Shown: positions 1-64,000 of the stretch, piece by piece
Position numbering within the stretch: the stretch's first letter is position 1
Layout: each line of letters starts with the position of its first letter
From: Bacteriovoracaceae bacterium
Lineage (GTDB): Bacteria > Bdellovibrionota > Bacteriovoracia > Bacteriovoracales > Bacteriovoracaceae
NCBI GenBank assembly: GCA_023701435.1
Contig: JAMPXB010000016.1
Location: 1 to 64,000 of the forward strand
Reading direction: 5' to 3'
DNA: 64,000 nt
Notes under the pieces: model-generated
What the model saw: the letters and a program-made list of their open reading frames with translations, nothing else
The model's database searches: none
Told to the model about the DNA's origin: nothing
Translations under genes and position numbers: made by a program

Positions 1-67
1 CTGTAATCTTCAATACATGCTTGTTTTTGAGTAACCGCTTGCGGTCGGAATCTGAAAGTTCGGCCAT
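1..67 (-). CDS. Partial transposase orfA-like HTH protein (N-terminus only)
   Basis: ATG at 67 on minus strand, MAELSDSDRKRLLKNKHVLKIT..., similar to the N-terminus of IS3 orfA-type HTH proteins. Confidence 0.5.
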   Translation of the reverse strand, partial: MAELSDSDRKRLLKNKHVLKIT

Positions 68-149
68 GATCTGCTCCTAAAAAGAAGAATACCCCAAAAA
101 CGGGACAGGGGCTTTTTATTTCCTGTCCAGAATTTGGGGTACAGATCAT
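1..149 (-). mobile_element. Left end of an IS3-family-like (IS150-type) insertion sequence; element continues out of the window
   Basis: Minus strand reads TGATCTGTACCCCAAATTCTGGACAGG from position 149, resembling IS150-type termini, followed by an orfA-like start MAELSDSDRKRLLKNKHVLKIT at 67. Confidence 0.6.
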
Positions 150-171
150 CGGGGGTGCTTTTTTTATGCAA

Positions 172-1287
172 TTATTTCACAGAATCATTGTAAACTTCAA
201 CCGCGCTATACTTAGTTTGAACCTCACTCATCTTAATAAAAGTAATTTCACTTATTCTTAGTTTGTCATACAGATTCTTGCTCGAATAATTAAAAGGAGC
301 GGCGTCATTATTGTCAAAGGCGTAAATAATCTCACTGATATTTGTCATAGCTATGGCCGCAAGACACATAGGACATGGTTGAGCACTGGCATATATCTTA
401 TATCCAGTTAAATCCATTCCACGAATACTTGCTGTCGCTTTTCGGATAGCCTCAAGTTCGGCATGTGAACTAGGGTCAAATGTGGCAAGCATGTTGTTAA
501 CTCCGCTTGCGATAACTTTATTATCTTTGACGATAATAGCACCAAAGGGTCTTCCGCTCTTGGCCTTGTTTTCGATGGCAAGCTCAATTGCTTGTTCTAA
601 AAATGACTGATCACTATTCGTATGCTCCATCTTTTTAGCCCCAGCATTTTTTAAAAGTTCAACGATTTCGTTATGATTTCTTTTTTGGGCATGTTGGAGA
701 GGGCTCACACCATCCTTATCGGGAATACTAATATCAGCGCCGCCCTTAATAAGTTCTCGGATAATATCTTGATGTGTTTTCCCTCCATCACTTAAAATAA
801 TAGCTTCAAGAAGGGCCGTCCATCCCAGTCTGTTGATGTGATTTACATTTATTTTAGTTTTTAAAAGAATTTTGACTGTCTCAAGATGACCTTTCTCTGC
901 CGCTGGAATTAAAGCTGTGCCACCATATCTGTTGGTGCTCTTTAAATCTGCCCCATGCTCGAGTGTCATTAATAGGATTTCATTTCTTCCTTCTGCTCCT
1001 GCAAAAAGATAAGGAGTATCCTGCTTGGCATCTCTGGCATTTACATCTGCACCATTTTTAATAAGAATGCGCGCCATCTCAATTCGATTTAGCTGTGTAG
1101 AAAGTAATAGTGGAGTTCTGCCAATCTCATCTCGAAGCTCAAGTAAGCTTTCCTTCTTCTCAGAAGAGATAATATTTTTAAAAGCATTTAGATCATTATT
1201 GGAAATGGCCTCATGAAGAGAGGTCGCTTGGGCCGGCGATGTCATTAAAATTCCAACGATAGTAAGTAGGTTTGATATCTTTTCCAC
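172..1287 (-). CDS. Secreted ankyrin-repeat protein with C-terminal GuaD/TadA-like nucleoside deaminase domain
   Basis: GTG start after AAGGAA; signal peptide ...TSPAQA; several ankyrin repeats (GRTPLLLSTQLNRIEMARILIKNGADVNARD); deaminase zinc motifs SSHAELEAIRKA and QPCPMCLAAI. Confidence 0.85.
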   Translation of the reverse strand: MEKISNLLTIVGILMTSPAQATSLHEAISNNDLNAFKNIISSEKKESLLELRDEIGRTPLLLSTQLNRIEMARILIKNGADVNARDAKQDTPYLFAGAEGRNEILLMTLEHGADLKSTNRYGGTALIPAAEKGHLETVKILLKTKINVNHINRLGWTALLEAIILSDGGKTHQDIIRELIKGGADISIPDKDGVSPLQHAQKRNHNEIVELLKNAGAKKMEHTNSDQSFLEQAIELAIENKAKSGRPFGAIIVKDNKVIASGVNNMLATFDPSSHAELEAIRKATASIRGMDLTGYKIYASAQPCPMCLAAIAMTNISEIIYAFDNNDAAPFNYSSKNLYDKLRISEITFIKMSEVQTKYSAVEVYNDSVK

Positions 1288-1317
1288 AAAAATTCCTTTT
1301 TTATAGATACCTTATAG

Positions 1318-2055
1318 ATAAAAAAACTTGAAGAAGATTTAAAGTGTAGTCTCTTTGTACGGAATGGGAAGACCGCTTTAACAACACTTGAAGGTGAAAA
1401 ACTTCTTTTGTATGCAAGAAGAATTTGTCACCTAATAGATGAAGCAGAAGAGTCCATTAAGCTTGATCTCTAATATGGATTTGTTAGAGTTGGGGTTCCG
1501 GAAGATATTGCTTCATCATTTATTGCTCCCATTCTAGCAGGAGTCAAAAAAAAATATTCCAAGATACAATTTTCCGTAGCTAGCGGTATTAGTAGAAAAC
1601 TGTGGGAGCAATATCAATCCGGTGATCTCGATATCGTCTTGATAAAGCAGAGGAAAGGGGAAACAGCTGGACTGGCCAGTTGGAAAGAACCCCTTAGGTG
1701 GATCGATCATAAGCAATACAGTAATTTTGATCAGGATATTATTCCTCTCGTAGCATTTTCTGAGAATGGGCTTTATAGAGATGAGATGATTCGATATCTG
1801 GATGAAAAAGGAAAAAAATGGAGAATTTCTTATGAAAGCTCCAGCCTTGCAAGCTTGATTTCTGCCCTAAATATTGGATTCGGTATTACCCTTCTTCCAA
1901 AGAGACTGGTTATGAAAGAGCATAAAATACTCACCGCCAAACAGGGTTTTAATGGCATTGAGGATTATGAATTAGTTCTGCACGTTGGAAGTCTTTCATC
2001 AACACTATCTAAGGAAGTGGCAAATGATCTGATAAAGTCACTAAAAAATTACTGA
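1318..2055 (+). pseudogene. LysR-family transcriptional regulator, 5'-truncated with internal stop
   Basis: In-frame translation IKKLEEDLKCSLFVRNGKTALTTLEGEKLLLYARRICHLIDEAEESIKLDL*YGFVRVGVPEDIASSFIAPILAG...; TAA at 1471-1473; first HTH helices missing; effector domain continues to 2055. Confidence 0.8.
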
Positions 2056-2199
2056 TTCCTAATGCTCGTAAAAATAATGACGATGCTCTTAATGAGAGGA
2101 ACGTCATTAAAGTTTTCACTATTCCTCACAAAATTTGGGATTAGCTTTAGGTGACTGGACTATCGTTTCTTCAATACTTTCTATTTCATATAAAAAGGG

Positions 2200-3045
2200 T
2201 TGATTATGAAGTCCTCATGGTTGTTATTTTCATTACTGTTTTTTTGGGCAGGGAATCTCAAGGCCAAGGAAATAACATCGCAGGTTCATGCCATTGAAAT
2301 ATCTCCCCACATCCACGAGCCAATGTTGGTTTATCTTTTAAGCGGGGACGTGGCAAAGATTTTTCAGGGTGACGAGTTATTGAATGTCCTGGTGCAGGCA
2401 AAGGAAAATAAGACCTGGCTTAAATTTTCGCTCAATGATGCGCGCGAAATTGAAGGGGCAGCAATCATTAAGTCACCAATCGGTCCTAAACAAACGATGC
2501 TGAAATCGACAAGCTCTGAGACCCCTTCTGTTTTAAACTCGATTAACCTTGCCCGTAAGTTTTTTCGGGAGGCCCGCTACAAGGACAAGGACTCCCAGTG
2601 TTTCAATCGTGCACACGTTTGGAGCTATGAATGGAAAAAAAATAATTACTTGAATTCGGGGAAAATGTTTATCTTCTTTTCCGCCCGCTACATCAGAGAA
2701 AATGATTTTCATTGGTGGTTCCATGTGGCTCCTTATGTTCATGTCGCCATTGGCTCGGAGATAAAGGAACGGGTAATGGACAGAAAGTATCTAAGGGAAC
2801 CTACGAGCGTGAGAGGGTGGATTGATAGATTTATGGCGAAAGAGACAAAGTGTCGGACCGTTGAGGCTTATTCTGACTATGCCAATTATCCTGAGTCCGG
2901 TGAGTGCTATCTTATGCGATCAAGCATGTTCACCTATTGGCCACTGGACCTCGAAGTAGAGGAACTTTACGGAACCAAGAAAAAATCATGGGTACAAGAA
3001 GATCTGCAAAACGCTTATCTAGATGCTTTGGACATCATTCTATAG
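2200..3045 (+). CDS. Exported protein-glutamine glutaminase-like (deamidase) protein
   Basis: Signal peptide; QCFNRAHVWSYEW ... WWFHVAPYVHV ... VMDRKY matches the Cys-His-Asp arrangement of the protein-glutaminase family. Confidence 0.65.
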   Translation: MIMKSSWLLFSLLFFWAGNLKAKEITSQVHAIEISPHIHEPMLVYLLSGDVAKIFQGDELLNVLVQAKENKTWLKFSLNDAREIEGAAIIKSPIGPKQTMLKSTSSETPSVLNSINLARKFFREARYKDKDSQCFNRAHVWSYEWKKNNYLNSGKMFIFFSARYIRENDFHWWFHVAPYVHVAIGSEIKERVMDRKYLREPTSVRGWIDRFMAKETKCRTVEAYSDYANYPESGECYLMRSSMFTYWPLDLEVEELYGTKKKSWVQEDLQNAYLDALDIIL

Positions 3046-3053
3046 GGAATTTT

Positions 3054-3971
3054 ATGAAGATAAATTTATTGTTGCTTCTCTTGGCCTTCAATTTTACAGC
3101 TTGTGATTCGAAAGGAAGACCTTCCCGTAAGAACTTGCAGCGAACGCATGCTCCGGTGGAAAATGCTCTGCGTGCCGATGAAGGAGAGCGACCGATAATT
3201 AAAGAGACCTACTTGGCCACACTGACTCCCTTGAATCAGGAAATTGCCGGAAAAACTTCCGGTGCCGTTACCATTCATTTGGAAGGGGACTTTCTTGCGG
3301 CCCATGTAAGAGTGCTAGGTTCTGCTCCAAACGTCATTCATGCCCAAAATGTCCATATTGATGGTCTTTGCCCAACGGAAACGGCCGACGCCAATCTCGA
3401 TGGCATTATCGATATTGTCGAGGCAAACCATTTTACCGGCCCGATCCTGATCCCTTTGGATGGGGACATCAATTCCCAATACAGTCTCTTGGGAATGTAC
3501 CCGGTTGCCGATACTTGGGGCTCGTATATCTATTCCCAGACCGCTTCCCTGGAAAGCTTTCTTCAAGACATGAAGATGGAGGACGAAGACCCATTGGATG
3601 ATATTGTTAAGCTTAGAGAGGCGGTGTTTAACCTGGATGGTAGGGTGGTGATGATTCACGGAGTTGCGGATGAACTGGATTTGCCCGAGACTGCTGCCGG
3701 CAAAAATGATTTGAGTGGGGCCCAAACCCTGCCCATTGCGTGTGGAAGATTGAAAAGAGTTTGGACGGTGCCGGGAAGAATGGAAGATGATGATAGGACC
3801 GTGGGCAGAACGCGGATCAGGCCTCCCGCTGATGCTGCAAATTCAGGCAGTACAAATTCTGGAGACGAACGTGGGACAAATGGAACAAGTGGAGATGTCA
3901 CTGGCTCCAGGCAGGACGGCCCATCGTCGGTAGAAGATAGGGAACCTTGTGAGGACAAAGGATGTGAGTAA
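3054..3971 (+). CDS. Lipoprotein with CHRD/SOD-like motifs
   Basis: Start re-assigned to ATG 3054 (in frame with track ORF 2904..3971); lipobox FTAC; HIDGLCPT, VVMIHGV and LPIACGRL motifs. Confidence 0.6.
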   Translation: MKINLLLLLLAFNFTACDSKGRPSRKNLQRTHAPVENALRADEGERPIIKETYLATLTPLNQEIAGKTSGAVTIHLEGDFLAAHVRVLGSAPNVIHAQNVHIDGLCPTETADANLDGIIDIVEANHFTGPILIPLDGDINSQYSLLGMYPVADTWGSYIYSQTASLESFLQDMKMEDEDPLDDIVKLREAVFNLDGRVVMIHGVADELDLPETAAGKNDLSGAQTLPIACGRLKRVWTVPGRMEDDDRTVGRTRIRPPADAANSGSTNSGDERGTNGTSGDVTGSRQDGPSSVEDREPCEDKGCE

Positions 3972-4097
3972 ATAGGACATCTTTCATATCCAGTATTTTC
4001 AGACCCTTTTAGGCATGTAATCAAATAGGATTGTACTGAGAGATTAAGACAGACTTTTTAATAAGAAATTACTTAACAGCTTAATTAGCATAGATTG

Positions 4098-5021
4098 ATG
4101 AAAAAATTAATCATTCTAGGCTCTCTACTCTTTACACCATCTCTCTACGCCCAAGCGTTTGATCAATTCGTCCAAGGCCTTCAGCAGGATTATTTCCTGG
4201 TCCAAACGGAGCGTGGGATAGAGTTGAATAACCACATCAGGGTTTCAAAGTTTGGGCCCTTGGGCAGAATCCTGAGTCCAGATGCAACGGCTACTTATAA
4301 CAGTAAATTAAATCTTATCAGCCTCCATGCCGATCTCCTGACTAAAAATGGTGGTCAGTATAGCATAAAAGATGCACGACTCATTCGCGGTGCAAACTAT
4401 GCGCAGACCTATTATCTTTCAACGATTTTTCATGAGATGGGGCATGCTGAACTTGATGTCTTTGTTGAAAATGAAAGAGAAACAGAAGACTCGATGTTGA
4501 TGCATCATTATAGAAATTTCTTGAAGCCTTTTTATAAATCAAACTTTCCCAAGTTCAATCCGTTCACTGTTTTTCACGAGCACTTTGGCTACTATCGCTC
4601 CGATTTGCTGGATTTCTTAACGAATGAAAGAGGGGATGTGTTGCTGGCCAATGGCTACAACATGTTTACGAAGTCTTGCTTCTTAAATCCTGTTTTACGG
4701 AAGAAACTAGCCGACGGAATAGCATTGGAAGAATTTCAGAAGTTATTTGTGATAAACACTAATGTTGATCCTTACCGTAAACGCGTGAGTCCCCGTTATG
4801 TTTATGTGAAAGGTAAAGATATAGATCTTATGCAAGCTCCGCACGCCAAAGGAATTCTCGAGCAGACGCATACTCTTTTCTGGGCCTATCACCAGACGAT
4901 GTACGGCTTTCCCATCAATCAGAAGGATCTGGTGAACCGAATGAATGTCTCTGGGGAATTTAAAGATAGTTTGAGTGAGTGCCGTACCAGATTTTGGAAC
5001 CAGGCTCAGGCACGTCCTTAG
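4098..5021 (+). CDS. Exported putative zinc metallopeptidase
   Basis: Signal peptide MKKLIILGSLLFTPSLYAQ; HEMGH motif in STIFHEMGHAELDVFVE. Confidence 0.55.
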   Translation: MKKLIILGSLLFTPSLYAQAFDQFVQGLQQDYFLVQTERGIELNNHIRVSKFGPLGRILSPDATATYNSKLNLISLHADLLTKNGGQYSIKDARLIRGANYAQTYYLSTIFHEMGHAELDVFVENERETEDSMLMHHYRNFLKPFYKSNFPKFNPFTVFHEHFGYYRSDLLDFLTNERGDVLLANGYNMFTKSCFLNPVLRKKLADGIALEEFQKLFVINTNVDPYRKRVSPRYVYVKGKDIDLMQAPHAKGILEQTHTLFWAYHQTMYGFPINQKDLVNRMNVSGEFKDSLSECRTRFWNQAQARP

Positions 5022-5025
5022 AGGT

Positions 5026-5535
5026 TTATTTTCGAAGGAAAAATTCTGCTCTCCAGATCCCTGTCAAACTCATCCCTGAACTCATTGAAGTAATGGTATT
5101 TTCATCAATGAAGATGGTCGTTGGAGTGGCCTGAACATTAATGTCCTGGGCTACGCCTGGAGCATTAATGAAAGTGAAGGGGTAATCATTCTGCGCTAGA
5201 AATTTTCTAATGGTTAAAATTTCTTCAAAAGGATTGATGGCAAAGATTGATTCTTTAGGAAGAGAACCATTGTCGACTGAAGACTTTAAGCGGGCCATTT
5301 CCAGCTTGCAGGGAGCACACCAGCTGGCCCAGAAAATGGCGATGGACCTGGTTGAAGGAGGAAAGAGAATCTTCTCTCCGTTCGAGGAAGTGGGCCCGAT
5401 CACTTCATATTCCTGACTAATGATCTTGTTTCCAGATTGACGAATATTATTAAGAAAGGACGGGGCCTGTAAAAAAACCACCACCGCCACAATGATTAAA
5501 GTAAAGATATTGCTTTTAGTTAACCACTTCTTCAT
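5026..5535 (-). CDS. TlpA-like thioredoxin-fold protein
   Basis: FWASWCAPCKLEMARLK active site, N-terminal membrane anchor, ATPTTIFID motif. Confidence 0.85.
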   Translation of the reverse strand: MKKWLTKSNIFTLIIVAVVVFLQAPSFLNNIRQSGNKIISQEYEVIGPTSSNGEKILFPPSTRSIAIFWASWCAPCKLEMARLKSSVDNGSLPKESIFAINPFEEILTIRKFLAQNDYPFTFINAPGVAQDINVQATPTTIFIDENTITSMSSGMSLTGIWRAEFFLRK

Positions 5536-6128
5536 TTCTTGCCTATGTACTGAACCACAGCGCTTCGGCCGTTATGATATTTACCTTCATGGATATTTCT
5601 TTCCAGTTCTTTTCCAAGCTCAGGCTTAAGATGAGGAAGTTCCATTTTCAGGATTTCAAGGTTCATCATCATGTCACGCTTGGGAGGTCCACCAGTACCC
5701 AGCTCTAATTGCTCGGGTCTATAAGCTTCAAGAATTAAAATCCCATTATCTTTGAGCGAAGTCTCAATTCTGGCATGGACAATTTTACGGATGGTGGGAG
5801 GCAGATGAGCAAAGATGGAAATGACAGCATCCCATTTTGCTTTTCCTAAATCAAAAACTTCGAGGTCAGAAACAATAGTTTCCAGAGGCAAATTTTCTTT
5901 TGCCGCTATATTTTTTGCCTTGGACATACCGACTTCAGAGAAATCAACTGCCGTAACATTAAAGCCCTTGCGTGCCAGGAAGAGGGCATTACGACCTTCG
6001 CCTTCAGCAATACATAAAACGTTACCGTTAGGTTTTATACGCGCGTAATGTTCTGCCAGAAAATCATTAGGGGCTTCTCCATAAGCAAAGCCTTCTTCAC
6101 TATATCTTTTGTCCCAGACTGATTTCAT
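5532..6128 (-). CDS. Class I SAM-dependent methyltransferase
   Basis: VLCIAEGEGRNALFLARKGFNVTAVDFSEVGM; 4-bp overlap with the TlpA-like gene. Confidence 0.85.
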   Translation of the reverse strand: MKSVWDKRYSEEGFAYGEAPNDFLAEHYARIKPNGNVLCIAEGEGRNALFLARKGFNVTAVDFSEVGMSKAKNIAAKENLPLETIVSDLEVFDLGKAKWDAVISIFAHLPPTIRKIVHARIETSLKDNGILILEAYRPEQLELGTGGPPKRDMMMNLEILKMELPHLKPELGKELERNIHEGKYHNGRSAVVQYIGKK

Positions 6129-6134
6129 ATGACC

Positions 6135-6428
6135 TCAATTACAAAATATTTTTTGCATAGTTTTAAGTAATTTCACCACATCAGGGTTAGTGACATAGTA
6201 GAAGGAAAAGTTCTTTTCCCGGCGTTGACCTAAAAGACCTTCATTCTGCATGCGTTTTAGAAACTGAGAGGTTTGGGATTGAGATAAACCCACTGCTTCT
6301 TGAATATCGGAAACCTGTTTCTCGCCTTCGCTGAGATAACATAAAATGAGGAGTCTTTGCGGGTGGGCAAAATGCTTTAACAGGCCTGACACCTCAACAC
6401 ATTTATTTTGCATCAATTCAAAATCCAT
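6135..6428 (-). CDS. ArsR-family repressor of the BigR/SqrR/YgaV persulfide-sensor type
   Basis: HPQRLLILCYLSEGEKQVSDIQEAVGLSQSQTSQFLKRMQNEGLL ... KIFCN; Cys in LLILC and Cys at the C-terminus as in YgaV/SqrR. Confidence 0.8.
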   Translation of the reverse strand: MDFELMQNKCVEVSGLLKHFAHPQRLLILCYLSEGEKQVSDIQEAVGLSQSQTSQFLKRMQNEGLLGQRREKNFSFYYVTNPDVVKLLKTMQKIFCN

Positions 6429-6519
6429 AAAAATTCCCTACAATATCAGTCTTATGTGCTTTCAGTACTTATAAGATAATAAAACGTATTGTGATCTTTG
6501 TATTTTTCTTTTAGCCTGG

Positions 6520-6559
6520 TTGACATTATTACATAATTATAATATTATGGAAATGTAAT
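6520..6559 (+). promoter_or_regulatory. Sigma70-like promoter with overlapping palindromic operator for the yeeE/yedE pair
   Basis: TTGACA (6520-6525), 17-nt spacer, TATTAT (6543-6548); ATTACAT (6528-6534) / ATGTAAT (6553-6559) inverted repeat; central palindrome ATAATATTAT (6539-6548). Confidence 0.65.
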
Positions 6560-6580
6560 ATTTGTCAAGGAGTTAACAAT

Positions 6581-6991
6581 ATGGAATCAGTGATAGGTGG
6601 GATGCTAATAGGGGCAGCCGTTAGTATAATGCTGCTCTTTAATGGTCGCATAACAGGTATTAGCGGAATTGTAAGCGGTTTATTGGACACAAAAACACTT
6701 GATAAGAACTGGAGAATTCTGTTTCTTCTAGGACTTATTATAGGTGGGTTTGTTTTTAAACTCGTTCACCCACAATCATTTACTCTCATTTCAAATGCTA
6801 AAACAATGGACTTCATTATTGCTGGGTTTCTGGTTGGTTTCGGAACTCTAATGGGCAATGGCTGTACTTCTGGCCACGGGGTTTGTGGCATTTCCAGAAT
6901 GTCCATCCGGTCAATTACGGCAACAGTCTCTTTCATTGCCGCCGGTGCTGTTAGTGTTGTTCTATTTAAATTATTGAGAGGAAGTTTATGA
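6581..6991 (+). CDS. YeeE/YedE family sulfur transporter, first half
   Basis: MGNGCTSGHGVCGISRMS signature, multiple TM helices. Confidence 0.9.
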   Translation: MESVIGGMLIGAAVSIMLLFNGRITGISGIVSGLLDTKTLDKNWRILFLLGLIIGGFVFKLVHPQSFTLISNAKTMDFIIAGFLVGFGTLMGNGCTSGHGVCGISRMSIRSITATVSFIAAGAVSVVLFKLLRGSL

Positions 6992-7407
6992 AAGGTTTAA
7001 TTTCTTTAATCGTTGGTATCATTTTCTCTATTGGACTTGCTTATAGTGGCATGACTCAACCTCATATCGTACGTGGCTTTCTGGATTTCTTTGGAAACTG
7101 GGATCCGCGATTAGTGGGAGTTATGGGCGGAGCCATTTTGGTACACGGGATTTCTTATTATTTTATCAAGAAACGTACGTCCCCTTTGCTTCATACCACT
7201 TTCCATCTTCCTACCAAGAAGGACATTGATTCCCGACTGATTATGGGAGCTTTGATTTTTGGTCTGGGGTGGGGATGGGCAGGCATTTGTCCTGGTCCGG
7301 GAATTGTTTCTATGGTTACCGGTGAACCGGCCTTCTTCTACTTTATTGGTTCAATGTTGATTGGAATGAAAACCTTCCAGATCCTGGAAAGAAGAAAAAG
7401 TCTTTAA
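6988..7407 (+). CDS. YeeE/YedE family sulfur transporter, second half
   Basis: GLGWGWAGICPGPGIVSM signature; 4-bp overlap with previous gene. Confidence 0.9.
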   Translation: MKGLISLIVGIIFSIGLAYSGMTQPHIVRGFLDFFGNWDPRLVGVMGGAILVHGISYYFIKKRTSPLLHTTFHLPTKKDIDSRLIMGALIFGLGWGWAGICPGPGIVSMVTGEPAFFYFIGSMLIGMKTFQILERRKSL

Positions 7408-7434
7408 TTCAATTTTGTGTTATATAGGAAGAAT

Positions 7435-8298
7435 ATGTTTATTTTCATATTCTTTCTTTTTGTTACTGCTCTTCCAGTTGAGGCAAAAATTCTGGGAGAG
7501 AGTCTTGCCGTAAACCCTTACACCATTCCCGGAGATTCCGAAATGAATCACCTCACATTACCCGGGGTGCGTTTTCATGAGGCCAATGATTATTTTGGGG
7601 AAACAGATAAATTAGTTTCTGGAGTAGGTAGCTTATCAGTGATGGAGGTATGGAAGCACTATAGTACTTCGCTCAGTCTCAAGGGGCGCTTCATCCAACC
7701 CATCCTACAAACTCGCAATGATCAACCACTTCTGACTGAAAAAATCGGGGTCTATGCCGATAGTCTGGAAACTTTTTGGAATAATTCGATCACTTTCTAT
7801 TCTAGAAACAGTATTGGTTGGAAATTTAATTTTGGTTTCGGTTATACGGATGTAGGTAACCACGGCCTGGTCAATATCTATCGACAGATTCATGATGTAG
7901 TCGATTCACCGATCCAGGACAAGCTCTTTGGAAAAAAACTGAATCAACATTTCATGACCAGCAGTTTTGGCTTAAATGTCATTTTTCCTATTATGGATAG
8001 GGTAAACTTTCTTATTGGAAGTTCGGTTTATAATTCCCCCATGCTTTATGAAAATTCTTATGAAACTTCTTTAATTGTTAGCCCTGCAAAATCCTTCGCG
8101 ATATCCATGAAATACATGTACATCGACCAAAAAAGAAGTGAGTGGTGGTACTTAAAACCTGATAGACAGCAGTTTATTTTGGCCATTAGGGCCTTCTCTG
8201 TCTGGACACCCTCACTGTTGTTTGTCTCTTCTTATGTGAAAAAAGATGACTACGGTCAGTTTTATTTGAGTCCCATCTCTTTTACCTTCCCGTTCTAA
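7435..8298 (+). CDS. Exported protein, probable outer-membrane beta-barrel
   Basis: Signal peptide MFIFIFFLFVTALPVEA; aromatic alternating strands; terminal SPISFTFPF. Confidence 0.5.
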   Translation: MFIFIFFLFVTALPVEAKILGESLAVNPYTIPGDSEMNHLTLPGVRFHEANDYFGETDKLVSGVGSLSVMEVWKHYSTSLSLKGRFIQPILQTRNDQPLLTEKIGVYADSLETFWNNSITFYSRNSIGWKFNFGFGYTDVGNHGLVNIYRQIHDVVDSPIQDKLFGKKLNQHFMTSSFGLNVIFPIMDRVNFLIGSSVYNSPMLYENSYETSLIVSPAKSFAISMKYMYIDQKRSEWWYLKPDRQQFILAIRAFSVWTPSLLFVSSYVKKDDYGQFYLSPISFTFPF

Positions 8299-8387
8299 CT
8301 CATAGAGTCCTTTCATTCTTTAGATAAATTTAAATCAACATCTACTTTCTTAAAATGCTACTAGGCACCTAAGCAAGGTAGGGGAGC

Positions 8388-10205
8388 ATGATTAAAAACT
8401 TATTTAACCTCGATTTACGTTCTTTAGCATTGGCAAGAGTCTTAATAGGAATTCTCACTTTTTTTGACATCTACAGGAGGATTCCAGAACTCGATACATT
8501 TTTTACGGATGCCGGAATCCTGCCTCGTTGGATTTTTCTCCAGCAATATGAATTAAATTACAGCATGACTTTACTTTCGCTTAATGGTTCCTATTCCTTT
8601 GCCTTATTTGTCGCGATCATGGGAATGCTCGCTTCTGTAACCTTTGCCCTCGGTTGGAGAACACGGCTTTCAAATTTCATTGTCTGGATTACTATTTTTT
8701 CTTTCCAGAACCGCTTCCCTGAAGCCGCTACGACAGGAGGGGATTTACTGATTAAGATTTTCCTCTTTTGGTCACTCTTTCTACCTATGAGTGCTCGTTA
8801 TTCCATTGATCGAGCAGTTAATGAAACCCATCTTCCGAATAACGAATACAAAAGCGTCTTCACGGCGGCCTGGATTATTCAAGTTTTCCTTCTGTATTTC
8901 ATGACCTTCCTCTACAAGTGGGCACCGGTCTATCATACAACCTTTGACGCTGTTTATTTCATGCTGCAACTTGATCATTTCACGACTCCGGTTGGAACAT
9001 GGTTGGGTCAGTATCTGGCGGTAACACGATTTTTAACTTTTGCAGCTTATGCTCTGGAGATAATCGGACCCATAATGCTTCTTATCCCTTTTAGGAGAGA
9101 TCTTTTTAGGGGTGCCGCTGTCGTTTCATTTTGGTTATTTCATTTGGGGATTGGCCTGACACTTCATTTAGGAAATTTCGTGCCTATTTGCCTCATCATT
9201 TGGGTGGGTCTCATTCCTACTGCCTGGTGGAATTATCTTGGAGAGAAGTTAAAAGTTAGTTCGGTGGCGATGAAAACTCTCTACTACGATGGTCAGTCTG
9301 AATTGGCTCGAAAGCTAGGACTGATTGCCAAAGAGCTTCTATTACTGGACTCAGTCAAAGTATTGTCTTCCCAGTTAAATCCTCAAGTGCAGGGATTTTT
9401 CACACCAGGTAAGGGCTTTGTTTTACAGGATGATGGAAGTAAAATTATAACGAACCATTCAGTCCTGTATCAATTGCTTCTTTCTTCCAGAATTTTGCCA
9501 TTACGAGTACTTGGTAAAATTGCTAATTCTGAAATCAGTTTATCTTTAAGTGACGCGAAAGAGACTGGTGAAGTCATTATGTTTTCAGATAAACCGGTTG
9601 ATTCTAAAGCATCGGATAGCTCTTCACAGAGTATAAAAAAACTATGCAGCCTCCTCATTGAAATCATTGGCTTTGATAAAGTTAAAATTAAACTTAATAA
9701 ATTTGAACGATTCATGGGGGGATTCTTACTTATATTGGTTATTGGATGGAATATTGAAGGCTATGTGAAGGATAGAAAGTGGTCGATAGGATCCCCATTT
9801 GATGAAATAATGTTTGCCCTGAATCTAAGCCAGGGATGGGCGATGTTTGCTCCCCATCCTCAAAGAGTCGACGGCTGGTGGGTGATGGATGGAACATTAA
9901 AAAACGGAAAGAAATGGGATGCCTTTAACAATAAGGCGGTTTCATTCGAGCGGCCCGGTGACATGTATGATACCTATGCGACGGATAACTGGAGAAAGTT
10001 TCTAGATAATATTCAGGGCAGCAGGAATATGTCTTATTTCAATTTACTTGGTAATCATATCTGCCGAAGATGGAACTCCCTCAACCCTGGAGAAAGGTCC
10101 TTGAAGTCCTTTAAAATGTATTTCATGAGGGAGTTTACCAGCGGTCCAACTGAGCCTCAATCGCCTGTAGAAAAAGTCCAGCTAGTGAAACAGACCTGCC
10201 TTTAA
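8388..10205 (+). CDS. HTTM domain protein with degenerate DCC (DUF393)-like segment and C-terminal WxMFAPxP module
   Basis: N-terminal LDLRSLALARVLIGILTFFDIYRRIPELDTFFTDAGILP typical of HTTM; LYYDGQSELARKLG; GWAMFAPHPQRVDGWWVMDGTLKNGKKW. Confidence 0.8.
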   Translation: MIKNLFNLDLRSLALARVLIGILTFFDIYRRIPELDTFFTDAGILPRWIFLQQYELNYSMTLLSLNGSYSFALFVAIMGMLASVTFALGWRTRLSNFIVWITIFSFQNRFPEAATTGGDLLIKIFLFWSLFLPMSARYSIDRAVNETHLPNNEYKSVFTAAWIIQVFLLYFMTFLYKWAPVYHTTFDAVYFMLQLDHFTTPVGTWLGQYLAVTRFLTFAAYALEIIGPIMLLIPFRRDLFRGAAVVSFWLFHLGIGLTLHLGNFVPICLIIWVGLIPTAWWNYLGEKLKVSSVAMKTLYYDGQSELARKLGLIAKELLLLDSVKVLSSQLNPQVQGFFTPGKGFVLQDDGSKIITNHSVLYQLLLSSRILPLRVLGKIANSEISLSLSDAKETGEVIMFSDKPVDSKASDSSSQSIKKLCSLLIEIIGFDKVKIKLNKFERFMGGFLLILVIGWNIEGYVKDRKWSIGSPFDEIMFALNLSQGWAMFAPHPQRVDGWWVMDGTLKNGKKWDAFNNKAVSFERPGDMYDTYATDNWRKFLDNIQGSRNMSYFNLLGNHICRRWNSLNPGERSLKSFKMYFMREFTSGPTEPQSPVEKVQLVKQTCL

Positions 10206-10237
10206 TATCAGACTCGATAACTATTCAAATTTACTTA

Positions 10238-10270
10238 TCAAAAAGGAACAGAAATTCTGTTCCTTTTTGA
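10238..10270 (+). terminator. Rho-independent terminator, likely bidirectional
   Basis: TCAAAAAGGAACAGAA / TTCTGTTCCTTTTTGA inverted repeat. Confidence 0.8.
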
Positions 10271-10315
10271 TCTTTTGACTTCACTGGCCATGTTCCTGAT
10301 CGTATAATTCATCCT

Positions 10316-11308
10316 ATGAAAAAAACAATTTTGAGCGGCAGTACAGTTACAGGAAATTTAACTTTAGGTAATTATATTGGGGCCATCAATAATTGGACTA
10401 AGCTTCAAAATGACTATGATTGCCTCTATTTTCTGGCCGATCTTCATGCCCTAACTGTTTATCAAGATCCTAAAATTTTAAGAGAAAGATGTTACAGCTT
10501 TTTTGCCCAATATCTGGCCTTGGGATTAGATCCTCAAAAAAATATCATTTTCGTACAATCCCAAGTGCATCAGCATACGGAACTCTCATGGATTCTAAGT
10601 TCATTGACTCCTATGGGGTATTTGAATCGCATGACTCAGTTTAAGGAAAAAGCTGAGAAGCATTCAAAAAACATTAATACCGCTTTATATACTTATCCCG
10701 TCCTGATGGCGGCCGATATTCTTCTTTATCAAGCAGACTTAGTTCCAGTTGGTGAGGACCAAAGACAGCATTTAGAGCTCACTCGCGATATCGTAGGCTT
10801 TTTTGAAAACCGTTACGGTGAAGGCATTCTCAAAATGCCTGAAGCCTATGTTGGTAAGATGGGGGCCAGAATCATGTCACTTCAGGACCCTGAGAAAAAA
10901 ATGTCGAAATCAGATGAGAACGAAAAAAACTTCGTCTCAATCATCGACGATGCCAAACAAATAGAGAAGAAGATCAAAGGCGCCACAACTGATTCAGGCA
11001 CTGATATTAAGTTCGATCCTGAAAACAAGGCTGGTCTATCTAATCTCATGACCATCTATTCTGTTCTTAGCGGAAAAACGACGGAGCAAATTGAAATAGA
11101 TTACGAAGGGAAGATGTACGGTCACCTAAAAGTAGATCTGGCCGATCTGGTCGTTCAAACTCTTAAACCGGTTCGTGAAAAGTATGATGATCTCATGAAG
11201 AATAAGGATTATCTGGATCAACTCATGAAGTCTGGAGCGGAGCGTGCTGAGGCCCGTGCGATGCCTACGCTTGAAAAGGTGTACAAAGCAGTCGGATTAT
11301 TACGTTAA
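10316..11308 (+). CDS. trpS: Tryptophan--tRNA ligase
   Basis: SGSTVTGNLTLGNYIGAINNW, ILLYQADLVPVGEDQRQHLELTRDI, KKMSKSDEN. Confidence 0.95.
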   Translation: MKKTILSGSTVTGNLTLGNYIGAINNWTKLQNDYDCLYFLADLHALTVYQDPKILRERCYSFFAQYLALGLDPQKNIIFVQSQVHQHTELSWILSSLTPMGYLNRMTQFKEKAEKHSKNINTALYTYPVLMAADILLYQADLVPVGEDQRQHLELTRDIVGFFENRYGEGILKMPEAYVGKMGARIMSLQDPEKKMSKSDENEKNFVSIIDDAKQIEKKIKGATTDSGTDIKFDPENKAGLSNLMTIYSVLSGKTTEQIEIDYEGKMYGHLKVDLADLVVQTLKPVREKYDDLMKNKDYLDQLMKSGAERAEARAMPTLEKVYKAVGLLR

Positions 11309-11603
11309 AAAGTCCTTCAGGAAAAATTTATCCATCAATTTATCTGCGTTAATTGTTGGTTAACACATTTTGTGTTCACATAGCAGTGACGTCTTGTGCG
11401 CCGACAACTCTTTAGTTTGTTTTTCAAGATTTTATGATCCTATAGCGACTAATAAAATTTCATATTGATGTTATTTTTTAATTCATCCATTCATGAATAA
11501 GAAGGGTCGGGAATCTCTTTAGAAAATCTTATCATGACGACAATTCACTCATCAAAGTAGTTTCCTACCACCAGTAACTATTAACCTACAAAAGGTGGAG
11601 AAA

Positions 11604-12476
11604 ATGAAGTTGAAAAAAAATGTTAGCTTACTTTTAGTTTGTTCTGTGTTTATGACATCAACTGTCCCTCATAATGCTTTCGCATACACAATGAGCGACT
11701 ACAAGAGTGAGACTCGCGTTTCTGAGCAAGGTTTGGCAGAAGCTTTCAATAAGTTTCGCTATGACATGACAGTTGAATGGGATCAGCAAGATCCATATTT
11801 TAGAGATCATGCACAAAAAGAACTCGAAAATTCATTAGAAGCTTTGCGAGCACAAGGTGTAACGGAGTCTCAAATCCTCGCCTATATGCAAAAGAATATC
11901 TTAGATGGCAATGCCAGAAAAGATTATCAGCGTTTATTGTCAGCTCTTGAAACACAGAATTTGAGTGCTGAAGAAGCTTCTCAAGTTGCCATGAACTACA
12001 TGGAAAAAAATTATCAGCAAGGTGTTGGCTTCCAAGGCGGTGGCGGTAGAGTAACCAATCGTAGAGCTATGATTATTGCGGGGATCATTATCGTGGGTAT
12101 AATCACATATTTGATCATCCGTCACCACCGTGACAATGATGATTCAGATTCATCTTCAACAGGTGATAATGGTAACAATGGTAACAACGCCAATAATGCT
12201 AACAACGCCAATAATGCTAACAACGCCAATAATGCTAACAACGCCAATAATGCTAACAACGCCAATAATGCTAATAACGCCAATAATGCCAACAACAGCA
12301 ACAATGGTAACAACAGCAACAATGGCAACAATGGTAATAATGGTAATAATGGTAATAATGGTAATAATGGTAACAACGGCAACAACGGCAACAACGGAAA
12401 TAGCAACGGAAACAATGGTAACAACGGAAACAGTGGTAGCACTGGCGGAGGTTTCTGTTTAGGCTTCTCTTGCTAA
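11604..12476 (+). CDS. Exported protein with helical domain, TM segment, Asn-rich tandem-repeat tail and CLGFSC terminus
   Basis: ATG 11604 after AAAGGTGGAG; signal peptide ...PHNAFA; DPYFRDHAQKELENSLEALRAQG; TM AMIIAGIIIVGIITYLIIR; (NNA)n/(NNG)n; ends GGGFCLGFSC. Confidence 0.75.
   Translation: MKLKKNVSLLLVCSVFMTSTVPHNAFAYTMSDYKSETRVSEQGLAEAFNKFRYDMTVEWDQQDPYFRDHAQKELENSLEALRAQGVTESQILAYMQKNILDGNARKDYQRLLSALETQNLSAEEASQVAMNYMEKNYQQGVGFQGGGGRVTNRRAMIIAGIIIVGIITYLIIRHHRDNDDSDSSSTGDNGNNGNNANNANNANNANNANNANNANNANNANNANNANNANNSNNGNNSNNGNNGNNGNNGNNGNNGNNGNNGNNGNSNGNNGNNGNSGSTGGGFCLGFSC
12163..12440 (+). repeat. In-frame tandem repeat encoding Asn-Asn-Ala / Asn-Asn-Gly
   Basis: Repeated AACGCCAATAATGCT and AACAACGGC/AATAATGGT units. 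Confidence 0.95.
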
Positions 12477-12505
12477 TTTTCTTATTGAATTGATTTGTTA
12501 GTACG

Positions 12506-12532
12506 GGCACCTCGAAAGAGGTGCCTTTTTTT
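12506..12532 (+). terminator. Rho-independent terminator
   Basis: GGCACCTC-GAAA-GAGGTGCC followed by TTTTTTT. Confidence 0.95.
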
Positions 12533-12619
12533 AGTTAATCTTATAGTTGAGTAGGTTGATTAGTTTCCCAATCGTCGGTACCAATGATGGGTCTTAAAAA
12601 CCTCAGCAAAGGTACAGTC

Positions 12620-13306
12620 ATGAGAACCCTAATTGTGTTTGGACTCGCTCTACTGGAATTGTCACTCTGCCTGAATGTCTATTCCCACGAAAATGTTTCC
12701 CGTAAACAAATCATAGAAGTGATTGAGCGATTTCAGTTCCAGATAAAATCTGGTTCTGAGAAGCGAGATCCGTACTTCAGAGAAAAGGCTGAGAATGATT
12801 TGAGGCTTTCGTTGAACTCTCTAATAGCGCAAGGAGGTGGGATTGAGGATGTTATTGTCGTTTTATTAAAGGAGAGTCTGAGTGAGGAGATACGCACTGA
12901 TTTTATTCACTTATTAAAAAGGCTTATCACAGAAAGGGTGAATGAAGATCAAATGTTGGTTGAATTGAGTTTGTTTTTCAAAACATGGCCTGAAGCCCAC
13001 AAGAAGTTGGAGATTCAGCAAATCGTCGCAGGCGTAGTCATGGGTCTTGTGTATCAACAGTATCATTACGGAAATTTAAATTTCGACTCTTGGGTTGAAA
13101 CGATGATAGGTCAAACCAAGTGGGTAGAACCACAGGAAGCAGCACATACCGAGATAGCACTTACCGCGACAATCATGCCTCCTGGTTTTGAAGTGGCCGG
13201 GAGTTTAGGTGCTGTGATGACCCTCGTCCCTATGGAACAAATATCAACAGAAAAAGAAAAGATAACTCTGGTGCTAAATGGTCGATTCGACTTGAAGGCA
13301 AACTAG
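12620..13306 (+). CDS. Exported paralog of the 11604-12476 protein lacking the Asn-rich tail
   Basis: RDPYFREKAENDLRLSLNSLIAQGG matches DPYFRDHAQKELENSLEALRAQG; similar spacing downstream; signal peptide. Confidence 0.7.
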   Translation: MRTLIVFGLALLELSLCLNVYSHENVSRKQIIEVIERFQFQIKSGSEKRDPYFREKAENDLRLSLNSLIAQGGGIEDVIVVLLKESLSEEIRTDFIHLLKRLITERVNEDQMLVELSLFFKTWPEAHKKLEIQQIVAGVVMGLVYQQYHYGNLNFDSWVETMIGQTKWVEPQEAAHTEIALTATIMPPGFEVAGSLGAVMTLVPMEQISTEKEKITLVLNGRFDLKAN

Positions 13307-13460
13307 TATGTTGGAAGTTTAATAGCAAAGAAAGCTTTAGCTAATAATGAGTTCTCCTGAAGGGGCGTATCTGTATAGTTTTTTTTAAAAAATTATTCTA
13401 AGTTTGCACCCCTCGTTGGCCATTGTGGCTTCAATTCAAACTAACACTAAGGTTTTTACT

Positions 13461-13991
13461 ATGAGTAGAGCAAAGAAAATTCTCGTTAGTGGTTTCATCC
13501 TTTTTAATCTCTTAGCAATGGTGAGGGTTCATTTGCCTTTGGAGCAACCATTGTTGAAATCATTATACAGGCCAGTTGATTCTTATCTTAATTTTTTTAG
13601 TCTCTATCAGACTTGGACAATGTTCGCCCCTAATCCTTCCCGGGCCAACGTTTTCCTGACGGCGGAAGTGGAGTTTATGGATGGGACTAAAGATACATAC
13701 AAATTCCCGAAAGCTTCTGAATTGAATATGGAAGACAAATTTTCTTTCGGAGAGAGGTATCGGGTTATTTCGGATGTTATTCGAAAAGATATCAATAGCT
13801 TCCTGTGGGCGGATACTGCCAAGTTTGCCTTAAGGAAATTACGAGACTCTAATTATCACAAGATACCACTACGAGTGCATCTGGTTAGACATTGGAGCGA
13901 GATCCCTGATGTTAATTCAAAATTTATTCCGCATCTAACCAAAAGCAAAAGCTATGACAGTTATGAATTCTTCACCTATGAGGTACTTTAA
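13461..13991 (+). CDS. HTTM-companion protein, WxMFAPNP module (DUF5819-like?)
   Basis: ATG 13461; N-terminal TM; YQTWTMFAPNPSRANVFLTAEVEFMDGTKDTYKFP; stop overlaps the next start. Confidence 0.65.
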   Translation: MSRAKKILVSGFILFNLLAMVRVHLPLEQPLLKSLYRPVDSYLNFFSLYQTWTMFAPNPSRANVFLTAEVEFMDGTKDTYKFPKASELNMEDKFSFGERYRVISDVIRKDINSFLWADTAKFALRKLRDSNYHKIPLRVHLVRHWSEIPDVNSKFIPHLTKSKSYDSYEFFTYEVL

Positions 13992-14983
13992 TGAAGACTT
14001 TAAAAATGATGATAAATAAGTGGGATAATTTTTTCTTTGAAGAAAAGCCTACGGAAGGAATCGCTCTGTTCAGAATTGTCTGGGTAGGCCTTCTTTTGAT
14101 GTATTACTTTGCCGATATTGGAAATATTCAGGACTTTTATGGTCCGCATGCTCTGATTTCTCTGGATACCGTAAGAGAGCAGTTTCCGATGCTTCATGCC
14201 AATATCTTTCACATGTTTAATATAAGTTATGAATTTACCTATTTTGTTGTAACTGTTTATGGTCTTTCACTGGCCCTGGCACTCATTGGTTTATTTACTC
14301 GTCCAGCTTTGACCGTGGTCCTTCTTTGTATGACAAGCCTTCATCAGCGAAACATCTGGTTATTAAGCTCCTCTGAATTGTTAATGAGGACAATAACTCT
14401 CTTGCTCATCTTTTCTCCTTGCGGTCATTCTTTGTCTATTGATTCTTTTCTTGGGAATTTTTTTCCACGTTTTAAGAACAAGAGAACCTGGTCTGTGTGG
14501 GTGGTACGAATCATTCAGATTCAAGTTTCAGTCATCTATCTTTGGACCGTTTTTCATAAGTTAAAAGGGGCGACGTGGTTAGAGGGGACAGCGGTCTACT
14601 ACGCCACCCGGCTAGAAGACTTAACTAACTTCACTGTGCCTTACTTGATGAATTCCCTGATTTTTTTGAAAATAATGACATGGGGGACTTTGATCATTGA
14701 ATTCGCACTCGGCTTTTTTATATGGTTTAAGAAATGGAGAAAGTCAGTTCTCATTTTAGGTATCATTTTCCATCTAGGGATTCAGTATTTTATGAGCATC
14801 CCATTCTTTGAACTCTATTTGATAGCACTCCTGATAAATTTCTTTACGCCAGAAGAGTTAAAAGCATTTGCAGATAAGGGCGTGAATACGTTTATTCAAG
14901 GAATTCAAGAATCCACTCTTGGTACTGAGATCAAAGAAAAGATTGTTAGGACTTTGAGGGAAAATCATGAAACGGTTAAGTAA
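13991..14983 (+). CDS. HTTM domain membrane protein
   Basis: FRIVWVGLLLMYYFADIGNIQDFYGPHALIS; TWLEGTAVYYATRLEDL; multi-TM. Confidence 0.8.
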   Translation: MKTLKMMINKWDNFFFEEKPTEGIALFRIVWVGLLLMYYFADIGNIQDFYGPHALISLDTVREQFPMLHANIFHMFNISYEFTYFVVTVYGLSLALALIGLFTRPALTVVLLCMTSLHQRNIWLLSSSELLMRTITLLLIFSPCGHSLSIDSFLGNFFPRFKNKRTWSVWVVRIIQIQVSVIYLWTVFHKLKGATWLEGTAVYYATRLEDLTNFTVPYLMNSLIFLKIMTWGTLIIEFALGFFIWFKKWRKSVLILGIIFHLGIQYFMSIPFFELYLIALLINFFTPEELKAFADKGVNTFIQGIQESTLGTEIKEKIVRTLRENHETVK

Positions 14984-15494
14984 GTGTTTTCTTAACATGC
15001 TTATCGTTTTGTATTTGGGAATAATCTATTTCTCTGGTGTTCCCGAAACAAATACCCTCAACACAAGGATTAAGAAACAGGCCTCAGCTGTAGCCTTGGG
15101 CATTGGCATCTGGCCCAGTTGGTCTATGTTCGCACCTAATCCTATTAGATTTGATTCAAAAAGCTTTGTCGAAGTGACCTATAAGAATGGAGTGATGAAG
15201 GAACATGATGTTGAAATCGAGCCTAAAGGGCCATTAGCGCCCTTTAGGAAAGCTCGCTGGATGAAGTACGCACAAGATAACCTGCGAAGTCCCAACCAAA
15301 AGGGATTATTGGATCCCGCTATCAGATATTTTCGAAATAAATACGACGATAAAGCAAATCCTATCGTCAGCATCAAAATCAAGAGAAAGTGGTCCGAAGT
15401 TCATCCTTTTTCGAATCACTCAATTCCTTCAATCTCTAAAACGCCTCGAATCGAGAAAAATGAAATACTTATTACTAAGACCATAGGGGAATAG
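14967..15494 (+). CDS. HTTM-companion protein, WxMFAPNP module
   Basis: N-terminal TM; WPSWSMFAPNPIRFDSKSFVEVTYKNGVMKEHDVEIEP; overlaps upstream HTTM gene. Confidence 0.65.
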   Translation: MKRLSKCFLNMLIVLYLGIIYFSGVPETNTLNTRIKKQASAVALGIGIWPSWSMFAPNPIRFDSKSFVEVTYKNGVMKEHDVEIEPKGPLAPFRKARWMKYAQDNLRSPNQKGLLDPAIRYFRNKYDDKANPIVSIKIKRKWSEVHPFSNHSIPSISKTPRIEKNEILITKTIGE

Positions 15495-15498
15495 GTTT

Positions 15499-16425
15499 AT
15501 GCTTTCCTTAAAGACATTCGTAGAGGGGTGGGATCGTTTCTTTTACAGTACGACTGATGCAACGGCCTTATGTTCATTCCGCATCATGTTCGGATTATTT
15601 TTGTTTTTAAATGGTATCAGCTTGGTCGAGGATTTTGAGGTTTGGTTTGGCATTGGAAGCAATGCCCTGGTGCCTCTCCAGGATTCATTTACGTTCTATA
15701 AGAACTTCAGAATTAATATTTATAAATGGCTCTCTCCGACCGAGTTTTCCGCCTGGCTGGTTCTGGTGACTTATATTGCGACTTCATTCTTTGTTATGAT
15801 CGGGTTTAAAACCCGAATATCAACCATCATTTGTTTCATTTTGATGGTTTCAATGCAAAATCGAAACTATTCCATTCTCAATAGTGGCGATACTTTAATG
15901 CGATGTATGCTCTTCCTGATGATGTTTGCACCCACTCAGGTGAAGTATTCTGTTGATGCCTATTTAAAAAAGAATAAAGACGAACCTTTTGAAACTGAGA
16001 TTTCCATCCTCACAATCCGCCTTTTGCAACTCCAGTTTTCACTAGTCTATTTGGCGACGACACTCTTTAAACTTAAGGGCTATGACTGGGTTGACGGTTC
16101 AGCGGTTTATTACACTTCACGTCTGGTAAATTTTCAGAGGATTGTTCTACCCATTGTGTTTGATTATCCGTTCTTAGTAAAATTTGCGACCTGGTCGGCC
16201 CTTTTTATTGAATTTGCGATGGGGAGTCTCGTTTGGGTCAAAGAATTAAGGTTACCAGTGCTGATATCTGGTTTGCTCCTTCATTTGTTAATTGAAATCT
16301 CTATGAGTATCGGTTTCTTTGAATGGGTGATGATCTCCTCTTATATCTTGTTCCTGGCACCGAAGGAGATTTTCTGGCTAAAAGCACGCTTTAAACTACT
16401 CCTGCCACAATTTGGTAGGGCCTAA
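15499..16425 (+). CDS. HTTM domain membrane protein
   Basis: CSFRIMFGLFLFLNGISLVEDFEVWFGIGSNALVPL; DWVDGSAVYYTSRLVNF; paralog of 13991-14983. Confidence 0.8.
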   Translation: MLSLKTFVEGWDRFFYSTTDATALCSFRIMFGLFLFLNGISLVEDFEVWFGIGSNALVPLQDSFTFYKNFRINIYKWLSPTEFSAWLVLVTYIATSFFVMIGFKTRISTIICFILMVSMQNRNYSILNSGDTLMRCMLFLMMFAPTQVKYSVDAYLKKNKDEPFETEISILTIRLLQLQFSLVYLATTLFKLKGYDWVDGSAVYYTSRLVNFQRIVLPIVFDYPFLVKFATWSALFIEFAMGSLVWVKELRLPVLISGLLLHLLIEISMSIGFFEWVMISSYILFLAPKEIFWLKARFKLLLPQFGRA

Positions 16426-16703
16426 AATTGTTAGCAGTTAACTGAGTATTTTATAAGTCTCTAAATTTTCAGTATTATCCTTCATTTGTGTTTCTATTGT
16501 GCAACAGCAGAATGCTTATAGCGAGGTTGATCATCGATATTTGCTATTGAATCGATTTGATACTTTAGTCTTCACGGAATCTTCGGGTATTGGAAAGTTC
16601 ATATTTGGATCAGGGACAATTTAATCACTTTAAATGATCGAAATAACAGGTTTCATTGGTTTCTCGTAAAATCCCCACTCAACTGCGAACAATTTACATC
16701 AAA

Positions 16704-16767
16704 AAGAAGGGTCCCGCTATGATCTGCACCCCCAAAATGGGACAGATCACTAAGCGAGACCCTTCTT
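16704..16767. terminator. Terminator-like inverted repeat between convergent genes, carrying a 34-bp IS-end-like sequence in the loop
   Basis: AAGAAGGGTCCCGCT / AGCGAGACCCTTCTT (one mismatch), loop ATGATCTGCACCCCCAAAATGGGACAGATCACTA. Confidence 0.65.
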
Positions 16768-16768
16768 A

Positions 16769-17998
16769 TTAAAAACCTTTTCTACCAAATGTCGTATAGA
16801 GCTTTAACTTATCTCGCTTAGGATAATCACAGATATCATCGCAGGCCTTTAAGATGGCCCTTAATAGACCGTCACTGATTGTTGAACTGCTGGTCTTAAG
16901 ATATTTACGGGACTGATAAATAACCCTGTCACCAACTTCTTCACCTAGTGTTTCTCTTACATCCCAAAGAACTGAGAGTGTAAAATCGGCGGTGGCAAAT
17001 CTGTTTGATTCATCCCAGTGGCTGTAAAGACGCTTTTCCTGGGTATCTTTTGGAGCAGAGTTACTGAATCCTGACACCTGGGTATAGATTTTGCGCTTTT
17101 CTGATTGGACTGCGGCAAAGTAATCGGCCATGCCTTCATTCACCGGAGTAGAGTGGGACATTTCCAGGTGGTCACTTAAGATGATATGAGAATATTCATG
17201 ATAAGCAACTTCTGGGACCATGACGGTATCTAGATAATAGTATTTATCAATAAATAGATTATCTGTGTACCTAGAGCCATAAACAATCACTTTCATTAAA
17301 GCGAATGTTCCTGCATAGCGGATCAGGTCTTCGTGCAGTGGTCTTGTTACATATGCTGGATAGAAGAACTGTTGCATCAATCTCTGGTTGAATTGATTGG
17401 CCGTATAGTTGATCAGCGGACGCTCAAGGGCCATTAATGAAACAGTCAAAGGATTTGGTCCCATTGGTCCCAGGTCTTTTGTAAGAATGGTCTTTTTAGG
17501 ACGGAACCATATTTCCTGGCCCCATTTATCCTGTCTATTTGCCGGTACCCACGCTGGTGTTTCTCCCTCTGGAATAGAGAGGGCATTATTATATTGAGGT
17601 GCCCGGTTATCATGTGCAAAATGTCCTAATTCATCATACTGATTGGTGATATCAAGACGAACGGTAATCTTAGGCAGACTTTCCGCTTTTTCTGATTGCA
17701 TTTTATATACCCAGAAATCTCTGGCCTGGTTCAGATGCCAATAAGCATTGGCGGCTTTTTGTAGAATCGCTTCATCTTTTTCTTCAAACGAAACGGCTTC
17801 TTTGTCTTTGCCTTTTACAATTTTAAAATATTTTCCATCAAATGAATTATGACTTTCAAGATCAGGCATTTCGACTTTTTTGTAAAAAGTTTTATATGAA
17901 CCTGGCATTCTCATCAAAACTTTGAAAGATGGACCCACATCGGCTAGTGCCGAGAAAGAAATAAAAGATGCAACGACGACACTTAGATATATTTTCAT
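16769..17998 (-). CDS. Exported putative gluzincin-type metallopeptidase
   Basis: Signal peptide; HEYSH...NEGMADYFA (HExxH plus downstream E). Confidence 0.6.
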   Translation of the reverse strand: MKIYLSVVVASFISFSALADVGPSFKVLMRMPGSYKTFYKKVEMPDLESHNSFDGKYFKIVKGKDKEAVSFEEKDEAILQKAANAYWHLNQARDFWVYKMQSEKAESLPKITVRLDITNQYDELGHFAHDNRAPQYNNALSIPEGETPAWVPANRQDKWGQEIWFRPKKTILTKDLGPMGPNPLTVSLMALERPLINYTANQFNQRLMQQFFYPAYVTRPLHEDLIRYAGTFALMKVIVYGSRYTDNLFIDKYYYLDTVMVPEVAYHEYSHIILSDHLEMSHSTPVNEGMADYFAAVQSEKRKIYTQVSGFSNSAPKDTQEKRLYSHWDESNRFATADFTLSVLWDVRETLGEEVGDRVIYQSRKYLKTSSSTISDGLLRAILKACDDICDYPKRDKLKLYTTFGRKGF

Positions 17999-18016
17999 GA
18001 ATATTTCTCCTTAAAT

Positions 18017-19369
18017 TTATATAATGACGTTCCAGTTTTCATCAGGATCTGCTTCCGGATCACCGGTAACATATTTTCCTTGAGCAAATACCAGACCGAT
18101 AGCGCCGATGATGTTCCAAGGAGGTGGAAGATAGAATGTTGCGGTTCCCGCCAAAGAGAAAGCAAAGTTGGCATAGGTCTTCCATTTAGGAATTTTTGGG
18201 TTCCAAAAATCTTCAAATTTAAGAATGTAATCAAGTTCCTCAGATTTAATAAAGCCAGTCTCATAAGCGGCAGCGATCAAGTGAGAGTATTCGAGCCCTT
18301 TATTTTTGAAAGCATCGGATCTCATGACTTCTGCCATATCTTTACGAAGCATTTTGATGGCGGCACGGTATTGTTCCATTGGAGAGAAGATATAGACCTG
18401 TGTTTCTCCATTTGGATCGTCAGTATATTGCCAGTTAAGAGTGACAGACCTTGAATCCATACGCTTAGCGGTTTTTTCGATAATTTGCGCCAGCATCATT
18501 ACCTGAGTACTGGTATATGTACGGTAAAGGTTTCCGCGCTGAGTGACTCTTTGTTTTCTAGAAACATATTCAGCGGTGAAGTCATTAGTCGCTTTTAATT
18601 CTGGATTCTTTGTCAGTTTATCTTTTGCGTTGTTGATGATGTCGGCATATCGGTAGAAGTAGAGTGGCCAGCTTAATACTTTGCGCTTTCTCAGGATTTC
18701 CAGTTTGTTGAATACTTCTGCACTAATAACTTTTTTGCTGTAGGCTAAATAGTTTAACTTTTGCAATTGTATGCTTTGATCGATCGGTCCTTTTGAAGTG
18801 ATGTTTTGGGCCAGATCAAAGTAAGTATTCAGGGAACATTTTTTCACATCATCGGGCCAGCTTTTCACTGGAGCATACATCTTTTCGAGATCTACCTTTG
18901 AATTCTGTGGAGTGTGTAAATTACGAGGACGTCCAGATACCAGACCCGTAGTTGAAGTTTCAAATTCAAAGCTGATAGTCGTGGATTCTTTCATCAGCTT
19001 GAAAAGAATGTCGTCGATGAAATTTTGGTGGCGTAGATAGACAATGAATTTTGAAATTTCTCTATTGGAGAATATAATGCCATGTCTTGTGGCATCGGCT
19101 TGTAATTGTGCAATCAAACCAAGGTCACAAGTTGTGTCAATTCTTTCCATCTCTTTGAATGTATCTGCTAAGGCTACCTCTGCCCGTACTTTTAATTCTT
19201 CAGCACCCAGGGGATGCATCTGGGCCCAGGCATCTGCATTCAAGACGTCTTGACTTGTCAGCTCTCTGGAAAAAGCCTCTTTGTTATTGGCCAATCGTTT
19301 CACATTAAATGCATCAGCATTTGCAATGAGCATTAATGCCCACATGGTTAACACTACAAATTTTTTCAT
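18017..19369 (-). CDS. Exported protein of unknown function
   Basis: 450-aa ORF with signal peptide and hydrophobic C-terminal segment. Confidence 0.6.
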   Translation of the reverse strand: MKKFVVLTMWALMLIANADAFNVKRLANNKEAFSRELTSQDVLNADAWAQMHPLGAEELKVRAEVALADTFKEMERIDTTCDLGLIAQLQADATRHGIIFSNREISKFIVYLRHQNFIDDILFKLMKESTTISFEFETSTTGLVSGRPRNLHTPQNSKVDLEKMYAPVKSWPDDVKKCSLNTYFDLAQNITSKGPIDQSIQLQKLNYLAYSKKVISAEVFNKLEILRKRKVLSWPLYFYRYADIINNAKDKLTKNPELKATNDFTAEYVSRKQRVTQRGNLYRTYTSTQVMMLAQIIEKTAKRMDSRSVTLNWQYTDDPNGETQVYIFSPMEQYRAAIKMLRKDMAEVMRSDAFKNKGLEYSHLIAAAYETGFIKSEELDYILKFEDFWNPKIPKWKTYANFAFSLAGTATFYLPPPWNIIGAIGLVFAQGKYVTGDPEADPDENWNVII

Positions 19370-19542
19370 TTTTCACCTCGCGAAAAGAAATTTGTGTGTT
19401 TATGCCTTAGAGAGAGCACAAAAATAATTCCGAGAAGCTTCAATTAAGAGGAAAATTTAAAGAATTTAGGTCGTGTCGAATTATTCAGATAATTTCAGTC
19501 GGGAACTTTAAGATATTCTTTTTAGTCTTTGTGCATTGAACT

Positions 19543-19944
19543 TTAGCTTACAAAACGTTGACGTTCTTCTTCTGTAGGTAATCTACAGGTTTCTTTTTTT
19601 CCAAATAAACGATAACGATTTTCAGCGACCATTTCGTAAGCACTGTTTAAGAATGCTTCCGGAAAGATTTTTCCCATCAAGGCGATCTTCCAGATTCCAC
19701 CAATTTCATTCATTACTTTAATCACTGCTTTGGATTTGGTGTAAGTCTGACCATCTATCAGTAATACAACTGAACTTAAGTCTTGGGTCAATTTAGCAGG
19801 CAAATTATTTTTGGCAAAATCACTTTGCAAAGGAGAGAAGAGAAATCGCTTCTGTTTATCAATGGCCATTATAAAATCCACAAAGCCATTACACAGTCCA
19901 CAGACTCCATCAAAAAAAATAATCGGTTGGGTTTTTGTATTCAT
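19543..19944 (-). CDS. DCC/DUF393 thiol-disulfide oxidoreductase-like protein
   Basis: IIFFDGVCGLCNGFVDFIMAIDKQKRFLFSPLQS. Confidence 0.85.
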   Translation of the reverse strand: MNTKTQPIIFFDGVCGLCNGFVDFIMAIDKQKRFLFSPLQSDFAKNNLPAKLTQDLSSVVLLIDGQTYTKSKAVIKVMNEIGGIWKIALMGKIFPEAFLNSAYEMVAENRYRLFGKKETCRLPTEEERQRFVS

Positions 19945-20056
19945 GGTTCTTCTCTAGTCTTTTTCATTTAAAAAGTCAGGGCGTACGAGTCAATTATAGA
20001 CCTTAATTTTTCCTGATACTATTGTTTATCATTATTTGTACGGTATTATTGGCATT

Positions 20057-20491
20057 ATGTTAGATGATAAAAAAAATGAAATTGACGTTGAATTACTGGA
20101 TGGATTTCTAGAAGAGTCTTATGCTGTCCTGGTGGACTTGAAGGTCATCCTGGCAAGTTTTAAGGGGACGTCAGATGCACCAGTCTTTGAAAAATACGGT
20201 CAGCAGATCGATCGGATCATGGGTGCGGCTTACACGCTTTCTCTCAATGAGCTTGGTGATCTGGCCAAACTTGGTAAAGAGCTTGGTTATAAAACAAGTC
20301 AAATCAAACAAATCGCTAAGCTCCTGACGATGCAAAGCCTGCTCTCACAATTAGTGCGTACTATGGAGAAGATACTTAACAGTTATCAAAAAAATGAAAC
20401 ACCTACTTACGATGAGGTCCACCAGCTGATAAATCGTTTAAATACTGCCAGTGATCAATTGGGCGATCTCAGAATTTCAGTAAAAGTCTAA
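20057..20491 (+). CDS. HPt-like helical protein lacking the phospho-accepting His
   Basis: LLDGFLEESYAVLVDLK ... IDRIMGAAYTLSLNELGDLAKLGKELG resembles HPt with H-x-LKGAA replaced. Confidence 0.45.
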   Translation: MLDDKKNEIDVELLDGFLEESYAVLVDLKVILASFKGTSDAPVFEKYGQQIDRIMGAAYTLSLNELGDLAKLGKELGYKTSQIKQIAKLLTMQSLLSQLVRTMEKILNSYQKNETPTYDEVHQLINRLNTASDQLGDLRISVKV

Positions 20492-20493
20492 AT

Positions 20494-20863
20494 ATGATTG
20501 ATCCTACCTGGGAAGAAAAATTAAAGTTTCTGGTGGGCCATGATCATCAAATGAGAGAAGTGTTGTTTGATAAGGGGACGCAATGATACCTACCATCCCG
20601 AGTTGGAAAAGATTCATCTAAGTAATGCTCACAAATTATCGGCCTTGATAGAAAAATTAGGATTTCCTGTTTTGAGTAATGCTGGAGAACAAGGCGTTCG
20701 TTTATCCTGGCTGATTATTCAGCACGCTATTTCTTGGCCGGGGTTGCCGCCTGTTTCAACCACTCCCATCTTTGCTACCATGGAGAGGCCTCCCATGGAT
20801 CCCATCAAGAAAAAGAAAGAGTTTGAGCAGTGGCTGAAGCGAGTGGGGTGGCGTAACTCCTAA
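20494..20863 (+). pseudogene. DUF6624-like gene interrupted by a frameshift
   Basis: Frame 1 MIDPTWEEKLKFLVGHDHQMREVLFDKGTQ* then +1 frame DTYHPELEKIHLSNAHKLSALIEKLGFPVLSNAGEQGVRLSWLIIQHAIS. Confidence 0.55.
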
Positions 20864-20939
20864 GTCTTTGAATATTCGATTATGTATTTTTTACTTCTCC
20901 TCCCGCAGCCGCCATAAATAGTGCTATAGTCCGGCTCCT

Positions 20940-22562
20940 ATGAAAGGTATCTCTTTACTCTTATTGATTTTCTTAAGTCATCTTTCCTGGGCACAAGTCC
21001 AGCAGGATATTGTATTTAAGGCGCGATTTGACCTTGAATCTTCTGAAGCCTTCATCAATCAGCTGCGAATCTTTCTAGAAAACAACAAATTTGGCGATCC
21101 TTATTCACAAACTTTTTCTAAGCCCATCGTTGTTGATCTGGCCAAAGTCATTAATGAGACGCCACTTAGCACTCAAAGTTGGCTTAGAGAGCTGCAGAAC
21201 GTTTTAAAGATAAAACTGTTCGAATCTGAATACCGGTTGGTGGTTGATAAGTTAGGTTATAGTGTTCAGCATTTTAATTCGGAATTTCGTCCTGGAAAAT
21301 CTTCCGGAGGACGGGTTGAATACGTGACTGTTAACTATGTTAAAGGGCTTCATCTCCACGCTGAGAGAGTGGCCTTTGAAGTAGAGCTGAAACAAAATAA
21401 TTCTTCAAGGCCTCTTATTTTTGACATCGAGATCATAGAACCTGAATTTATGATCAGCCCGGATCTCATGGCCGAGACCTCCATGGGATGGGCAACCTCT
21501 ATCCTGGAAGACGATATTCTGCTTTCTCTTGAATTGGTTGATATCAAGAAAATCATGCAGGAGATTATTAAGAACCCTGATCTGATAAATTTAAAATACA
21601 AAGATATCGTCATCCCTGATGTTTCAATGAAAGTCGGATCTAAGACGGTGCGCTTTGATAAGCAAAAAATTAAAAAATTCCTGATTGATCGTCAGGAGGA
21701 CATGAAGTGTGGTGTCCTGGATTTACTGAATCTGAAATTAAATGACCGTTTTGGCAATGTCATTCAAGATAGCCCCAAGTCACTGCTCTTACCTGGCGCT
21801 GTTACTTTCAAGAGTGATGTCAGCGGTGTTGTTGATATCCAGAAAATGGATGTGAACAATACGGGTATAGTTCAATTTGATATTGATGGTCACTTCTGTG
21901 AAGATTCAGGTTGTCGTGGCCAGGAAATAAAAGCGAAAGAGCGAAGAAGCATTGATATCGGAAGTTATAATAAGTCTTTGCGGGAAATGAATCGAAGCTT
22001 AATTGAAAGACAGACCAATCTTTCTTTAAGTGTCAGTGAGAACTACCTTAACCAGATGGTCGAGGCAACGATCAAAACTGGTCTTTGGGATCGTCCGCTC
22101 AGTGAAAAGGATCTGGTTCTTGGCCCTGAGAAAGCCTTCGTCTTAGCAGATGAAAAGGGTGAACTCTTCTCCTTATATATGGATGTGATCCATAAACTAT
22201 CAAGGTCTCAGAGAATATTAGTAGGAAAATCAGAAATCAGATTTCCCATCAAATTCATGATTGCCTTGAATATCGAAGAAGTGGATGGACTTCCCCATTT
22301 TCTCATAAAGGTTAAAAAAGTTGCCACTGATCGGGATCTGCTCATTAAGGGCCTGCCTCAGTATGGGCTGCCGACTTTCTTGAATCAAGTGCGTTTTCAG
22401 AATAAGGTCATGAAAAAGATTATGAGCGATGTCAGCTCCTTTGAAGGAAGGACCCTGGTTGATTTCGAATTAAAGGATCTTAAAGGAACATATCTTCATG
22501 ATTTGAAGTTTACTTCAGACGGTCAAGGCAGAGGTTCTGCAACAATTGGTTTTAAAAAATAA
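20940..22562 (+). CDS. Exported protein of unknown function
   Basis: 540-aa ORF, signal peptide MKGISLLLLIFLSHLSWAQ. Confidence 0.6.
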   Translation: MKGISLLLLIFLSHLSWAQVQQDIVFKARFDLESSEAFINQLRIFLENNKFGDPYSQTFSKPIVVDLAKVINETPLSTQSWLRELQNVLKIKLFESEYRLVVDKLGYSVQHFNSEFRPGKSSGGRVEYVTVNYVKGLHLHAERVAFEVELKQNNSSRPLIFDIEIIEPEFMISPDLMAETSMGWATSILEDDILLSLELVDIKKIMQEIIKNPDLINLKYKDIVIPDVSMKVGSKTVRFDKQKIKKFLIDRQEDMKCGVLDLLNLKLNDRFGNVIQDSPKSLLLPGAVTFKSDVSGVVDIQKMDVNNTGIVQFDIDGHFCEDSGCRGQEIKAKERRSIDIGSYNKSLREMNRSLIERQTNLSLSVSENYLNQMVEATIKTGLWDRPLSEKDLVLGPEKAFVLADEKGELFSLYMDVIHKLSRSQRILVGKSEIRFPIKFMIALNIEEVDGLPHFLIKVKKVATDRDLLIKGLPQYGLPTFLNQVRFQNKVMKKIMSDVSSFEGRTLVDFELKDLKGTYLHDLKFTSDGQGRGSATIGFKK

Positions 22563-22573
22563 GGAATATATTT

Positions 22574-22873
22574 ATGAAAGCTTTTTTATTATGTCTCACT
22601 TTACTGTCCTTTTCTTCTTTGGCCTCTACTCGGGTTCAATGTGTAGCGGAAGGGAATAAATTTATTATAGATGGCATATCTGCGACAGATATCAGAGTAA
22701 CCTTCCAGAATGAAACTGTCCGGGCCGATGGTTACTTGGGAAGTGATGAGGTCGACTTAGTGGCCAGATTCAGTTCAATTGGGGAGATGACCCTCTTTGC
22801 CAAAATCGGTAAAACCTCTCCTGACAGCTACATCTTCTTTATGGGCAGGAAATTATCGGTTTCATGCCGTTAA
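22574..22873 (+). CDS. Small exported protein
   Basis: Signal peptide MKAFLLCLTLLSFSSLAS; 99 aa with two Cys. Confidence 0.5.
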   Translation: MKAFLLCLTLLSFSSLASTRVQCVAEGNKFIIDGISATDIRVTFQNETVRADGYLGSDEVDLVARFSSIGEMTLFAKIGKTSPDSYIFFMGRKLSVSCR

Positions 22874-22928
22874 TTTGATTCACTAAATTCCGCTCGTCGA
22901 TTAAACTAAGCGGGTTAAAGGAGATCCC

Positions 22929-24149
22929 ATGGCCCGTATTACCGTTTCCCCAGCAGAGCAATTAGCAGAATTAAAGAGAGGAGCTTTCGAGATCCTTCCG
23001 GAAGAAGAATTGCTGAAAAAGCTTACGAAATCATATGAGAAGCAAAAGCCCTTAATTATTAAGTTTGGCGCTGACCCTTCACGTCCTGATATTCACTTGG
23101 GACATACGGTAGTTTTGCAAAAGCTTAGACTTCTCCAGGACTTTGGTCATGAAATTTATTTCCTGATTGGTGACTATACAGCTCAAATCGGTGACCCAAC
23201 CGGAAAAAATAAAACACGTCCGATCTTAACGGCAGAAGACGTTATCGAAAATGCCCGGACCTACCAGGAACAAGTCGGTAAGATTCTAGACATGTCTAAA
23301 ACCAAAGTGGTTTTCAATAAAGAGTGGTTAGGAAAATTCTCTGGACTTGATCTCATTCAACTGATGAGCAAGGCCACTGTTAGTGCTCTTCTACAGCGTG
23401 ATGATTTCTCTAAGCGCTATACCAACGCCGAAGCTATTTACCTTCATGAATTTGTTTACCCTGTCCTGCAAGGTTACGACTCTGTCCATTTGAAAGCAGA
23501 TCTAGAACTTGGTGGAACAGACCAGACTTTCAATCTGATGATGGGCCGTCATTTGCAATATGCTTATGAACAAGAAGCTCAATGCATCCTGACGATGCCG
23601 CTGATTGAAGGAACTGATGGTGTCCACAAGATGTCAAAATCCATGGACAACTATATTGCTCTGACAGATACACCAACCAATATGTTCGGTAAGCTGATGT
23701 CTATCTCCGATGAGCTTATGAAGAAATACTACCTGCTTCTTTGCCGCAGGCCTGCTGTTGAAGTCGATGCCATGATTGCCGGTATTACCGCTGGTACCAT
23801 TCACCCAATGGAAGCTAAAAAAGCCTTGGCCACTGAGGTCACTGGTTACTATCATGGTGAAGAGGCCGGTCGTGAAGAACGTGAGAAATTTGAGGCCCGC
23901 TTCTCCAAGAAGCAAATCCCGGACGATATTCAGACGATTATTCGACCTGCCGGCCCGATTGCTCTGCTTGATTTCTTTTTGGAGCTTGGACTGATTAAAT
24001 CAAAATCAGATGGCAGACGACTCATTCAGCAGAATGCCGTGAAGGTGAATTTCGAAAACCACACAACAGATTCGCTGAATCTTGAAGCTGGCCAGGAATT
24101 AATTTTAAAAATTGGTAAACTTAGAATGCTTAAACTTATCGGCGAGTAA
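22929..24149 (+). CDS. tyrS: Tyrosine--tRNA ligase
   Basis: [56 protein letters not shown]-terminal S4 domain. Confidence 0.95.
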
Positions 24150-24165
24150 TTAATAACTCGCCGAT
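24138..24165. terminator. Bidirectional hairpin spanning the 3' ends of tyrS and deoC
   Basis: ATCGGCGAGT-N8-ACTCGCCGAT; contains both stop codons. Confidence 0.6.
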
Positions 24166-24815
24166 GATTTCAAACCCTTAAGAATCTCAACACCGGAGCT
24201 GGTCCCTAAACGAGTGGCGCCAGCTTCAATCATATTTCTGGCCGTTTCAAGGTCTTTAATCCCACCGCTGGCCTTAACACCCATTTTGCCGACTAGAGAG
24301 CGCATCAATCTGACATCTTCAAGAGTTGCACCACCGGTAGAAAAACCAGTAGATGTTTTCACGAAATCAACCTGGGCCTTAATCGCCAGTTCACAGGCCT
24401 TAACTTTTTCCTCTTGGGTTAATAAACAGGTCTCAAGAATAACTTTAAGCAGACCGCCTTGCTGATGAACAACCTGGGCCAGGGATGACATGTCATCGAG
24501 AGCATACTGCCATTCACCGGACTTAATCGCTGACAAGTTAATGACCATATCAATTTCGGTTGCCCCTTCGGCCATCGCTTTCATTGCTTCAAAGCGTTTT
24601 GTTTCCATGGTTGATGCTCCCAAAGGAAAGCCGACAACAGTACAAACTTTTACGGAACTACCTCGTAACTCAGCGAGGGCCTTTTTTACATAATAGGAGT
24701 TCACGCAAACAGAGAAGAAATCGTATTCCTTCGCCTCGGCACAAAGCTTTTCAATTTGCTTACTACTAGTATCTGCCTTGAGGGCGGTGTGATCGATGTA
24801 CTTATTAATATTCAT
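24150..24815 (-). CDS. deoC: Deoxyribose-phosphate aldolase
   Basis: IDHTALKADTS, VCTVVGFPLGASTMETKRFEA, DFVKTSTGFSTGGAT, KASGGI. Confidence 0.95.
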   Translation of the reverse strand: MNINKYIDHTALKADTSSKQIEKLCAEAKEYDFFSVCVNSYYVKKALAELRGSSVKVCTVVGFPLGASTMETKRFEAMKAMAEGATEIDMVINLSAIKSGEWQYALDDMSSLAQVVHQQGGLLKVILETCLLTQEEKVKACELAIKAQVDFVKTSTGFSTGGATLEDVRLMRSLVGKMGVKASGGIKDLETARNMIEAGATRLGTSSGVEILKGLKSSASY

Positions 24816-25087
24816 TTTTAACCTTAGGGTGATGTCTTCTTGTTAATGCCTCTATTTTAAAATCCTCGGGGAGACATGGCAAATTAAACACATTCAATTC
24901 TAAACCTTTATTTTCGTTAAGGTTAGCGAGACATGAAAAAGTGTCTATCTTTCATACACTCCATTCAGAGTATGTATAACTTTTGTCAAAACGCTCGTTT
25001 AACTAACTAAAAAATCATGAGTCTTTTTGGCATGCTTCTTGGATATAGGGAGTCATATCGTTATGAAATACCTTTAAGGGGGAAACA

Positions 25088-25708
25088 ATGAGAACATCAC
25101 TTTTTCACGGCCTATTATGCGCTTCTTTAGTATTCTTTGCTGCCGGATGCGGGAAAGATAATAAAAGTAGCGGTGGAGGCGTTAGCGGTAATGTTGTAAC
25201 AAATCCATATACCGGCACTGTGCCTGCCGACAGTCTTACGGCATATACTAATCTTATGACCTGGTACAAGGGAACAACTGAAGGGTCACTTCCGAATGAT
25301 GGCTTTGCTCATTATGGGGAGACCAGGACCATCACAACCTTGAGCCAGGAATGTAGCACCAAAACCATCGATCTCTGGATCATTGAAAAAGATCTGACTT
25401 TTTGTAAAGAGAACAGCTCTGAAAATGAAGTTGAAAGGAATGTTGCTCTAACAGCAGTTGGCAGCGTAAAAGCCAGCAATAGCAAATTGACCCAGGCGCT
25501 AAGTGGCAGCGGTTTAACTTTGATCAAAGTCACTCAATACTCTGCAAACGTATTTCAAATTGAATGGGCCAAGAGCAATGGTCATCGTTTAGCTTATAGT
25601 ATTGATACAAGTTTTAATTCCGCTTTCAATCCGTACCAGATTATTGACTCGGAAGCGCGGACAATCGAAAGCCTTACGGATATTGGTTCTCCTTTTCTCA
25701 ATCTTTAA
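25088..25708 (+). CDS. Lipoprotein of unknown function
   Basis: Lipobox FFAAGCGKD. Confidence 0.65.
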   Translation: MRTSLFHGLLCASLVFFAAGCGKDNKSSGGGVSGNVVTNPYTGTVPADSLTAYTNLMTWYKGTTEGSLPNDGFAHYGETRTITTLSQECSTKTIDLWIIEKDLTFCKENSSENEVERNVALTAVGSVKASNSKLTQALSGSGLTLIKVTQYSANVFQIEWAKSNGHRLAYSIDTSFNSAFNPYQIIDSEARTIESLTDIGSPFLNL

Positions 25709-25716
25709 TCACTTCG

Positions 25717-25734
25717 GGGCAGCTTCGGCTGCCC
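25717..25734 (+). terminator. Terminator-like hairpin with TTCG tetraloop
   Basis: GGGCAGC-TTCG-GCTGCCC then TTATTCGTTTT. Confidence 0.75.
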
Positions 25735-25851
25735 TTATTCGTTTTAGTGTTTAAGTCAACTTCTCCATTTTTTTCTTCATCTCCCATACAAATTTTTCAG
25801 TTCTACGGTATTCTATAGGTACTAATTAATATCTAGGACAAGGAAGTACCT

Positions 25852-27579
25852 ATGGGCAATTACAAAGCAGATATCCGTGATGTTGAGTTCAATCTGACTG
25901 AGCTCTTAAAGGTTCAAGACTGGAAAGATTTTGGTCTTGAAGAAAATGACGTTAAAGGCATCCTCGCTGAATATAACAAGTATGTTGAAAATGAAGTCTT
26001 CCCGACTCGTGAACTTTCGGATCAAGTAGGGGTGAAACACGTTAACGGGAAAGTTATTGTTCCGGAAGTTCTTCATGGCGTTCAGAAATCTTTTTATGCC
26101 AATGGTTGGTTTGCTCTTGGTATGCCGGAAGCCATTGGTGGCACTCCCGTTCCTGAAAGTCTCTATGTGGCCTGTATGTCACTTGCTACCGGGGCCAACT
26201 GTGCCTGGACGATGTATCCTGGTCTTTCTCGCGCAGCTTTGAATGTCGTCAACCTGAAAGGGGATGACTTCATGAAAACTAATATTGTTCCTAAGATGAT
26301 GGAAGGCACTTGGGGAGGCACGATGTGTTTAACTGAACCTGGTGCTGGTTCAGATGTGGGTGCTCTTCGCACGACCGCCAAGCCTCTTGGAAATGGTAAA
26401 TATGCCATTCAAGGAACAAAGATCTTTATTTCTTCCGGTGAATCAGATCTTTATGAAAACAATATCCACCTGGTTCTTGCCCGTACTCCGGGAGGAGCGG
26501 AAGGCACCAAAGGTATTTCTCTCTTTGTGGTCCCAAGATTTAAAATCAATGCTGATGGATCAATGGGTGAGAGCAATAATGTGGTTTGTTCTAAGATTGA
26601 ACATAAAATGGGAATTCATGCATCGGCTACTTGTGAGATGCAATTCGGTCAAAATGGTCAATCTGAAGGCTGGTTGATTGGTGATGAATTTGAAGGCATG
26701 ACCACTATGTTCATCATGATGAATGAGGCCCGTCTTTATTGTGGAATTCAAGGTGAATCTCAGGCCAACCTCGCTTATATGATGGCCGAAAAATACACTA
26801 AAGAAAGAGCTCAGTTTGGTAAAGAAATCATTCACCATCCTGATGTTCGTCGAAATCTGCTTAAGATGAGAGCGCAGGCCAGAGGGATGAGAGCTCTTTG
26901 TTTGTATACGGCCAATCTTTTCAATAAAGCTCATCAGGACCATAAAGTTGAGTCGATCATTGGTTTACTGACTCCAATTTGTAAGGCGTATTGTTCAGAG
27001 CAAGGTTTTAATGTTTCTTCTTTGGCGCTGCAAACTCATGGTGGGTACGGTTATTGTACCGAGTACGGGGTAGAGCAATTTGTTCGTGATACGCAAATTG
27101 CCATGATCTATGAGGGTACCAACGGAATTCAGGCAATCGATTTCGTCATGAGAAAAATTCTGAAAGACGGTGGTAAGGCCTTAACCGCGCTGACTCAAGA
27201 AATCGTAGCTTCAGTTCAGGCCTTAGATGAAGCCAAGTTCAAAAAAGAGAAAGAACTGTTCGGAAAAGTACTGATGAGTGCGCAGGGAGTTATGCAGCAA
27301 ATCTCAGGCTACGCCAAGAAGAACGAGTTCAATATGATTCTTCAGAACTGTACCGAATTTCTCAACTTTGCGTCGCAGATGGTTGTTGCATGGCAACTTT
27401 TGGAGTCAGCAGCATTGGCCGACAAAAAAATGGCCACTGCTTCGGCCGATGATAAGAAGTATTATGAGTCAAAAGTTACTGATTTCAGAGTGTATTGCGC
27501 CCATTACTTGATTCATAATCTTTCCATGGCCAAGACAATTTCTGATTTCACTGAAGACATGACTTCGCTAGAGATTTGA
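25852..27579 (+). CDS. Acyl-CoA dehydrogenase
   Basis: GTMCLTEPGAGSDVGALRTTA, RAQFGKEIIHHPDVRRNL, GGYGYCTEYGVEQFVRDTQIAMIYEGTNGIQ. Confidence 0.92.
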   Translation: MGNYKADIRDVEFNLTELLKVQDWKDFGLEENDVKGILAEYNKYVENEVFPTRELSDQVGVKHVNGKVIVPEVLHGVQKSFYANGWFALGMPEAIGGTPVPESLYVACMSLATGANCAWTMYPGLSRAALNVVNLKGDDFMKTNIVPKMMEGTWGGTMCLTEPGAGSDVGALRTTAKPLGNGKYAIQGTKIFISSGESDLYENNIHLVLARTPGGAEGTKGISLFVVPRFKINADGSMGESNNVVCSKIEHKMGIHASATCEMQFGQNGQSEGWLIGDEFEGMTTMFIMMNEARLYCGIQGESQANLAYMMAEKYTKERAQFGKEIIHHPDVRRNLLKMRAQARGMRALCLYTANLFNKAHQDHKVESIIGLLTPICKAYCSEQGFNVSSLALQTHGGYGYCTEYGVEQFVRDTQIAMIYEGTNGIQAIDFVMRKILKDGGKALTALTQEIVASVQALDEAKFKKEKELFGKVLMSAQGVMQQISGYAKKNEFNMILQNCTEFLNFASQMVVAWQLLESAALADKKMATASADDKKYYESKVTDFRVYCAHYLIHNLSMAKTISDFTEDMTSLEI

Positions 27580-27598
27580 TCTGTCTCATGGTAGAATA

Positions 27599-27626
27599 GG
27601 TGTAATTAAATTTAAAAGGTTACACC
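27599..27626 (+). promoter_or_regulatory. Dyad element with the Shine-Dalgarno in its loop, directly before the GTG start
   Basis: GGTGTAA-TTAAATTTAAAAGG-TTACACC followed by GTG (27627). Confidence 0.45.
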
Positions 27627-28451
27627 GTGTTAAAAGATAAAGTCTTTGAGCTGGCCCAGAAGTTCTCTGGGTCAACTCATGGCAGCTCTGCTTATGACAA
27701 AGACGCAGTTTATGTCAGAGGCAGTAACGATAGGGAATATATCCCATATAGTTATCTTCAAAAAGAAGTGCCAGATATTCAGTCCATCAATCAGCTAAAA
27801 TCGGAAGGTTTTGTTTTTAGCTCCTATGATTTCTTAGAAAATAACGAATTTGATCAATGGTATTTAAACCAGTTCAATAAGCGCCTTCCAGTCAAGGTGA
27901 TGAAAAATATTGGTATTCTTCATCTGCCTGATCAAAAGGCCATATTTGATACTGTTGAAATCGTTCATCAAACCTTTCAGATCTTAAAAGACCACAAAGT
28001 CTTGATGAATGGCAAAAACCTGCCTATTCAATTAGGGGAGTGGTACGCCAAGATTATTTTTGGACTTCACCAGATAAAATCTTCTTCGCAAAGAGGCTTT
28101 GATTTTAAAACAGAAAATGGCAGCACAGTTGAAGTTAAGGTCCATTGGCATGACTCCACATCTCCTAAAGGGGTCAAGATCAAGAAATCTTTAGCTGAAT
28201 TATCGGATTTTTGCATTATTATGTATGTAGCCAAAAACTTTACGATCCGAGACATCCTCTTTTTAGATTCAGAGTTTATTCTTCGTAAGTTTGATACGAA
28301 GGGACACACTATCTTTCTAAAAGATCAAGATGTTGCGGGATATTTTTTCAGTAAGTCTGATAAGCATTTTGATAAGGTTGTTAATAAAACAGCTCTCTTA
28401 AAATTTGCCAGTCCGACCTTGGCGATGAAATTAGAAGATCGGTTAAAGTGA
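27627..28451 (+). CDS. Putative PD-(D/E)XK-fold protein
   Basis: LGEWYAKIIFGLHQIKSSSQRGFDFKTENGSTVEVKVHWHD shows the D-x(n)-E-x-K pattern. Confidence 0.5.
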   Translation: MLKDKVFELAQKFSGSTHGSSAYDKDAVYVRGSNDREYIPYSYLQKEVPDIQSINQLKSEGFVFSSYDFLENNEFDQWYLNQFNKRLPVKVMKNIGILHLPDQKAIFDTVEIVHQTFQILKDHKVLMNGKNLPIQLGEWYAKIIFGLHQIKSSSQRGFDFKTENGSTVEVKVHWHDSTSPKGVKIKKSLAELSDFCIIMYVAKNFTIRDILFLDSEFILRKFDTKGHTIFLKDQDVAGYFFSKSDKHFDKVVNKTALLKFASPTLAMKLEDRLK

Positions 28452-28476
28452 AATTTCGTGGCTCTTTGGAGAGAGT

Positions 28477-29154
28477 GTGAAAGCTGAAGTCGCATATATT
28501 GATGATAATTACTTAAATCTGGAGTGCATCAAAACGGTTTTAAACCAAGAATTTGTCGTCCAAACTTTCCAAAAGCCAGAAAGCTTCCTCCAAAAATTTG
28601 GAGTATCTTCCTATGTCACCATCCTGGTTGATATTCATATGCCGACAATGGATGGATTTTCACTCTATGAAAAAATCTTGGAGCATCCGAACTATAATGG
28701 ATGTCCTATCCTGTTCATTTCATCAGATGTCTCCGACCAGGCCAGAATAAAATCCTTCGTTCTGGGAGCGGTCGACTTTCTGGATCGATCGATTAGTCCC
28801 GATGAAATGATTGCTAGAATCAGATCGAAAATTTTATTTTATCAAAAACATCGAAGCATCATTGAGTTCACCAACTTAAAGGTCAATCTTACTTTACTCA
28901 AGGCCTATCTTAATAATAAAGAGCTACCTCTTACCTTCATTGAATTTAAAATTCTTTGTCTGGTGATGAGAAACTATCCGGACCTGGTAACCAAAAAAGA
29001 TCTCATTGAACATGTCTGGAGATCGGATCATGTGCTGGATGCTACCATCTACACTCATATTTCCAATCTCAACAGTAAGTTAGGGGAATGGGACTTTGAA
29101 ATAAATGGATTGAAGTTGAAAGGCTTTCATTTAATGAAAAAAGAAACTGTATGA
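28477..29154 (+). CDS. OmpR/PhoB-like response regulator, atypical receiver
   Basis: GTG start; YIDDN, LVDIHMPTMDGFSLYEKI, FLDRSIS; C-terminal winged helix DLIEHVWRSD...IYTHISNLNSKL. Confidence 0.85.
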   Translation: MKAEVAYIDDNYLNLECIKTVLNQEFVVQTFQKPESFLQKFGVSSYVTILVDIHMPTMDGFSLYEKILEHPNYNGCPILFISSDVSDQARIKSFVLGAVDFLDRSISPDEMIARIRSKILFYQKHRSIIEFTNLKVNLTLLKAYLNNKELPLTFIEFKILCLVMRNYPDLVTKKDLIEHVWRSDHVLDATIYTHISNLNSKLGEWDFEINGLKLKGFHLMKKETV

Positions 29155-29819
29155 AATGGAATCTCGTTTATTTTGACGACCAGGTTCCCAATATTGAATG
29201 CTTCACGGAACTTTTGTCGGAACAATTCAATGTCATTGGGTGCACTGATGCATCGGCGTTTCAAGAAGTCCTTCAAAATTATTTTCCCCATGCCATTCTG
29301 TTAGATGTTCATATGCCAGGGCTCGATGGTCACTCACTTTATAAGAAGATTGTGGAGCACCCGCTTTATAATAACTGTCCGATCATTTTTATTTCCGGCG
29401 ATCAGAGTGATGAAACGAAGATTCGCTCCTATCAGGAAGGGGGGATTGATTTTCTTCCACGTGATATCAAGGCCGAAGAAACCATTATTCGGGTGACGAA
29501 CAAGATTAATCTTTTTCTTCAAATGGCCACCAAACTTGAATTGGGTAATTTATTTGTTAACTGTGAGACAATGAAGGCCACCATCAATGATAAGAATATT
29601 GATCTGACCCTGCTTGAGTTGCGCATGCTCAGTACAATTTTGCGTACCTATCCACAATCTTTGACCCGTCAGGATATGATTTTGAAAGTCTGGGGAAATT
29701 CTCCAGTCAAACCAGGAACCATCAACACTCATCTCACCAATTTGAAGCCCAAAATTGAAGATTGGAACTTTCAAATCAAAGTGCGTGAGGAAAATATCCT
29801 GGTTCAACCAAATCGTTAA
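29151..29819 (+). CDS. OmpR/PhoB-like response regulator, atypical receiver, paralog of the upstream gene
   Basis: YFDDQ, LLDVHMPGLDGHSLYKKIVEHP, FLPRDIK; 4-bp overlap with upstream gene. Confidence 0.85.
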   Translation: MKWNLVYFDDQVPNIECFTELLSEQFNVIGCTDASAFQEVLQNYFPHAILLDVHMPGLDGHSLYKKIVEHPLYNNCPIIFISGDQSDETKIRSYQEGGIDFLPRDIKAEETIIRVTNKINLFLQMATKLELGNLFVNCETMKATINDKNIDLTLLELRMLSTILRTYPQSLTRQDMILKVWGNSPVKPGTINTHLTNLKPKIEDWNFQIKVREENILVQPNR

Positions 29820-31054
29820 TACAAAGAGTATTCAGCTAAACGACAATCGATATCTCCATTCTGGAGGATATGTCGCTTAGAAGTTCTGAGACCCACGGCC
29901 TTGAGCATTTCCAGGTTACCTGTGAATAACGCTGCTCTATGACCTTTAAAAGCATGCTTCCAATGATCTCCCAGACCTTTGTAGAGTGCTTTAAGCTTTT
30001 CATCCTCGCCATATTCCAGACGTTCTCCATAAGGAGGATTACAGATGAAAAGACATTTTTCAGAGACTGGTTTTGTCTCAAGGGCGTCTTTATGGGTCAG
30101 CTCAATGATGCCATCGAGTTTGGCCTTCTTCAGGTTTTCTCTGGCTGAAATAAGACTCATTTCAGAAAGATCATTTCCTACAATCATCCCTTTTCTCTGG
30201 CGAAGATATTCAAGACCTTTTTCAGTCTGCTCCATCACTTCACTCAGAAGCTGATTAAAGTTTTCCATCAAATGCTTATCTTCTGTGAGCCAAGGGTAAT
30301 TCTGGAAGGTCCATAATTTAAAATTATTGTTCTTTAAATATCTTTCAACTTTCAGATAACTAGGAGGGATATTGGCCGCCATCAAGGCAGCTTCAATGGT
30401 AAATGTACCCGATCCGCACATGGCATCGAGCAGACCTTCTTCTTCCGGGTTCCATTTCATTAACTTTAAAATCGCCGCGGCAAGGTTTTCTTTGAGAGGA
30501 GCTTCTGTCTTGGCCAGACGGTAGCCGCGCTGGTTAAGTGGATCTCCACACAGGTCATACATCAAGGTCACTTGATAGGCCTTCTCTGTCCCACGATCGA
30601 TTCGGGCCAGAAAAGCGACATCAGGATAGTCTCGAGCAACACTTGGGCGAATCCCTTCGTGATGGCGAAAATAATCACAAATGGCATCTTTTAACTTTAA
30701 ATTTGCAAACTGGGAGTTTCTAAACTCTTCTCTTTCCTGAAGGAGATCACCAAAAATAGTGGTTAGACGGAAAGTATTGTTCACATCCATTAAACTTTTC
30801 CATTTAATGTCGGTGGCCTCGAGATAATAATCTTTCTCGTTATGGACCTCAAAATTATAGAGGTATTTAAACACCCGGCTGGCCAGGCGAGAGTAGAGAA
30901 TCACTTTAAGGGCAATTTCATGGAAGCATTCAAATTGAACCCCACCTCTTACGGTCTTGGCGGTTTTGGCCCCTAACTCCAGGATTTCCTGTGTCAAAAG
31001 CTCTTCTACGCCAGTAGGGCAAGAAGCAAAGTACTCGAATCTGTATTTTTTCAT
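29816..31054 (-). CDS. THUMP-domain class I RNA methyltransferase (RlmL/RlmK N-like)
   Basis: GLLDAMCGSGTFTIEAALMAANIPPSY, FICNPPYGERLEY. Confidence 0.85.
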   Translation of the reverse strand: MKKYRFEYFASCPTGVEELLTQEILELGAKTAKTVRGGVQFECFHEIALKVILYSRLASRVFKYLYNFEVHNEKDYYLEATDIKWKSLMDVNNTFRLTTIFGDLLQEREEFRNSQFANLKLKDAICDYFRHHEGIRPSVARDYPDVAFLARIDRGTEKAYQVTLMYDLCGDPLNQRGYRLAKTEAPLKENLAAAILKLMKWNPEEEGLLDAMCGSGTFTIEAALMAANIPPSYLKVERYLKNNNFKLWTFQNYPWLTEDKHLMENFNQLLSEVMEQTEKGLEYLRQRKGMIVGNDLSEMSLISARENLKKAKLDGIIELTHKDALETKPVSEKCLFICNPPYGERLEYGEDEKLKALYKGLGDHWKHAFKGHRAALFTGNLEMLKAVGLRTSKRHILQNGDIDCRLAEYSLY

Positions 31055-31202
31055 AGTTAGACCTTAGATAAACCCTTGATATGCCCTTGTACAACCTTCT
31101 TACACTTGAGCCATTAGGGAAAGAGTGTTAGTTTTGGAGGCAAATTATTGTCATTTTCGCTTATTTACCAGACCCATAGGGTTTTAGGAAAAGGAATTAT
31201 AA

Positions 31203-32543
31203 ATGAAGGCAACTTTTTCAGAGGGTACTTACGGGAACTCTACACGTTTAAAGTACAAAGTTAAAGACATCACTCTTGCTGACTGGGGTCGCAAGGAAAT
31301 TAAATTGGCCGAGGCTGAAATGCCAGGTTTGATGGCCCTACGTGAAGAGTTTGGTAAAACCAAGCCATTAAAAGGCGCCAGAATCGCCGGATGTCTCCAT
31401 ATGACAATCCAAACTGCTGTTCTTATTGAAACTCTGGTAGAGCTGGGTGCTGATGTTACATGGTCATCTTGTAATATCTTCTCAACTCAAGACCACGCTG
31501 CCGCAGCTATCGCTGCTGCCGGTATTCCTGTTTATGCCTGGAAAGGTATGAATGAAGAAGAGTTCATGTGGTGTATTGATCAAACTGTTTTCTTCGGCGA
31601 GAAGAAAGAGCCACTTAATATGATTCTTGATGATGGTGGTGACCTGACTCAACTGATCCTGGACAAGTATCCTGAGCTTTATAAAGGCATCAAAGGTATT
31701 TCTGAAGAAACTACCACTGGTGTTCACCGTCTTTATGAACTGGAAAAAGTGGGCAAGCTCCCAGTTCCATGTATCAACGTCAATGACTCTGTAACAAAAT
31801 CAAAATTTGATAACAAATACGGCTGTAGAGAGTCTTGTGTGGATGCTATCCGCAGAGCTACAGATGTGATGATGGCCGGAAAAGTTGCTGTCGTTGCCGG
31901 TTTCGGTGACGTTGGTAAAGGTTCTGCTGATTCCCTTAAAGGTGCTGGTGCACGTGTTATTGTAACTGAAATCGATCCTATTTGCGCTCTTCAGGCGGCA
32001 ATGGAAGGATATGAAGTTAAGAAGATGGACGATGCTGTTAAAGAAGCTGATATCGTTGTAACCACTACTGGTTGTAAAGACATCATTACTGGTAAGCACT
32101 TCCTTTCAATGAAAGATAAGACCATCGTTTGTAACATTGGTCACTTTGACATTGAAATCGATATGGCATGGTTGAACAAAAATTATGGCCACACCAAAGA
32201 TACTGTTAAGCCTCAGGTTGATCTTTATACTCTTGAGAACAACAAGCAAGTTATCGTTCTGGCCGAAGGCCGTCTGGTTAACCTTGGCTGTGCTACTGGT
32301 CACCCAAGCTTTGTGATGAGTAACTCATTCACTAACCAAACTCTTGCCCAAATTGAACTTTGGACAAATACTTCTGCTTACGAGAACAAAGTTTATATGT
32401 TGCCGAAGCACTTGGATGAGAAAGTTGCTCGTCTTCACCTTAAGAAAATCGGTGTTGAACTGGATGTGTTAACTCCGGCCCAGACTGAATATCTTGGTAT
32501 CTCTGCTTCAGGTCCTTATAAGCCTGAATACTACCGCTACTAA
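31203..32543 (+). CDS. ahcY: Adenosylhomocysteinase
   Basis: [74 protein letters not shown]. Confidence 0.97.
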
Positions 32544-32558
32544 TCAAAATAACGTTCG

Positions 32559-32590
32559 GGGGCTTCACGAATTTTGTGAAGCCCCGTTTT
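32559..32590 (+). terminator. Rho-independent terminator after ahcY
   Basis: GGGGCTTCAC-N7-GTGAAGCCCC followed by GTTTTATTT. Confidence 0.9.
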
Positions 32591-32608
32591 ATTTGCTAAG
32601 ATTTAGAA

Positions 32609-33040
32609 ATGAAAATCTATATTGCTTCAGATCATGCTGCCTTTAATGAAAAAAATCTTCTTCTAGAACATCTCCAGCAGGAGCACGAGGTAATAGACCT
32701 TGGAACATATTCTGCTGAATCAACTCATTATCCTGAATGGGCCAAAAAGCTTGCTGAAAAAGTGAGAACTGAGATGGTGCCGGGGGTTTTACTGTGTGGT
32801 TCAGGAATAGGGGTCTGCATGGCCGCTAATCGCTACAAAGGCATCAGAGCAGCTCTTTGCCGTGATGAAGATGATGCTAAAATGAGCCGTCTCCATAACA
32901 ACGCTAACGTCTTATGTTTGTCCGGAAGAAAAACTCCTCCAGAACTTCTTATTAAGATCACAGATGTTTTTCTTAGTACCCCTTTTGAGGGTGGAAGACA
33001 TCAGTTAAGAATCGATCAGTTCAACCAGCTTGGTGAATAA
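32609..33040 (+). CDS. rpiB: Ribose-5-phosphate isomerase B
   Basis: IASDHAAF, LLCGSGIGVCMAANRYKGIRAALC, ANVLCLSGR. Confidence 0.93.
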   Translation: MKIYIASDHAAFNEKNLLLEHLQQEHEVIDLGTYSAESTHYPEWAKKLAEKVRTEMVPGVLLCGSGIGVCMAANRYKGIRAALCRDEDDAKMSRLHNNANVLCLSGRKTPPELLIKITDVFLSTPFEGGRHQLRIDQFNQLGE

Positions 33041-34636
33041 TCATTTCTTCTCTGTAGTACTTTCCAGCTTGCCCCAGCCAGATCTGCGGTAGCGGTTAGA
33101 AATAATATCAAAAATAGGTGTTTCAGGGGCATTGCTAACATCGGCCTTGCTGATGGCCTGTTCGGCAAAACTGATGACCTCTGTCCCGCCGCTCTCAGCT
33201 TCGGCCTGGCCTGGAATAGGGAAGCTGAAATCCGGTTCGTCGGATGAGGCAGACGAATCGCTACCGCCGCCTTTTTTATAATTAACTCTAATAGTATCGG
33301 CTAATTTATTCTTCATGGAATCAGGGAGTTTACTGATGGCCGCGGAACTAAGAGAAGGTTCTTTAATGCCGCCTTTATAAGCAGAGTTCGAGGCAGCCGC
33401 GACATTGGCCAGTTCGCCCGGAACATATTCCTTAAGCGCGTCGGCCATTTTCGCTTGTTCCACTGTCAGGTTTGGTTTTGGTATCGACTTCGTATCAAGT
33501 TTGCCCTTCACTTTTTTGGCCATCGCTCCAGCGGCTGATGTCAGAGCGGCAACCTTACCCTCATCAAATTCACCACTATTTAAAAGATCAAAGCCTTTAT
33601 TGGCCTGGTTCATGAAGTTGTTGGCCATGGCAAATTTAGGGTTATAGGTCTTGAGATTGCCTTTTAAGCAAGTATTGGTTTCTTTGCACTTGCACTCTTT
33701 GTCGTATTGAATCTTGTTGTTGGATACAGCTCCACATCCGATGGCCACCTTAGGTGTCTCAAAGTTCCCTTTATTGAGAACACAAACTTCCTGATACTCA
33801 GCAGGGTATCTTTCTTTAGAAGTGGCTTCGCTACAAAAACATGATGTTTTAGTCCAAGGGTTACATTCACCGGCCTTCGGAATGGAATCCATCACCAGTT
33901 GAACTTTTTTGGCAGCATCGTCGTGCTTCTTAGCTTTTTTAATATAAAGGGCCATGAGAGTGGTAGCACCACCTAATTTTGCCCAGTACTTCCAATCCAG
34001 GGCGATCTTTCCGGTGAAGGCCATAGCGCCATAACAGGCAGCAACACTTCCGTAGATCCCCGACTGCCAAGTGGCCGTGGTTTTACGGGCCTTGTGAGTC
34101 TCTTTTAAATTAACGAGGGACTGAAGTTGGACATCATTGACCTTGGCCGTTTTTTCTTGGGCCTTCTTTTGAAGGCCATCCTGAATAAAGCCGCCCACTG
34201 TTTCATAGGCCATGGCAACCATCATACAGTAATCTGTTTGATCTTCGTCTTTAGCGGCCTTGTCGGCGTCCGCACCTTTCTCGGCACCCTTGGCCGCTTC
34301 ATCTTTACCGGGCAGATTGGAACCTTCAGGAGCTGGTTTCTTAGTAAACTTCGGAATCATCCCTCCGCCCCCGGTCATCATTCCCATGAGGGCATAGGCC
34401 TTTCCGATCATCATCTCCAGGGGAAATCCTTCTTCTTCTGATTTACAATCATCTACCTTGGCACAGCCTTCTTTGATGACTCTGTCTTTGATCCCCCCAT
34501 GCTCAAAATTCTTGGCGGCGTCCATCTGTTTATCAGTCATGTTGGTAGGAGTTTCAAAGGAAGCATCGAGCGATTGACCGACAACCAATGAGGGTACTGC
34601 TAAAAGAGTCAGGAGAAGGAGAATTGTTTTTTTCAT
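33041..34636 (-). CDS. Exported protein with Cys-rich central segment, unknown function
   Basis: Signal peptide; central CNPWTKTSCFCSEA...CGAVSNNKIQYDKECKCKETNTC. Confidence 0.6.
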   Translation of the reverse strand: MKKTILLLLTLLAVPSLVVGQSLDASFETPTNMTDKQMDAAKNFEHGGIKDRVIKEGCAKVDDCKSEEEGFPLEMMIGKAYALMGMMTGGGGMIPKFTKKPAPEGSNLPGKDEAAKGAEKGADADKAAKDEDQTDYCMMVAMAYETVGGFIQDGLQKKAQEKTAKVNDVQLQSLVNLKETHKARKTTATWQSGIYGSVAACYGAMAFTGKIALDWKYWAKLGGATTLMALYIKKAKKHDDAAKKVQLVMDSIPKAGECNPWTKTSCFCSEATSKERYPAEYQEVCVLNKGNFETPKVAIGCGAVSNNKIQYDKECKCKETNTCLKGNLKTYNPKFAMANNFMNQANKGFDLLNSGEFDEGKVAALTSAAGAMAKKVKGKLDTKSIPKPNLTVEQAKMADALKEYVPGELANVAAASNSAYKGGIKEPSLSSAAISKLPDSMKNKLADTIRVNYKKGGGSDSSASSDEPDFSFPIPGQAEAESGGTEVISFAEQAISKADVSNAPETPIFDIISNRYRRSGWGKLESTTEKK

Positions 34637-34823
34637 AATTAAGCCTTGGATTTTCTTATTTTATCATGCTCTGGGAGACCTCCAAGGGAGTGAAATCTTA
34701 CCTAGCCCTATAGTGATGTTATTTCAATACCTTACGACGGAAGGAGGGAACCTGCTCATCCTCAGGGATTGCAACAAATTTTTATCGTTTGACGGGTATC
34801 AAGGGGATAAGTAACTTATAGGC

Positions 34824-35345
34824 ATGTCAGAAAAAAAGACCGCCGTCCAGCATACACACGATAATGATCTTACTCATTCAATGGTTCACTATTTATTAGC
34901 GATCCATAAATTGAAAGAAGCCAAGGGCTATGCCCGGGTTACCGATATTGCTCATGAAATGGGTCTTACTAAGGGATCAGTTTCAACTGCACTGACTAAC
35001 CTAAAAAAGCGTGAACTGGTCCTGGAAGATGAAAGTAAGTTTTTATCTCTTTCTCCAAGTGGCCACGAAGCTGTTCACGGAATTCTTTCATCCAGAACTC
35101 TTCTCTACTATTTTCTAAAAGATATTATTGGAGTGAACGAAGAAGTTGCCCACAAGGACTCATGTCTGATGGAGCACTTAATGAGTACTGAAACTCGTGA
35201 GAAGTTTTTCAATTTTATGAAGGCCCTCACGAACGATGACTTTAAAAATAATCATTTCACAACATCTTTTGACTTCTCTCAATTCGAGCATCAACACGAT
35301 TTTGAAGAAATCCAGAAGGGTGATACTTACCTTAAAACTGAATGA
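34824..35345 (+). CDS. DtxR/MntR-family metal-dependent repressor-like protein
   Basis: HYLLAIHKLKEAKGYARVTDIAHEMGLTKGSVSTALTNLKKRELV. Confidence 0.8.
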   Translation: MSEKKTAVQHTHDNDLTHSMVHYLLAIHKLKEAKGYARVTDIAHEMGLTKGSVSTALTNLKKRELVLEDESKFLSLSPSGHEAVHGILSSRTLLYYFLKDIIGVNEEVAHKDSCLMEHLMSTETREKFFNFMKALTNDDFKNNHFTTSFDFSQFEHQHDFEEIQKGDTYLKTE

Positions 35346-36562
35346 AAATAATTGAGCTTCTCAAAAGTGATGACCCTCGCTATAAGGGTCATCTGTGGTT
35401 CTTTCTTTGGGCCTATTTCTTTGTTCTTTTCAGCTACCCTTTAGTCCGAGCAGCATCTACCACCATGTTTTTTGAAGAGTTTGGAGCGAAATCTTCTCCT
35501 CTTGCCTGGCTATGGACCGTTCTCTTTTTATCCCTTTCTATTCTGGTTTTTAACAAATATCAGGCCCGTCATTCGGTTCAAAAAGTTTTTCTTTGGGGGT
35601 CAGTTCTCTCAACAACCTTATTAGGATTGGGGACTCTGGGCTTTTTGTTTCAAATTAAATATCTGACCTTCGTTTCATTTATCTGGAAAGAAATCTACAT
35701 CGTCCTGCAGGTTCATTTGCTGCTGGCCTATGCTAATAATTATTTTCATAAAAATGAGTTTAAATTAATTGTCGGACCAGTTGGGGCCGCGGGCAGTATT
35801 GGCGGTATATTCGGAGGAGTCCTCACGAGCTACATCAGTCAAAGATGGGGAACCAGTACGGTGGCATGGTTTTCACTGGCCTTTGTCCTGATCCCAGCGC
35901 TGCTGTTTCTTCGTACGCCTAATCTAATTAGTGCCGAACAGAAGAAAAAAAAGTCTTCTCCCCTTGAAACTTTGGAAGGAAAAGGTCTTAAAAGTTACAT
36001 CCTGCATATCGCACTGATTGTGATGCTTTCCCAGTTCGTCATCAACATTGCCGACTTTAAATTTAATATAGCTTTTGAAGAGAGCATTAAGTTTGTCGAT
36101 GAACGGACCGCCTATCTGGGGCATGTCTACACCTGGACCAATCTTCTGACCTTCATTTTACAGTTTATTTGTTTACCCCTGATTCTGCCGCGAATTTCAG
36201 AGAGAGCGCTCCATCTTTTTATTCCTGCGAGCTATATTCTGGCGACCCTGGGTCTGATCATGGTTTCAGGCAATTTGTTGCTGCCTCTGGCAGTTTTCTA
36301 TATTTATCTGAAAGCTTCTGATTACTCCTTATTTAGCGGGGGCAAGGAGCTCCTTTATCAGCCTTTGAAACCCGAACAAAAATATGGCGCTAAATATCTC
36401 ACTGATATGCTCGTGTATAGGGCATCTAAGGCCTTGATTGCTGCGGTCTTGATTTATCTGCAATCCTCTTTCATCCTTAATATGATGATGATCATATTCC
36501 TGCTTTTATGGCTGGTCCTGGTCGTTAGAATTTTCGGAATTCACCGTAGATTATTCAATTGA
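35342..36562 (+). CDS. MFS-like transporter resembling the ATP/ADP translocase (Tlc/NTT) family
   Basis: About 10-12 TM helices; FSGGKELLYQPLKPEQKYGAKYLTDMLVYRASKAL resembles the NTT-family AKEALYIPL...KYKAKAFID signature; 4-bp overlap with DtxR-like gene. Confidence 0.6.
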   Translation: MKIIELLKSDDPRYKGHLWFFLWAYFFVLFSYPLVRAASTTMFFEEFGAKSSPLAWLWTVLFLSLSILVFNKYQARHSVQKVFLWGSVLSTTLLGLGTLGFLFQIKYLTFVSFIWKEIYIVLQVHLLLAYANNYFHKNEFKLIVGPVGAAGSIGGIFGGVLTSYISQRWGTSTVAWFSLAFVLIPALLFLRTPNLISAEQKKKKSSPLETLEGKGLKSYILHIALIVMLSQFVINIADFKFNIAFEESIKFVDERTAYLGHVYTWTNLLTFILQFICLPLILPRISERALHLFIPASYILATLGLIMVSGNLLLPLAVFYIYLKASDYSLFSGGKELLYQPLKPEQKYGAKYLTDMLVYRASKALIAAVLIYLQSSFILNMMMIIFLLLWLVLVVRIFGIHRRLFN

Positions 36563-36569
36563 GGACGTT

Positions 36570-38600
36570 ATGCAAAACCCACTTCTTGTTAAACCAACCG
36601 CCAGTCATGGTGCTTATCCTTTTGATAAAATTCAACCGTCGCACTTCCTTCCGGCCTTAAAGACCGCCATTGATTCGGCCAAAGGTAAACTTGAAACTTT
36701 TAAACAAGATCCAAGAACCGACTTTCAACATGTGATTGTTGAGAAGGGTGATATCACAGAAGAAGTTGATTACATCGCCGGTATCTTCTTCAATCTTCAT
36801 TCTGCGGAATGCACAGAAGAACTTGAAAAGATCTCGCCGGAAATGTCAGAACAACTCACTCGTTTTGGAAACGATATTTCCCTCGATCCTCAAATCTTTG
36901 CCAAGGTAAAAGCTTGTCATGACACTCGATTTGATCAGAAGCTTAATAAAGAAGAACTGACGATCATTGAGAAGACCTATAAATCCTTTGTTCGAAATGG
37001 GGCCCTGCTGGCCGATAGTGAGAAAGATCGCATGCGCGAACTCGATGAGAAGTTAGCGAAGCTCACTCTGGCTTTTTCCCAGAATGTCCTGAAGGCCACC
37101 AATGATTACCTCATGGAGATTACAGATAAGGCCGATCTCGAAGGACTGCCTGAAGGGGTGATCGAGGCAGCCGCAGAATTAGCGGAGAAAAAAGGCAAGC
37201 CGGGATGCTGGTGCTTTAGTCTTGATGTTCCTTCAATGCTGCCATTTATGACTTATTCAAAACGTCGTGATTTGCGCAAAAAACTTCTGACTGCCAGTTC
37301 CTCAAAAACCTATAGCACTCAATACGATAATCAGGAAAATCTCAAAGAAATCCTTAAGCTTCGAACTGAGCGTGCCAAAATTCTTGGTTTTAACACTCAT
37401 GCCGACTATGTTTTGGAAGAACGTATGGCCATGTCTCCTAAGAAGGTGATGGATTTCCTGGAAGAACTTCTTTCCAAGGCCAAGCCTCACGCCGAAAAGG
37501 ACATTAGTCGTTTAAAAAAACTGGCGCAGGAGCTTGATGGCATCACTGATCTTCAATCTTATGATACCGCCTATTATTCTGAAATTTTAAAGAAGCGTGA
37601 GCTGGACATGGACGATGAAATGCTTCGTCCTTATTTTAAACTCGAGAACGTGGTCGACGGTATTTTTAAAGTCGCTAATTTGCTCTATGGCATAAGCTTT
37701 AAGGAAGTATTCAATCTTCCTAAGTATCACGAGGATGTCCGCACTTTTGAGGTCTACGACGAGCAATCAAATTCATTCGTCGGTCTTTTCTATACAGACT
37801 TTTTTCCTCGCGCAACCAAACGAGGCGGCGCCTGGATGTCCGGGGTAAAAGAGCAGGGGATGTATAATGGACAAATAGAGCGTCCACATATCATGATCGT
37901 TTGTAATTTCACCAAGCCCACTAAGACCAAGCCGTCACTTCTTACACTAGACGAAGTGCTCACACTTTATCATGAATTCGGTCATGCCCTTCATGGCCTT
38001 CTGTCTAATGTTAAATACCGTGATCTCTCAGGCACCAATGTTTATTGGGATTTTGTAGAGCTGCCTTCTCAAATTATGGAGAATTGGGTTCTTGAAAAAG
38101 AATGCCTCGATCTATTTGCTGTTCATTATGAAACAGGTGAAAAGATTCCGGCCGAACTCGTGCAAAAGATTAAAGCGAGCGGAAAATTTCTGGAAGGTCT
38201 TGCGACCATGAGACAGCTTTCTTTTGCCTTTCTGGATATGGCCTACCATACCAGCGATCCACAGAGCATCAAGGACATTGGTGAGTTTGAAACCAAGACG
38301 ATCGAAAAAACAACTCTACTGCCAAAGATCCCCGGAACCAGTATTTCGACTTCCTTCTCACATATTTTTGCCGGTGGATATTCTGCTGGATACTACTCGT
38401 ATAAATGGGCCGAAGTCCTGGATGCAGATGCTTTTGAGTTTTTCCAAACCTCTGGGATTTTTAACCGCGATGTTGCCAGGAAGTTCCGGGAGTTTATCCT
38501 TGAAAAAGGGGGGACTGAGCACCCGATGGAACTCTATAAAAAGTTCAGAGGCCAGGAGCCGGATGTTGGTGCCTTGCTGAGAAGGGCAGGACTCCATTAA
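36570..38600 (+). CDS. M3-family oligopeptidase (Dcp/OpdA-like)
   Basis: TLYHEFGHALHGLLSNVKYRDLSGTNVYWDFVELPSQIMENW. Confidence 0.95.
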   Translation: MQNPLLVKPTASHGAYPFDKIQPSHFLPALKTAIDSAKGKLETFKQDPRTDFQHVIVEKGDITEEVDYIAGIFFNLHSAECTEELEKISPEMSEQLTRFGNDISLDPQIFAKVKACHDTRFDQKLNKEELTIIEKTYKSFVRNGALLADSEKDRMRELDEKLAKLTLAFSQNVLKATNDYLMEITDKADLEGLPEGVIEAAAELAEKKGKPGCWCFSLDVPSMLPFMTYSKRRDLRKKLLTASSSKTYSTQYDNQENLKEILKLRTERAKILGFNTHADYVLEERMAMSPKKVMDFLEELLSKAKPHAEKDISRLKKLAQELDGITDLQSYDTAYYSEILKKRELDMDDEMLRPYFKLENVVDGIFKVANLLYGISFKEVFNLPKYHEDVRTFEVYDEQSNSFVGLFYTDFFPRATKRGGAWMSGVKEQGMYNGQIERPHIMIVCNFTKPTKTKPSLLTLDEVLTLYHEFGHALHGLLSNVKYRDLSGTNVYWDFVELPSQIMENWVLEKECLDLFAVHYETGEKIPAELVQKIKASGKFLEGLATMRQLSFAFLDMAYHTSDPQSIKDIGEFETKTIEKTTLLPKIPGTSISTSFSHIFAGGYSAGYYSYKWAEVLDADAFEFFQTSGIFNRDVARKFREFILEKGGTEHPMELYKKFRGQEPDVGALLRRAGLH

Positions 38601-38667
38601 AATTGAGTTTATCTAAAGGGATATTAAGTTTACTCATAGCTCAATCAGAGTTAGTTTTCGAATTCTT

Positions 38668-40740
38668 ATGAGGTGTGCAATGCATGATAAATTCGAGCGC
38701 TATCACTCTGCCTTGAGTTGGTTTGCAAAAAATCCTGAAATTTATCGGACGGGCCGCTATCAGGCCTTGGAAATAATCTGCAACAAAATTGCGGAAGTTA
38801 TGCGCATTGATCGTGTTGGAATCTGGTTTTATACCATCGATAAAGAAGCGATGTATGAAGAGCTGACCTATCTTGTCGATCGGCCCAATTCTCAAGGTAC
38901 GATCCTTAAGAAAAGCGATATCCCGACTTATTTTCAGCACCTTCTGGAAGAGCGGGTCATCTCCTGTGAAAACACATTTGAATGCCCGGCGACTTATGAA
39001 CTCGTTGATAGCTATATGCGCCCCCTTGATGTTCGTTCGCTCTTGGATGCCCCTATTTTCTCTGATGGAGAAATGATCGGTATCCTCTGCTGTGAAAAAG
39101 AACAAACATCAATGTATTGGGACAGCCAGGATAAAAATTTTGCTGCCAGTTGCTCGGATTTTATTGGTCGAATTATTGAAGGTGAAAAGCGCCATACTTA
39201 TGAAAAAGAACTGCGCCACCGGATTAACTATCTCGAAAACGATTTAAAACGCAAACTAGACGATCTTAATGAAGCCAAACTGAGTCTCGATCTCGCCTTA
39301 GAAGGGGCGCAAGTAGGAAAATGGGAACTGGATGTCGTTCACAACAAGGTTTCAATGAATAAAACCTGGTATACCAAACTAGGTTATCATTACAACGAGC
39401 TACCTCAGGACATGACGACCTTTAAGAAAGTTCTGCATCCAGAGGATGCGGAACGTGTTTTTGAAGAAATTGATCGTCACATAAGAGGCGAAACTATTTT
39501 TTACGAATGCCGTTACCGAATGATTACCAAAAGTGGTGATATCCAGTGGTGTCTGGACCGTGGCTGCATTATTCAGCGAAATAGTAGCGGCGATCCTCAA
39601 AGACTTATTGGAATCAATGTTAACGTCACTCCCATTTTAAAGTGGGAACAAAGTCTTATTATTTCTGAGCAACAACTTAAATCAATGATTCAGTCTTTGC
39701 CGGCACCTGTTGCCATGTTTGATAAGGATTTTAATTACCTCGCCTTTAGTTCCCGTTGGCTGGAGGAATGGAAAAATTACAGCAAGGCCAAGGAGGGTGA
39801 GAATGTACGTCTCAGTTTCAGACCTGAATGGATTGCCGCAATGGAAGAGGCCAAGAAGGGAAAAATTCTGAGCCGTGATGAGGAACTGGTGGAGTTCATG
39901 TCCGGTGACGAGCTTTGGCTAAGGTGGACCATCCAGCCTTGGAGAAATGTGAATCAGGAAGTTGGCGGCGTCATCATCATGGCCGAAAATATTACCGGCC
40001 GTAAAGAAGCCGAAATCAGGCTTACTCAAACTTCCAAACTATCTGCCTTAGGTGAGATGGCCGGCGGGATTGCTCACGAAATTAACAACCCTTTGAGTAT
40101 TATCAAGGGTTATATTGATCTCCTAAGACGGCATTCATCCCGAAGATCTTTAAGTCCGGAACTTCTGTTGCAATATATTGATAAGATGGATGGAACGGTG
40201 GCGCGGATTTCAAGAATCGTGAACGGGATGAGACGCTTCTCCCGTGAATCTTCAATGGATGAAAAAGTTAAGTACTCCCTTAATAAAATTGTGGAAGAGA
40301 CATTGGATATCTGTCAGGAGAGGATTAATAACAATGGCACCGCCCTGGATGTCGAATATCTGAAAGATGATTCGACTATTCTCTGCCGGCCGGTTGAAAT
40401 ATCGCAAGTCCTTTTGAATTTGATCAACAATTCTTATCAGGCGACTTCAAATTATCCTCACCCCTGGATTAAAATTCAAATGGAAGATCTTGGTGATACT
40501 TTCAGAGTTAAAATCACTGACTGCGGTGAACGCATACCAGGGCACGTCAGACAAAAGCTTTTTCAGCCCTTTTTTACAACGAAAGACATCGGTGTTGGAA
40601 CAGGTCTTGGTTTAAGTATTTCCCGAGGAATTATCGAAGAGCATAAGGGGAAGTTGTACTATCAGGAAGAAGCTCCTAATACGACTTTTGTTATAGATCT
40701 GCCGAAGCTTGACACGGTAAGTACGCAAATTTCGCATTAA
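38668..40740 (+). CDS. GAF-PAS sensor histidine kinase
   Basis: GAF (MRIDRVGIWFY), two PAS-like regions, H-box LGEMAGGIAHEINNPLSIIKGYIDLL, ATPase TTKDIGVGTGLGLSISRGIIEEHKG. Confidence 0.93.
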   Translation: MRCAMHDKFERYHSALSWFAKNPEIYRTGRYQALEIICNKIAEVMRIDRVGIWFYTIDKEAMYEELTYLVDRPNSQGTILKKSDIPTYFQHLLEERVISCENTFECPATYELVDSYMRPLDVRSLLDAPIFSDGEMIGILCCEKEQTSMYWDSQDKNFAASCSDFIGRIIEGEKRHTYEKELRHRINYLENDLKRKLDDLNEAKLSLDLALEGAQVGKWELDVVHNKVSMNKTWYTKLGYHYNELPQDMTTFKKVLHPEDAERVFEEIDRHIRGETIFYECRYRMITKSGDIQWCLDRGCIIQRNSSGDPQRLIGINVNVTPILKWEQSLIISEQQLKSMIQSLPAPVAMFDKDFNYLAFSSRWLEEWKNYSKAKEGENVRLSFRPEWIAAMEEAKKGKILSRDEELVEFMSGDELWLRWTIQPWRNVNQEVGGVIIMAENITGRKEAEIRLTQTSKLSALGEMAGGIAHEINNPLSIIKGYIDLLRRHSSRRSLSPELLLQYIDKMDGTVARISRIVNGMRRFSRESSMDEKVKYSLNKIVEETLDICQERINNNGTALDVEYLKDDSTILCRPVEISQVLLNLINNSYQATSNYPHPWIKIQMEDLGDTFRVKITDCGERIPGHVRQKLFQPFFTTKDIGVGTGLGLSISRGIIEEHKGKLYYQEEAPNTTFVIDLPKLDTVSTQISH

Positions 40741-41437
40741 AGTCCCAGCTTGTTAAATCAGCTTTCTTTTCAACGGTGTCTTCAATGTCATCGCTTAGGA
40801 ATTGAAAGAAATCAAAACCACTTAAATTTTCAATATGATCTATGGTCGTCACATATGAGGCAAGCTCCTTGTAGGGAACATCCGTATGCATCAGAAAGGC
40901 AATTCCCTCAAAGGAAGAACCTTGCTGTCTTAGAATAATTTTAAAATATTCATCGGGAATAGAGACCTGATTATCTTTTCCAGTAACCGGAAGATTAGGC
41001 ATGAGGATCGGACCTGTGACAATCCAGATCTTCTTGTACTTAAGCGCCCATGACCTCATGAGGTTTTCCAGCTGGCCCCAACGACCTTGATTGAAGGGAC
41101 CCGGTTGAGGAGTCATATTACTGAAGAAGAACGTATCCTTCATTGCCTGCGAGGTGAACTTCATATCGCCTGCAGGAACAAGATGTCCGCGATCAAATCC
41201 ACTGCCTTTGTAATCGTTGGCGGTGGCCGATCCGGTGGAGACAGAAGGATCAATCCGGAAGCTATTGGAGCGTTTTACGCAATTTTGTAATTTAGAGTGA
41301 TCCAGTTCATAGGACACCCAATTGGCCACTTCATGATCTTCATTATAATTAAGGGTGTAGTACTTATGCTGAATGATCTCTTCTGCGGAAAAAACACTGA
41401 GAGTAAAAAAAAAGATTAAAAATTGATATGCCTTCAT
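40691..41437 (-). CDS. Secreted DNA/RNA non-specific endonuclease (NUC1 family)
   Basis: Signal peptide MKAYQFLIFFFTLSVFS; GSGFDRGHLVPAGDMKFT motif; FFSNMTPQPGPFNQGRWGQLE. Confidence 0.9.
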   Translation of the reverse strand: MKAYQFLIFFFTLSVFSAEEIIQHKYYTLNYNEDHEVANWVSYELDHSKLQNCVKRSNSFRIDPSVSTGSATANDYKGSGFDRGHLVPAGDMKFTSQAMKDTFFFSNMTPQPGPFNQGRWGQLENLMRSWALKYKKIWIVTGPILMPNLPVTGKDNQVSIPDEYFKIILRQQGSSFEGIAFLMHTDVPYKELASYVTTIDHIENLSGFDFFQFLSDDIEDTVEKKADLTSWDFNAKFAYLPCQASADL

Positions 41438-41465
41438 CCCTAATAGGATAAGGGATGAAGGCATA
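41427..41465 (-). terminator. Terminator-like hairpin overlapping the nuclease start codon
   Basis: Perfect 15-bp arms TATGCCTTCATCCCT / AGGGATGAAGGCATA, 9-nt loop; minus strand continues TCAATTTTTAATCTTTTTTTTT. Confidence 0.7.
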
Positions 41466-41504
41466 ATCTCATAGGAAACTTTTCACAAACGAATTAGATC
41501 AGTT

Positions 41505-43037
41505 TCATTTTCTCTTAATGTAGCCTGTAGGGGCAAAGTCATTGGCCTTCAACTGCTTTTGCTGTTCAATGAATTCACGAAGTAGATCCGCATCGGTGTG
41601 ACCGTACTTAATATAAGTGACGAGAGGATATTTATCTCCGCCCTTAGCGATAAACTCAGGAAGTGCCATGACATATTTTTGTGTTGCAACAACATCTTTT
41701 CCGTTCACTTTTAGCGACTTTAGCTTTTGTGACTTTTCATTAAGAACGGCTTCAATCCCACTGAATTGAGGAAAGCTTCCAGAGCCCGGTGTCAGCTTGG
41801 TGATGGCATACTCAATATATTTTTTAAGTTCATTGCCGGACATTTCTGTTGTCACAATTTCACCTGCAAAAGGAAGAACCATCATCACTGTTTCGATGGT
41901 GACTTTCCCTGGATAAATTGAATCTCTGATACCCCCGGAATTAGTAAGACCAATATCGGCCTTAAATTTTTCCTGGTAAGATTTAGCTATAAGATTTCCC
42001 AGATTCGTTTCGCCAGTACGTACTAAATCTCTTCTTCCGATAAATTCAACATCGGCGGTGGCCAGTTCTTTGAGAAGAGATTTATCACCTCGGTCTTTAT
42101 AAGGTTTCAGGAGGGCGTGAACTTCCTTGTCATCTTTAATTTTAACGGGAGAATCTTTTAAGTTTACCGGGATCAGTTTGTAGTCTTTCAAAGCAACTTG
42201 GCCGTCTTTAAATTCCAGGTCAACTTTACCGACATATTTGCCCCATTCAAAGGCCTGAACAATGATGGTTCCATTTTGAATGTCCGGTTTAAACAGCGGC
42301 TTCTGCGTATGACCACCAACGATCAAATCGATACCATCAACTGTACGGGCGAGAGTCACATCACCTGGAGCATCGGCACCATGTTTCCCATCCACAAAGT
42401 GACCGGTATGGGTGAGGGCAATCAGAATGTCAGTCTTAGGTCTCAGAGTGGGAACGAGGTTTTTACCTTCTTCAACGGAAGGAACAAAATAGAGGCCGGC
42501 AGAATGTTCTGGTTTAGATTTCTTAGGAGTATCTTCCGTAGTCAAACCAAAGATTGTGACTTTTAGGCCACCTAAATTTTTAGTGATGTGAGAAGGGAAG
42601 ACCCGCTCTTTTGTTTTTTCATCATAAATATTGGCCGAGATAAAAGGGAATTTGGCCCACTCTTTTTGTTGCTTTTTAATAGTGCTCAGTGGTTTATCGA
42701 ATTCATGATTTCCTATGGCCATGACATCATAACCAATGGCGGCCATTCCTTTAAAGTCAGGTTCAGCATCTAAAAGATCCGATTGCGGTACGCCAGTATT
42801 GACGTCTCCAGCATCGAGAAGCAAGACTTCACCACCTTCACTCTCAACCTGCTCACGTAATTCCTTGATAAGAGTGGCCCGAGCGGCCATGCCGTATTCG
42901 CCGTCCTTATTTGACCAGAATCGACCATGATGATCATTGGTATGCAGAATGGTTAGTTTATAGGTTTTTCCTTTGGTGTAAGTTTGAGCGCAGGAAGCGA
43001 GTAGCACCAAAGATGTGGCAAAAAACAAAGACTTCAT
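41505..43037 (-). CDS. UshA-family 5'-nucleotidase/metallophosphoesterase lipoprotein
   Basis: Lipobox LLASCAQ; ILHTNDHHGRFW, IGNHEFD, VGGHTQK, NSGGIRDSIYPG. Confidence 0.93.
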   Translation of the reverse strand: MKSLFFATSLVLLASCAQTYTKGKTYKLTILHTNDHHGRFWSNKDGEYGMAARATLIKELREQVESEGGEVLLLDAGDVNTGVPQSDLLDAEPDFKGMAAIGYDVMAIGNHEFDKPLSTIKKQQKEWAKFPFISANIYDEKTKERVFPSHITKNLGGLKVTIFGLTTEDTPKKSKPEHSAGLYFVPSVEEGKNLVPTLRPKTDILIALTHTGHFVDGKHGADAPGDVTLARTVDGIDLIVGGHTQKPLFKPDIQNGTIIVQAFEWGKYVGKVDLEFKDGQVALKDYKLIPVNLKDSPVKIKDDKEVHALLKPYKDRGDKSLLKELATADVEFIGRRDLVRTGETNLGNLIAKSYQEKFKADIGLTNSGGIRDSIYPGKVTIETVMMVLPFAGEIVTTEMSGNELKKYIEYAITKLTPGSGSFPQFSGIEAVLNEKSQKLKSLKVNGKDVVATQKYVMALPEFIAKGGDKYPLVTYIKYGHTDADLLREFIEQQKQLKANDFAPTGYIKRK

Positions 43038-43141
43038 AAATCCTCCAGAGTTAACCGATTTTTATCTAATCTGTTGGATCTGGCCAGACAGGTAAAAGGT
43101 AACATTGGCCAAAGCCCTGGTCGTTTGGTATACCGAACAGT

Positions 43142-43387
43142 ATGACACTTAATCAAGCCCCTTTGAATGCTAAGCTCATTGTTCACTCCTTTCACCATGA
43201 GGATCTGAGGGATTTTTCAGATATTGAATCTCGTTTAATGCACTTGGGATTTATTGCAGGGGAAACGGTTAAAATTACCAAAAAAGCTCCTCTTTTTAAG
43301 GAACCGCTCTTAGTTGAAGTGCGAGGAAGATTAATCGCCTTATCGGCCAAAGAAGCTGAATTAGTAGATGTTGAGGTTGCGCGATGA
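43142..43387 (+). CDS. feoA: Ferrous iron transport protein A
   Basis: FeoA/SH3-like RLMHLGFIAGETVKITKKAPLFKEPLLVEVRGRLIALSAKEAELVDV, directly upstream of feoB. Confidence 0.9.
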   Translation: MTLNQAPLNAKLIVHSFHHEDLRDFSDIESRLMHLGFIAGETVKITKKAPLFKEPLLVEVRGRLIALSAKEAELVDVEVAR

Positions 43388-45234
43388 TTCCACGTATTGC
43401 CCTGGTAGGAATGCCTAATGTTGGAAAAACTGCCCTTTTTAATAAACTGACTGGAAGTTTTCAACGAGTGGCCAATTTTCCCGGAGTCACGGTTGAGAAG
43501 AAAGTGGGCTGGGTTTCGGAGAATGGTCAAAAAATACTGGAAGTCGTCGATTTGCCAGGGATCTATTCTTTGGATGCAACAACCCTTGATGAAAAAGTAA
43601 CCAAAGATTTTTTATTGAAAAAAGAGAAAGAAGCTACCGCTGATCTCTTTGTTTTAGTTCTTGATGCTACCAATTTAGATAAATCTCTTTATCTGGCCTT
43701 CCAATTGAAGCGCTTAGGTTATCCACTGGTGATCGCGCTTAATTTGATGGATGAAGCTAAAAAAAGAAACTTCTCACTTGATCTGAAAGAATTCTCACAG
43801 AAGTTGGACGCAGTCGTCATTCCTACCAGTGCCTCAACCGGTGAAGGTGCCAAGGAGTTGATTGCTGCTTTAATGATTGAGTTACAAAAGGGTGAAAAGC
43901 CTTTTCTTGAAGTTCCAGAAAACGCTCAGAAAGTTTTCAGGTCTCCTGCCTATGTGAATGGAATATTCAAAGAGATAGATCAATTATTAAAAGAAGTGAC
44001 CCTCACAAGCTTAAGACCTGATACCTTTTCAGAGAGAATTGACCGTATTGTTCTTCACCCTTTCTGGGGTGTGGTGACACTTTTTGCGACTCTTATTCTT
44101 ATTTTTCAAACCCTCTTTTCCTGGGCCGAACCCATTATGGATTTAATTGAATCTATGTTCGGTAGCCTCGGTGAGCTCGCTTCGACTTTGATTTCCAATG
44201 AACTTTTGAGAAGTCTGGTGGTTGATGGCATCATTGGTGGAGTAGGCGGGGTACTGGTTTTCTTACCGCAGATTGTTCTGCTCTTTTTCTTCATTCAGTT
44301 TCTGGAAGATCTGGGTTACCTCGGACGGGCGGCATTCCTGATGGATTCCATCATGAGAAAGTTTGGTCTGCCCGGCAAATCGGTTATTCCTCTTTTGTCC
44401 TCCCATGCCTGCGCCATTCCGGGAATCTTATCGACCCGGGTGATTGATAATTACCGTGAAAGACTTATTACCATGCTGGTTATTCCTCTTACGACTTGTT
44501 CAGCGAGACTACCGGTTTATGCCATTTTAATTGGTGCTCTTATTCCCAACATTGCTGCTTTTGGTATTCCGTGGCTGAAACTTCCAGGACTAGTGCTCTT
44601 TGGTTTATATATGGTGGGATTCGGGTCAGCCCTTGTGGTTTCTCTCGTTTTTAAAAGAACCTTGCCGCACTCTTCTCCCTCAATGTTATTGATGGAACTT
44701 CCTCCTTACCGTATGCCAAAGATGAAGAATCTTCTGATGGTCATGAAAAATAAGGCCATGATCTTTTTGAAGAAGGCCGGTGGAATCATTCTTGTCGTTA
44801 GTGTGATCATTTGGGTTCTCATGACTTTCCCTCAGCAAAATGGGGTGACTCATATTGAACAATCCTATGCGGCAGATATTGGAAGATTCTTTGAACCTGT
44901 CTTTAAGCCTTTGGGTTTTGACTGGAGAATCACCACCGCTTTAATCCCTAGTATCGGCGCCCGCGAAGTTGTGGTCAGCGCTCTTTCCATGGTGCTGTCC
45001 ATGGAAGGAACAGAAGAAGAGATGGCCCTCGCCCTGGTTCAAAATTTTGGATTGGGAACTCTGGTGGCACTACTGGTGTGGTTTGTGTTCGCTCCTCAAT
45101 GCATTTCCACTTTTGCTGTCATGAAGCGGGAAACTAATTCCTGGAAGTGGCCAGTTGTAATGGTGGCATACACTTTGGCATTGGCCTACTTTTTTGCCTT
45201 CCTGGCCCGTCAGCTTTTTAACCTTTGGTATTAA
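43384..45234 (+). CDS. feoB: Ferrous iron transport protein B
   Basis: GMPNVGKTALFNKLTGSFQRVANFPGVTVEKK; VDLPGIYSL; gate domains. Confidence 0.97.
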   Translation: MIPRIALVGMPNVGKTALFNKLTGSFQRVANFPGVTVEKKVGWVSENGQKILEVVDLPGIYSLDATTLDEKVTKDFLLKKEKEATADLFVLVLDATNLDKSLYLAFQLKRLGYPLVIALNLMDEAKKRNFSLDLKEFSQKLDAVVIPTSASTGEGAKELIAALMIELQKGEKPFLEVPENAQKVFRSPAYVNGIFKEIDQLLKEVTLTSLRPDTFSERIDRIVLHPFWGVVTLFATLILIFQTLFSWAEPIMDLIESMFGSLGELASTLISNELLRSLVVDGIIGGVGGVLVFLPQIVLLFFFIQFLEDLGYLGRAAFLMDSIMRKFGLPGKSVIPLLSSHACAIPGILSTRVIDNYRERLITMLVIPLTTCSARLPVYAILIGALIPNIAAFGIPWLKLPGLVLFGLYMVGFGSALVVSLVFKRTLPHSSPSMLLMELPPYRMPKMKNLLMVMKNKAMIFLKKAGGIILVVSVIIWVLMTFPQQNGVTHIEQSYAADIGRFFEPVFKPLGFDWRITTALIPSIGAREVVVSALSMVLSMEGTEEEMALALVQNFGLGTLVALLVWFVFAPQCISTFAVMKRETNSWKWPVVMVAYTLALAYFFAFLARQLFNLWY

Positions 45235-45730
45235 CCTGTTCCCAGTTTTTTAGCTGCCAGACCGTCGTCACTTCCGCCACCTCTTTGCCGTTAAGGTCAC
45301 GGATGGTGGTCACAAGTTTCTGAGAATATTTTCCTTCGGCTTCCAGACCGGCCCTTAATTTTTCCACATCGATCTGATGAGGAGAGCAAAAGCCTTCGAG
45401 GTCAACTCTTCCCTGGTAAGAATATTTCACATTCAATTCGGACATGATGAGACGGTACTTACTGATACCAAAAGAAGTTAAGAGGGAGAGTCCGGCACAG
45501 TATTCACCGACAGTGGCCATGGCGCAGGCATGGACTCCGCCCAGATGATTGTGATTCAGCTTGCGATTAGGAAGGGCAATGATGACGGCATCCGGGCTCA
45601 AGGTTTTTATTTTAAATCCATGAGGAGCATTGAAAGGGATACCAAGGGTCAGCACCTTATCGAGCGCCATCAGATTAAGTTTATTGGGGTTTGCGAGTAA
45701 CTTATCAATGATTTTATAAACAGCTTTCAT
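45218..45730 (-). CDS. DUF4442/PaaI-like hotdog thioesterase
   Basis: NHLGGVHACAMATVGEYCAGLSLLTSFG. Confidence 0.75.
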   Translation of the reverse strand: MKAVYKIIDKLLANPNKLNLMALDKVLTLGIPFNAPHGFKIKTLSPDAVIIALPNRKLNHNHLGGVHACAMATVGEYCAGLSLLTSFGISKYRLIMSELNVKYSYQGRVDLEGFCSPHQIDVEKLRAGLEAEGKYSQKLVTTIRDLNGKEVAEVTTVWQLKNWEQVNTKG

Positions 45731-45732
45731 AT

Positions 45733-46716
45733 TTAACCTATGACCTTGTTTAAGTTTACTTTGGCATCCTCAAACTCATTTTTAAAACGGGTGACAATTT
45801 CCTGAATCGGTTCAACCTTCTTGGTGAATTCAATGGAAGTACCGGCACACCAGACTGTTTTATAAGTGGCGGCGAAAGCGGCCTTCTCAATCATCTTCAT
45901 GCCTTTATAGTAGGTCACCATCTTGGCATACTTTTTTAACTGTTTGTTCTTATTTAAGAATGACTCAAGAACATTCTGATCAGTTCCAATTTTTTGTAGA
46001 TAGGGTGTATTGATTACTGTGCAGCGGCTGCCGGAGAGCTTAGTCGTAACGACAATATCTTCAGCATCGTAATCAATGCAGGCCTGTTTATATTCAGGAG
46101 TCACATCTGACTCTGAGCAAGCAATGAAGGGAGAACCGATGGAGAGTCCGTCGGCGCCAAAGGCGAGCATCGACAGAATTCCAGCTCCAGTTCCTACACC
46201 ACCGGCGGAGATGACCGGTATCTTGCATTTGCTTTTGAGGGTGGGTACTAGAACACTGGCAGGAATGTTTCCTAAGTGACCGCCGGCCCCGGAGTTAACG
46301 GCGATGAGACCATTGGCCCCCAGGTCTTCAACTTTCTTGGCGTAATTTTCTTCAATGACGTCACAGAAAACTTTTATCCCTAACTTGTGCGATTCACGAA
46401 TGACTTCTTCCGGACTGCCTAGTGAGGTAATGAAAAAATTCACTCCCAGATCTAGGCACTTATATAGCTGCTTCTTAGCATGGATGTTTGATTTATTAAC
46501 AATCAGGTTGATGCCAAAAGGCTTATTGGTCTGGGCCTTAATTTCCTTAATACCTGCCTCCAAGTCTTCCAGCGTTCTGAAATTCAGAGCAGGGATGCAA
46601 CCAGCGATACCGTTTTCGGCCGCTGCTACGATCATTTTGGTATTAGTGACCAGAAACATGGGGGCCATGATGATGGGAAGTTCGATTCCCAGCATTTCAG
46701 TAAGTGCTGTTTTCAT
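45733..46716 (-). CDS. Nitronate monooxygenase-family FMN protein
   Basis: LPIIMAPMFLVTNTKMIVAAAENG, NSGAGGHLGNIP, PVISAGGVGTGAGILSMLAFGADGLSIGSPF. Confidence 0.9.
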   Translation of the reverse strand: MKTALTEMLGIELPIIMAPMFLVTNTKMIVAAAENGIAGCIPALNFRTLEDLEAGIKEIKAQTNKPFGINLIVNKSNIHAKKQLYKCLDLGVNFFITSLGSPEEVIRESHKLGIKVFCDVIEENYAKKVEDLGANGLIAVNSGAGGHLGNIPASVLVPTLKSKCKIPVISAGGVGTGAGILSMLAFGADGLSIGSPFIACSESDVTPEYKQACIDYDAEDIVVTTKLSGSRCTVINTPYLQKIGTDQNVLESFLNKNKQLKKYAKMVTYYKGMKMIEKAAFAATYKTVWCAGTSIEFTKKVEPIQEIVTRFKNEFEDAKVNLNKVIG

Positions 46717-46838
46717 ATAACTCCTAACTTTGCGCAAGGTGTCTTTGTAAGGCAAAGTCACGGAACTTTTCCTTTCCAAACATCTTTAAACTATGGGTTA
46801 ATTATAACAGTCATTTTTATTAGCAAGGATGGAAAAAA

Positions 46839-48020
46839 ATGAAAAAAGCCCTTGGATTACTCGCCCTGACGTTCTCTGCGGCCACGATGGCAGCACCTTC
46901 TCAGTGGCTTACAGTCGATAATGAGGTTCTCTCAAAGATCAGACCAAAGTTAAACAAATCAGTCCAGATTGGTTTTTCGTCTCAAGGCGCATCAGTAGTA
47001 AACCTAACTGCTGCAGAAATTGAGCAGCTATCGCATGTGATCCATGAAGATCTTCACCGCTGCGGTGGATTTGTTCAGCATGATTCTGAAGAAGAAGCTG
47101 TTAATGCTCTTACTTCTCAGGGTGAAATGTATTTTGCAAAAAGAGCGATCTTTGCTGACTACACGATTGATCAGGGGCAACTCGTCCGACCGATGGTCAG
47201 TCAGGTTCAGGAGAAATCAATCCGTGACATGATCATCAAACTTTCTACATTTAAAACTCGCTACTATAAGTCACAAACAGGTGTTGAATCATCTCAGTTC
47301 ATCCGTGATACCTGGGCAGCTCTGGCCAAGAATCGCAATGATGTAAAAGTTGAATTGTATCAGCATAAAAACTGGCCTCAGCCCTCGATCATTATGACCA
47401 TCGTTGGTTCTGAAAGACCAGACGAGATCGTGATTGTTGGCGGACACGCAGATTCAATTGCGGGATTCTTCGGCGGCGGCGGTTCAGCGCCTGGAGCCGA
47501 TGATAATGCTTCCGGTATTTCTACCATTACTGAAGCCATTAAAGTGATGATGGCCAATAACTATAAGCCAAAACGTACAGTTCAATTCATTGGTTATGCT
47601 GCTGAAGAAGTTGGCCTTTTAGGTTCAAAAGATATTGCTTCTGCTTACAAGCAGGGTGGTAAGCAGGTAGTGGGAGTTATGCAGCTTGATATGACTCTTT
47701 TCAAGGGAACAGTCGATAAAGACATCGTTCTTATGGCCGACTATACTAATGCTGCTCAAAATGAATTTCTCGGACGTATTGTTGATGAATACGTGAAAGT
47801 TCCTTGGGGCTATTCTCGTTGCGGTTATGGTTGTTCAGACCACGCTTCATGGACTGCTAATGGCTTCCCGGCTTCTATGCCATTTGAGTCGGCCATGAAT
47901 GACGGTAATAAAAATATTCATACTGTAAGAGATACATTAGAATCATCTGGAGGCGATGCTAAGCACGCCGCTAAATTTGCCAAGTTAGCTACTGCCTTCG
48001 TAGTAGAACTTGCTAAATAA
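46839..48020 (+). CDS. Exported M28-family aminopeptidase
   Basis: GGHADSIAG..APGADDNASGISTITEAI, GYAAEEVGLLGSKDIA. Confidence 0.92.
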   Translation: MKKALGLLALTFSAATMAAPSQWLTVDNEVLSKIRPKLNKSVQIGFSSQGASVVNLTAAEIEQLSHVIHEDLHRCGGFVQHDSEEEAVNALTSQGEMYFAKRAIFADYTIDQGQLVRPMVSQVQEKSIRDMIIKLSTFKTRYYKSQTGVESSQFIRDTWAALAKNRNDVKVELYQHKNWPQPSIIMTIVGSERPDEIVIVGGHADSIAGFFGGGGSAPGADDNASGISTITEAIKVMMANNYKPKRTVQFIGYAAEEVGLLGSKDIASAYKQGGKQVVGVMQLDMTLFKGTVDKDIVLMADYTNAAQNEFLGRIVDEYVKVPWGYSRCGYGCSDHASWTANGFPASMPFESAMNDGNKNIHTVRDTLESSGGDAKHAAKFAKLATAFVVELAK

Positions 48021-48037
48021 CAGGAAATGATCAGACT

Positions 48038-50770
48038 TTGAGTAATGAATTAAAGTCCTTATATGAGGACATCCGCAACAACCTAGAAATATCCCGTAAA
48101 GCCCTTATAACGACCAGTATTCTGGGAGACGAAGAGTCTCCCAGTTTGCGGCCCGTTGAGGACTCAAAAACCATTTTAGACACTCTTGAATCCATTGCCG
48201 TGGATACCAGGAAGTTGATCGATGCCTATCCCTCTTTAGAGTCCCTTTTTGAAAAAGCTTTTGGGCGGGTAAGAGAAGTCTTCGACCGTGAAGCGATTGT
48301 TGAAACTTGTTTGCTGGAGGATTTCCTCTTTCCAGTAACCAGCACTTATCCCATTATTGTTGATGGTCAGTTCAGTAAAGAGCTTACCGAGTCTTATAAA
48401 GACACCTATCGGGCTTGGACTGAAGAGAAGAGTGCTAAGCACACGGCCACTCAGGATATTCTGAAGCTTAATTTTGACATTAAGTTGAATGAGAAAGATT
48501 TATCCTGTCAGTGTGTTCAATGTATGGGCGATTACCGTACCCAGGTACGTGAAGCTGTATTTGCCACACAAACAGCTCTCATCGATAAGACCGAAGAGAA
48601 GCTTCATGATTGGGTTCTGGTAAAAAGAATCTCTGATATTTCTAATGCCATTTTTGATCTCAAAAAAAATCTGGATAAGAACTTTCATCAGATGCGCAAC
48701 AAGCTTAAGCGCTCATCAGTTAACAAACTGGAAAATGAAGTTAAGTACCATTTTCGTAGCAAGTTTGGAGCTAAGTCTGATCTCGGAAAAGTTTATAAAG
48801 AGAAGCTGACAGTATTTTTTAATACCTTGCTGGTAGAGCAGGGACTAAAGCCGGAACTTGTTTCGGCCGAAGAGTATGAGCGCTTTTATTTGCAGCTTGA
48901 GACCAACATCTGGAAAGGCGAAGTTTTTCTAAGAAAGGAATTCGAGCGTTTCACCCAGGCCATCCTGGCGCTAAAGCGTAAAGACGTATCATCTACCATT
49001 TTAAGAGAATATCTGGGACAATTTTGGTTACATACCGATGCCCGCAGATTAAATCGAAAAATTATTTATCACATGGGCCCGACCAATTCTGGTAAGACCT
49101 ATCATGCCATTGAGGCCCTGTGTGCCGCCAAGAACGGCTGTTACCTGGCCCCACTTCGATTACTTGCCTCGGAGCTCTACGATACGATGAACAGTAAAGG
49201 GGTTAAGACCACTTTGCTGACCGGTGAAGAAGTCATCGAGATCCCGGATTCGACACACTTCTCATCCACCATTGAAATGGCCAAGCTGCAAACCCGCTTT
49301 GAGTGTTGTGTGATTGATGAGATTCAAATGCTGACCGATCCTCAGCGTGGTTGGGCGTGGACCCGAGCTTTAGTGAATATTCAAGCTGATGAAATTCATC
49401 TTTGTGGTGATCACTCGGTTTTAGAATTGGTTAAAAAAATTCTGGCCCTTTGTGGTGATACCTTAGAAGTGAAAGAATATACCCGAATGACAGAACTCAA
49501 TGTTCTGGATCATCAAATACCTCTGACTCAACTTCAGAAGAATGATGCCTTGATTGTTTTCTCCCGAAGAAATGCTCTTCGTTATAAAGCAGATCTCGAG
49601 GAACTTGATTTCAAGGTCTCGATTGTTTATGGACGTCTTTCCCCGGAAGTACGTCGTGAGCAGGCCCGCAAATTCGACGAAGGTGAAACTGATATCATGG
49701 TATCAACTGATGCCATTGCTATGGGAATGAACCTTCCGGTTAAGAGAATTGTTTTCTCGGCCCTTTCTAAATTTATCAACGACAGGGAAAACCCTCTCAC
49801 ATATTCAGAGATCAAGCAGATTGCCGGTCGAGCAGGGCGTTTTAAGCGTTTCCCTGTAGGTCAGGTGACAACTCTTAATAAAGTTGAAGACGGTCTTAAA
49901 ACCTTGCGAAGTGCCCTGGCCCATCATCTGGGTCAGAGTGACAAGGCCATGGTTGGTCCGGATCTGGATATTTTCAGTTCAGTGAACAACGCCTTGTTGT
50001 CCAATTCGCTGCCAACACTTCAACTTTCAGAATTCTTACGTCTCTTCAATACCATGACTTTCCAGAAACCATTCTATTGCGTGGATATGAAGGAAATGAT
50101 CGAGCTGGCAGAAATGGTGGAAGCGGCCGATGAAGACAGAACCCTGACTAATGCGGAGATCTTTGGCTTTGCCTGTGCTCCGGTAAACCTGGGTCTCATC
50201 GAGCACGTTCAGTATTATCTCTGGATTCTTAACCACTATGTGGATAACCAGAATATTTACAATGAGCCGATAGATGAAACCTCGGACAATATTGATTATC
50301 TGGAAACATCCATTAAGTGTGTTGAGCTTTATCAGTGGTTGTCCCGTCACTTCAATCAGAAAAATTTTGATTTTGACCAAAAGCAGCTGCTTGAGAATAA
50401 AACCAAGGCCATTGAACGCTTAAATGAGCTTCTTTCCGATAAAATTGGTAAAACCTGTTCAAGTTGTGGCTGTAAAATGCCGGCCAATGCCCGTTTTAAT
50501 ATCTGTGATGAATGTTTTTCAAAACGACGTTTCAGTCGTCGCCCGCCTCGTTCAGCTGAGGGATCATCTGAAAGAGGGGGAGACCGTAAGCGGGAGCATC
50601 GTGGTAAAAGGGATAATAGAGAGGATAAGCCGAAAACGGAACGTTCTCAAGCTTCTCACTCTGGAAAACCTGCTGAGCATGGTGTAAAAAGACCAAGACC
50701 TGCCGGTAAAAAAACCGGTGGTGGAGGTAAGAGTAGTGATGCCGCCAAAGCATTCAGAAAATTCCGATAA
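48038..50770 (+). CDS. SUV3-like RNA helicase with C-terminal Cys cluster and basic tail
   Basis: TTG start; HMGPTNSGKTYHAIEALCAAKNGCYLAPLRLLASELYD, CCVIDEIQMLTDPQRGWAWTRAL; CSSCGCKMPANARFNICDEC; Lys/Arg/Gly-rich tail. Confidence 0.88.
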   Translation: MSNELKSLYEDIRNNLEISRKALITTSILGDEESPSLRPVEDSKTILDTLESIAVDTRKLIDAYPSLESLFEKAFGRVREVFDREAIVETCLLEDFLFPVTSTYPIIVDGQFSKELTESYKDTYRAWTEEKSAKHTATQDILKLNFDIKLNEKDLSCQCVQCMGDYRTQVREAVFATQTALIDKTEEKLHDWVLVKRISDISNAIFDLKKNLDKNFHQMRNKLKRSSVNKLENEVKYHFRSKFGAKSDLGKVYKEKLTVFFNTLLVEQGLKPELVSAEEYERFYLQLETNIWKGEVFLRKEFERFTQAILALKRKDVSSTILREYLGQFWLHTDARRLNRKIIYHMGPTNSGKTYHAIEALCAAKNGCYLAPLRLLASELYDTMNSKGVKTTLLTGEEVIEIPDSTHFSSTIEMAKLQTRFECCVIDEIQMLTDPQRGWAWTRALVNIQADEIHLCGDHSVLELVKKILALCGDTLEVKEYTRMTELNVLDHQIPLTQLQKNDALIVFSRRNALRYKADLEELDFKVSIVYGRLSPEVRREQARKFDEGETDIMVSTDAIAMGMNLPVKRIVFSALSKFINDRENPLTYSEIKQIAGRAGRFKRFPVGQVTTLNKVEDGLKTLRSALAHHLGQSDKAMVGPDLDIFSSVNNALLSNSLPTLQLSEFLRLFNTMTFQKPFYCVDMKEMIELAEMVEAADEDRTLTNAEIFGFACAPVNLGLIEHVQYYLWILNHYVDNQNIYNEPIDETSDNIDYLETSIKCVELYQWLSRHFNQKNFDFDQKQLLENKTKAIERLNELLSDKIGKTCSSCGCKMPANARFNICDECFSKRRFSRRPPRSAEGSSERGGDRKREHRGKRDNREDKPKTERSQASHSGKPAEHGVKRPRPAGKKTGGGGKSSDAAKAFRKFR

Positions 50771-51578
50771 GATTTCCTATTACGATTTTTCCCGGGAAGT
50801 TCTCCTGGGACAAAATCTTGAGGACAAGTTTCTGTCAGTTTCAATCGATTGGACTGACTATAAACCATTTGAGCTGCCTAAACTTCCTGGTCGCCAGGGA
50901 AAAATCAATTTTTCTTCTGATAGGATGAAGTTTCCCAAGGCGCAAAACCTCGATAAAAACGATAAGAAGGCAATGGCCCTCCATAGCTTTGCCAATCATG
51001 AACTCCTGGCCATTGAAATGATGGCAGCCGCTCTTTTACTCTACCCCCATCAAACCGAAGAGGATCTCCGCTTTAAACGAGGAATCCTTTCGGCCTTAAA
51101 AGATGAGCAAAAACACCTAAGCCTTTATATTGGAAGATTAAACGAGCTGGGCTACGGCTTCGGTGATTTTCCCTTGAATGATTTCTTCTGGCGACAGATG
51201 GAAAAGCTCAAGACTCCTGCTCAGTATACGGCAATGATGTCTCTGACTTTTGAAGCCGCCAATCTGGATTTTGCCCAATACTACGCCACCATCTTTCGTG
51301 AATTTGGCGACCACACCACGGCTTCCATTCTGGACACGGTTCTGGAAGATGAAATTACCCATGTGGCCTTCGGTGCCCACTGGATGAAGAAATGGCGTCA
51401 GGACAAGAGCTTATGGGAATACTACATGAGTTCATTGCCATGGCCTTTAACACCCGCCAGAAGTCGGGGAATTGGCTTTGATCCCTCTTTGCATGAAAAG
51501 GCGATGAACGACTCCGACTTTATTGAGAGCCTTAAAAATTACGATGATGACTTCAAAATCACGAAGCGTTCATTATGA
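50739..51578 (+). CDS. DUF455 ferritin-like protein
   Basis: HSFANHELLAIEMMAAALLLYP, LKDEQKHLSLYIGRLNELGYGFGDFPLN, EDEITHVAFGAHWMKKW. Confidence 0.85.
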   Translation: MPPKHSENSDKISYYDFSREVLLGQNLEDKFLSVSIDWTDYKPFELPKLPGRQGKINFSSDRMKFPKAQNLDKNDKKAMALHSFANHELLAIEMMAAALLLYPHQTEEDLRFKRGILSALKDEQKHLSLYIGRLNELGYGFGDFPLNDFFWRQMEKLKTPAQYTAMMSLTFEAANLDFAQYYATIFREFGDHTTASILDTVLEDEITHVAFGAHWMKKWRQDKSLWEYYMSSLPWPLTPARSRGIGFDPSLHEKAMNDSDFIESLKNYDDDFKITKRSL

Positions 51579-52642
51579 AATCCATTAAAGTTAATGCTGA
51601 TTATGAAGCCGTTTTATTCGGAAAAAAAGAATCACTTCCGGTAATTAATCAGGCGCTGGAATTTCTCGCCCTTTTTGTCGACACTCGTCCGCTCTTTAGT
51701 CTTAAGAACTACAGTGAAGAATATTTGCAGCACGTGGAATACTTCACTGGCCGAAAACCCGTCATAAAAAAATCTGCCGATTTTGAAAACTGGTGGGGCG
51801 AACTTAAAGACCTTGAATTGGAAAAAAGACTTAATTCAAAAGAAATGAGCACCAGGCTTAACATTGAATATGGTTGGTCAAAGGATACTCATTTCATGAC
51901 TCAGGCAGAGGATTTATCTGCCTTAAGAGATGATCTGAAGTACCTGGCAAAAAATCCTTTCGGCATGTCCGGACAAAATTTTTCCCTGGTCTCCAAAAAT
52001 GATCCACCTAAATCTTACCCAGTTATTGTCGAACCTCTGCTTGATCGGGTTTATGATTTCTCCCACTATGTTTTTCCTAATGGTCAAAGAATCTGTTATC
52101 AGAACTTTGTCGATAAAAGATATCAGTACCGGGGAACAGTTTTCAGAGATTATACCAGTCCTACCCGTGAAAACTTAAAATTTAGTCATGAAATCTCAAA
52201 CGAGGAATGGCAGAATTTTGATGAAGCCTTGGATGTCATTGTTAAGGCCTATCAAACACCTGCTTTGAAATCTGGTTTCTCGGTGGATTCCTTTGTTTAT
52301 AAAGAATCTGATGAACTAAAAATCAGAGCTCTCAGCGAAGTCAATTATCGACGGACTATGGGAGAAGTGGCCTTTGAACTGGCCCTGAAGTTCGGTGGTC
52401 TTCGAGGGTGGTCGATGTTGTTACTCTCAAAAAAGTCACCGCTCGATTTTGGCAGTCTTAAAAAGAAGATTGCTCCCATTGAATGGACACCAGAATATTC
52501 TCGCGGTGTTGTTCTGCTTTCACCGGAGGATGTGAGGTATGATATTTTCTTCCTTTCCGCTCTGAATGAAAAAGAGGGAGTTCAGCTGATGAAAGAAATG
52601 AAAAGTTTACTGCCGGACACCGAGTTTCCGGTAGATATCTAA
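51575..52642 (+). CDS. ATP-grasp-like protein of unknown function
   Basis: LAKNPFGMSGQNF, VIVEPLLDRVYDFSHYV, SFVYKESDELKIRALSEVNYRRTMG; 4-bp overlap with the DUF455 gene. Confidence 0.6.
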   Translation: MKSIKVNADYEAVLFGKKESLPVINQALEFLALFVDTRPLFSLKNYSEEYLQHVEYFTGRKPVIKKSADFENWWGELKDLELEKRLNSKEMSTRLNIEYGWSKDTHFMTQAEDLSALRDDLKYLAKNPFGMSGQNFSLVSKNDPPKSYPVIVEPLLDRVYDFSHYVFPNGQRICYQNFVDKRYQYRGTVFRDYTSPTRENLKFSHEISNEEWQNFDEALDVIVKAYQTPALKSGFSVDSFVYKESDELKIRALSEVNYRRTMGEVAFELALKFGGLRGWSMLLLSKKSPLDFGSLKKKIAPIEWTPEYSRGVVLLSPEDVRYDIFFLSALNEKEGVQLMKEMKSLLPDTEFPVDI

Positions 52643-53224
52643 AATATATTTTCCGGCATCTTCGGCCGTTGTCCCGTAAGAAATAATGCCGTCTTCATGA
52701 CCCTTCATTACAAAGATGCCCGACGATTTATTATGTAAAAGCTCATAGGCAGCTTCCGCCATCTCTTGTGTGCCATAAGCGATATTTTCATCTACCGAGT
52801 CATATTCCTGGTCTTTAAGAATTTGCCAGAGCTTTTGATGATGGACATGGAAGACATAATGAATGGCAGGATTTGCCTGATAGATACCATAATGAGTGAG
52901 GGATTCGCTGGAAGGAGGAATGAGACCTTCGGCCGTCACCGAACCACGCTTTAAATCACAATCAATAACTCTCGTATAATGATGGGCCTGCAAGTGGGCG
53001 AGGTGGCCTGTTTGGCTGCCGGTGATAATAAAAGATTTCTTAGTCAGACGGGAGGAAAGGTTTCCGTAACCGATCTTATTAATCGGATATTCACCAATCA
53101 GACCCAGCTTAAAAAAGAGCACCCGCCACTTTTCCAAGGCAATGACCTGATTCATTTCGGGGGCAGGGGCCCTTTTAAGAGTCAGTTTAAACTTTATAAC
53201 ACCTTCATCTCGATTAGCATTCAC
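52607..53224 (-). CDS. Class II aldolase/adducin-family protein
   Basis: GYGNLSSRLTKKSFIITGSQTGHL, SSESLTHYGIYQANPAIHYVFHVHHQKLW. Confidence 0.85.
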   Translation of the reverse strand: MNANRDEGVIKFKLTLKRAPAPEMNQVIALEKWRVLFFKLGLIGEYPINKIGYGNLSSRLTKKSFIITGSQTGHLAHLQAHHYTRVIDCDLKRGSVTAEGLIPPSSESLTHYGIYQANPAIHYVFHVHHQKLWQILKDQEYDSVDENIAYGTQEMAEAAYELLHNKSSGIFVMKGHEDGIISYGTTAEDAGKYILDIYRKLGVRQ

Positions 53225-53250
53225 AGATAAGTCCTTGATCTCCTATTGGA

Positions 53251-54432
53251 TTGTATTGCAAACTCCACAGGCTCCCTTATAATGAGAATACTGGACATCA
53301 TAGGGTATGGACAAGGCTCATTTCACCAGGAGTGGTTATCCTCGATAAAATCATTAATGACTTGAAGGCGAAGCTTCCGCTGGGCAAGAAGGCGAAAAGC
53401 GAAGACGACGAGTTTGAGGAAAATGAAGAAGAATCTAATTCGTCACGCCAAGATGATGCGACGGACGCTACTGATCTTTCGGCTCTTGTAGACGAAGATG
53501 AGGAAGCAAGTGAACCAGTCTCTCTGGTAGATAAATTAAAAAAGAAAATGAAGTCCCTTCAAAAAAAATCCGCTAAGGGTGAAGAGGACGAAGAAGATCT
53601 GGAGGCAGCTGACGACGTTGAAGCTGCCAAGAAGAAGAAAAGTAAAACAATTCAGATCGCCATTGGGGCCGCTTTGGTCCTTTTTCTATTATCCGATTAT
53701 ATTCTGCCACCAGAAGAACCGACTGCTCCAGAAGGAACAGAGGAAATTGGTGAAGCCCCTCAAGGTAAAAAGCCACCTCAGGCAGAAACACCGGTTGCTG
53801 AAACACCTGTTGCTGAAACACCAGCTACAGATACTTCTACAGATGTTGCGACAACCACTCCAGAAACTCCGGTTGAAGCCGCACCAGATGTCACTACTGA
53901 AACCACTCCTGAGTCACCGGTAGAAGTCACATCTACTGAAAGTCCTACGACGGAAACAACTGAACCGACAGAAACTCCGGCCGTGACTGACTTGCCAGCA
54001 GATACTGTTACAGAGCCTGCCGACGCAGCCTCAGATATTCCAATTGAAGCTATTTCAGGAGAGGCTGGAGAAGATGTTGTTGGTGAGGATATGGGCCAGG
54101 CCACTGACGAAAACCTCACGGATCAGATTCTTCAAGATCTTGAAAAGCAGACGAAGGCAACGACCACGGCTGAGCCTAAAAAAGAATACGTTGCTCCTCC
54201 TGATTATGAATATCGAGGAAGGGGATTAGTCTATAACTGCACCGGCAAGCATTGGGCCTGTGTAGATGGTCCAAGTTTTAAGACCTGCGAAGACAATGCT
54301 TCATCAGTGCAATACCTGAAGAAGAAAGTTGAATGTCATCCGTTTAATGTTTACGAAACAACCAAAGGTTGTGAGAGCATGCAGAACCGTATGGTCTCTT
54401 CCAGCGCTAAAACAAGTTTTTGTAACGAGTAG
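53251..54432 (+). CDS. Single-pass membrane protein with acidic N-terminus, Pro/Thr/Glu-rich linker and Cys-containing C-terminal domain (start uncertain)
   Basis: KTIQIAIGAALVLFLLSDYIL TM; repeated ETPVAETPVAETP; C-terminal six-Cys segment. Confidence 0.6.
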   Translation: MYCKLHRLPYNENTGHHRVWTRLISPGVVILDKIINDLKAKLPLGKKAKSEDDEFEENEEESNSSRQDDATDATDLSALVDEDEEASEPVSLVDKLKKKMKSLQKKSAKGEEDEEDLEAADDVEAAKKKKSKTIQIAIGAALVLFLLSDYILPPEEPTAPEGTEEIGEAPQGKKPPQAETPVAETPVAETPATDTSTDVATTTPETPVEAAPDVTTETTPESPVEVTSTESPTTETTEPTETPAVTDLPADTVTEPADAASDIPIEAISGEAGEDVVGEDMGQATDENLTDQILQDLEKQTKATTTAEPKKEYVAPPDYEYRGRGLVYNCTGKHWACVDGPSFKTCEDNASSVQYLKKKVECHPFNVYETTKGCESMQNRMVSSSAKTSFCNE

Positions 54433-54434
54433 GA

Positions 54435-55157
54435 TTAAGCGGCGTTCTTGTTAAATCGTCTATCCATAAGCGGAATGAAAAATTCATCTTCACCTTTGAG
54501 GGCTTCTTTTTTCATACCTTGAATAAACAGTTTCACCAGATTTGGATCGAACTGTGAGCCAGAGAATTGAATAAGTTCATCATAGGCCACCTCATAAGGA
54601 AGACCTTTGCGATAAGGTCTGGTGGAAGTCATGGCATCAAAAGTATCAGCAATCAGAATGATTCTTGCCGCCATGGGAATTTCTTCTCCCTTAAGGCCTA
54701 GAGGGTAACCTTTACCATCGTAGCGTTCATGGTGAAGCCTGGCATTGCTCGCAATTTTTTCGAAATAAGGAAAATCCTGCAAAATCTCAAATGATTTTTC
54801 AGGGTGCTGTTTCATGACCTGAAATTCTTCCTCGGAGAGTCGGGAGGGTTTGTTTAAAACCGCATCAGGCGTTCCAATTTTTCCAATATCATGAAAGATT
54901 GCCGACAGTTCAAGATCGTACATTTCTTCCGGCGTAAGATTAGCTTCTGTTCCTGTGACTAATGAAAAATAGGCCACGCGCATACTGTGACCAAATGTAT
55001 AATTGTCTTTGACGTCCAGGGCCTTCAAAATAGTACGTGCAGCTTGCTCACTGATATTTTTATTATCAGCTTTGAGAGCTTCTACTTGAGACGCCATCCC
55101 TAAAAGAGATAGAGCCGTATTCAAAGAGGGCAGCTCAAAGACATTATTTTTTTTCAT
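54435..55157 (-). CDS. HD-GYP domain phosphodiesterase
   Basis: FHDIGKIGTPDAVLNKP, LHHERYDGKGYPLGLKGEEIPMAARIILIADTFDAMTSTRPYR. Confidence 0.93.
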   Translation of the reverse strand: MKKNNVFELPSLNTALSLLGMASQVEALKADNKNISEQAARTILKALDVKDNYTFGHSMRVAYFSLVTGTEANLTPEEMYDLELSAIFHDIGKIGTPDAVLNKPSRLSEEEFQVMKQHPEKSFEILQDFPYFEKIASNARLHHERYDGKGYPLGLKGEEIPMAARIILIADTFDAMTSTRPYRKGLPYEVAYDELIQFSGSQFDPNLVKLFIQGMKKEALKGEDEFFIPLMDRRFNKNAA

Positions 55158-55308
55158 AGTTCTTCCAACTAAAAAGAAGTGAAAGTCGTTTCACTTGATA
55201 AATTCTCTTCGGTTGTTTTGCGGAAAAATAAACGGTAAAATATGAAATATCGTTAATAGCGGGCCAACTCTCTGAATAAATTAAGGTTTTGCCCTGAAAA
55301 GGTACCCC

Positions 55309-56436
55309 ATGATCATCCTGGATGAGCGCAATTTCCTTCACAAAGAACTCGAATCGAAAGGATTTGAAGTCTTTGATTTTTATGACAATCCTCAGGTTCT
55401 TTCACTGAAGGCCTTTAATTCCCTTGAGCTCAAAAGACGAGGAGAGTTCCTCTTAATCGATACTCAGACGCTGCTTAATCATCCAGGTGAACTGGAAAGT
55501 TTTAAGTCGGTGATGAATACTTTCATGGGTGCTGTTTTCTTTCATGAACAGAGCAATCAAAAGGCCCAGGAGTGGGTGAAAGATGAGGGGGCTTTTCTTA
55601 CTAAGATTATTGGCGAGTATTCCCTACCCATGCCTCAGTTAACTTGGACAATCTTGTCTAATCAATTGCAGTTTTTCTGGGGCCTCATAGAAGACCAAAA
55701 GAAACTTCAAAAGCATATGGCCCAGTTCAGTCTGGAGCTTGATCAGGTTCTGCAAAATGCAGAATTTGAAATGGTCAGGGCCAAAAAAGTTCACGACACA
55801 TTGGTGCCCAGAAGAAGCGAAGAGATTAAAGGCGTTCATTTCAGCAATAAATATGCGGCCGGAGAAGGTGGAGGCGGGGAGTTTTATGATCTTCTTCCAT
55901 CAACCAGTAAGGTTCATCAAATCCTGATTTCCAGCCAGTCTTATCTGATATCCAGCGCAATCCTGGGACTTTTAGGACAGTACCGAGGTAAGGAATTCAA
56001 TCCTCAGGCTTTTCTAAAAGATGTTGAAAACGAAATTGAGACTATCAACAACGCTAAGAAAAAGAAGTCAGCGGTTGATTTGCTGATTCTTGAGTTGGAT
56101 CTGGGAACCTTGACCTTAACTGCCTTGTCCGAATCAAAATCCGAGATATACAGTCAAGTGAAGGGCCGATTGGCGCTTAAAAAAGATCAGTCCATTCAGC
56201 TCGCAAAGGATGAGAAAGTCATTGTATTCTCTACAGGTTTCATCTTTAATTGGAATGAGGGACATCCCGAACGGAACATTTCAGACTTCTTAAAAGTCGA
56301 AGAAAATAAACCATCAGGTGAATTAATGTCAGAACTTTTCTTTCAGCTCAAAGAAGGCAAAGAAAGTCAGTTCTTAAAAAAAGACGCTACAGTGGTGATG
56401 ATGGAGGTTAGCAGACATGGCATTCATAAAGTTTAG
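55309..56436 (+). CDS. RsbU/SpoIIE-like PP2C phosphatase homologue, catalytic motifs degenerate
   Basis: VHDTLVPRRSEEIKGVHFSNKYAAGEGGGGEFYDLLPSTSKVHQILISSQSYLISSAILGLL. Confidence 0.55.
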   Translation: MIILDERNFLHKELESKGFEVFDFYDNPQVLSLKAFNSLELKRRGEFLLIDTQTLLNHPGELESFKSVMNTFMGAVFFHEQSNQKAQEWVKDEGAFLTKIIGEYSLPMPQLTWTILSNQLQFFWGLIEDQKKLQKHMAQFSLELDQVLQNAEFEMVRAKKVHDTLVPRRSEEIKGVHFSNKYAAGEGGGGEFYDLLPSTSKVHQILISSQSYLISSAILGLLGQYRGKEFNPQAFLKDVENEIETINNAKKKKSAVDLLILELDLGTLTLTALSESKSEIYSQVKGRLALKKDQSIQLAKDEKVIVFSTGFIFNWNEGHPERNISDFLKVEENKPSGELMSELFFQLKEGKESQFLKKDATVVMMEVSRHGIHKV

Positions 56437-57061
56437 TATTCTTTTTCTCCTGACCCTATCAACTGCTTTTGCTCAAAGCCGCTTTAGTTCAAAAAGCTGT
56501 TTGGACGCTTCATACAAAATGAAAATGGCCCAGCGAGGTCCGCTGTTTGGTCTTCTGAAGCAAGAATTTGTCATCGATAAAAAGTCCTGCATCGTGCACG
56601 TGATCCACAAGAAGTATCTTCCAAAAGAATGGTTCATTGATGTTTGCCGTGAGCCTGTTCATATTAAAGTAACTTCCGCTACCGGTGTTGATGTCGCAAA
56701 GAAAGAGAATGAGTGCATTAACCAGGACAAAACTAAAAACACTTCTGATTTTTGTTCTCAGTATTTTGATGTCATGGATGTTATTCAGGATGATGGTCTG
56801 ATCTTCGCTGAAGGTGACCGTGATGACTTAAATTCCGATCATGGAAAAACTTACTGTGCCTACTTATTGCTCAAAAAGTATCTTAACGAGTCGGTGGTTT
56901 TCAGCCGCTATACAGATGTACCGGATATCTTTATTGAGAAAATGAAGAAAGAACGTGCTTCTGAGATTCTGCCGAAAGAGGGAGTGGAGTTGAAGAAGGA
57001 AGAGCAGGAAGCGAAGGTTATTACCCCGCTGCCTGCTGATCCACAAACGAGTTCTTTTTAA
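56417..57061 (+). CDS. Exported protein of unknown function
   Basis: Signal peptide; overlaps the upstream gene by 20 bp. Confidence 0.55.
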   Translation: MAFIKFSILFLLTLSTAFAQSRFSSKSCLDASYKMKMAQRGPLFGLLKQEFVIDKKSCIVHVIHKKYLPKEWFIDVCREPVHIKVTSATGVDVAKKENECINQDKTKNTSDFCSQYFDVMDVIQDDGLIFAEGDRDDLNSDHGKTYCAYLLLKKYLNESVVFSRYTDVPDIFIEKMKKERASEILPKEGVELKKEEQEAKVITPLPADPQTSSF

Positions 57062-58209
57062 GCTTTGCTGAAAGCAGTTTCCAAATCTTTAATCAAATCA
57101 TCAGCATCTTCGATACCGACAGAAAGTCTGATCAAGTTGTCGTAGATGCCCAAGCCTTCACGCACCTCTTTTGGAATCGAAGCGTGGGTCATAATTGCTG
57201 GATGATCCACCAGACTTTCTACGCCACCTAAACTTTCTGCTAAAGCGAAGAGATGAACGTTCTCTAGGAAAGCTCTGGATTCTTTGATTCCACCCTTGAT
57301 GAAGAAAGTAATCATTCCTCCTGAACCTTTCATTTGTTTTTTGGCCAGTTCATATTGAGGGTGAGATTTAAGTCCTGGGTAGATGACTCTTTCTACTTTC
57401 GGATGTTTTTCCAGATAAGCTGCAATTTTCATGGCATTTTGTTCGTGGGCCTTCATTCTGATCGCAAGAGTCTTAAGACCACGAAGAACGAGCCATGAAT
57501 CAAAAGGCGAGTGGCATGGGCCAATTGCATTTTGATAGAAGAAGATTTTTTCTCTTATTTCTTTTGAATTCATCATCAAGGCACCACCAACAACATCGGA
57601 GTGACCGTTAATGAACTTTGTCATGGAGTGAATAACGATATCTGCACCATGATCAAGCGGGTTTTGGAAAAATGGGCTCATGAAAGTGTTATCAACCACA
57701 GTTAGGGCATTAACTTTCTTGGCCATCGCCGAGATAGCATCGATGTCGGAAATTTTTAAAAGTGGGTTGGTTGGAGTTTCCAGCCAAACTAGTGCCGGCT
57801 TGAACTCATTAATCTCTTGCTCAAGTTTTTTTAAGTCAGTGGTATCAACGAATTTATATTCATGGATATCCGGGAAAACTTTAGAGAAGAGGCGGTAAGT
57901 ACCACCATAAACATCGTCACCGCAGATGATTTTAGAACCTTTTGGCAACATGTGCATAATGAGTGATGAGGCAGCAAGTCCGCTGGATGTTACAGCACAG
58001 TACTTGGCATTCTCAAGTGAGGCCAGGCACTCTTCCAGACGTGTTCTGGTTGGATTGTGGGAGCGTGTGTACTCGTAACCTTTATGTTCGCCCGGTGAGC
58101 TTTGAACATAAGTAGAGGTTTGAAAAATTGGAGGCATGATGGCACCGGTGGTAGGATCTGGTTCTCCGCCTACGTGAATAACTCTAGTTTCAAATTTCAT
58201 CTCTTTCAT
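57058..58209 (-). CDS. Cystathionine gamma-lyase/synthase-family PLP enzyme
   Basis: YEYTRSHNPTRTRLEECLASLENAKY, SSGLAASSLI, DNTFMSPFFQNPLDHGADIVIHSMTKFINGHSDVVGG. Confidence 0.93.
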   Translation of the reverse strand: MKEMKFETRVIHVGGEPDPTTGAIMPPIFQTSTYVQSSPGEHKGYEYTRSHNPTRTRLEECLASLENAKYCAVTSSGLAASSLIMHMLPKGSKIICGDDVYGGTYRLFSKVFPDIHEYKFVDTTDLKKLEQEINEFKPALVWLETPTNPLLKISDIDAISAMAKKVNALTVVDNTFMSPFFQNPLDHGADIVIHSMTKFINGHSDVVGGALMMNSKEIREKIFFYQNAIGPCHSPFDSWLVLRGLKTLAIRMKAHEQNAMKIAAYLEKHPKVERVIYPGLKSHPQYELAKKQMKGSGGMITFFIKGGIKESRAFLENVHLFALAESLGGVESLVDHPAIMTHASIPKEVREGLGIYDNLIRLSVGIEDADDLIKDLETAFSKA

Positions 58210-59447
58210 TTTAACTCCATTAACTCTTTCATTTCATATGATGCCGCCAGTGTTGAAAGACGGGCAATCACTGAATAAACAGCTTCTTTAATAGTATGAT
58301 CACAATCTTGTTTGATATCTGTGAGGCAAAGCTTCTGATAGACCATTCCCTGGGCATTGAGGTTGGCCTGAGTGCCCTTGAGAGGGTTGGTTCTGATAAA
58401 GCCGCCGGAGCTTCGTCCATTAACCAAGTAAATGGTAACTTCCGCCGGAGCATCATCGTATTTAACGATGGTTTCGACGCCTTCTTGAATAAGGACTGAG
58501 GTGAATTTAAGATTCCCCTTACCAATATCCATTTTGTTCCGGATTTTTCTGTTCATGGAGATGATTTCCTCTCCACTTGAAACCACGGAGATGCCCATGC
58601 CGTAAGTTCCCTGAGAAGCCTTCACAAAGACCGAAGAACCTTCAGGAAGAGTCTTCAGAATTTTATCTACTTCGGCCCCAAGAGCATCAAGTCCTTCCTT
58701 GGTATTAAAATCCACATTTTCCACCGAAGAGAATTGCGCCTGAATAAGATCAGGATTGATATCAAAGTGGGCGCAGAACTTGTTGGCAGTATTTTGATAA
58801 TGTTTGAAATGAAGAATCTTCTGACGTCTGAACCATCCGACATAGGGAGAAGGATGAACCGGCGTCTTGATCTCATCCCACTTTACTTCGAGTGGAATAG
58901 ATTGATCGTTATTAAGCAGGACCAGTTCAAAATCAAATTTCACTTGTGGGTCGACCGGAATGAACTGGCCATCTTGCACTTGTGCTTTATGGATGGTGAG
59001 CTTATGACCGGAAAAAGATTCTAATTCAACTGCGTTAGCAGTGGTTTCAGCAAAAAGGTTGGCATCAGGAGAGAAAAGAACCACTTCCGTCTCGGCCATT
59101 TCAATGCTGGATTTTAAATAGTGCAGATGATCCAGATAGTATCTGTTCTTAGTATGAGATTCCGGAAGTATCCCAATTCTTTTTAAACCTGGTTTGATCT
59201 GTTCAAAGCGCTCTCTGAAATGATCGCCGCAATGAAGAAGGTCTTTACTGCAAAGATTATTAAATCCCGCTGGATACATATTATGATCGACCGGAGCGTA
59301 CTTGTTTTTGCTTTCTCTTACGTCCACGCTGGAAGTGAGAGGTTGAGGGATTTCTGACTGGGCCTTATCGATCCATTCATTGATTTCATTCCAGTGATGA
59401 CAGAAGAATGATTCCAGTTCTTGTTTGTTATTAACTTTGTGGGACAT
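58206..59447 (-). CDS. gshA: Glutamate--cysteine ligase (PF08886-type GshA)
   Basis: SVDVRESKNKYAPVDHNMYPAGFNNLC, VFVKASQGTYGMGISVV, NGRSSGGFIRTN. Confidence 0.85.
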   Translation of the reverse strand: MSHKVNNKQELESFFCHHWNEINEWIDKAQSEIPQPLTSSVDVRESKNKYAPVDHNMYPAGFNNLCSKDLLHCGDHFRERFEQIKPGLKRIGILPESHTKNRYYLDHLHYLKSSIEMAETEVVLFSPDANLFAETTANAVELESFSGHKLTIHKAQVQDGQFIPVDPQVKFDFELVLLNNDQSIPLEVKWDEIKTPVHPSPYVGWFRRQKILHFKHYQNTANKFCAHFDINPDLIQAQFSSVENVDFNTKEGLDALGAEVDKILKTLPEGSSVFVKASQGTYGMGISVVSSGEEIISMNRKIRNKMDIGKGNLKFTSVLIQEGVETIVKYDDAPAEVTIYLVNGRSSGGFIRTNPLKGTQANLNAQGMVYQKLCLTDIKQDCDHTIKEAVYSVIARLSTLAASYEMKELMELK

Positions 59448-60477
59448 ATGATTTCCATTTCTCGGTAAGGTGTTGGATATGTTCCGAAGGGGAGAGGCTG
59501 ATAATTTCAGGGAACTCCAGCACGACGGGAAATACTTCTTGTAATTGTTTCTTTAGCATTTGTTCTTTGTCTTCCAGCGAACCTTTTAAGCTCGCCAGAT
59601 GAGGCTCAGCAGGTTCCCAGCCCTGGAGCTCCAGTTCAAGGCACTTATTTAAAACCAGGAAATGATCCTGATGAATAAAGTGACTGGCATGAGAGCGAAG
59701 TTCGATCGCTTCCTGGGCCTTACCTTGTTCTACGGATGTGACCAAAAACCAATTGCATTCAGTTCTCGATTTTAGCTTATCCTGAAGAGAAAGTCCTTTT
59801 AGGAAAGCATCCCGGGATTGATAAATAATCTGGACCGCCCCAATAAAGTCATCAATGAACTCTGCACCTGTCACATTTTGCAGGTAACCCAGGAGCTTCC
59901 GGACGCCGGAAGAGATGACCCGGTTGATGAGATTGAGACCAAATACTTTTTTACCGGCACTTGCCGTCTTTTGACCAAGGTAACTGAAAATTTCGACAAA
60001 GTTCTGATCAAAGAAGGACTTAATTTTCCCCAGACTTTCCAGAAAGTCCAGAAAGTGGGCGCCCGGAGGTGTGTCCAGTACAACCACGTCATACAGTCCA
60101 GTTTCAAATTGCATCTGAACTTCAACCATCGACAGGATCTCGTTCATCCCACCATAAGGCTTTGATAAAATCTGTACAATCCTGTTATTGGCGAGATCGG
60201 GAGTTTGATATTTTTTGGCCATCCGTCCAATGGTCTTTTCAGGGGACATCAGGAGGGCATCAAGCTTTGCGCCTTCCAGTTCTACGGGCGTCACTTCTCC
60301 CACAGCATCACCTTGCAGACCCAACAGGTCCTTCAATCGCTTGGCAGGATCGATGGTAATAAGAAGAACGCGGTTTCCAGACTGAGATAAGCTTAAGGCC
60401 CTGGCCGTTGCCAGAGTTGTTTTTCCAACCCCGCCGGTGCCACAGAAAATCTCAAATGATTTAGTGGATAAAGTCAC
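59431..60477 (-). CDS. ArsA/Get3-like ATPase, subunit A (signature Lys replaced)
   Basis: IFCGTGGVGKTTLATARAL, LLITIDPAKRLKDLLGL, VVVLDTPPGAHFLDFL. Confidence 0.88.
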   Translation of the reverse strand: MTLSTKSFEIFCGTGGVGKTTLATARALSLSQSGNRVLLITIDPAKRLKDLLGLQGDAVGEVTPVELEGAKLDALLMSPEKTIGRMAKKYQTPDLANNRIVQILSKPYGGMNEILSMVEVQMQFETGLYDVVVLDTPPGAHFLDFLESLGKIKSFFDQNFVEIFSYLGQKTASAGKKVFGLNLINRVISSGVRKLLGYLQNVTGAEFIDDFIGAVQIIYQSRDAFLKGLSLQDKLKSRTECNWFLVTSVEQGKAQEAIELRSHASHFIHQDHFLVLNKCLELELQGWEPAEPHLASLKGSLEDKEQMLKKQLQEVFPVVLEFPEIISLSPSEHIQHLTEKWKSYVPQS

Positions 60478-60503
60478 ACTCGCCCTTTGAAAGTTTCATT
60501 ATT

Positions 60504-61319
60504 CTATATGAGTTTTGCGAGAGACCCAACTAATTCTGTCTCAATTGCGAGCGGGTCATGACTTAAAGAATGGGGAAGAATGCATCGCATCTCAGACAAG
60601 TTATCCTGAATCAGCTGCTTTTCGTTTAAGGCCTTGTCGCGAAGTCCCTGAGGCAATTTTTCCAGATCGTTTTCCACCAGCGTAAAGAGGCAGTTGTTCA
60701 CGGTAATGTCCACATCAACTGGGGTCCTTTCATGAAGGCCCGTCCGTAGCTCAACTGCTTCCTGCCATGACATCAGGCTAGGAAGGCTTACCACATGAAT
60801 CTTGGTATATTCGGGATTGTTAAGCAGCGCCAGCATTTTGCCGGTGTCCTCAAAAATGGCCCCACTCTCAAAAATCTGTTTAAAATTGGTGGTTGATTCA
60901 ACCATGGTCAGCGCGTGTCCCGAAGCAGGGGCATCAAGCACGACAATAAGCCTAGGATTCGCTTTTCCCATTTCCAGGATGCGTCCCAAATAAATGAGGT
61001 AACTAAATCCTGGTACCATATTGATTAAGGCCCGGAAGAAAGGAGTCTTCACAATCCAGGAAGCAATCATTTTGGAATTAAGTCTTTTTTCAATATAAGT
61101 TCTGGCACACTCTTCTAAGTCCAGGGAAATTTCTCGGATGCCATTGACTGTTTTTTCAGTTGTTCCTGTTTGAACATCACTTAAAGACTGGCCTTGAAAA
61201 GTTAAATAGATCGCCTCGTGGTCATGTTCCAGAAGATAACGGACAAAGGCCTTGCTGAGGGTGGTTTTACCAACGCCGCCTTTGCCGGTGAATATGTAAA
61301 GGCGACGTAGAGATTCCAT
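60504..61319 (-). CDS. ArsA/Get3-like ATPase, subunit B (switch I altered)
   Basis: IFTGKGGVGKTTLSKAFVRYLL, YLTFQGQSLSDVQTG, VVLDAPASGHALTMV. Confidence 0.85.
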   Translation of the reverse strand: MESLRRLYIFTGKGGVGKTTLSKAFVRYLLEHDHEAIYLTFQGQSLSDVQTGTTEKTVNGIREISLDLEECARTYIEKRLNSKMIASWIVKTPFFRALINMVPGFSYLIYLGRILEMGKANPRLIVVLDAPASGHALTMVESTTNFKQIFESGAIFEDTGKMLALLNNPEYTKIHVVSLPSLMSWQEAVELRTGLHERTPVDVDITVNNCLFTLVENDLEKLPQGLRDKALNEKQLIQDNLSEMRCILPHSLSHDPLAIETELVGSLAKLI

Positions 61320-62002
61320 TAGAAGAGGTACATACCAGTGATGAGAAGTTTCATATAGTAACCTTTAACATCTGATTGATCATCCTGCTGGACTTTAAAT
61401 GGCCAGTGCATTTGTCCCATTACACCTACAACATAATGATCATTAAGACGAAGATCAACTCCAGCACCAAAATTTAAACCAAAAGTTAGTTTCTGATCTG
61501 ACCATTTTGATTTGCCATTTTCCTCTCTTTTCATTTGTGGCGCATAAAAGCCCAGACCCCCCAGGAAGTAGGGTGAGAGATTATCATATTCAACGAAGCG
61601 ACCCTTAATGGAAGTTGCCAGTCCCATGACTTTCATCCGCTCATTTTCGTCTTTATGCTCAGAGATATGAGCGTCTACCAGAAGATCAAAAGAATAGCTG
61701 GCGGCATAAGAGTAGAGGAGATCGAGTGTGATCTTATCGTTGCCGTGCTTGCCATAATTACCAAAAAGAAAAGTCTGACCAACGCCCAGACCGACCCCGT
61801 GTTGCTGTAAACGACGAGGGGAACCAGAATTCAAGGAAGACGATTTTGATTCTTTTGCTTCGCTTTCATCTGGTGAAGAAGTGTCCTCTTTGGAGAGTTC
61901 TTTACTAGTGTCAGGAGTTTTAATGGCAAAAGAATAAGATGGGCTAAAACAACTCATGGCCACAAGGGCCATGAGTATAGTGCTGAAATTTTTATTACTC
62001 AT
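61319..62002 (-). CDS. Outer-membrane beta-barrel-like exported protein
   Basis: Signal peptide; barrel-like strands, terminal KLLITGMYLF. Confidence 0.6.
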   Translation of the reverse strand: MSNKNFSTILMALVAMSCFSPSYSFAIKTPDTSKELSKEDTSSPDESEAKESKSSSLNSGSPRRLQQHGVGLGVGQTFLFGNYGKHGNDKITLDLLYSYAASYSFDLLVDAHISEHKDENERMKVMGLATSIKGRFVEYDNLSPYFLGGLGFYAPQMKREENGKSKWSDQKLTFGLNFGAGVDLRLNDHYVVGVMGQMHWPFKVQQDDQSDVKGYYMKLLITGMYLF

Positions 62003-62011
62003 GAACCTAGG

Positions 62012-62407
62012 TTAGTTCAAAGTCGTAGAATTTTCCATAGAAGAGTTAAGACCAGCAACAAAAGCCGGCTTGAAATCTTCAGCAATAATTGCTGCTGGCA
62101 TTTCGAAAGTAAGGTTTAACTTACCTTCAAGACCGCCGATGTAACCAGTAAGAGTGCCTTCTTCAGAACGGATAACGCGCTTAAGAAGTTCAGTGTTTCC
62201 TGGCTTAAGAGACTTACGCTCTTGATCGAAAAGAAGCTGGATTTGAGTCATATAAGTGATGTCATTCTTTGACTTATTATCGATAACCTGGATTTCATGA
62301 CCTTCACGAATAATCTGAGCGATTTCTTCGAGAGTTACATAGCAGCTTTGGAAAGTGTCGTAGAGCTTGCGGTTCTGGTAACGCTTGATGATACGTACGT
62401 CTTTCAT
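62012..62407 (-). CDS. PhaR-like polyhydroxyalkanoate synthesis regulator (PHB/PHA accumulation DNA-binding domain)
   Basis: IIKRYQNRKLYDTFQSCYVTLEEIAQIIREGHEIQVIDNKSKNDITYMTQIQLLFDQE. Confidence 0.88.
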   Translation of the reverse strand: MKDVRIIKRYQNRKLYDTFQSCYVTLEEIAQIIREGHEIQVIDNKSKNDITYMTQIQLLFDQERKSLKPGNTELLKRVIRSEEGTLTGYIGGLEGKLNLTFEMPAAIIAEDFKPAFVAGLNSSMENSTTLN

Positions 62408-62803
62408 GTTGTTCCCCTAATTTGTGGTTATACCCTTTTAATTCATTTAAAGGTACATTCGTTAATAGTTTCTTTATTTAGAGAAAGGTGCAGCGCACTC
62501 AAAGAAATATGTTTTTGCGCGCTATTACTTTCGAAAACGGTTGGGTTTTACTAATACCGCCCTTGGCTGTCAACCCAGATGGTCATAAATAATCCTAAAG
62601 ATGAAAAAAAATCACTAAAAAACGGTAAAAAATTCCTACCTCGATTAAGTTTAATCAAGCAGTTACGGCTATTTGGACAGCTAGAATGGGCTTAAGCTTG
62701 CCTTGCGTTAAAAATTTCATTTTCTAATAATCCGCTAACAGCAACCGATAAAAGAAGAGAGTGGCCGGTCCTTCCTTGACCCCACTTTAAGCACAGGACG
62801 TTT

Positions 62804-64000
62804 ATGAAACTGCACCCTTCTTTTATTCCATTCTTCCTTATTTGCTTGTTCGCCGTCGGGTGCGCTCATCAAGAAACCACACGCAAAGCGGAGCTTACAG
62901 ATTTTACCCCCGAGCAGTTGGAGGAGTTAAATCGAGAGGCCCTGGTCATTGCTTCAAAACGCCTTGAAGAAATGGTGATCCAGGCGAAGGCCAATCAATC
63001 AACCGTAAATTATTTGGCCACGGACCTGTTTCTTAAAGGAAATATGTCGTTGATCGAAGGCGATTACACAACCGCCTCCGTTTTGTTTAAGCACCTGGTG
63101 ACGCTGGTCCCAGACGATGAGTTTTTGCAGAAAAAATTCGCCATTAGCCTTATTCGAGTAGGGGATCTGGAAGCATCCATGGTGGTTTTAGAAAAACTCT
63201 ATAAAAAATCAAAAGAAGAAAAAGTAGGCCTCATTCTCGCCGGAGTTTACACCGGGGTAGATAAAGAAGAAGAGGCCAAAAAGGTCTATCGTCAAATCCT
63301 GGCGGCCAATCCTAAAAATGAAGATGCCTGTGTCTTTTTAAGTAAGGCGCTGGCGATGAGTAAGGAAAATGATAAGGCCATTGCCCAGTTGAAGGCCTGC
63401 TCAGATAAAGACAAGAAAAATGGTATGTATGATTATTATGCCGGGAAAATCTATCTTGAGATGGGACAAGTGGCCCGGGCCATGAAGTCTTTTGAACAGG
63501 CGAACGTCCGTCAACCGGACTTAGGCCAGGCGGTTAGTGCCCAGGGAATTATCCTGGAAGAAAGAGAACAGCATGATGCTGCTATCACAATTTATAAAAA
63601 GTACTTAGAAAAACAGCCCTACGATACAGGGATTTTGACCCGGGTGGTTCAGAGTCTCTTTTTGAAAGAAAGATTTGATGAAGTTATTCCTTATGCTGAA
63701 CGTCTCAGCGATATTGAGCCGGAAAATCTCAATTTGAAGGTCAAGCTGGGCATTCTTTATACAGATTCTAAAAAATACCCAGAAGCTATTTCAGTATTCA
63801 AAGACCTTTTAGTATCTGCTCCGAACTCGGATAAAATCCTTTATTACCTGGGCGCCATTCATCAGGAGATGAATGAGTATCAGGCATCGATTGAATATTT
63901 TAATCAAATCCCTTCTGAAAGCGGTCTTTACACAGATAGTTCAGTGCAGATGGCCAACATGCTTTCGACTCTGGCCCAGAACGAATTTCACAAAGAGCAG
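62804..64000 (+). CDS. TPR-repeat lipoprotein, partial (runs off the window; absent from the ORF track)
   Basis: ATG 62804; MKLHPSFIPFFLICLFAVGCAHQ lipobox; TPR-like repeats such as GMYDYYAGKIYLEMGQVARAMKSFEQANVRQPD; no stop before 64000. Confidence 0.85.
   Translation, partial: MKLHPSFIPFFLICLFAVGCAHQETTRKAELTDFTPEQLEELNREALVIASKRLEEMVIQAKANQSTVNYLATDLFLKGNMSLIEGDYTTASVLFKHLVTLVPDDEFLQKKFAISLIRVGDLEASMVVLEKLYKKSKEEKVGLILAGVYTGVDKEEEAKKVYRQILAANPKNEDACVFLSKALAMSKENDKAIAQLKACSDKDKKNGMYDYYAGKIYLEMGQVARAMKSFEQANVRQPDLGQAVSAQGIILEEREQHDAAITIYKKYLEKQPYDTGILTRVVQSLFLKERFDEVIPYAERLSDIEPENLNLKVKLGILYTDSKKYPEAISVFKDLLVSAPNSDKILYYLGAIHQEMNEYQASIEYFNQIPSESGLYTDSSVQMANMLSTLAQNEFHKEQ

Follow-up and report, generated by a model that had tools for sequence, protein, structure and literature searches.

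The solved proteins that lie nearest to the deaminase half of the protein described here, by sequence and by the fold of its model, are guanine and guanosine deaminases. Bacillus subtilis GuaD (1wkq, 1tiy) and Arabidopsis guanosine deaminase (7dbf) have the fold and the HAE and PCPMC zinc site in common with it, and its identity to GuaD is 40% over about 119 columns; however, the solved chains are without an ankyrin domain, and the C-terminal segment of our protein is divergent. The ankyrin half has a solved homologue in the Acinetobacter ankyrin PDB 5d66, which matches residues 23–218 (227 bits) but is a separate, unfused protein. A precedent for an ankyrin protein as the companion of an enzyme is AnkB of Pseudomonas aeruginosa, a periplasmic ankyrin protein encoded beside the catalase KatB, which it assists (Howell 2000, cited in PMC7567364 and PMC3091734). 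That pair resembles the present locus in that an ankyrin protein, periplasmic there and predicted to be so here, is encoded beside an enzyme, but the enzyme is a catalase and the two proteins are separate; the likeness drawn here is one of arrangement. A search of the available literature found no description of an ankyrin-deaminase operon or fusion.

The gene lies near one end of the window (the whole stretch of 64,000 nucleotides from a Bacteriovoracaceae genome that was analysed), where it occupies positions 172–1287 of the minus strand as a single frame of 371 codons with a GTG start, a TAA stop at 172–174 and no internal stop. A ribosome-binding site, AAGGAA (1293–1298, minus strand), is found 5 nt upstream of the start. 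Reading along the minus strand, the product begins with a predicted Sec-type signal peptide, MEKISNLLTIVGILMTSPAQA (residues 1–21; 1225–1287), in which a home-made scorer recognised an h-region and an A-Q-A cleavage motif; this is followed by the ankyrin-repeat domain (residues 23–218; 634–1221; Pfam Ank_2, 4.4e-36) and by a zinc deaminase domain (residues 221–371; 175–627), of which residues 224–323 match PF00383 (5e-22). The HAE motif (residues 275–277; 457–465), with the zinc ligand His275 and the proton-shuttle Glu277, is invariant in the deaminase alignment, as are both cysteines of the PCPMC motif (residues 304–308; 364–378), the zinc ligands Cys305 and Cys308. The deaminase domain was modelled with AlphaFold at a pLDDT of 95, and the full-length protein, in a single-sequence prediction, with one of 48.5. 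The frame, the Pfam matches, the 5d66 alignment and the motifs thus bear out what the earlier note had read from the sequence, namely a signal peptide, ankyrin repeats and a zinc deaminase core in one protein.

The distribution of this arrangement was followed in 88 loci carrying the ankyrin gene, collected from plasmid and phage protein searches and from a scan of genome contigs of which the best 80 of 576 relatives were taken. In this sample the deaminase gene stands directly after the ankyrin gene in 56 loci and before it in two, and was not found in 30. The 56 ankyrin-first pairs are mostly from the Pseudomonadota, and include one from Bacteriovorax sp. BSW11_IV; their intergenic gaps are of −4 to +36 nt, apart from a single gap of 111, as expected of operons. 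In the same sample, a divergent LysR gene accompanies 40 of the 56 pairs and a downstream CynX/NimT-type transporter gene 41, the transporter being absent from the other 15 and from BSW11_IV. The search for the same architecture, suggested in the earlier note, thus returned no fused gene among the 58 loci with both genes (the contig part again being the best 80 of 576 relatives); what it did return, at 56 loci, was the same two proteins encoded by adjoining separate genes.

Variants of the neighbourhood were also seen. At L073:4914–6505 and L090:4944–6512 the same ankyrin gene is followed directly by a gene for (S)-ureidoglycine aminohydrolase, with a CynX-like transporter and a LysR gene nearby at L090, and at L079:5595–7169 and L104:5697–7178 the next gene encodes an amidohydrolase-type enzyme, the N-terminus of which resembles a signal peptide, and a divergent LysR gene is present. 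Three records that carry the cassette (L024, L025 and L028) are labelled as plasmid (3.7–4.1 Mb) or phage and are chromosome-like by length or gene content.

Compared with the cassettes of Acinetobacter (CAKLQH020000001) and Paracoccus aminovorans plasmid IV, in which LysR, ankyrin and deaminase genes occur with a CynX/NimT-type transporter, the window has a homologous 5d66-type ankyrin gene, complete with its N-terminal signal peptide, followed directly by a homologous deaminase that belongs to the same clade, in the same gene order and with a divergent LysR. It differs in that the two genes are one, the LysR is a broken pseudogene and an insertion sequence (IS) end stands in place of the transporter, a frequent but optional member for which no match was found in the genome. 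The fusion is real and has no second example in the sample searched; the cassette to which its parts belong is widespread, apparently undescribed, linked to LysR and metabolic-looking, and occurs in many non-predatory bacteria. Within the phylum the ankyrin gene was found, at the threshold used, in only 9 of 369 genomes; seven of the nine come from a single genus in a different family, and no deaminase adjoins the gene in the stretches fetched from that genus.

The closest relative of the locus is that of BSW11_IV, from the same family (also represented by L054 and L169), in which LysR, ankyrin and deaminase are three intact genes. The window and BSW11_IV are sisters in the trees of both halves (100/95 for the ankyrin, 100/86 for the deaminase), and the next branch for the deaminase is a separate enzyme gene from the window's own genus, G018 (100/99). 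Where BSW11_IV reads AAA TAA AAAAGAGAGAATA ATG GAA ACA, the window reads AAA AAG ATG GAG CAT, so that the ankyrin stop codon and the deaminase ribosome-binding site are absent, and residue 221 of the fusion, which aligns with the deaminase start METHETF of BSW11_IV, is the former start methionine. Comparison with this one relative suggests that the stop codon and the ribosome-binding site were lost by deletion. At columns that are at least 95% conserved, the window and BSW11_IV depart at three and four of 60 ankyrin positions, respectively, and at seven each of 36 deaminase positions; as its conserved sites have not changed more than those of the relative, the fusion gene was probably under selection until recently.

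The surroundings of the gene are damaged. The LysR remnant (1315–2055, plus strand; 58% identity to the BSW11_IV LysR, 1.4e-95) keeps residues 44–289, lacks the DNA-binding part and has one internal stop codon at 1471. The distance from residue 44 to the ankyrin start, compared between the window and BSW11_IV, indicates that about 180 bp have gone, including the DNA-binding end of LysR and the shared promoter region, and no convincing minus-strand promoter was recognised just upstream of the fusion gene. With regulator and promoter damaged, expression may be altered or lost, and the gene may be silent. On the other side, 6–9 bp past the stop codon, lies the end of a multi-copy IS (1–165, unstranded), with five other copies in the genome at 96–100%, one of them at another contig start, which accounts for the contig ending here. 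The earlier note had placed the gene between an IS end and a broken gene, and this is confirmed. It had also taken the truncated gene as a sign of lateral acquisition, which is not borne out, since the broken gene proves to be the regulator of the cassette itself, which has decayed where it stood, and the ankyrin and deaminase halves alike group with the same-family relative.

The signal peptide belongs with the ankyrin half: the home-made scorer found one in 84 of the 88 ankyrin genes and in 2 of the 58 deaminases (contig part, best 80 of 576 relatives), and its presence in nearly all relatives of the ankyrin half makes export plausible. As the separate deaminases mostly lack a signal peptide, the fusion would carry out of the cytoplasm a domain that usually stays there. 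The two exceptions have the reverse gene order, in which an apparently exported deaminase is encoded beside an exported ankyrin, and thus an exported form is not impossible. At these loci (L108:4878–5986 and L109:4728–5911) the signal-peptide deaminase gene comes before the ankyrin gene, and twin arginines are present in L108.

With regard to the reaction, the deaminase half has the HAE and PCxxC zinc site and the cytidine-deaminase fold of the GuaD group, and fell short of the NCBIfam TadA equivalog cut-off (65.9 bits against 150). From its family, the enzyme would be expected to act on a purine-type base or nucleoside in free form, guanine for example, and to release ammonia. However, a C-terminal tryptophan segment common in the deaminase family is absent from the window protein, BSW11_IV and G018, and the divergence of this segment leaves the substrate uncertain. 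In Rhizobium and Shinella the neighbour of the same ankyrin gene is (S)-ureidoglycine aminohydrolase, an enzyme of purine catabolism, which fits a use of purine nitrogen. The genome encodes one member of the xanthine-dehydrogenase/aldehyde-oxidase family.

On balance the explanation that we hold probable is that the two genes of a conserved cassette fused in frame in this lineage alone, at a locus that is damaged, and that a guanine-deaminase-like enzyme would be exported as a result. In the ancestor, a LysR gene would have faced an operon in which the gene for an exported ankyrin protein came before a distinct gene for a guanine/guanosine-deaminase-like enzyme, with a CynX/NimT-type transporter gene often following; the window lineage would have lost the stop codon of the ankyrin gene together with the ribosome-binding site of the deaminase, so that both are read as one chain, and some 180 bp with the DNA-binding end of LysR and the shared promoter region would also have gone. 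An IS abuts the other end. The product would be a Sec-exported, periplasmic ankyrin protein with an intact zinc deaminase at its C-terminus, acting on a purine such as guanine, and the ankyrin half may serve as a binding or stabilising companion, by analogy with periplasmic AnkB and its catalase. The locus is perhaps deregulated. Against this explanation, the fusion occurs in one genome only and near a contig end, and export of the deaminase would conflict with its separate relatives, almost all of which appear to lack a signal peptide; the missing tryptophan segment, with its bearing on the substrate, and the chance that the gene is silent also count against it.

That the fusion is a working periplasmic purine deaminase, carried out of the cytoplasm by the ankyrin signal peptide in a relative of predatory bacteria, is a tentative proposal which we think may well prove wrong. 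If true, the ankyrin protein and the deaminase would act together, as a natural fusion (a 'Rosetta stone' protein) suggests, and the cell would have an extracytoplasmic step in purine use. Across the 88 sampled loci the ankyrin looks exported and the deaminase cytosolic, yet the genes travel together; the fusion makes the compartment in which the two work directly testable.

Ordinary two-protein biology could persist if the deaminase were still cytosolic, whether translated from Met221 or because the signal peptide is inefficient, and the fusion would then be neutral. The alignment of Met221 with the separate start in BSW11_IV and the lack of a signal peptide in 56 of 58 related deaminases are what one would expect of this, but we regard it as unlikely, as the BSW11_IV ribosome-binding site, AGAGAG, has gone, leaving AAAAAG abutting the ATG or GGGG about 9–12 nt away, and as the reverse-order loci put a signal peptide of its own on a deaminase whose neighbour is an exported ankyrin. 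With the internal ribosome-binding site gone, one long product is the more likely outcome. It is also conceivable that IS, regulator and promoter loss and fusion are all steps in the death of a non-working cassette. The LysR pseudogene, the 180 bp missing with the promoter region, the IS within 6–9 bp of the stop, the want of a convincing upstream promoter and the rarity of the ankyrin gene in the phylum (those 9 of 369 genomes) would agree with such decay, whereas 371 open codons, catalytic residues that are all intact, conserved sites without excess changes, a good ribosome-binding site and a confidently predicted deaminase fold make it a rather doubtful account; an intact gene would nevertheless fit, because a cassette that had stopped being expressed only recently would look no different. 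A join of two separate genes by assembly or base-calling error is very improbable: although there is one genome only and its contig ends at a repeat 171 bp from the gene, the junction (near 625) is about 625 bp away from the contig end, and several bases, with stop codon and ribosome-binding site together, are missing relative to BSW11_IV, not one base.

The earlier note had proposed an exported effector or toxin, and the presence of signal peptide, ankyrin repeats and deaminase within one protein makes it tempting to read the gene as one directed against prey or competitors, the more so as the nearest named relative is a predator (PMC4511183) and the protein passes the Pfam threshold of the MafB19-like toxin-deaminases (PF14437, 69 bits). 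However, the TadA of the same genome reaches 118.7 bits on PF14437, every separate deaminase tested also matches it, and the window protein scores better on PF00383; the MafB19 match is therefore not diagnostic. No immunity gene adjoins the fusion, the neighbours being the IS end and the LysR remnant, no toxin-delivery domain was found in the protein with Pfam, and no polymorphic-toxin organisation was seen at the locus. The cassette, moreover, is common in non-predators, with transporter and LysR, and its deaminase has guanine and guanosine deaminases as closest kin. The toxin reading is accordingly unsupported and, in our judgement, hardly credible; the locus resembles a metabolic operon that has been rearranged more than it does a toxin gene. 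What stands of the earlier interpretation is the fusion, its signal peptide and catalytic motifs and, as plausible, export; the toxin and lateral-acquisition parts do not.

Several other origins were considered and set aside. A phage-borne gene was rejected, as the IMG/VR matches are mainly to distant ankyrins, and in the 'phage' record that did match well, secretion-system and other bacterial genes surround the match. A defence gene was likewise rejected, the PADLOC matches being ankyrin or deaminase cross-matches. Recent lateral transfer from the Pseudomonadota is unsupported, both halves grouping with BSW11_IV and sequence composition giving no signal either way, and truncation of the deaminase C-terminus by the IS was dismissed because the deaminases of BSW11_IV and G018 stop at much the same point. 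Beyond the LysR remnant, the window encodes, at 2200–3045, a protein-glutaminase domain (PF18626, 9.9e-13) in a protein whose N-terminus has a hydrophobic stretch and, at 6135–7407, a small ArsR-like regulator pointing away from a tandem pair of YeeE/YedE-type sulphur-transport genes (PF04143, DUF6691).
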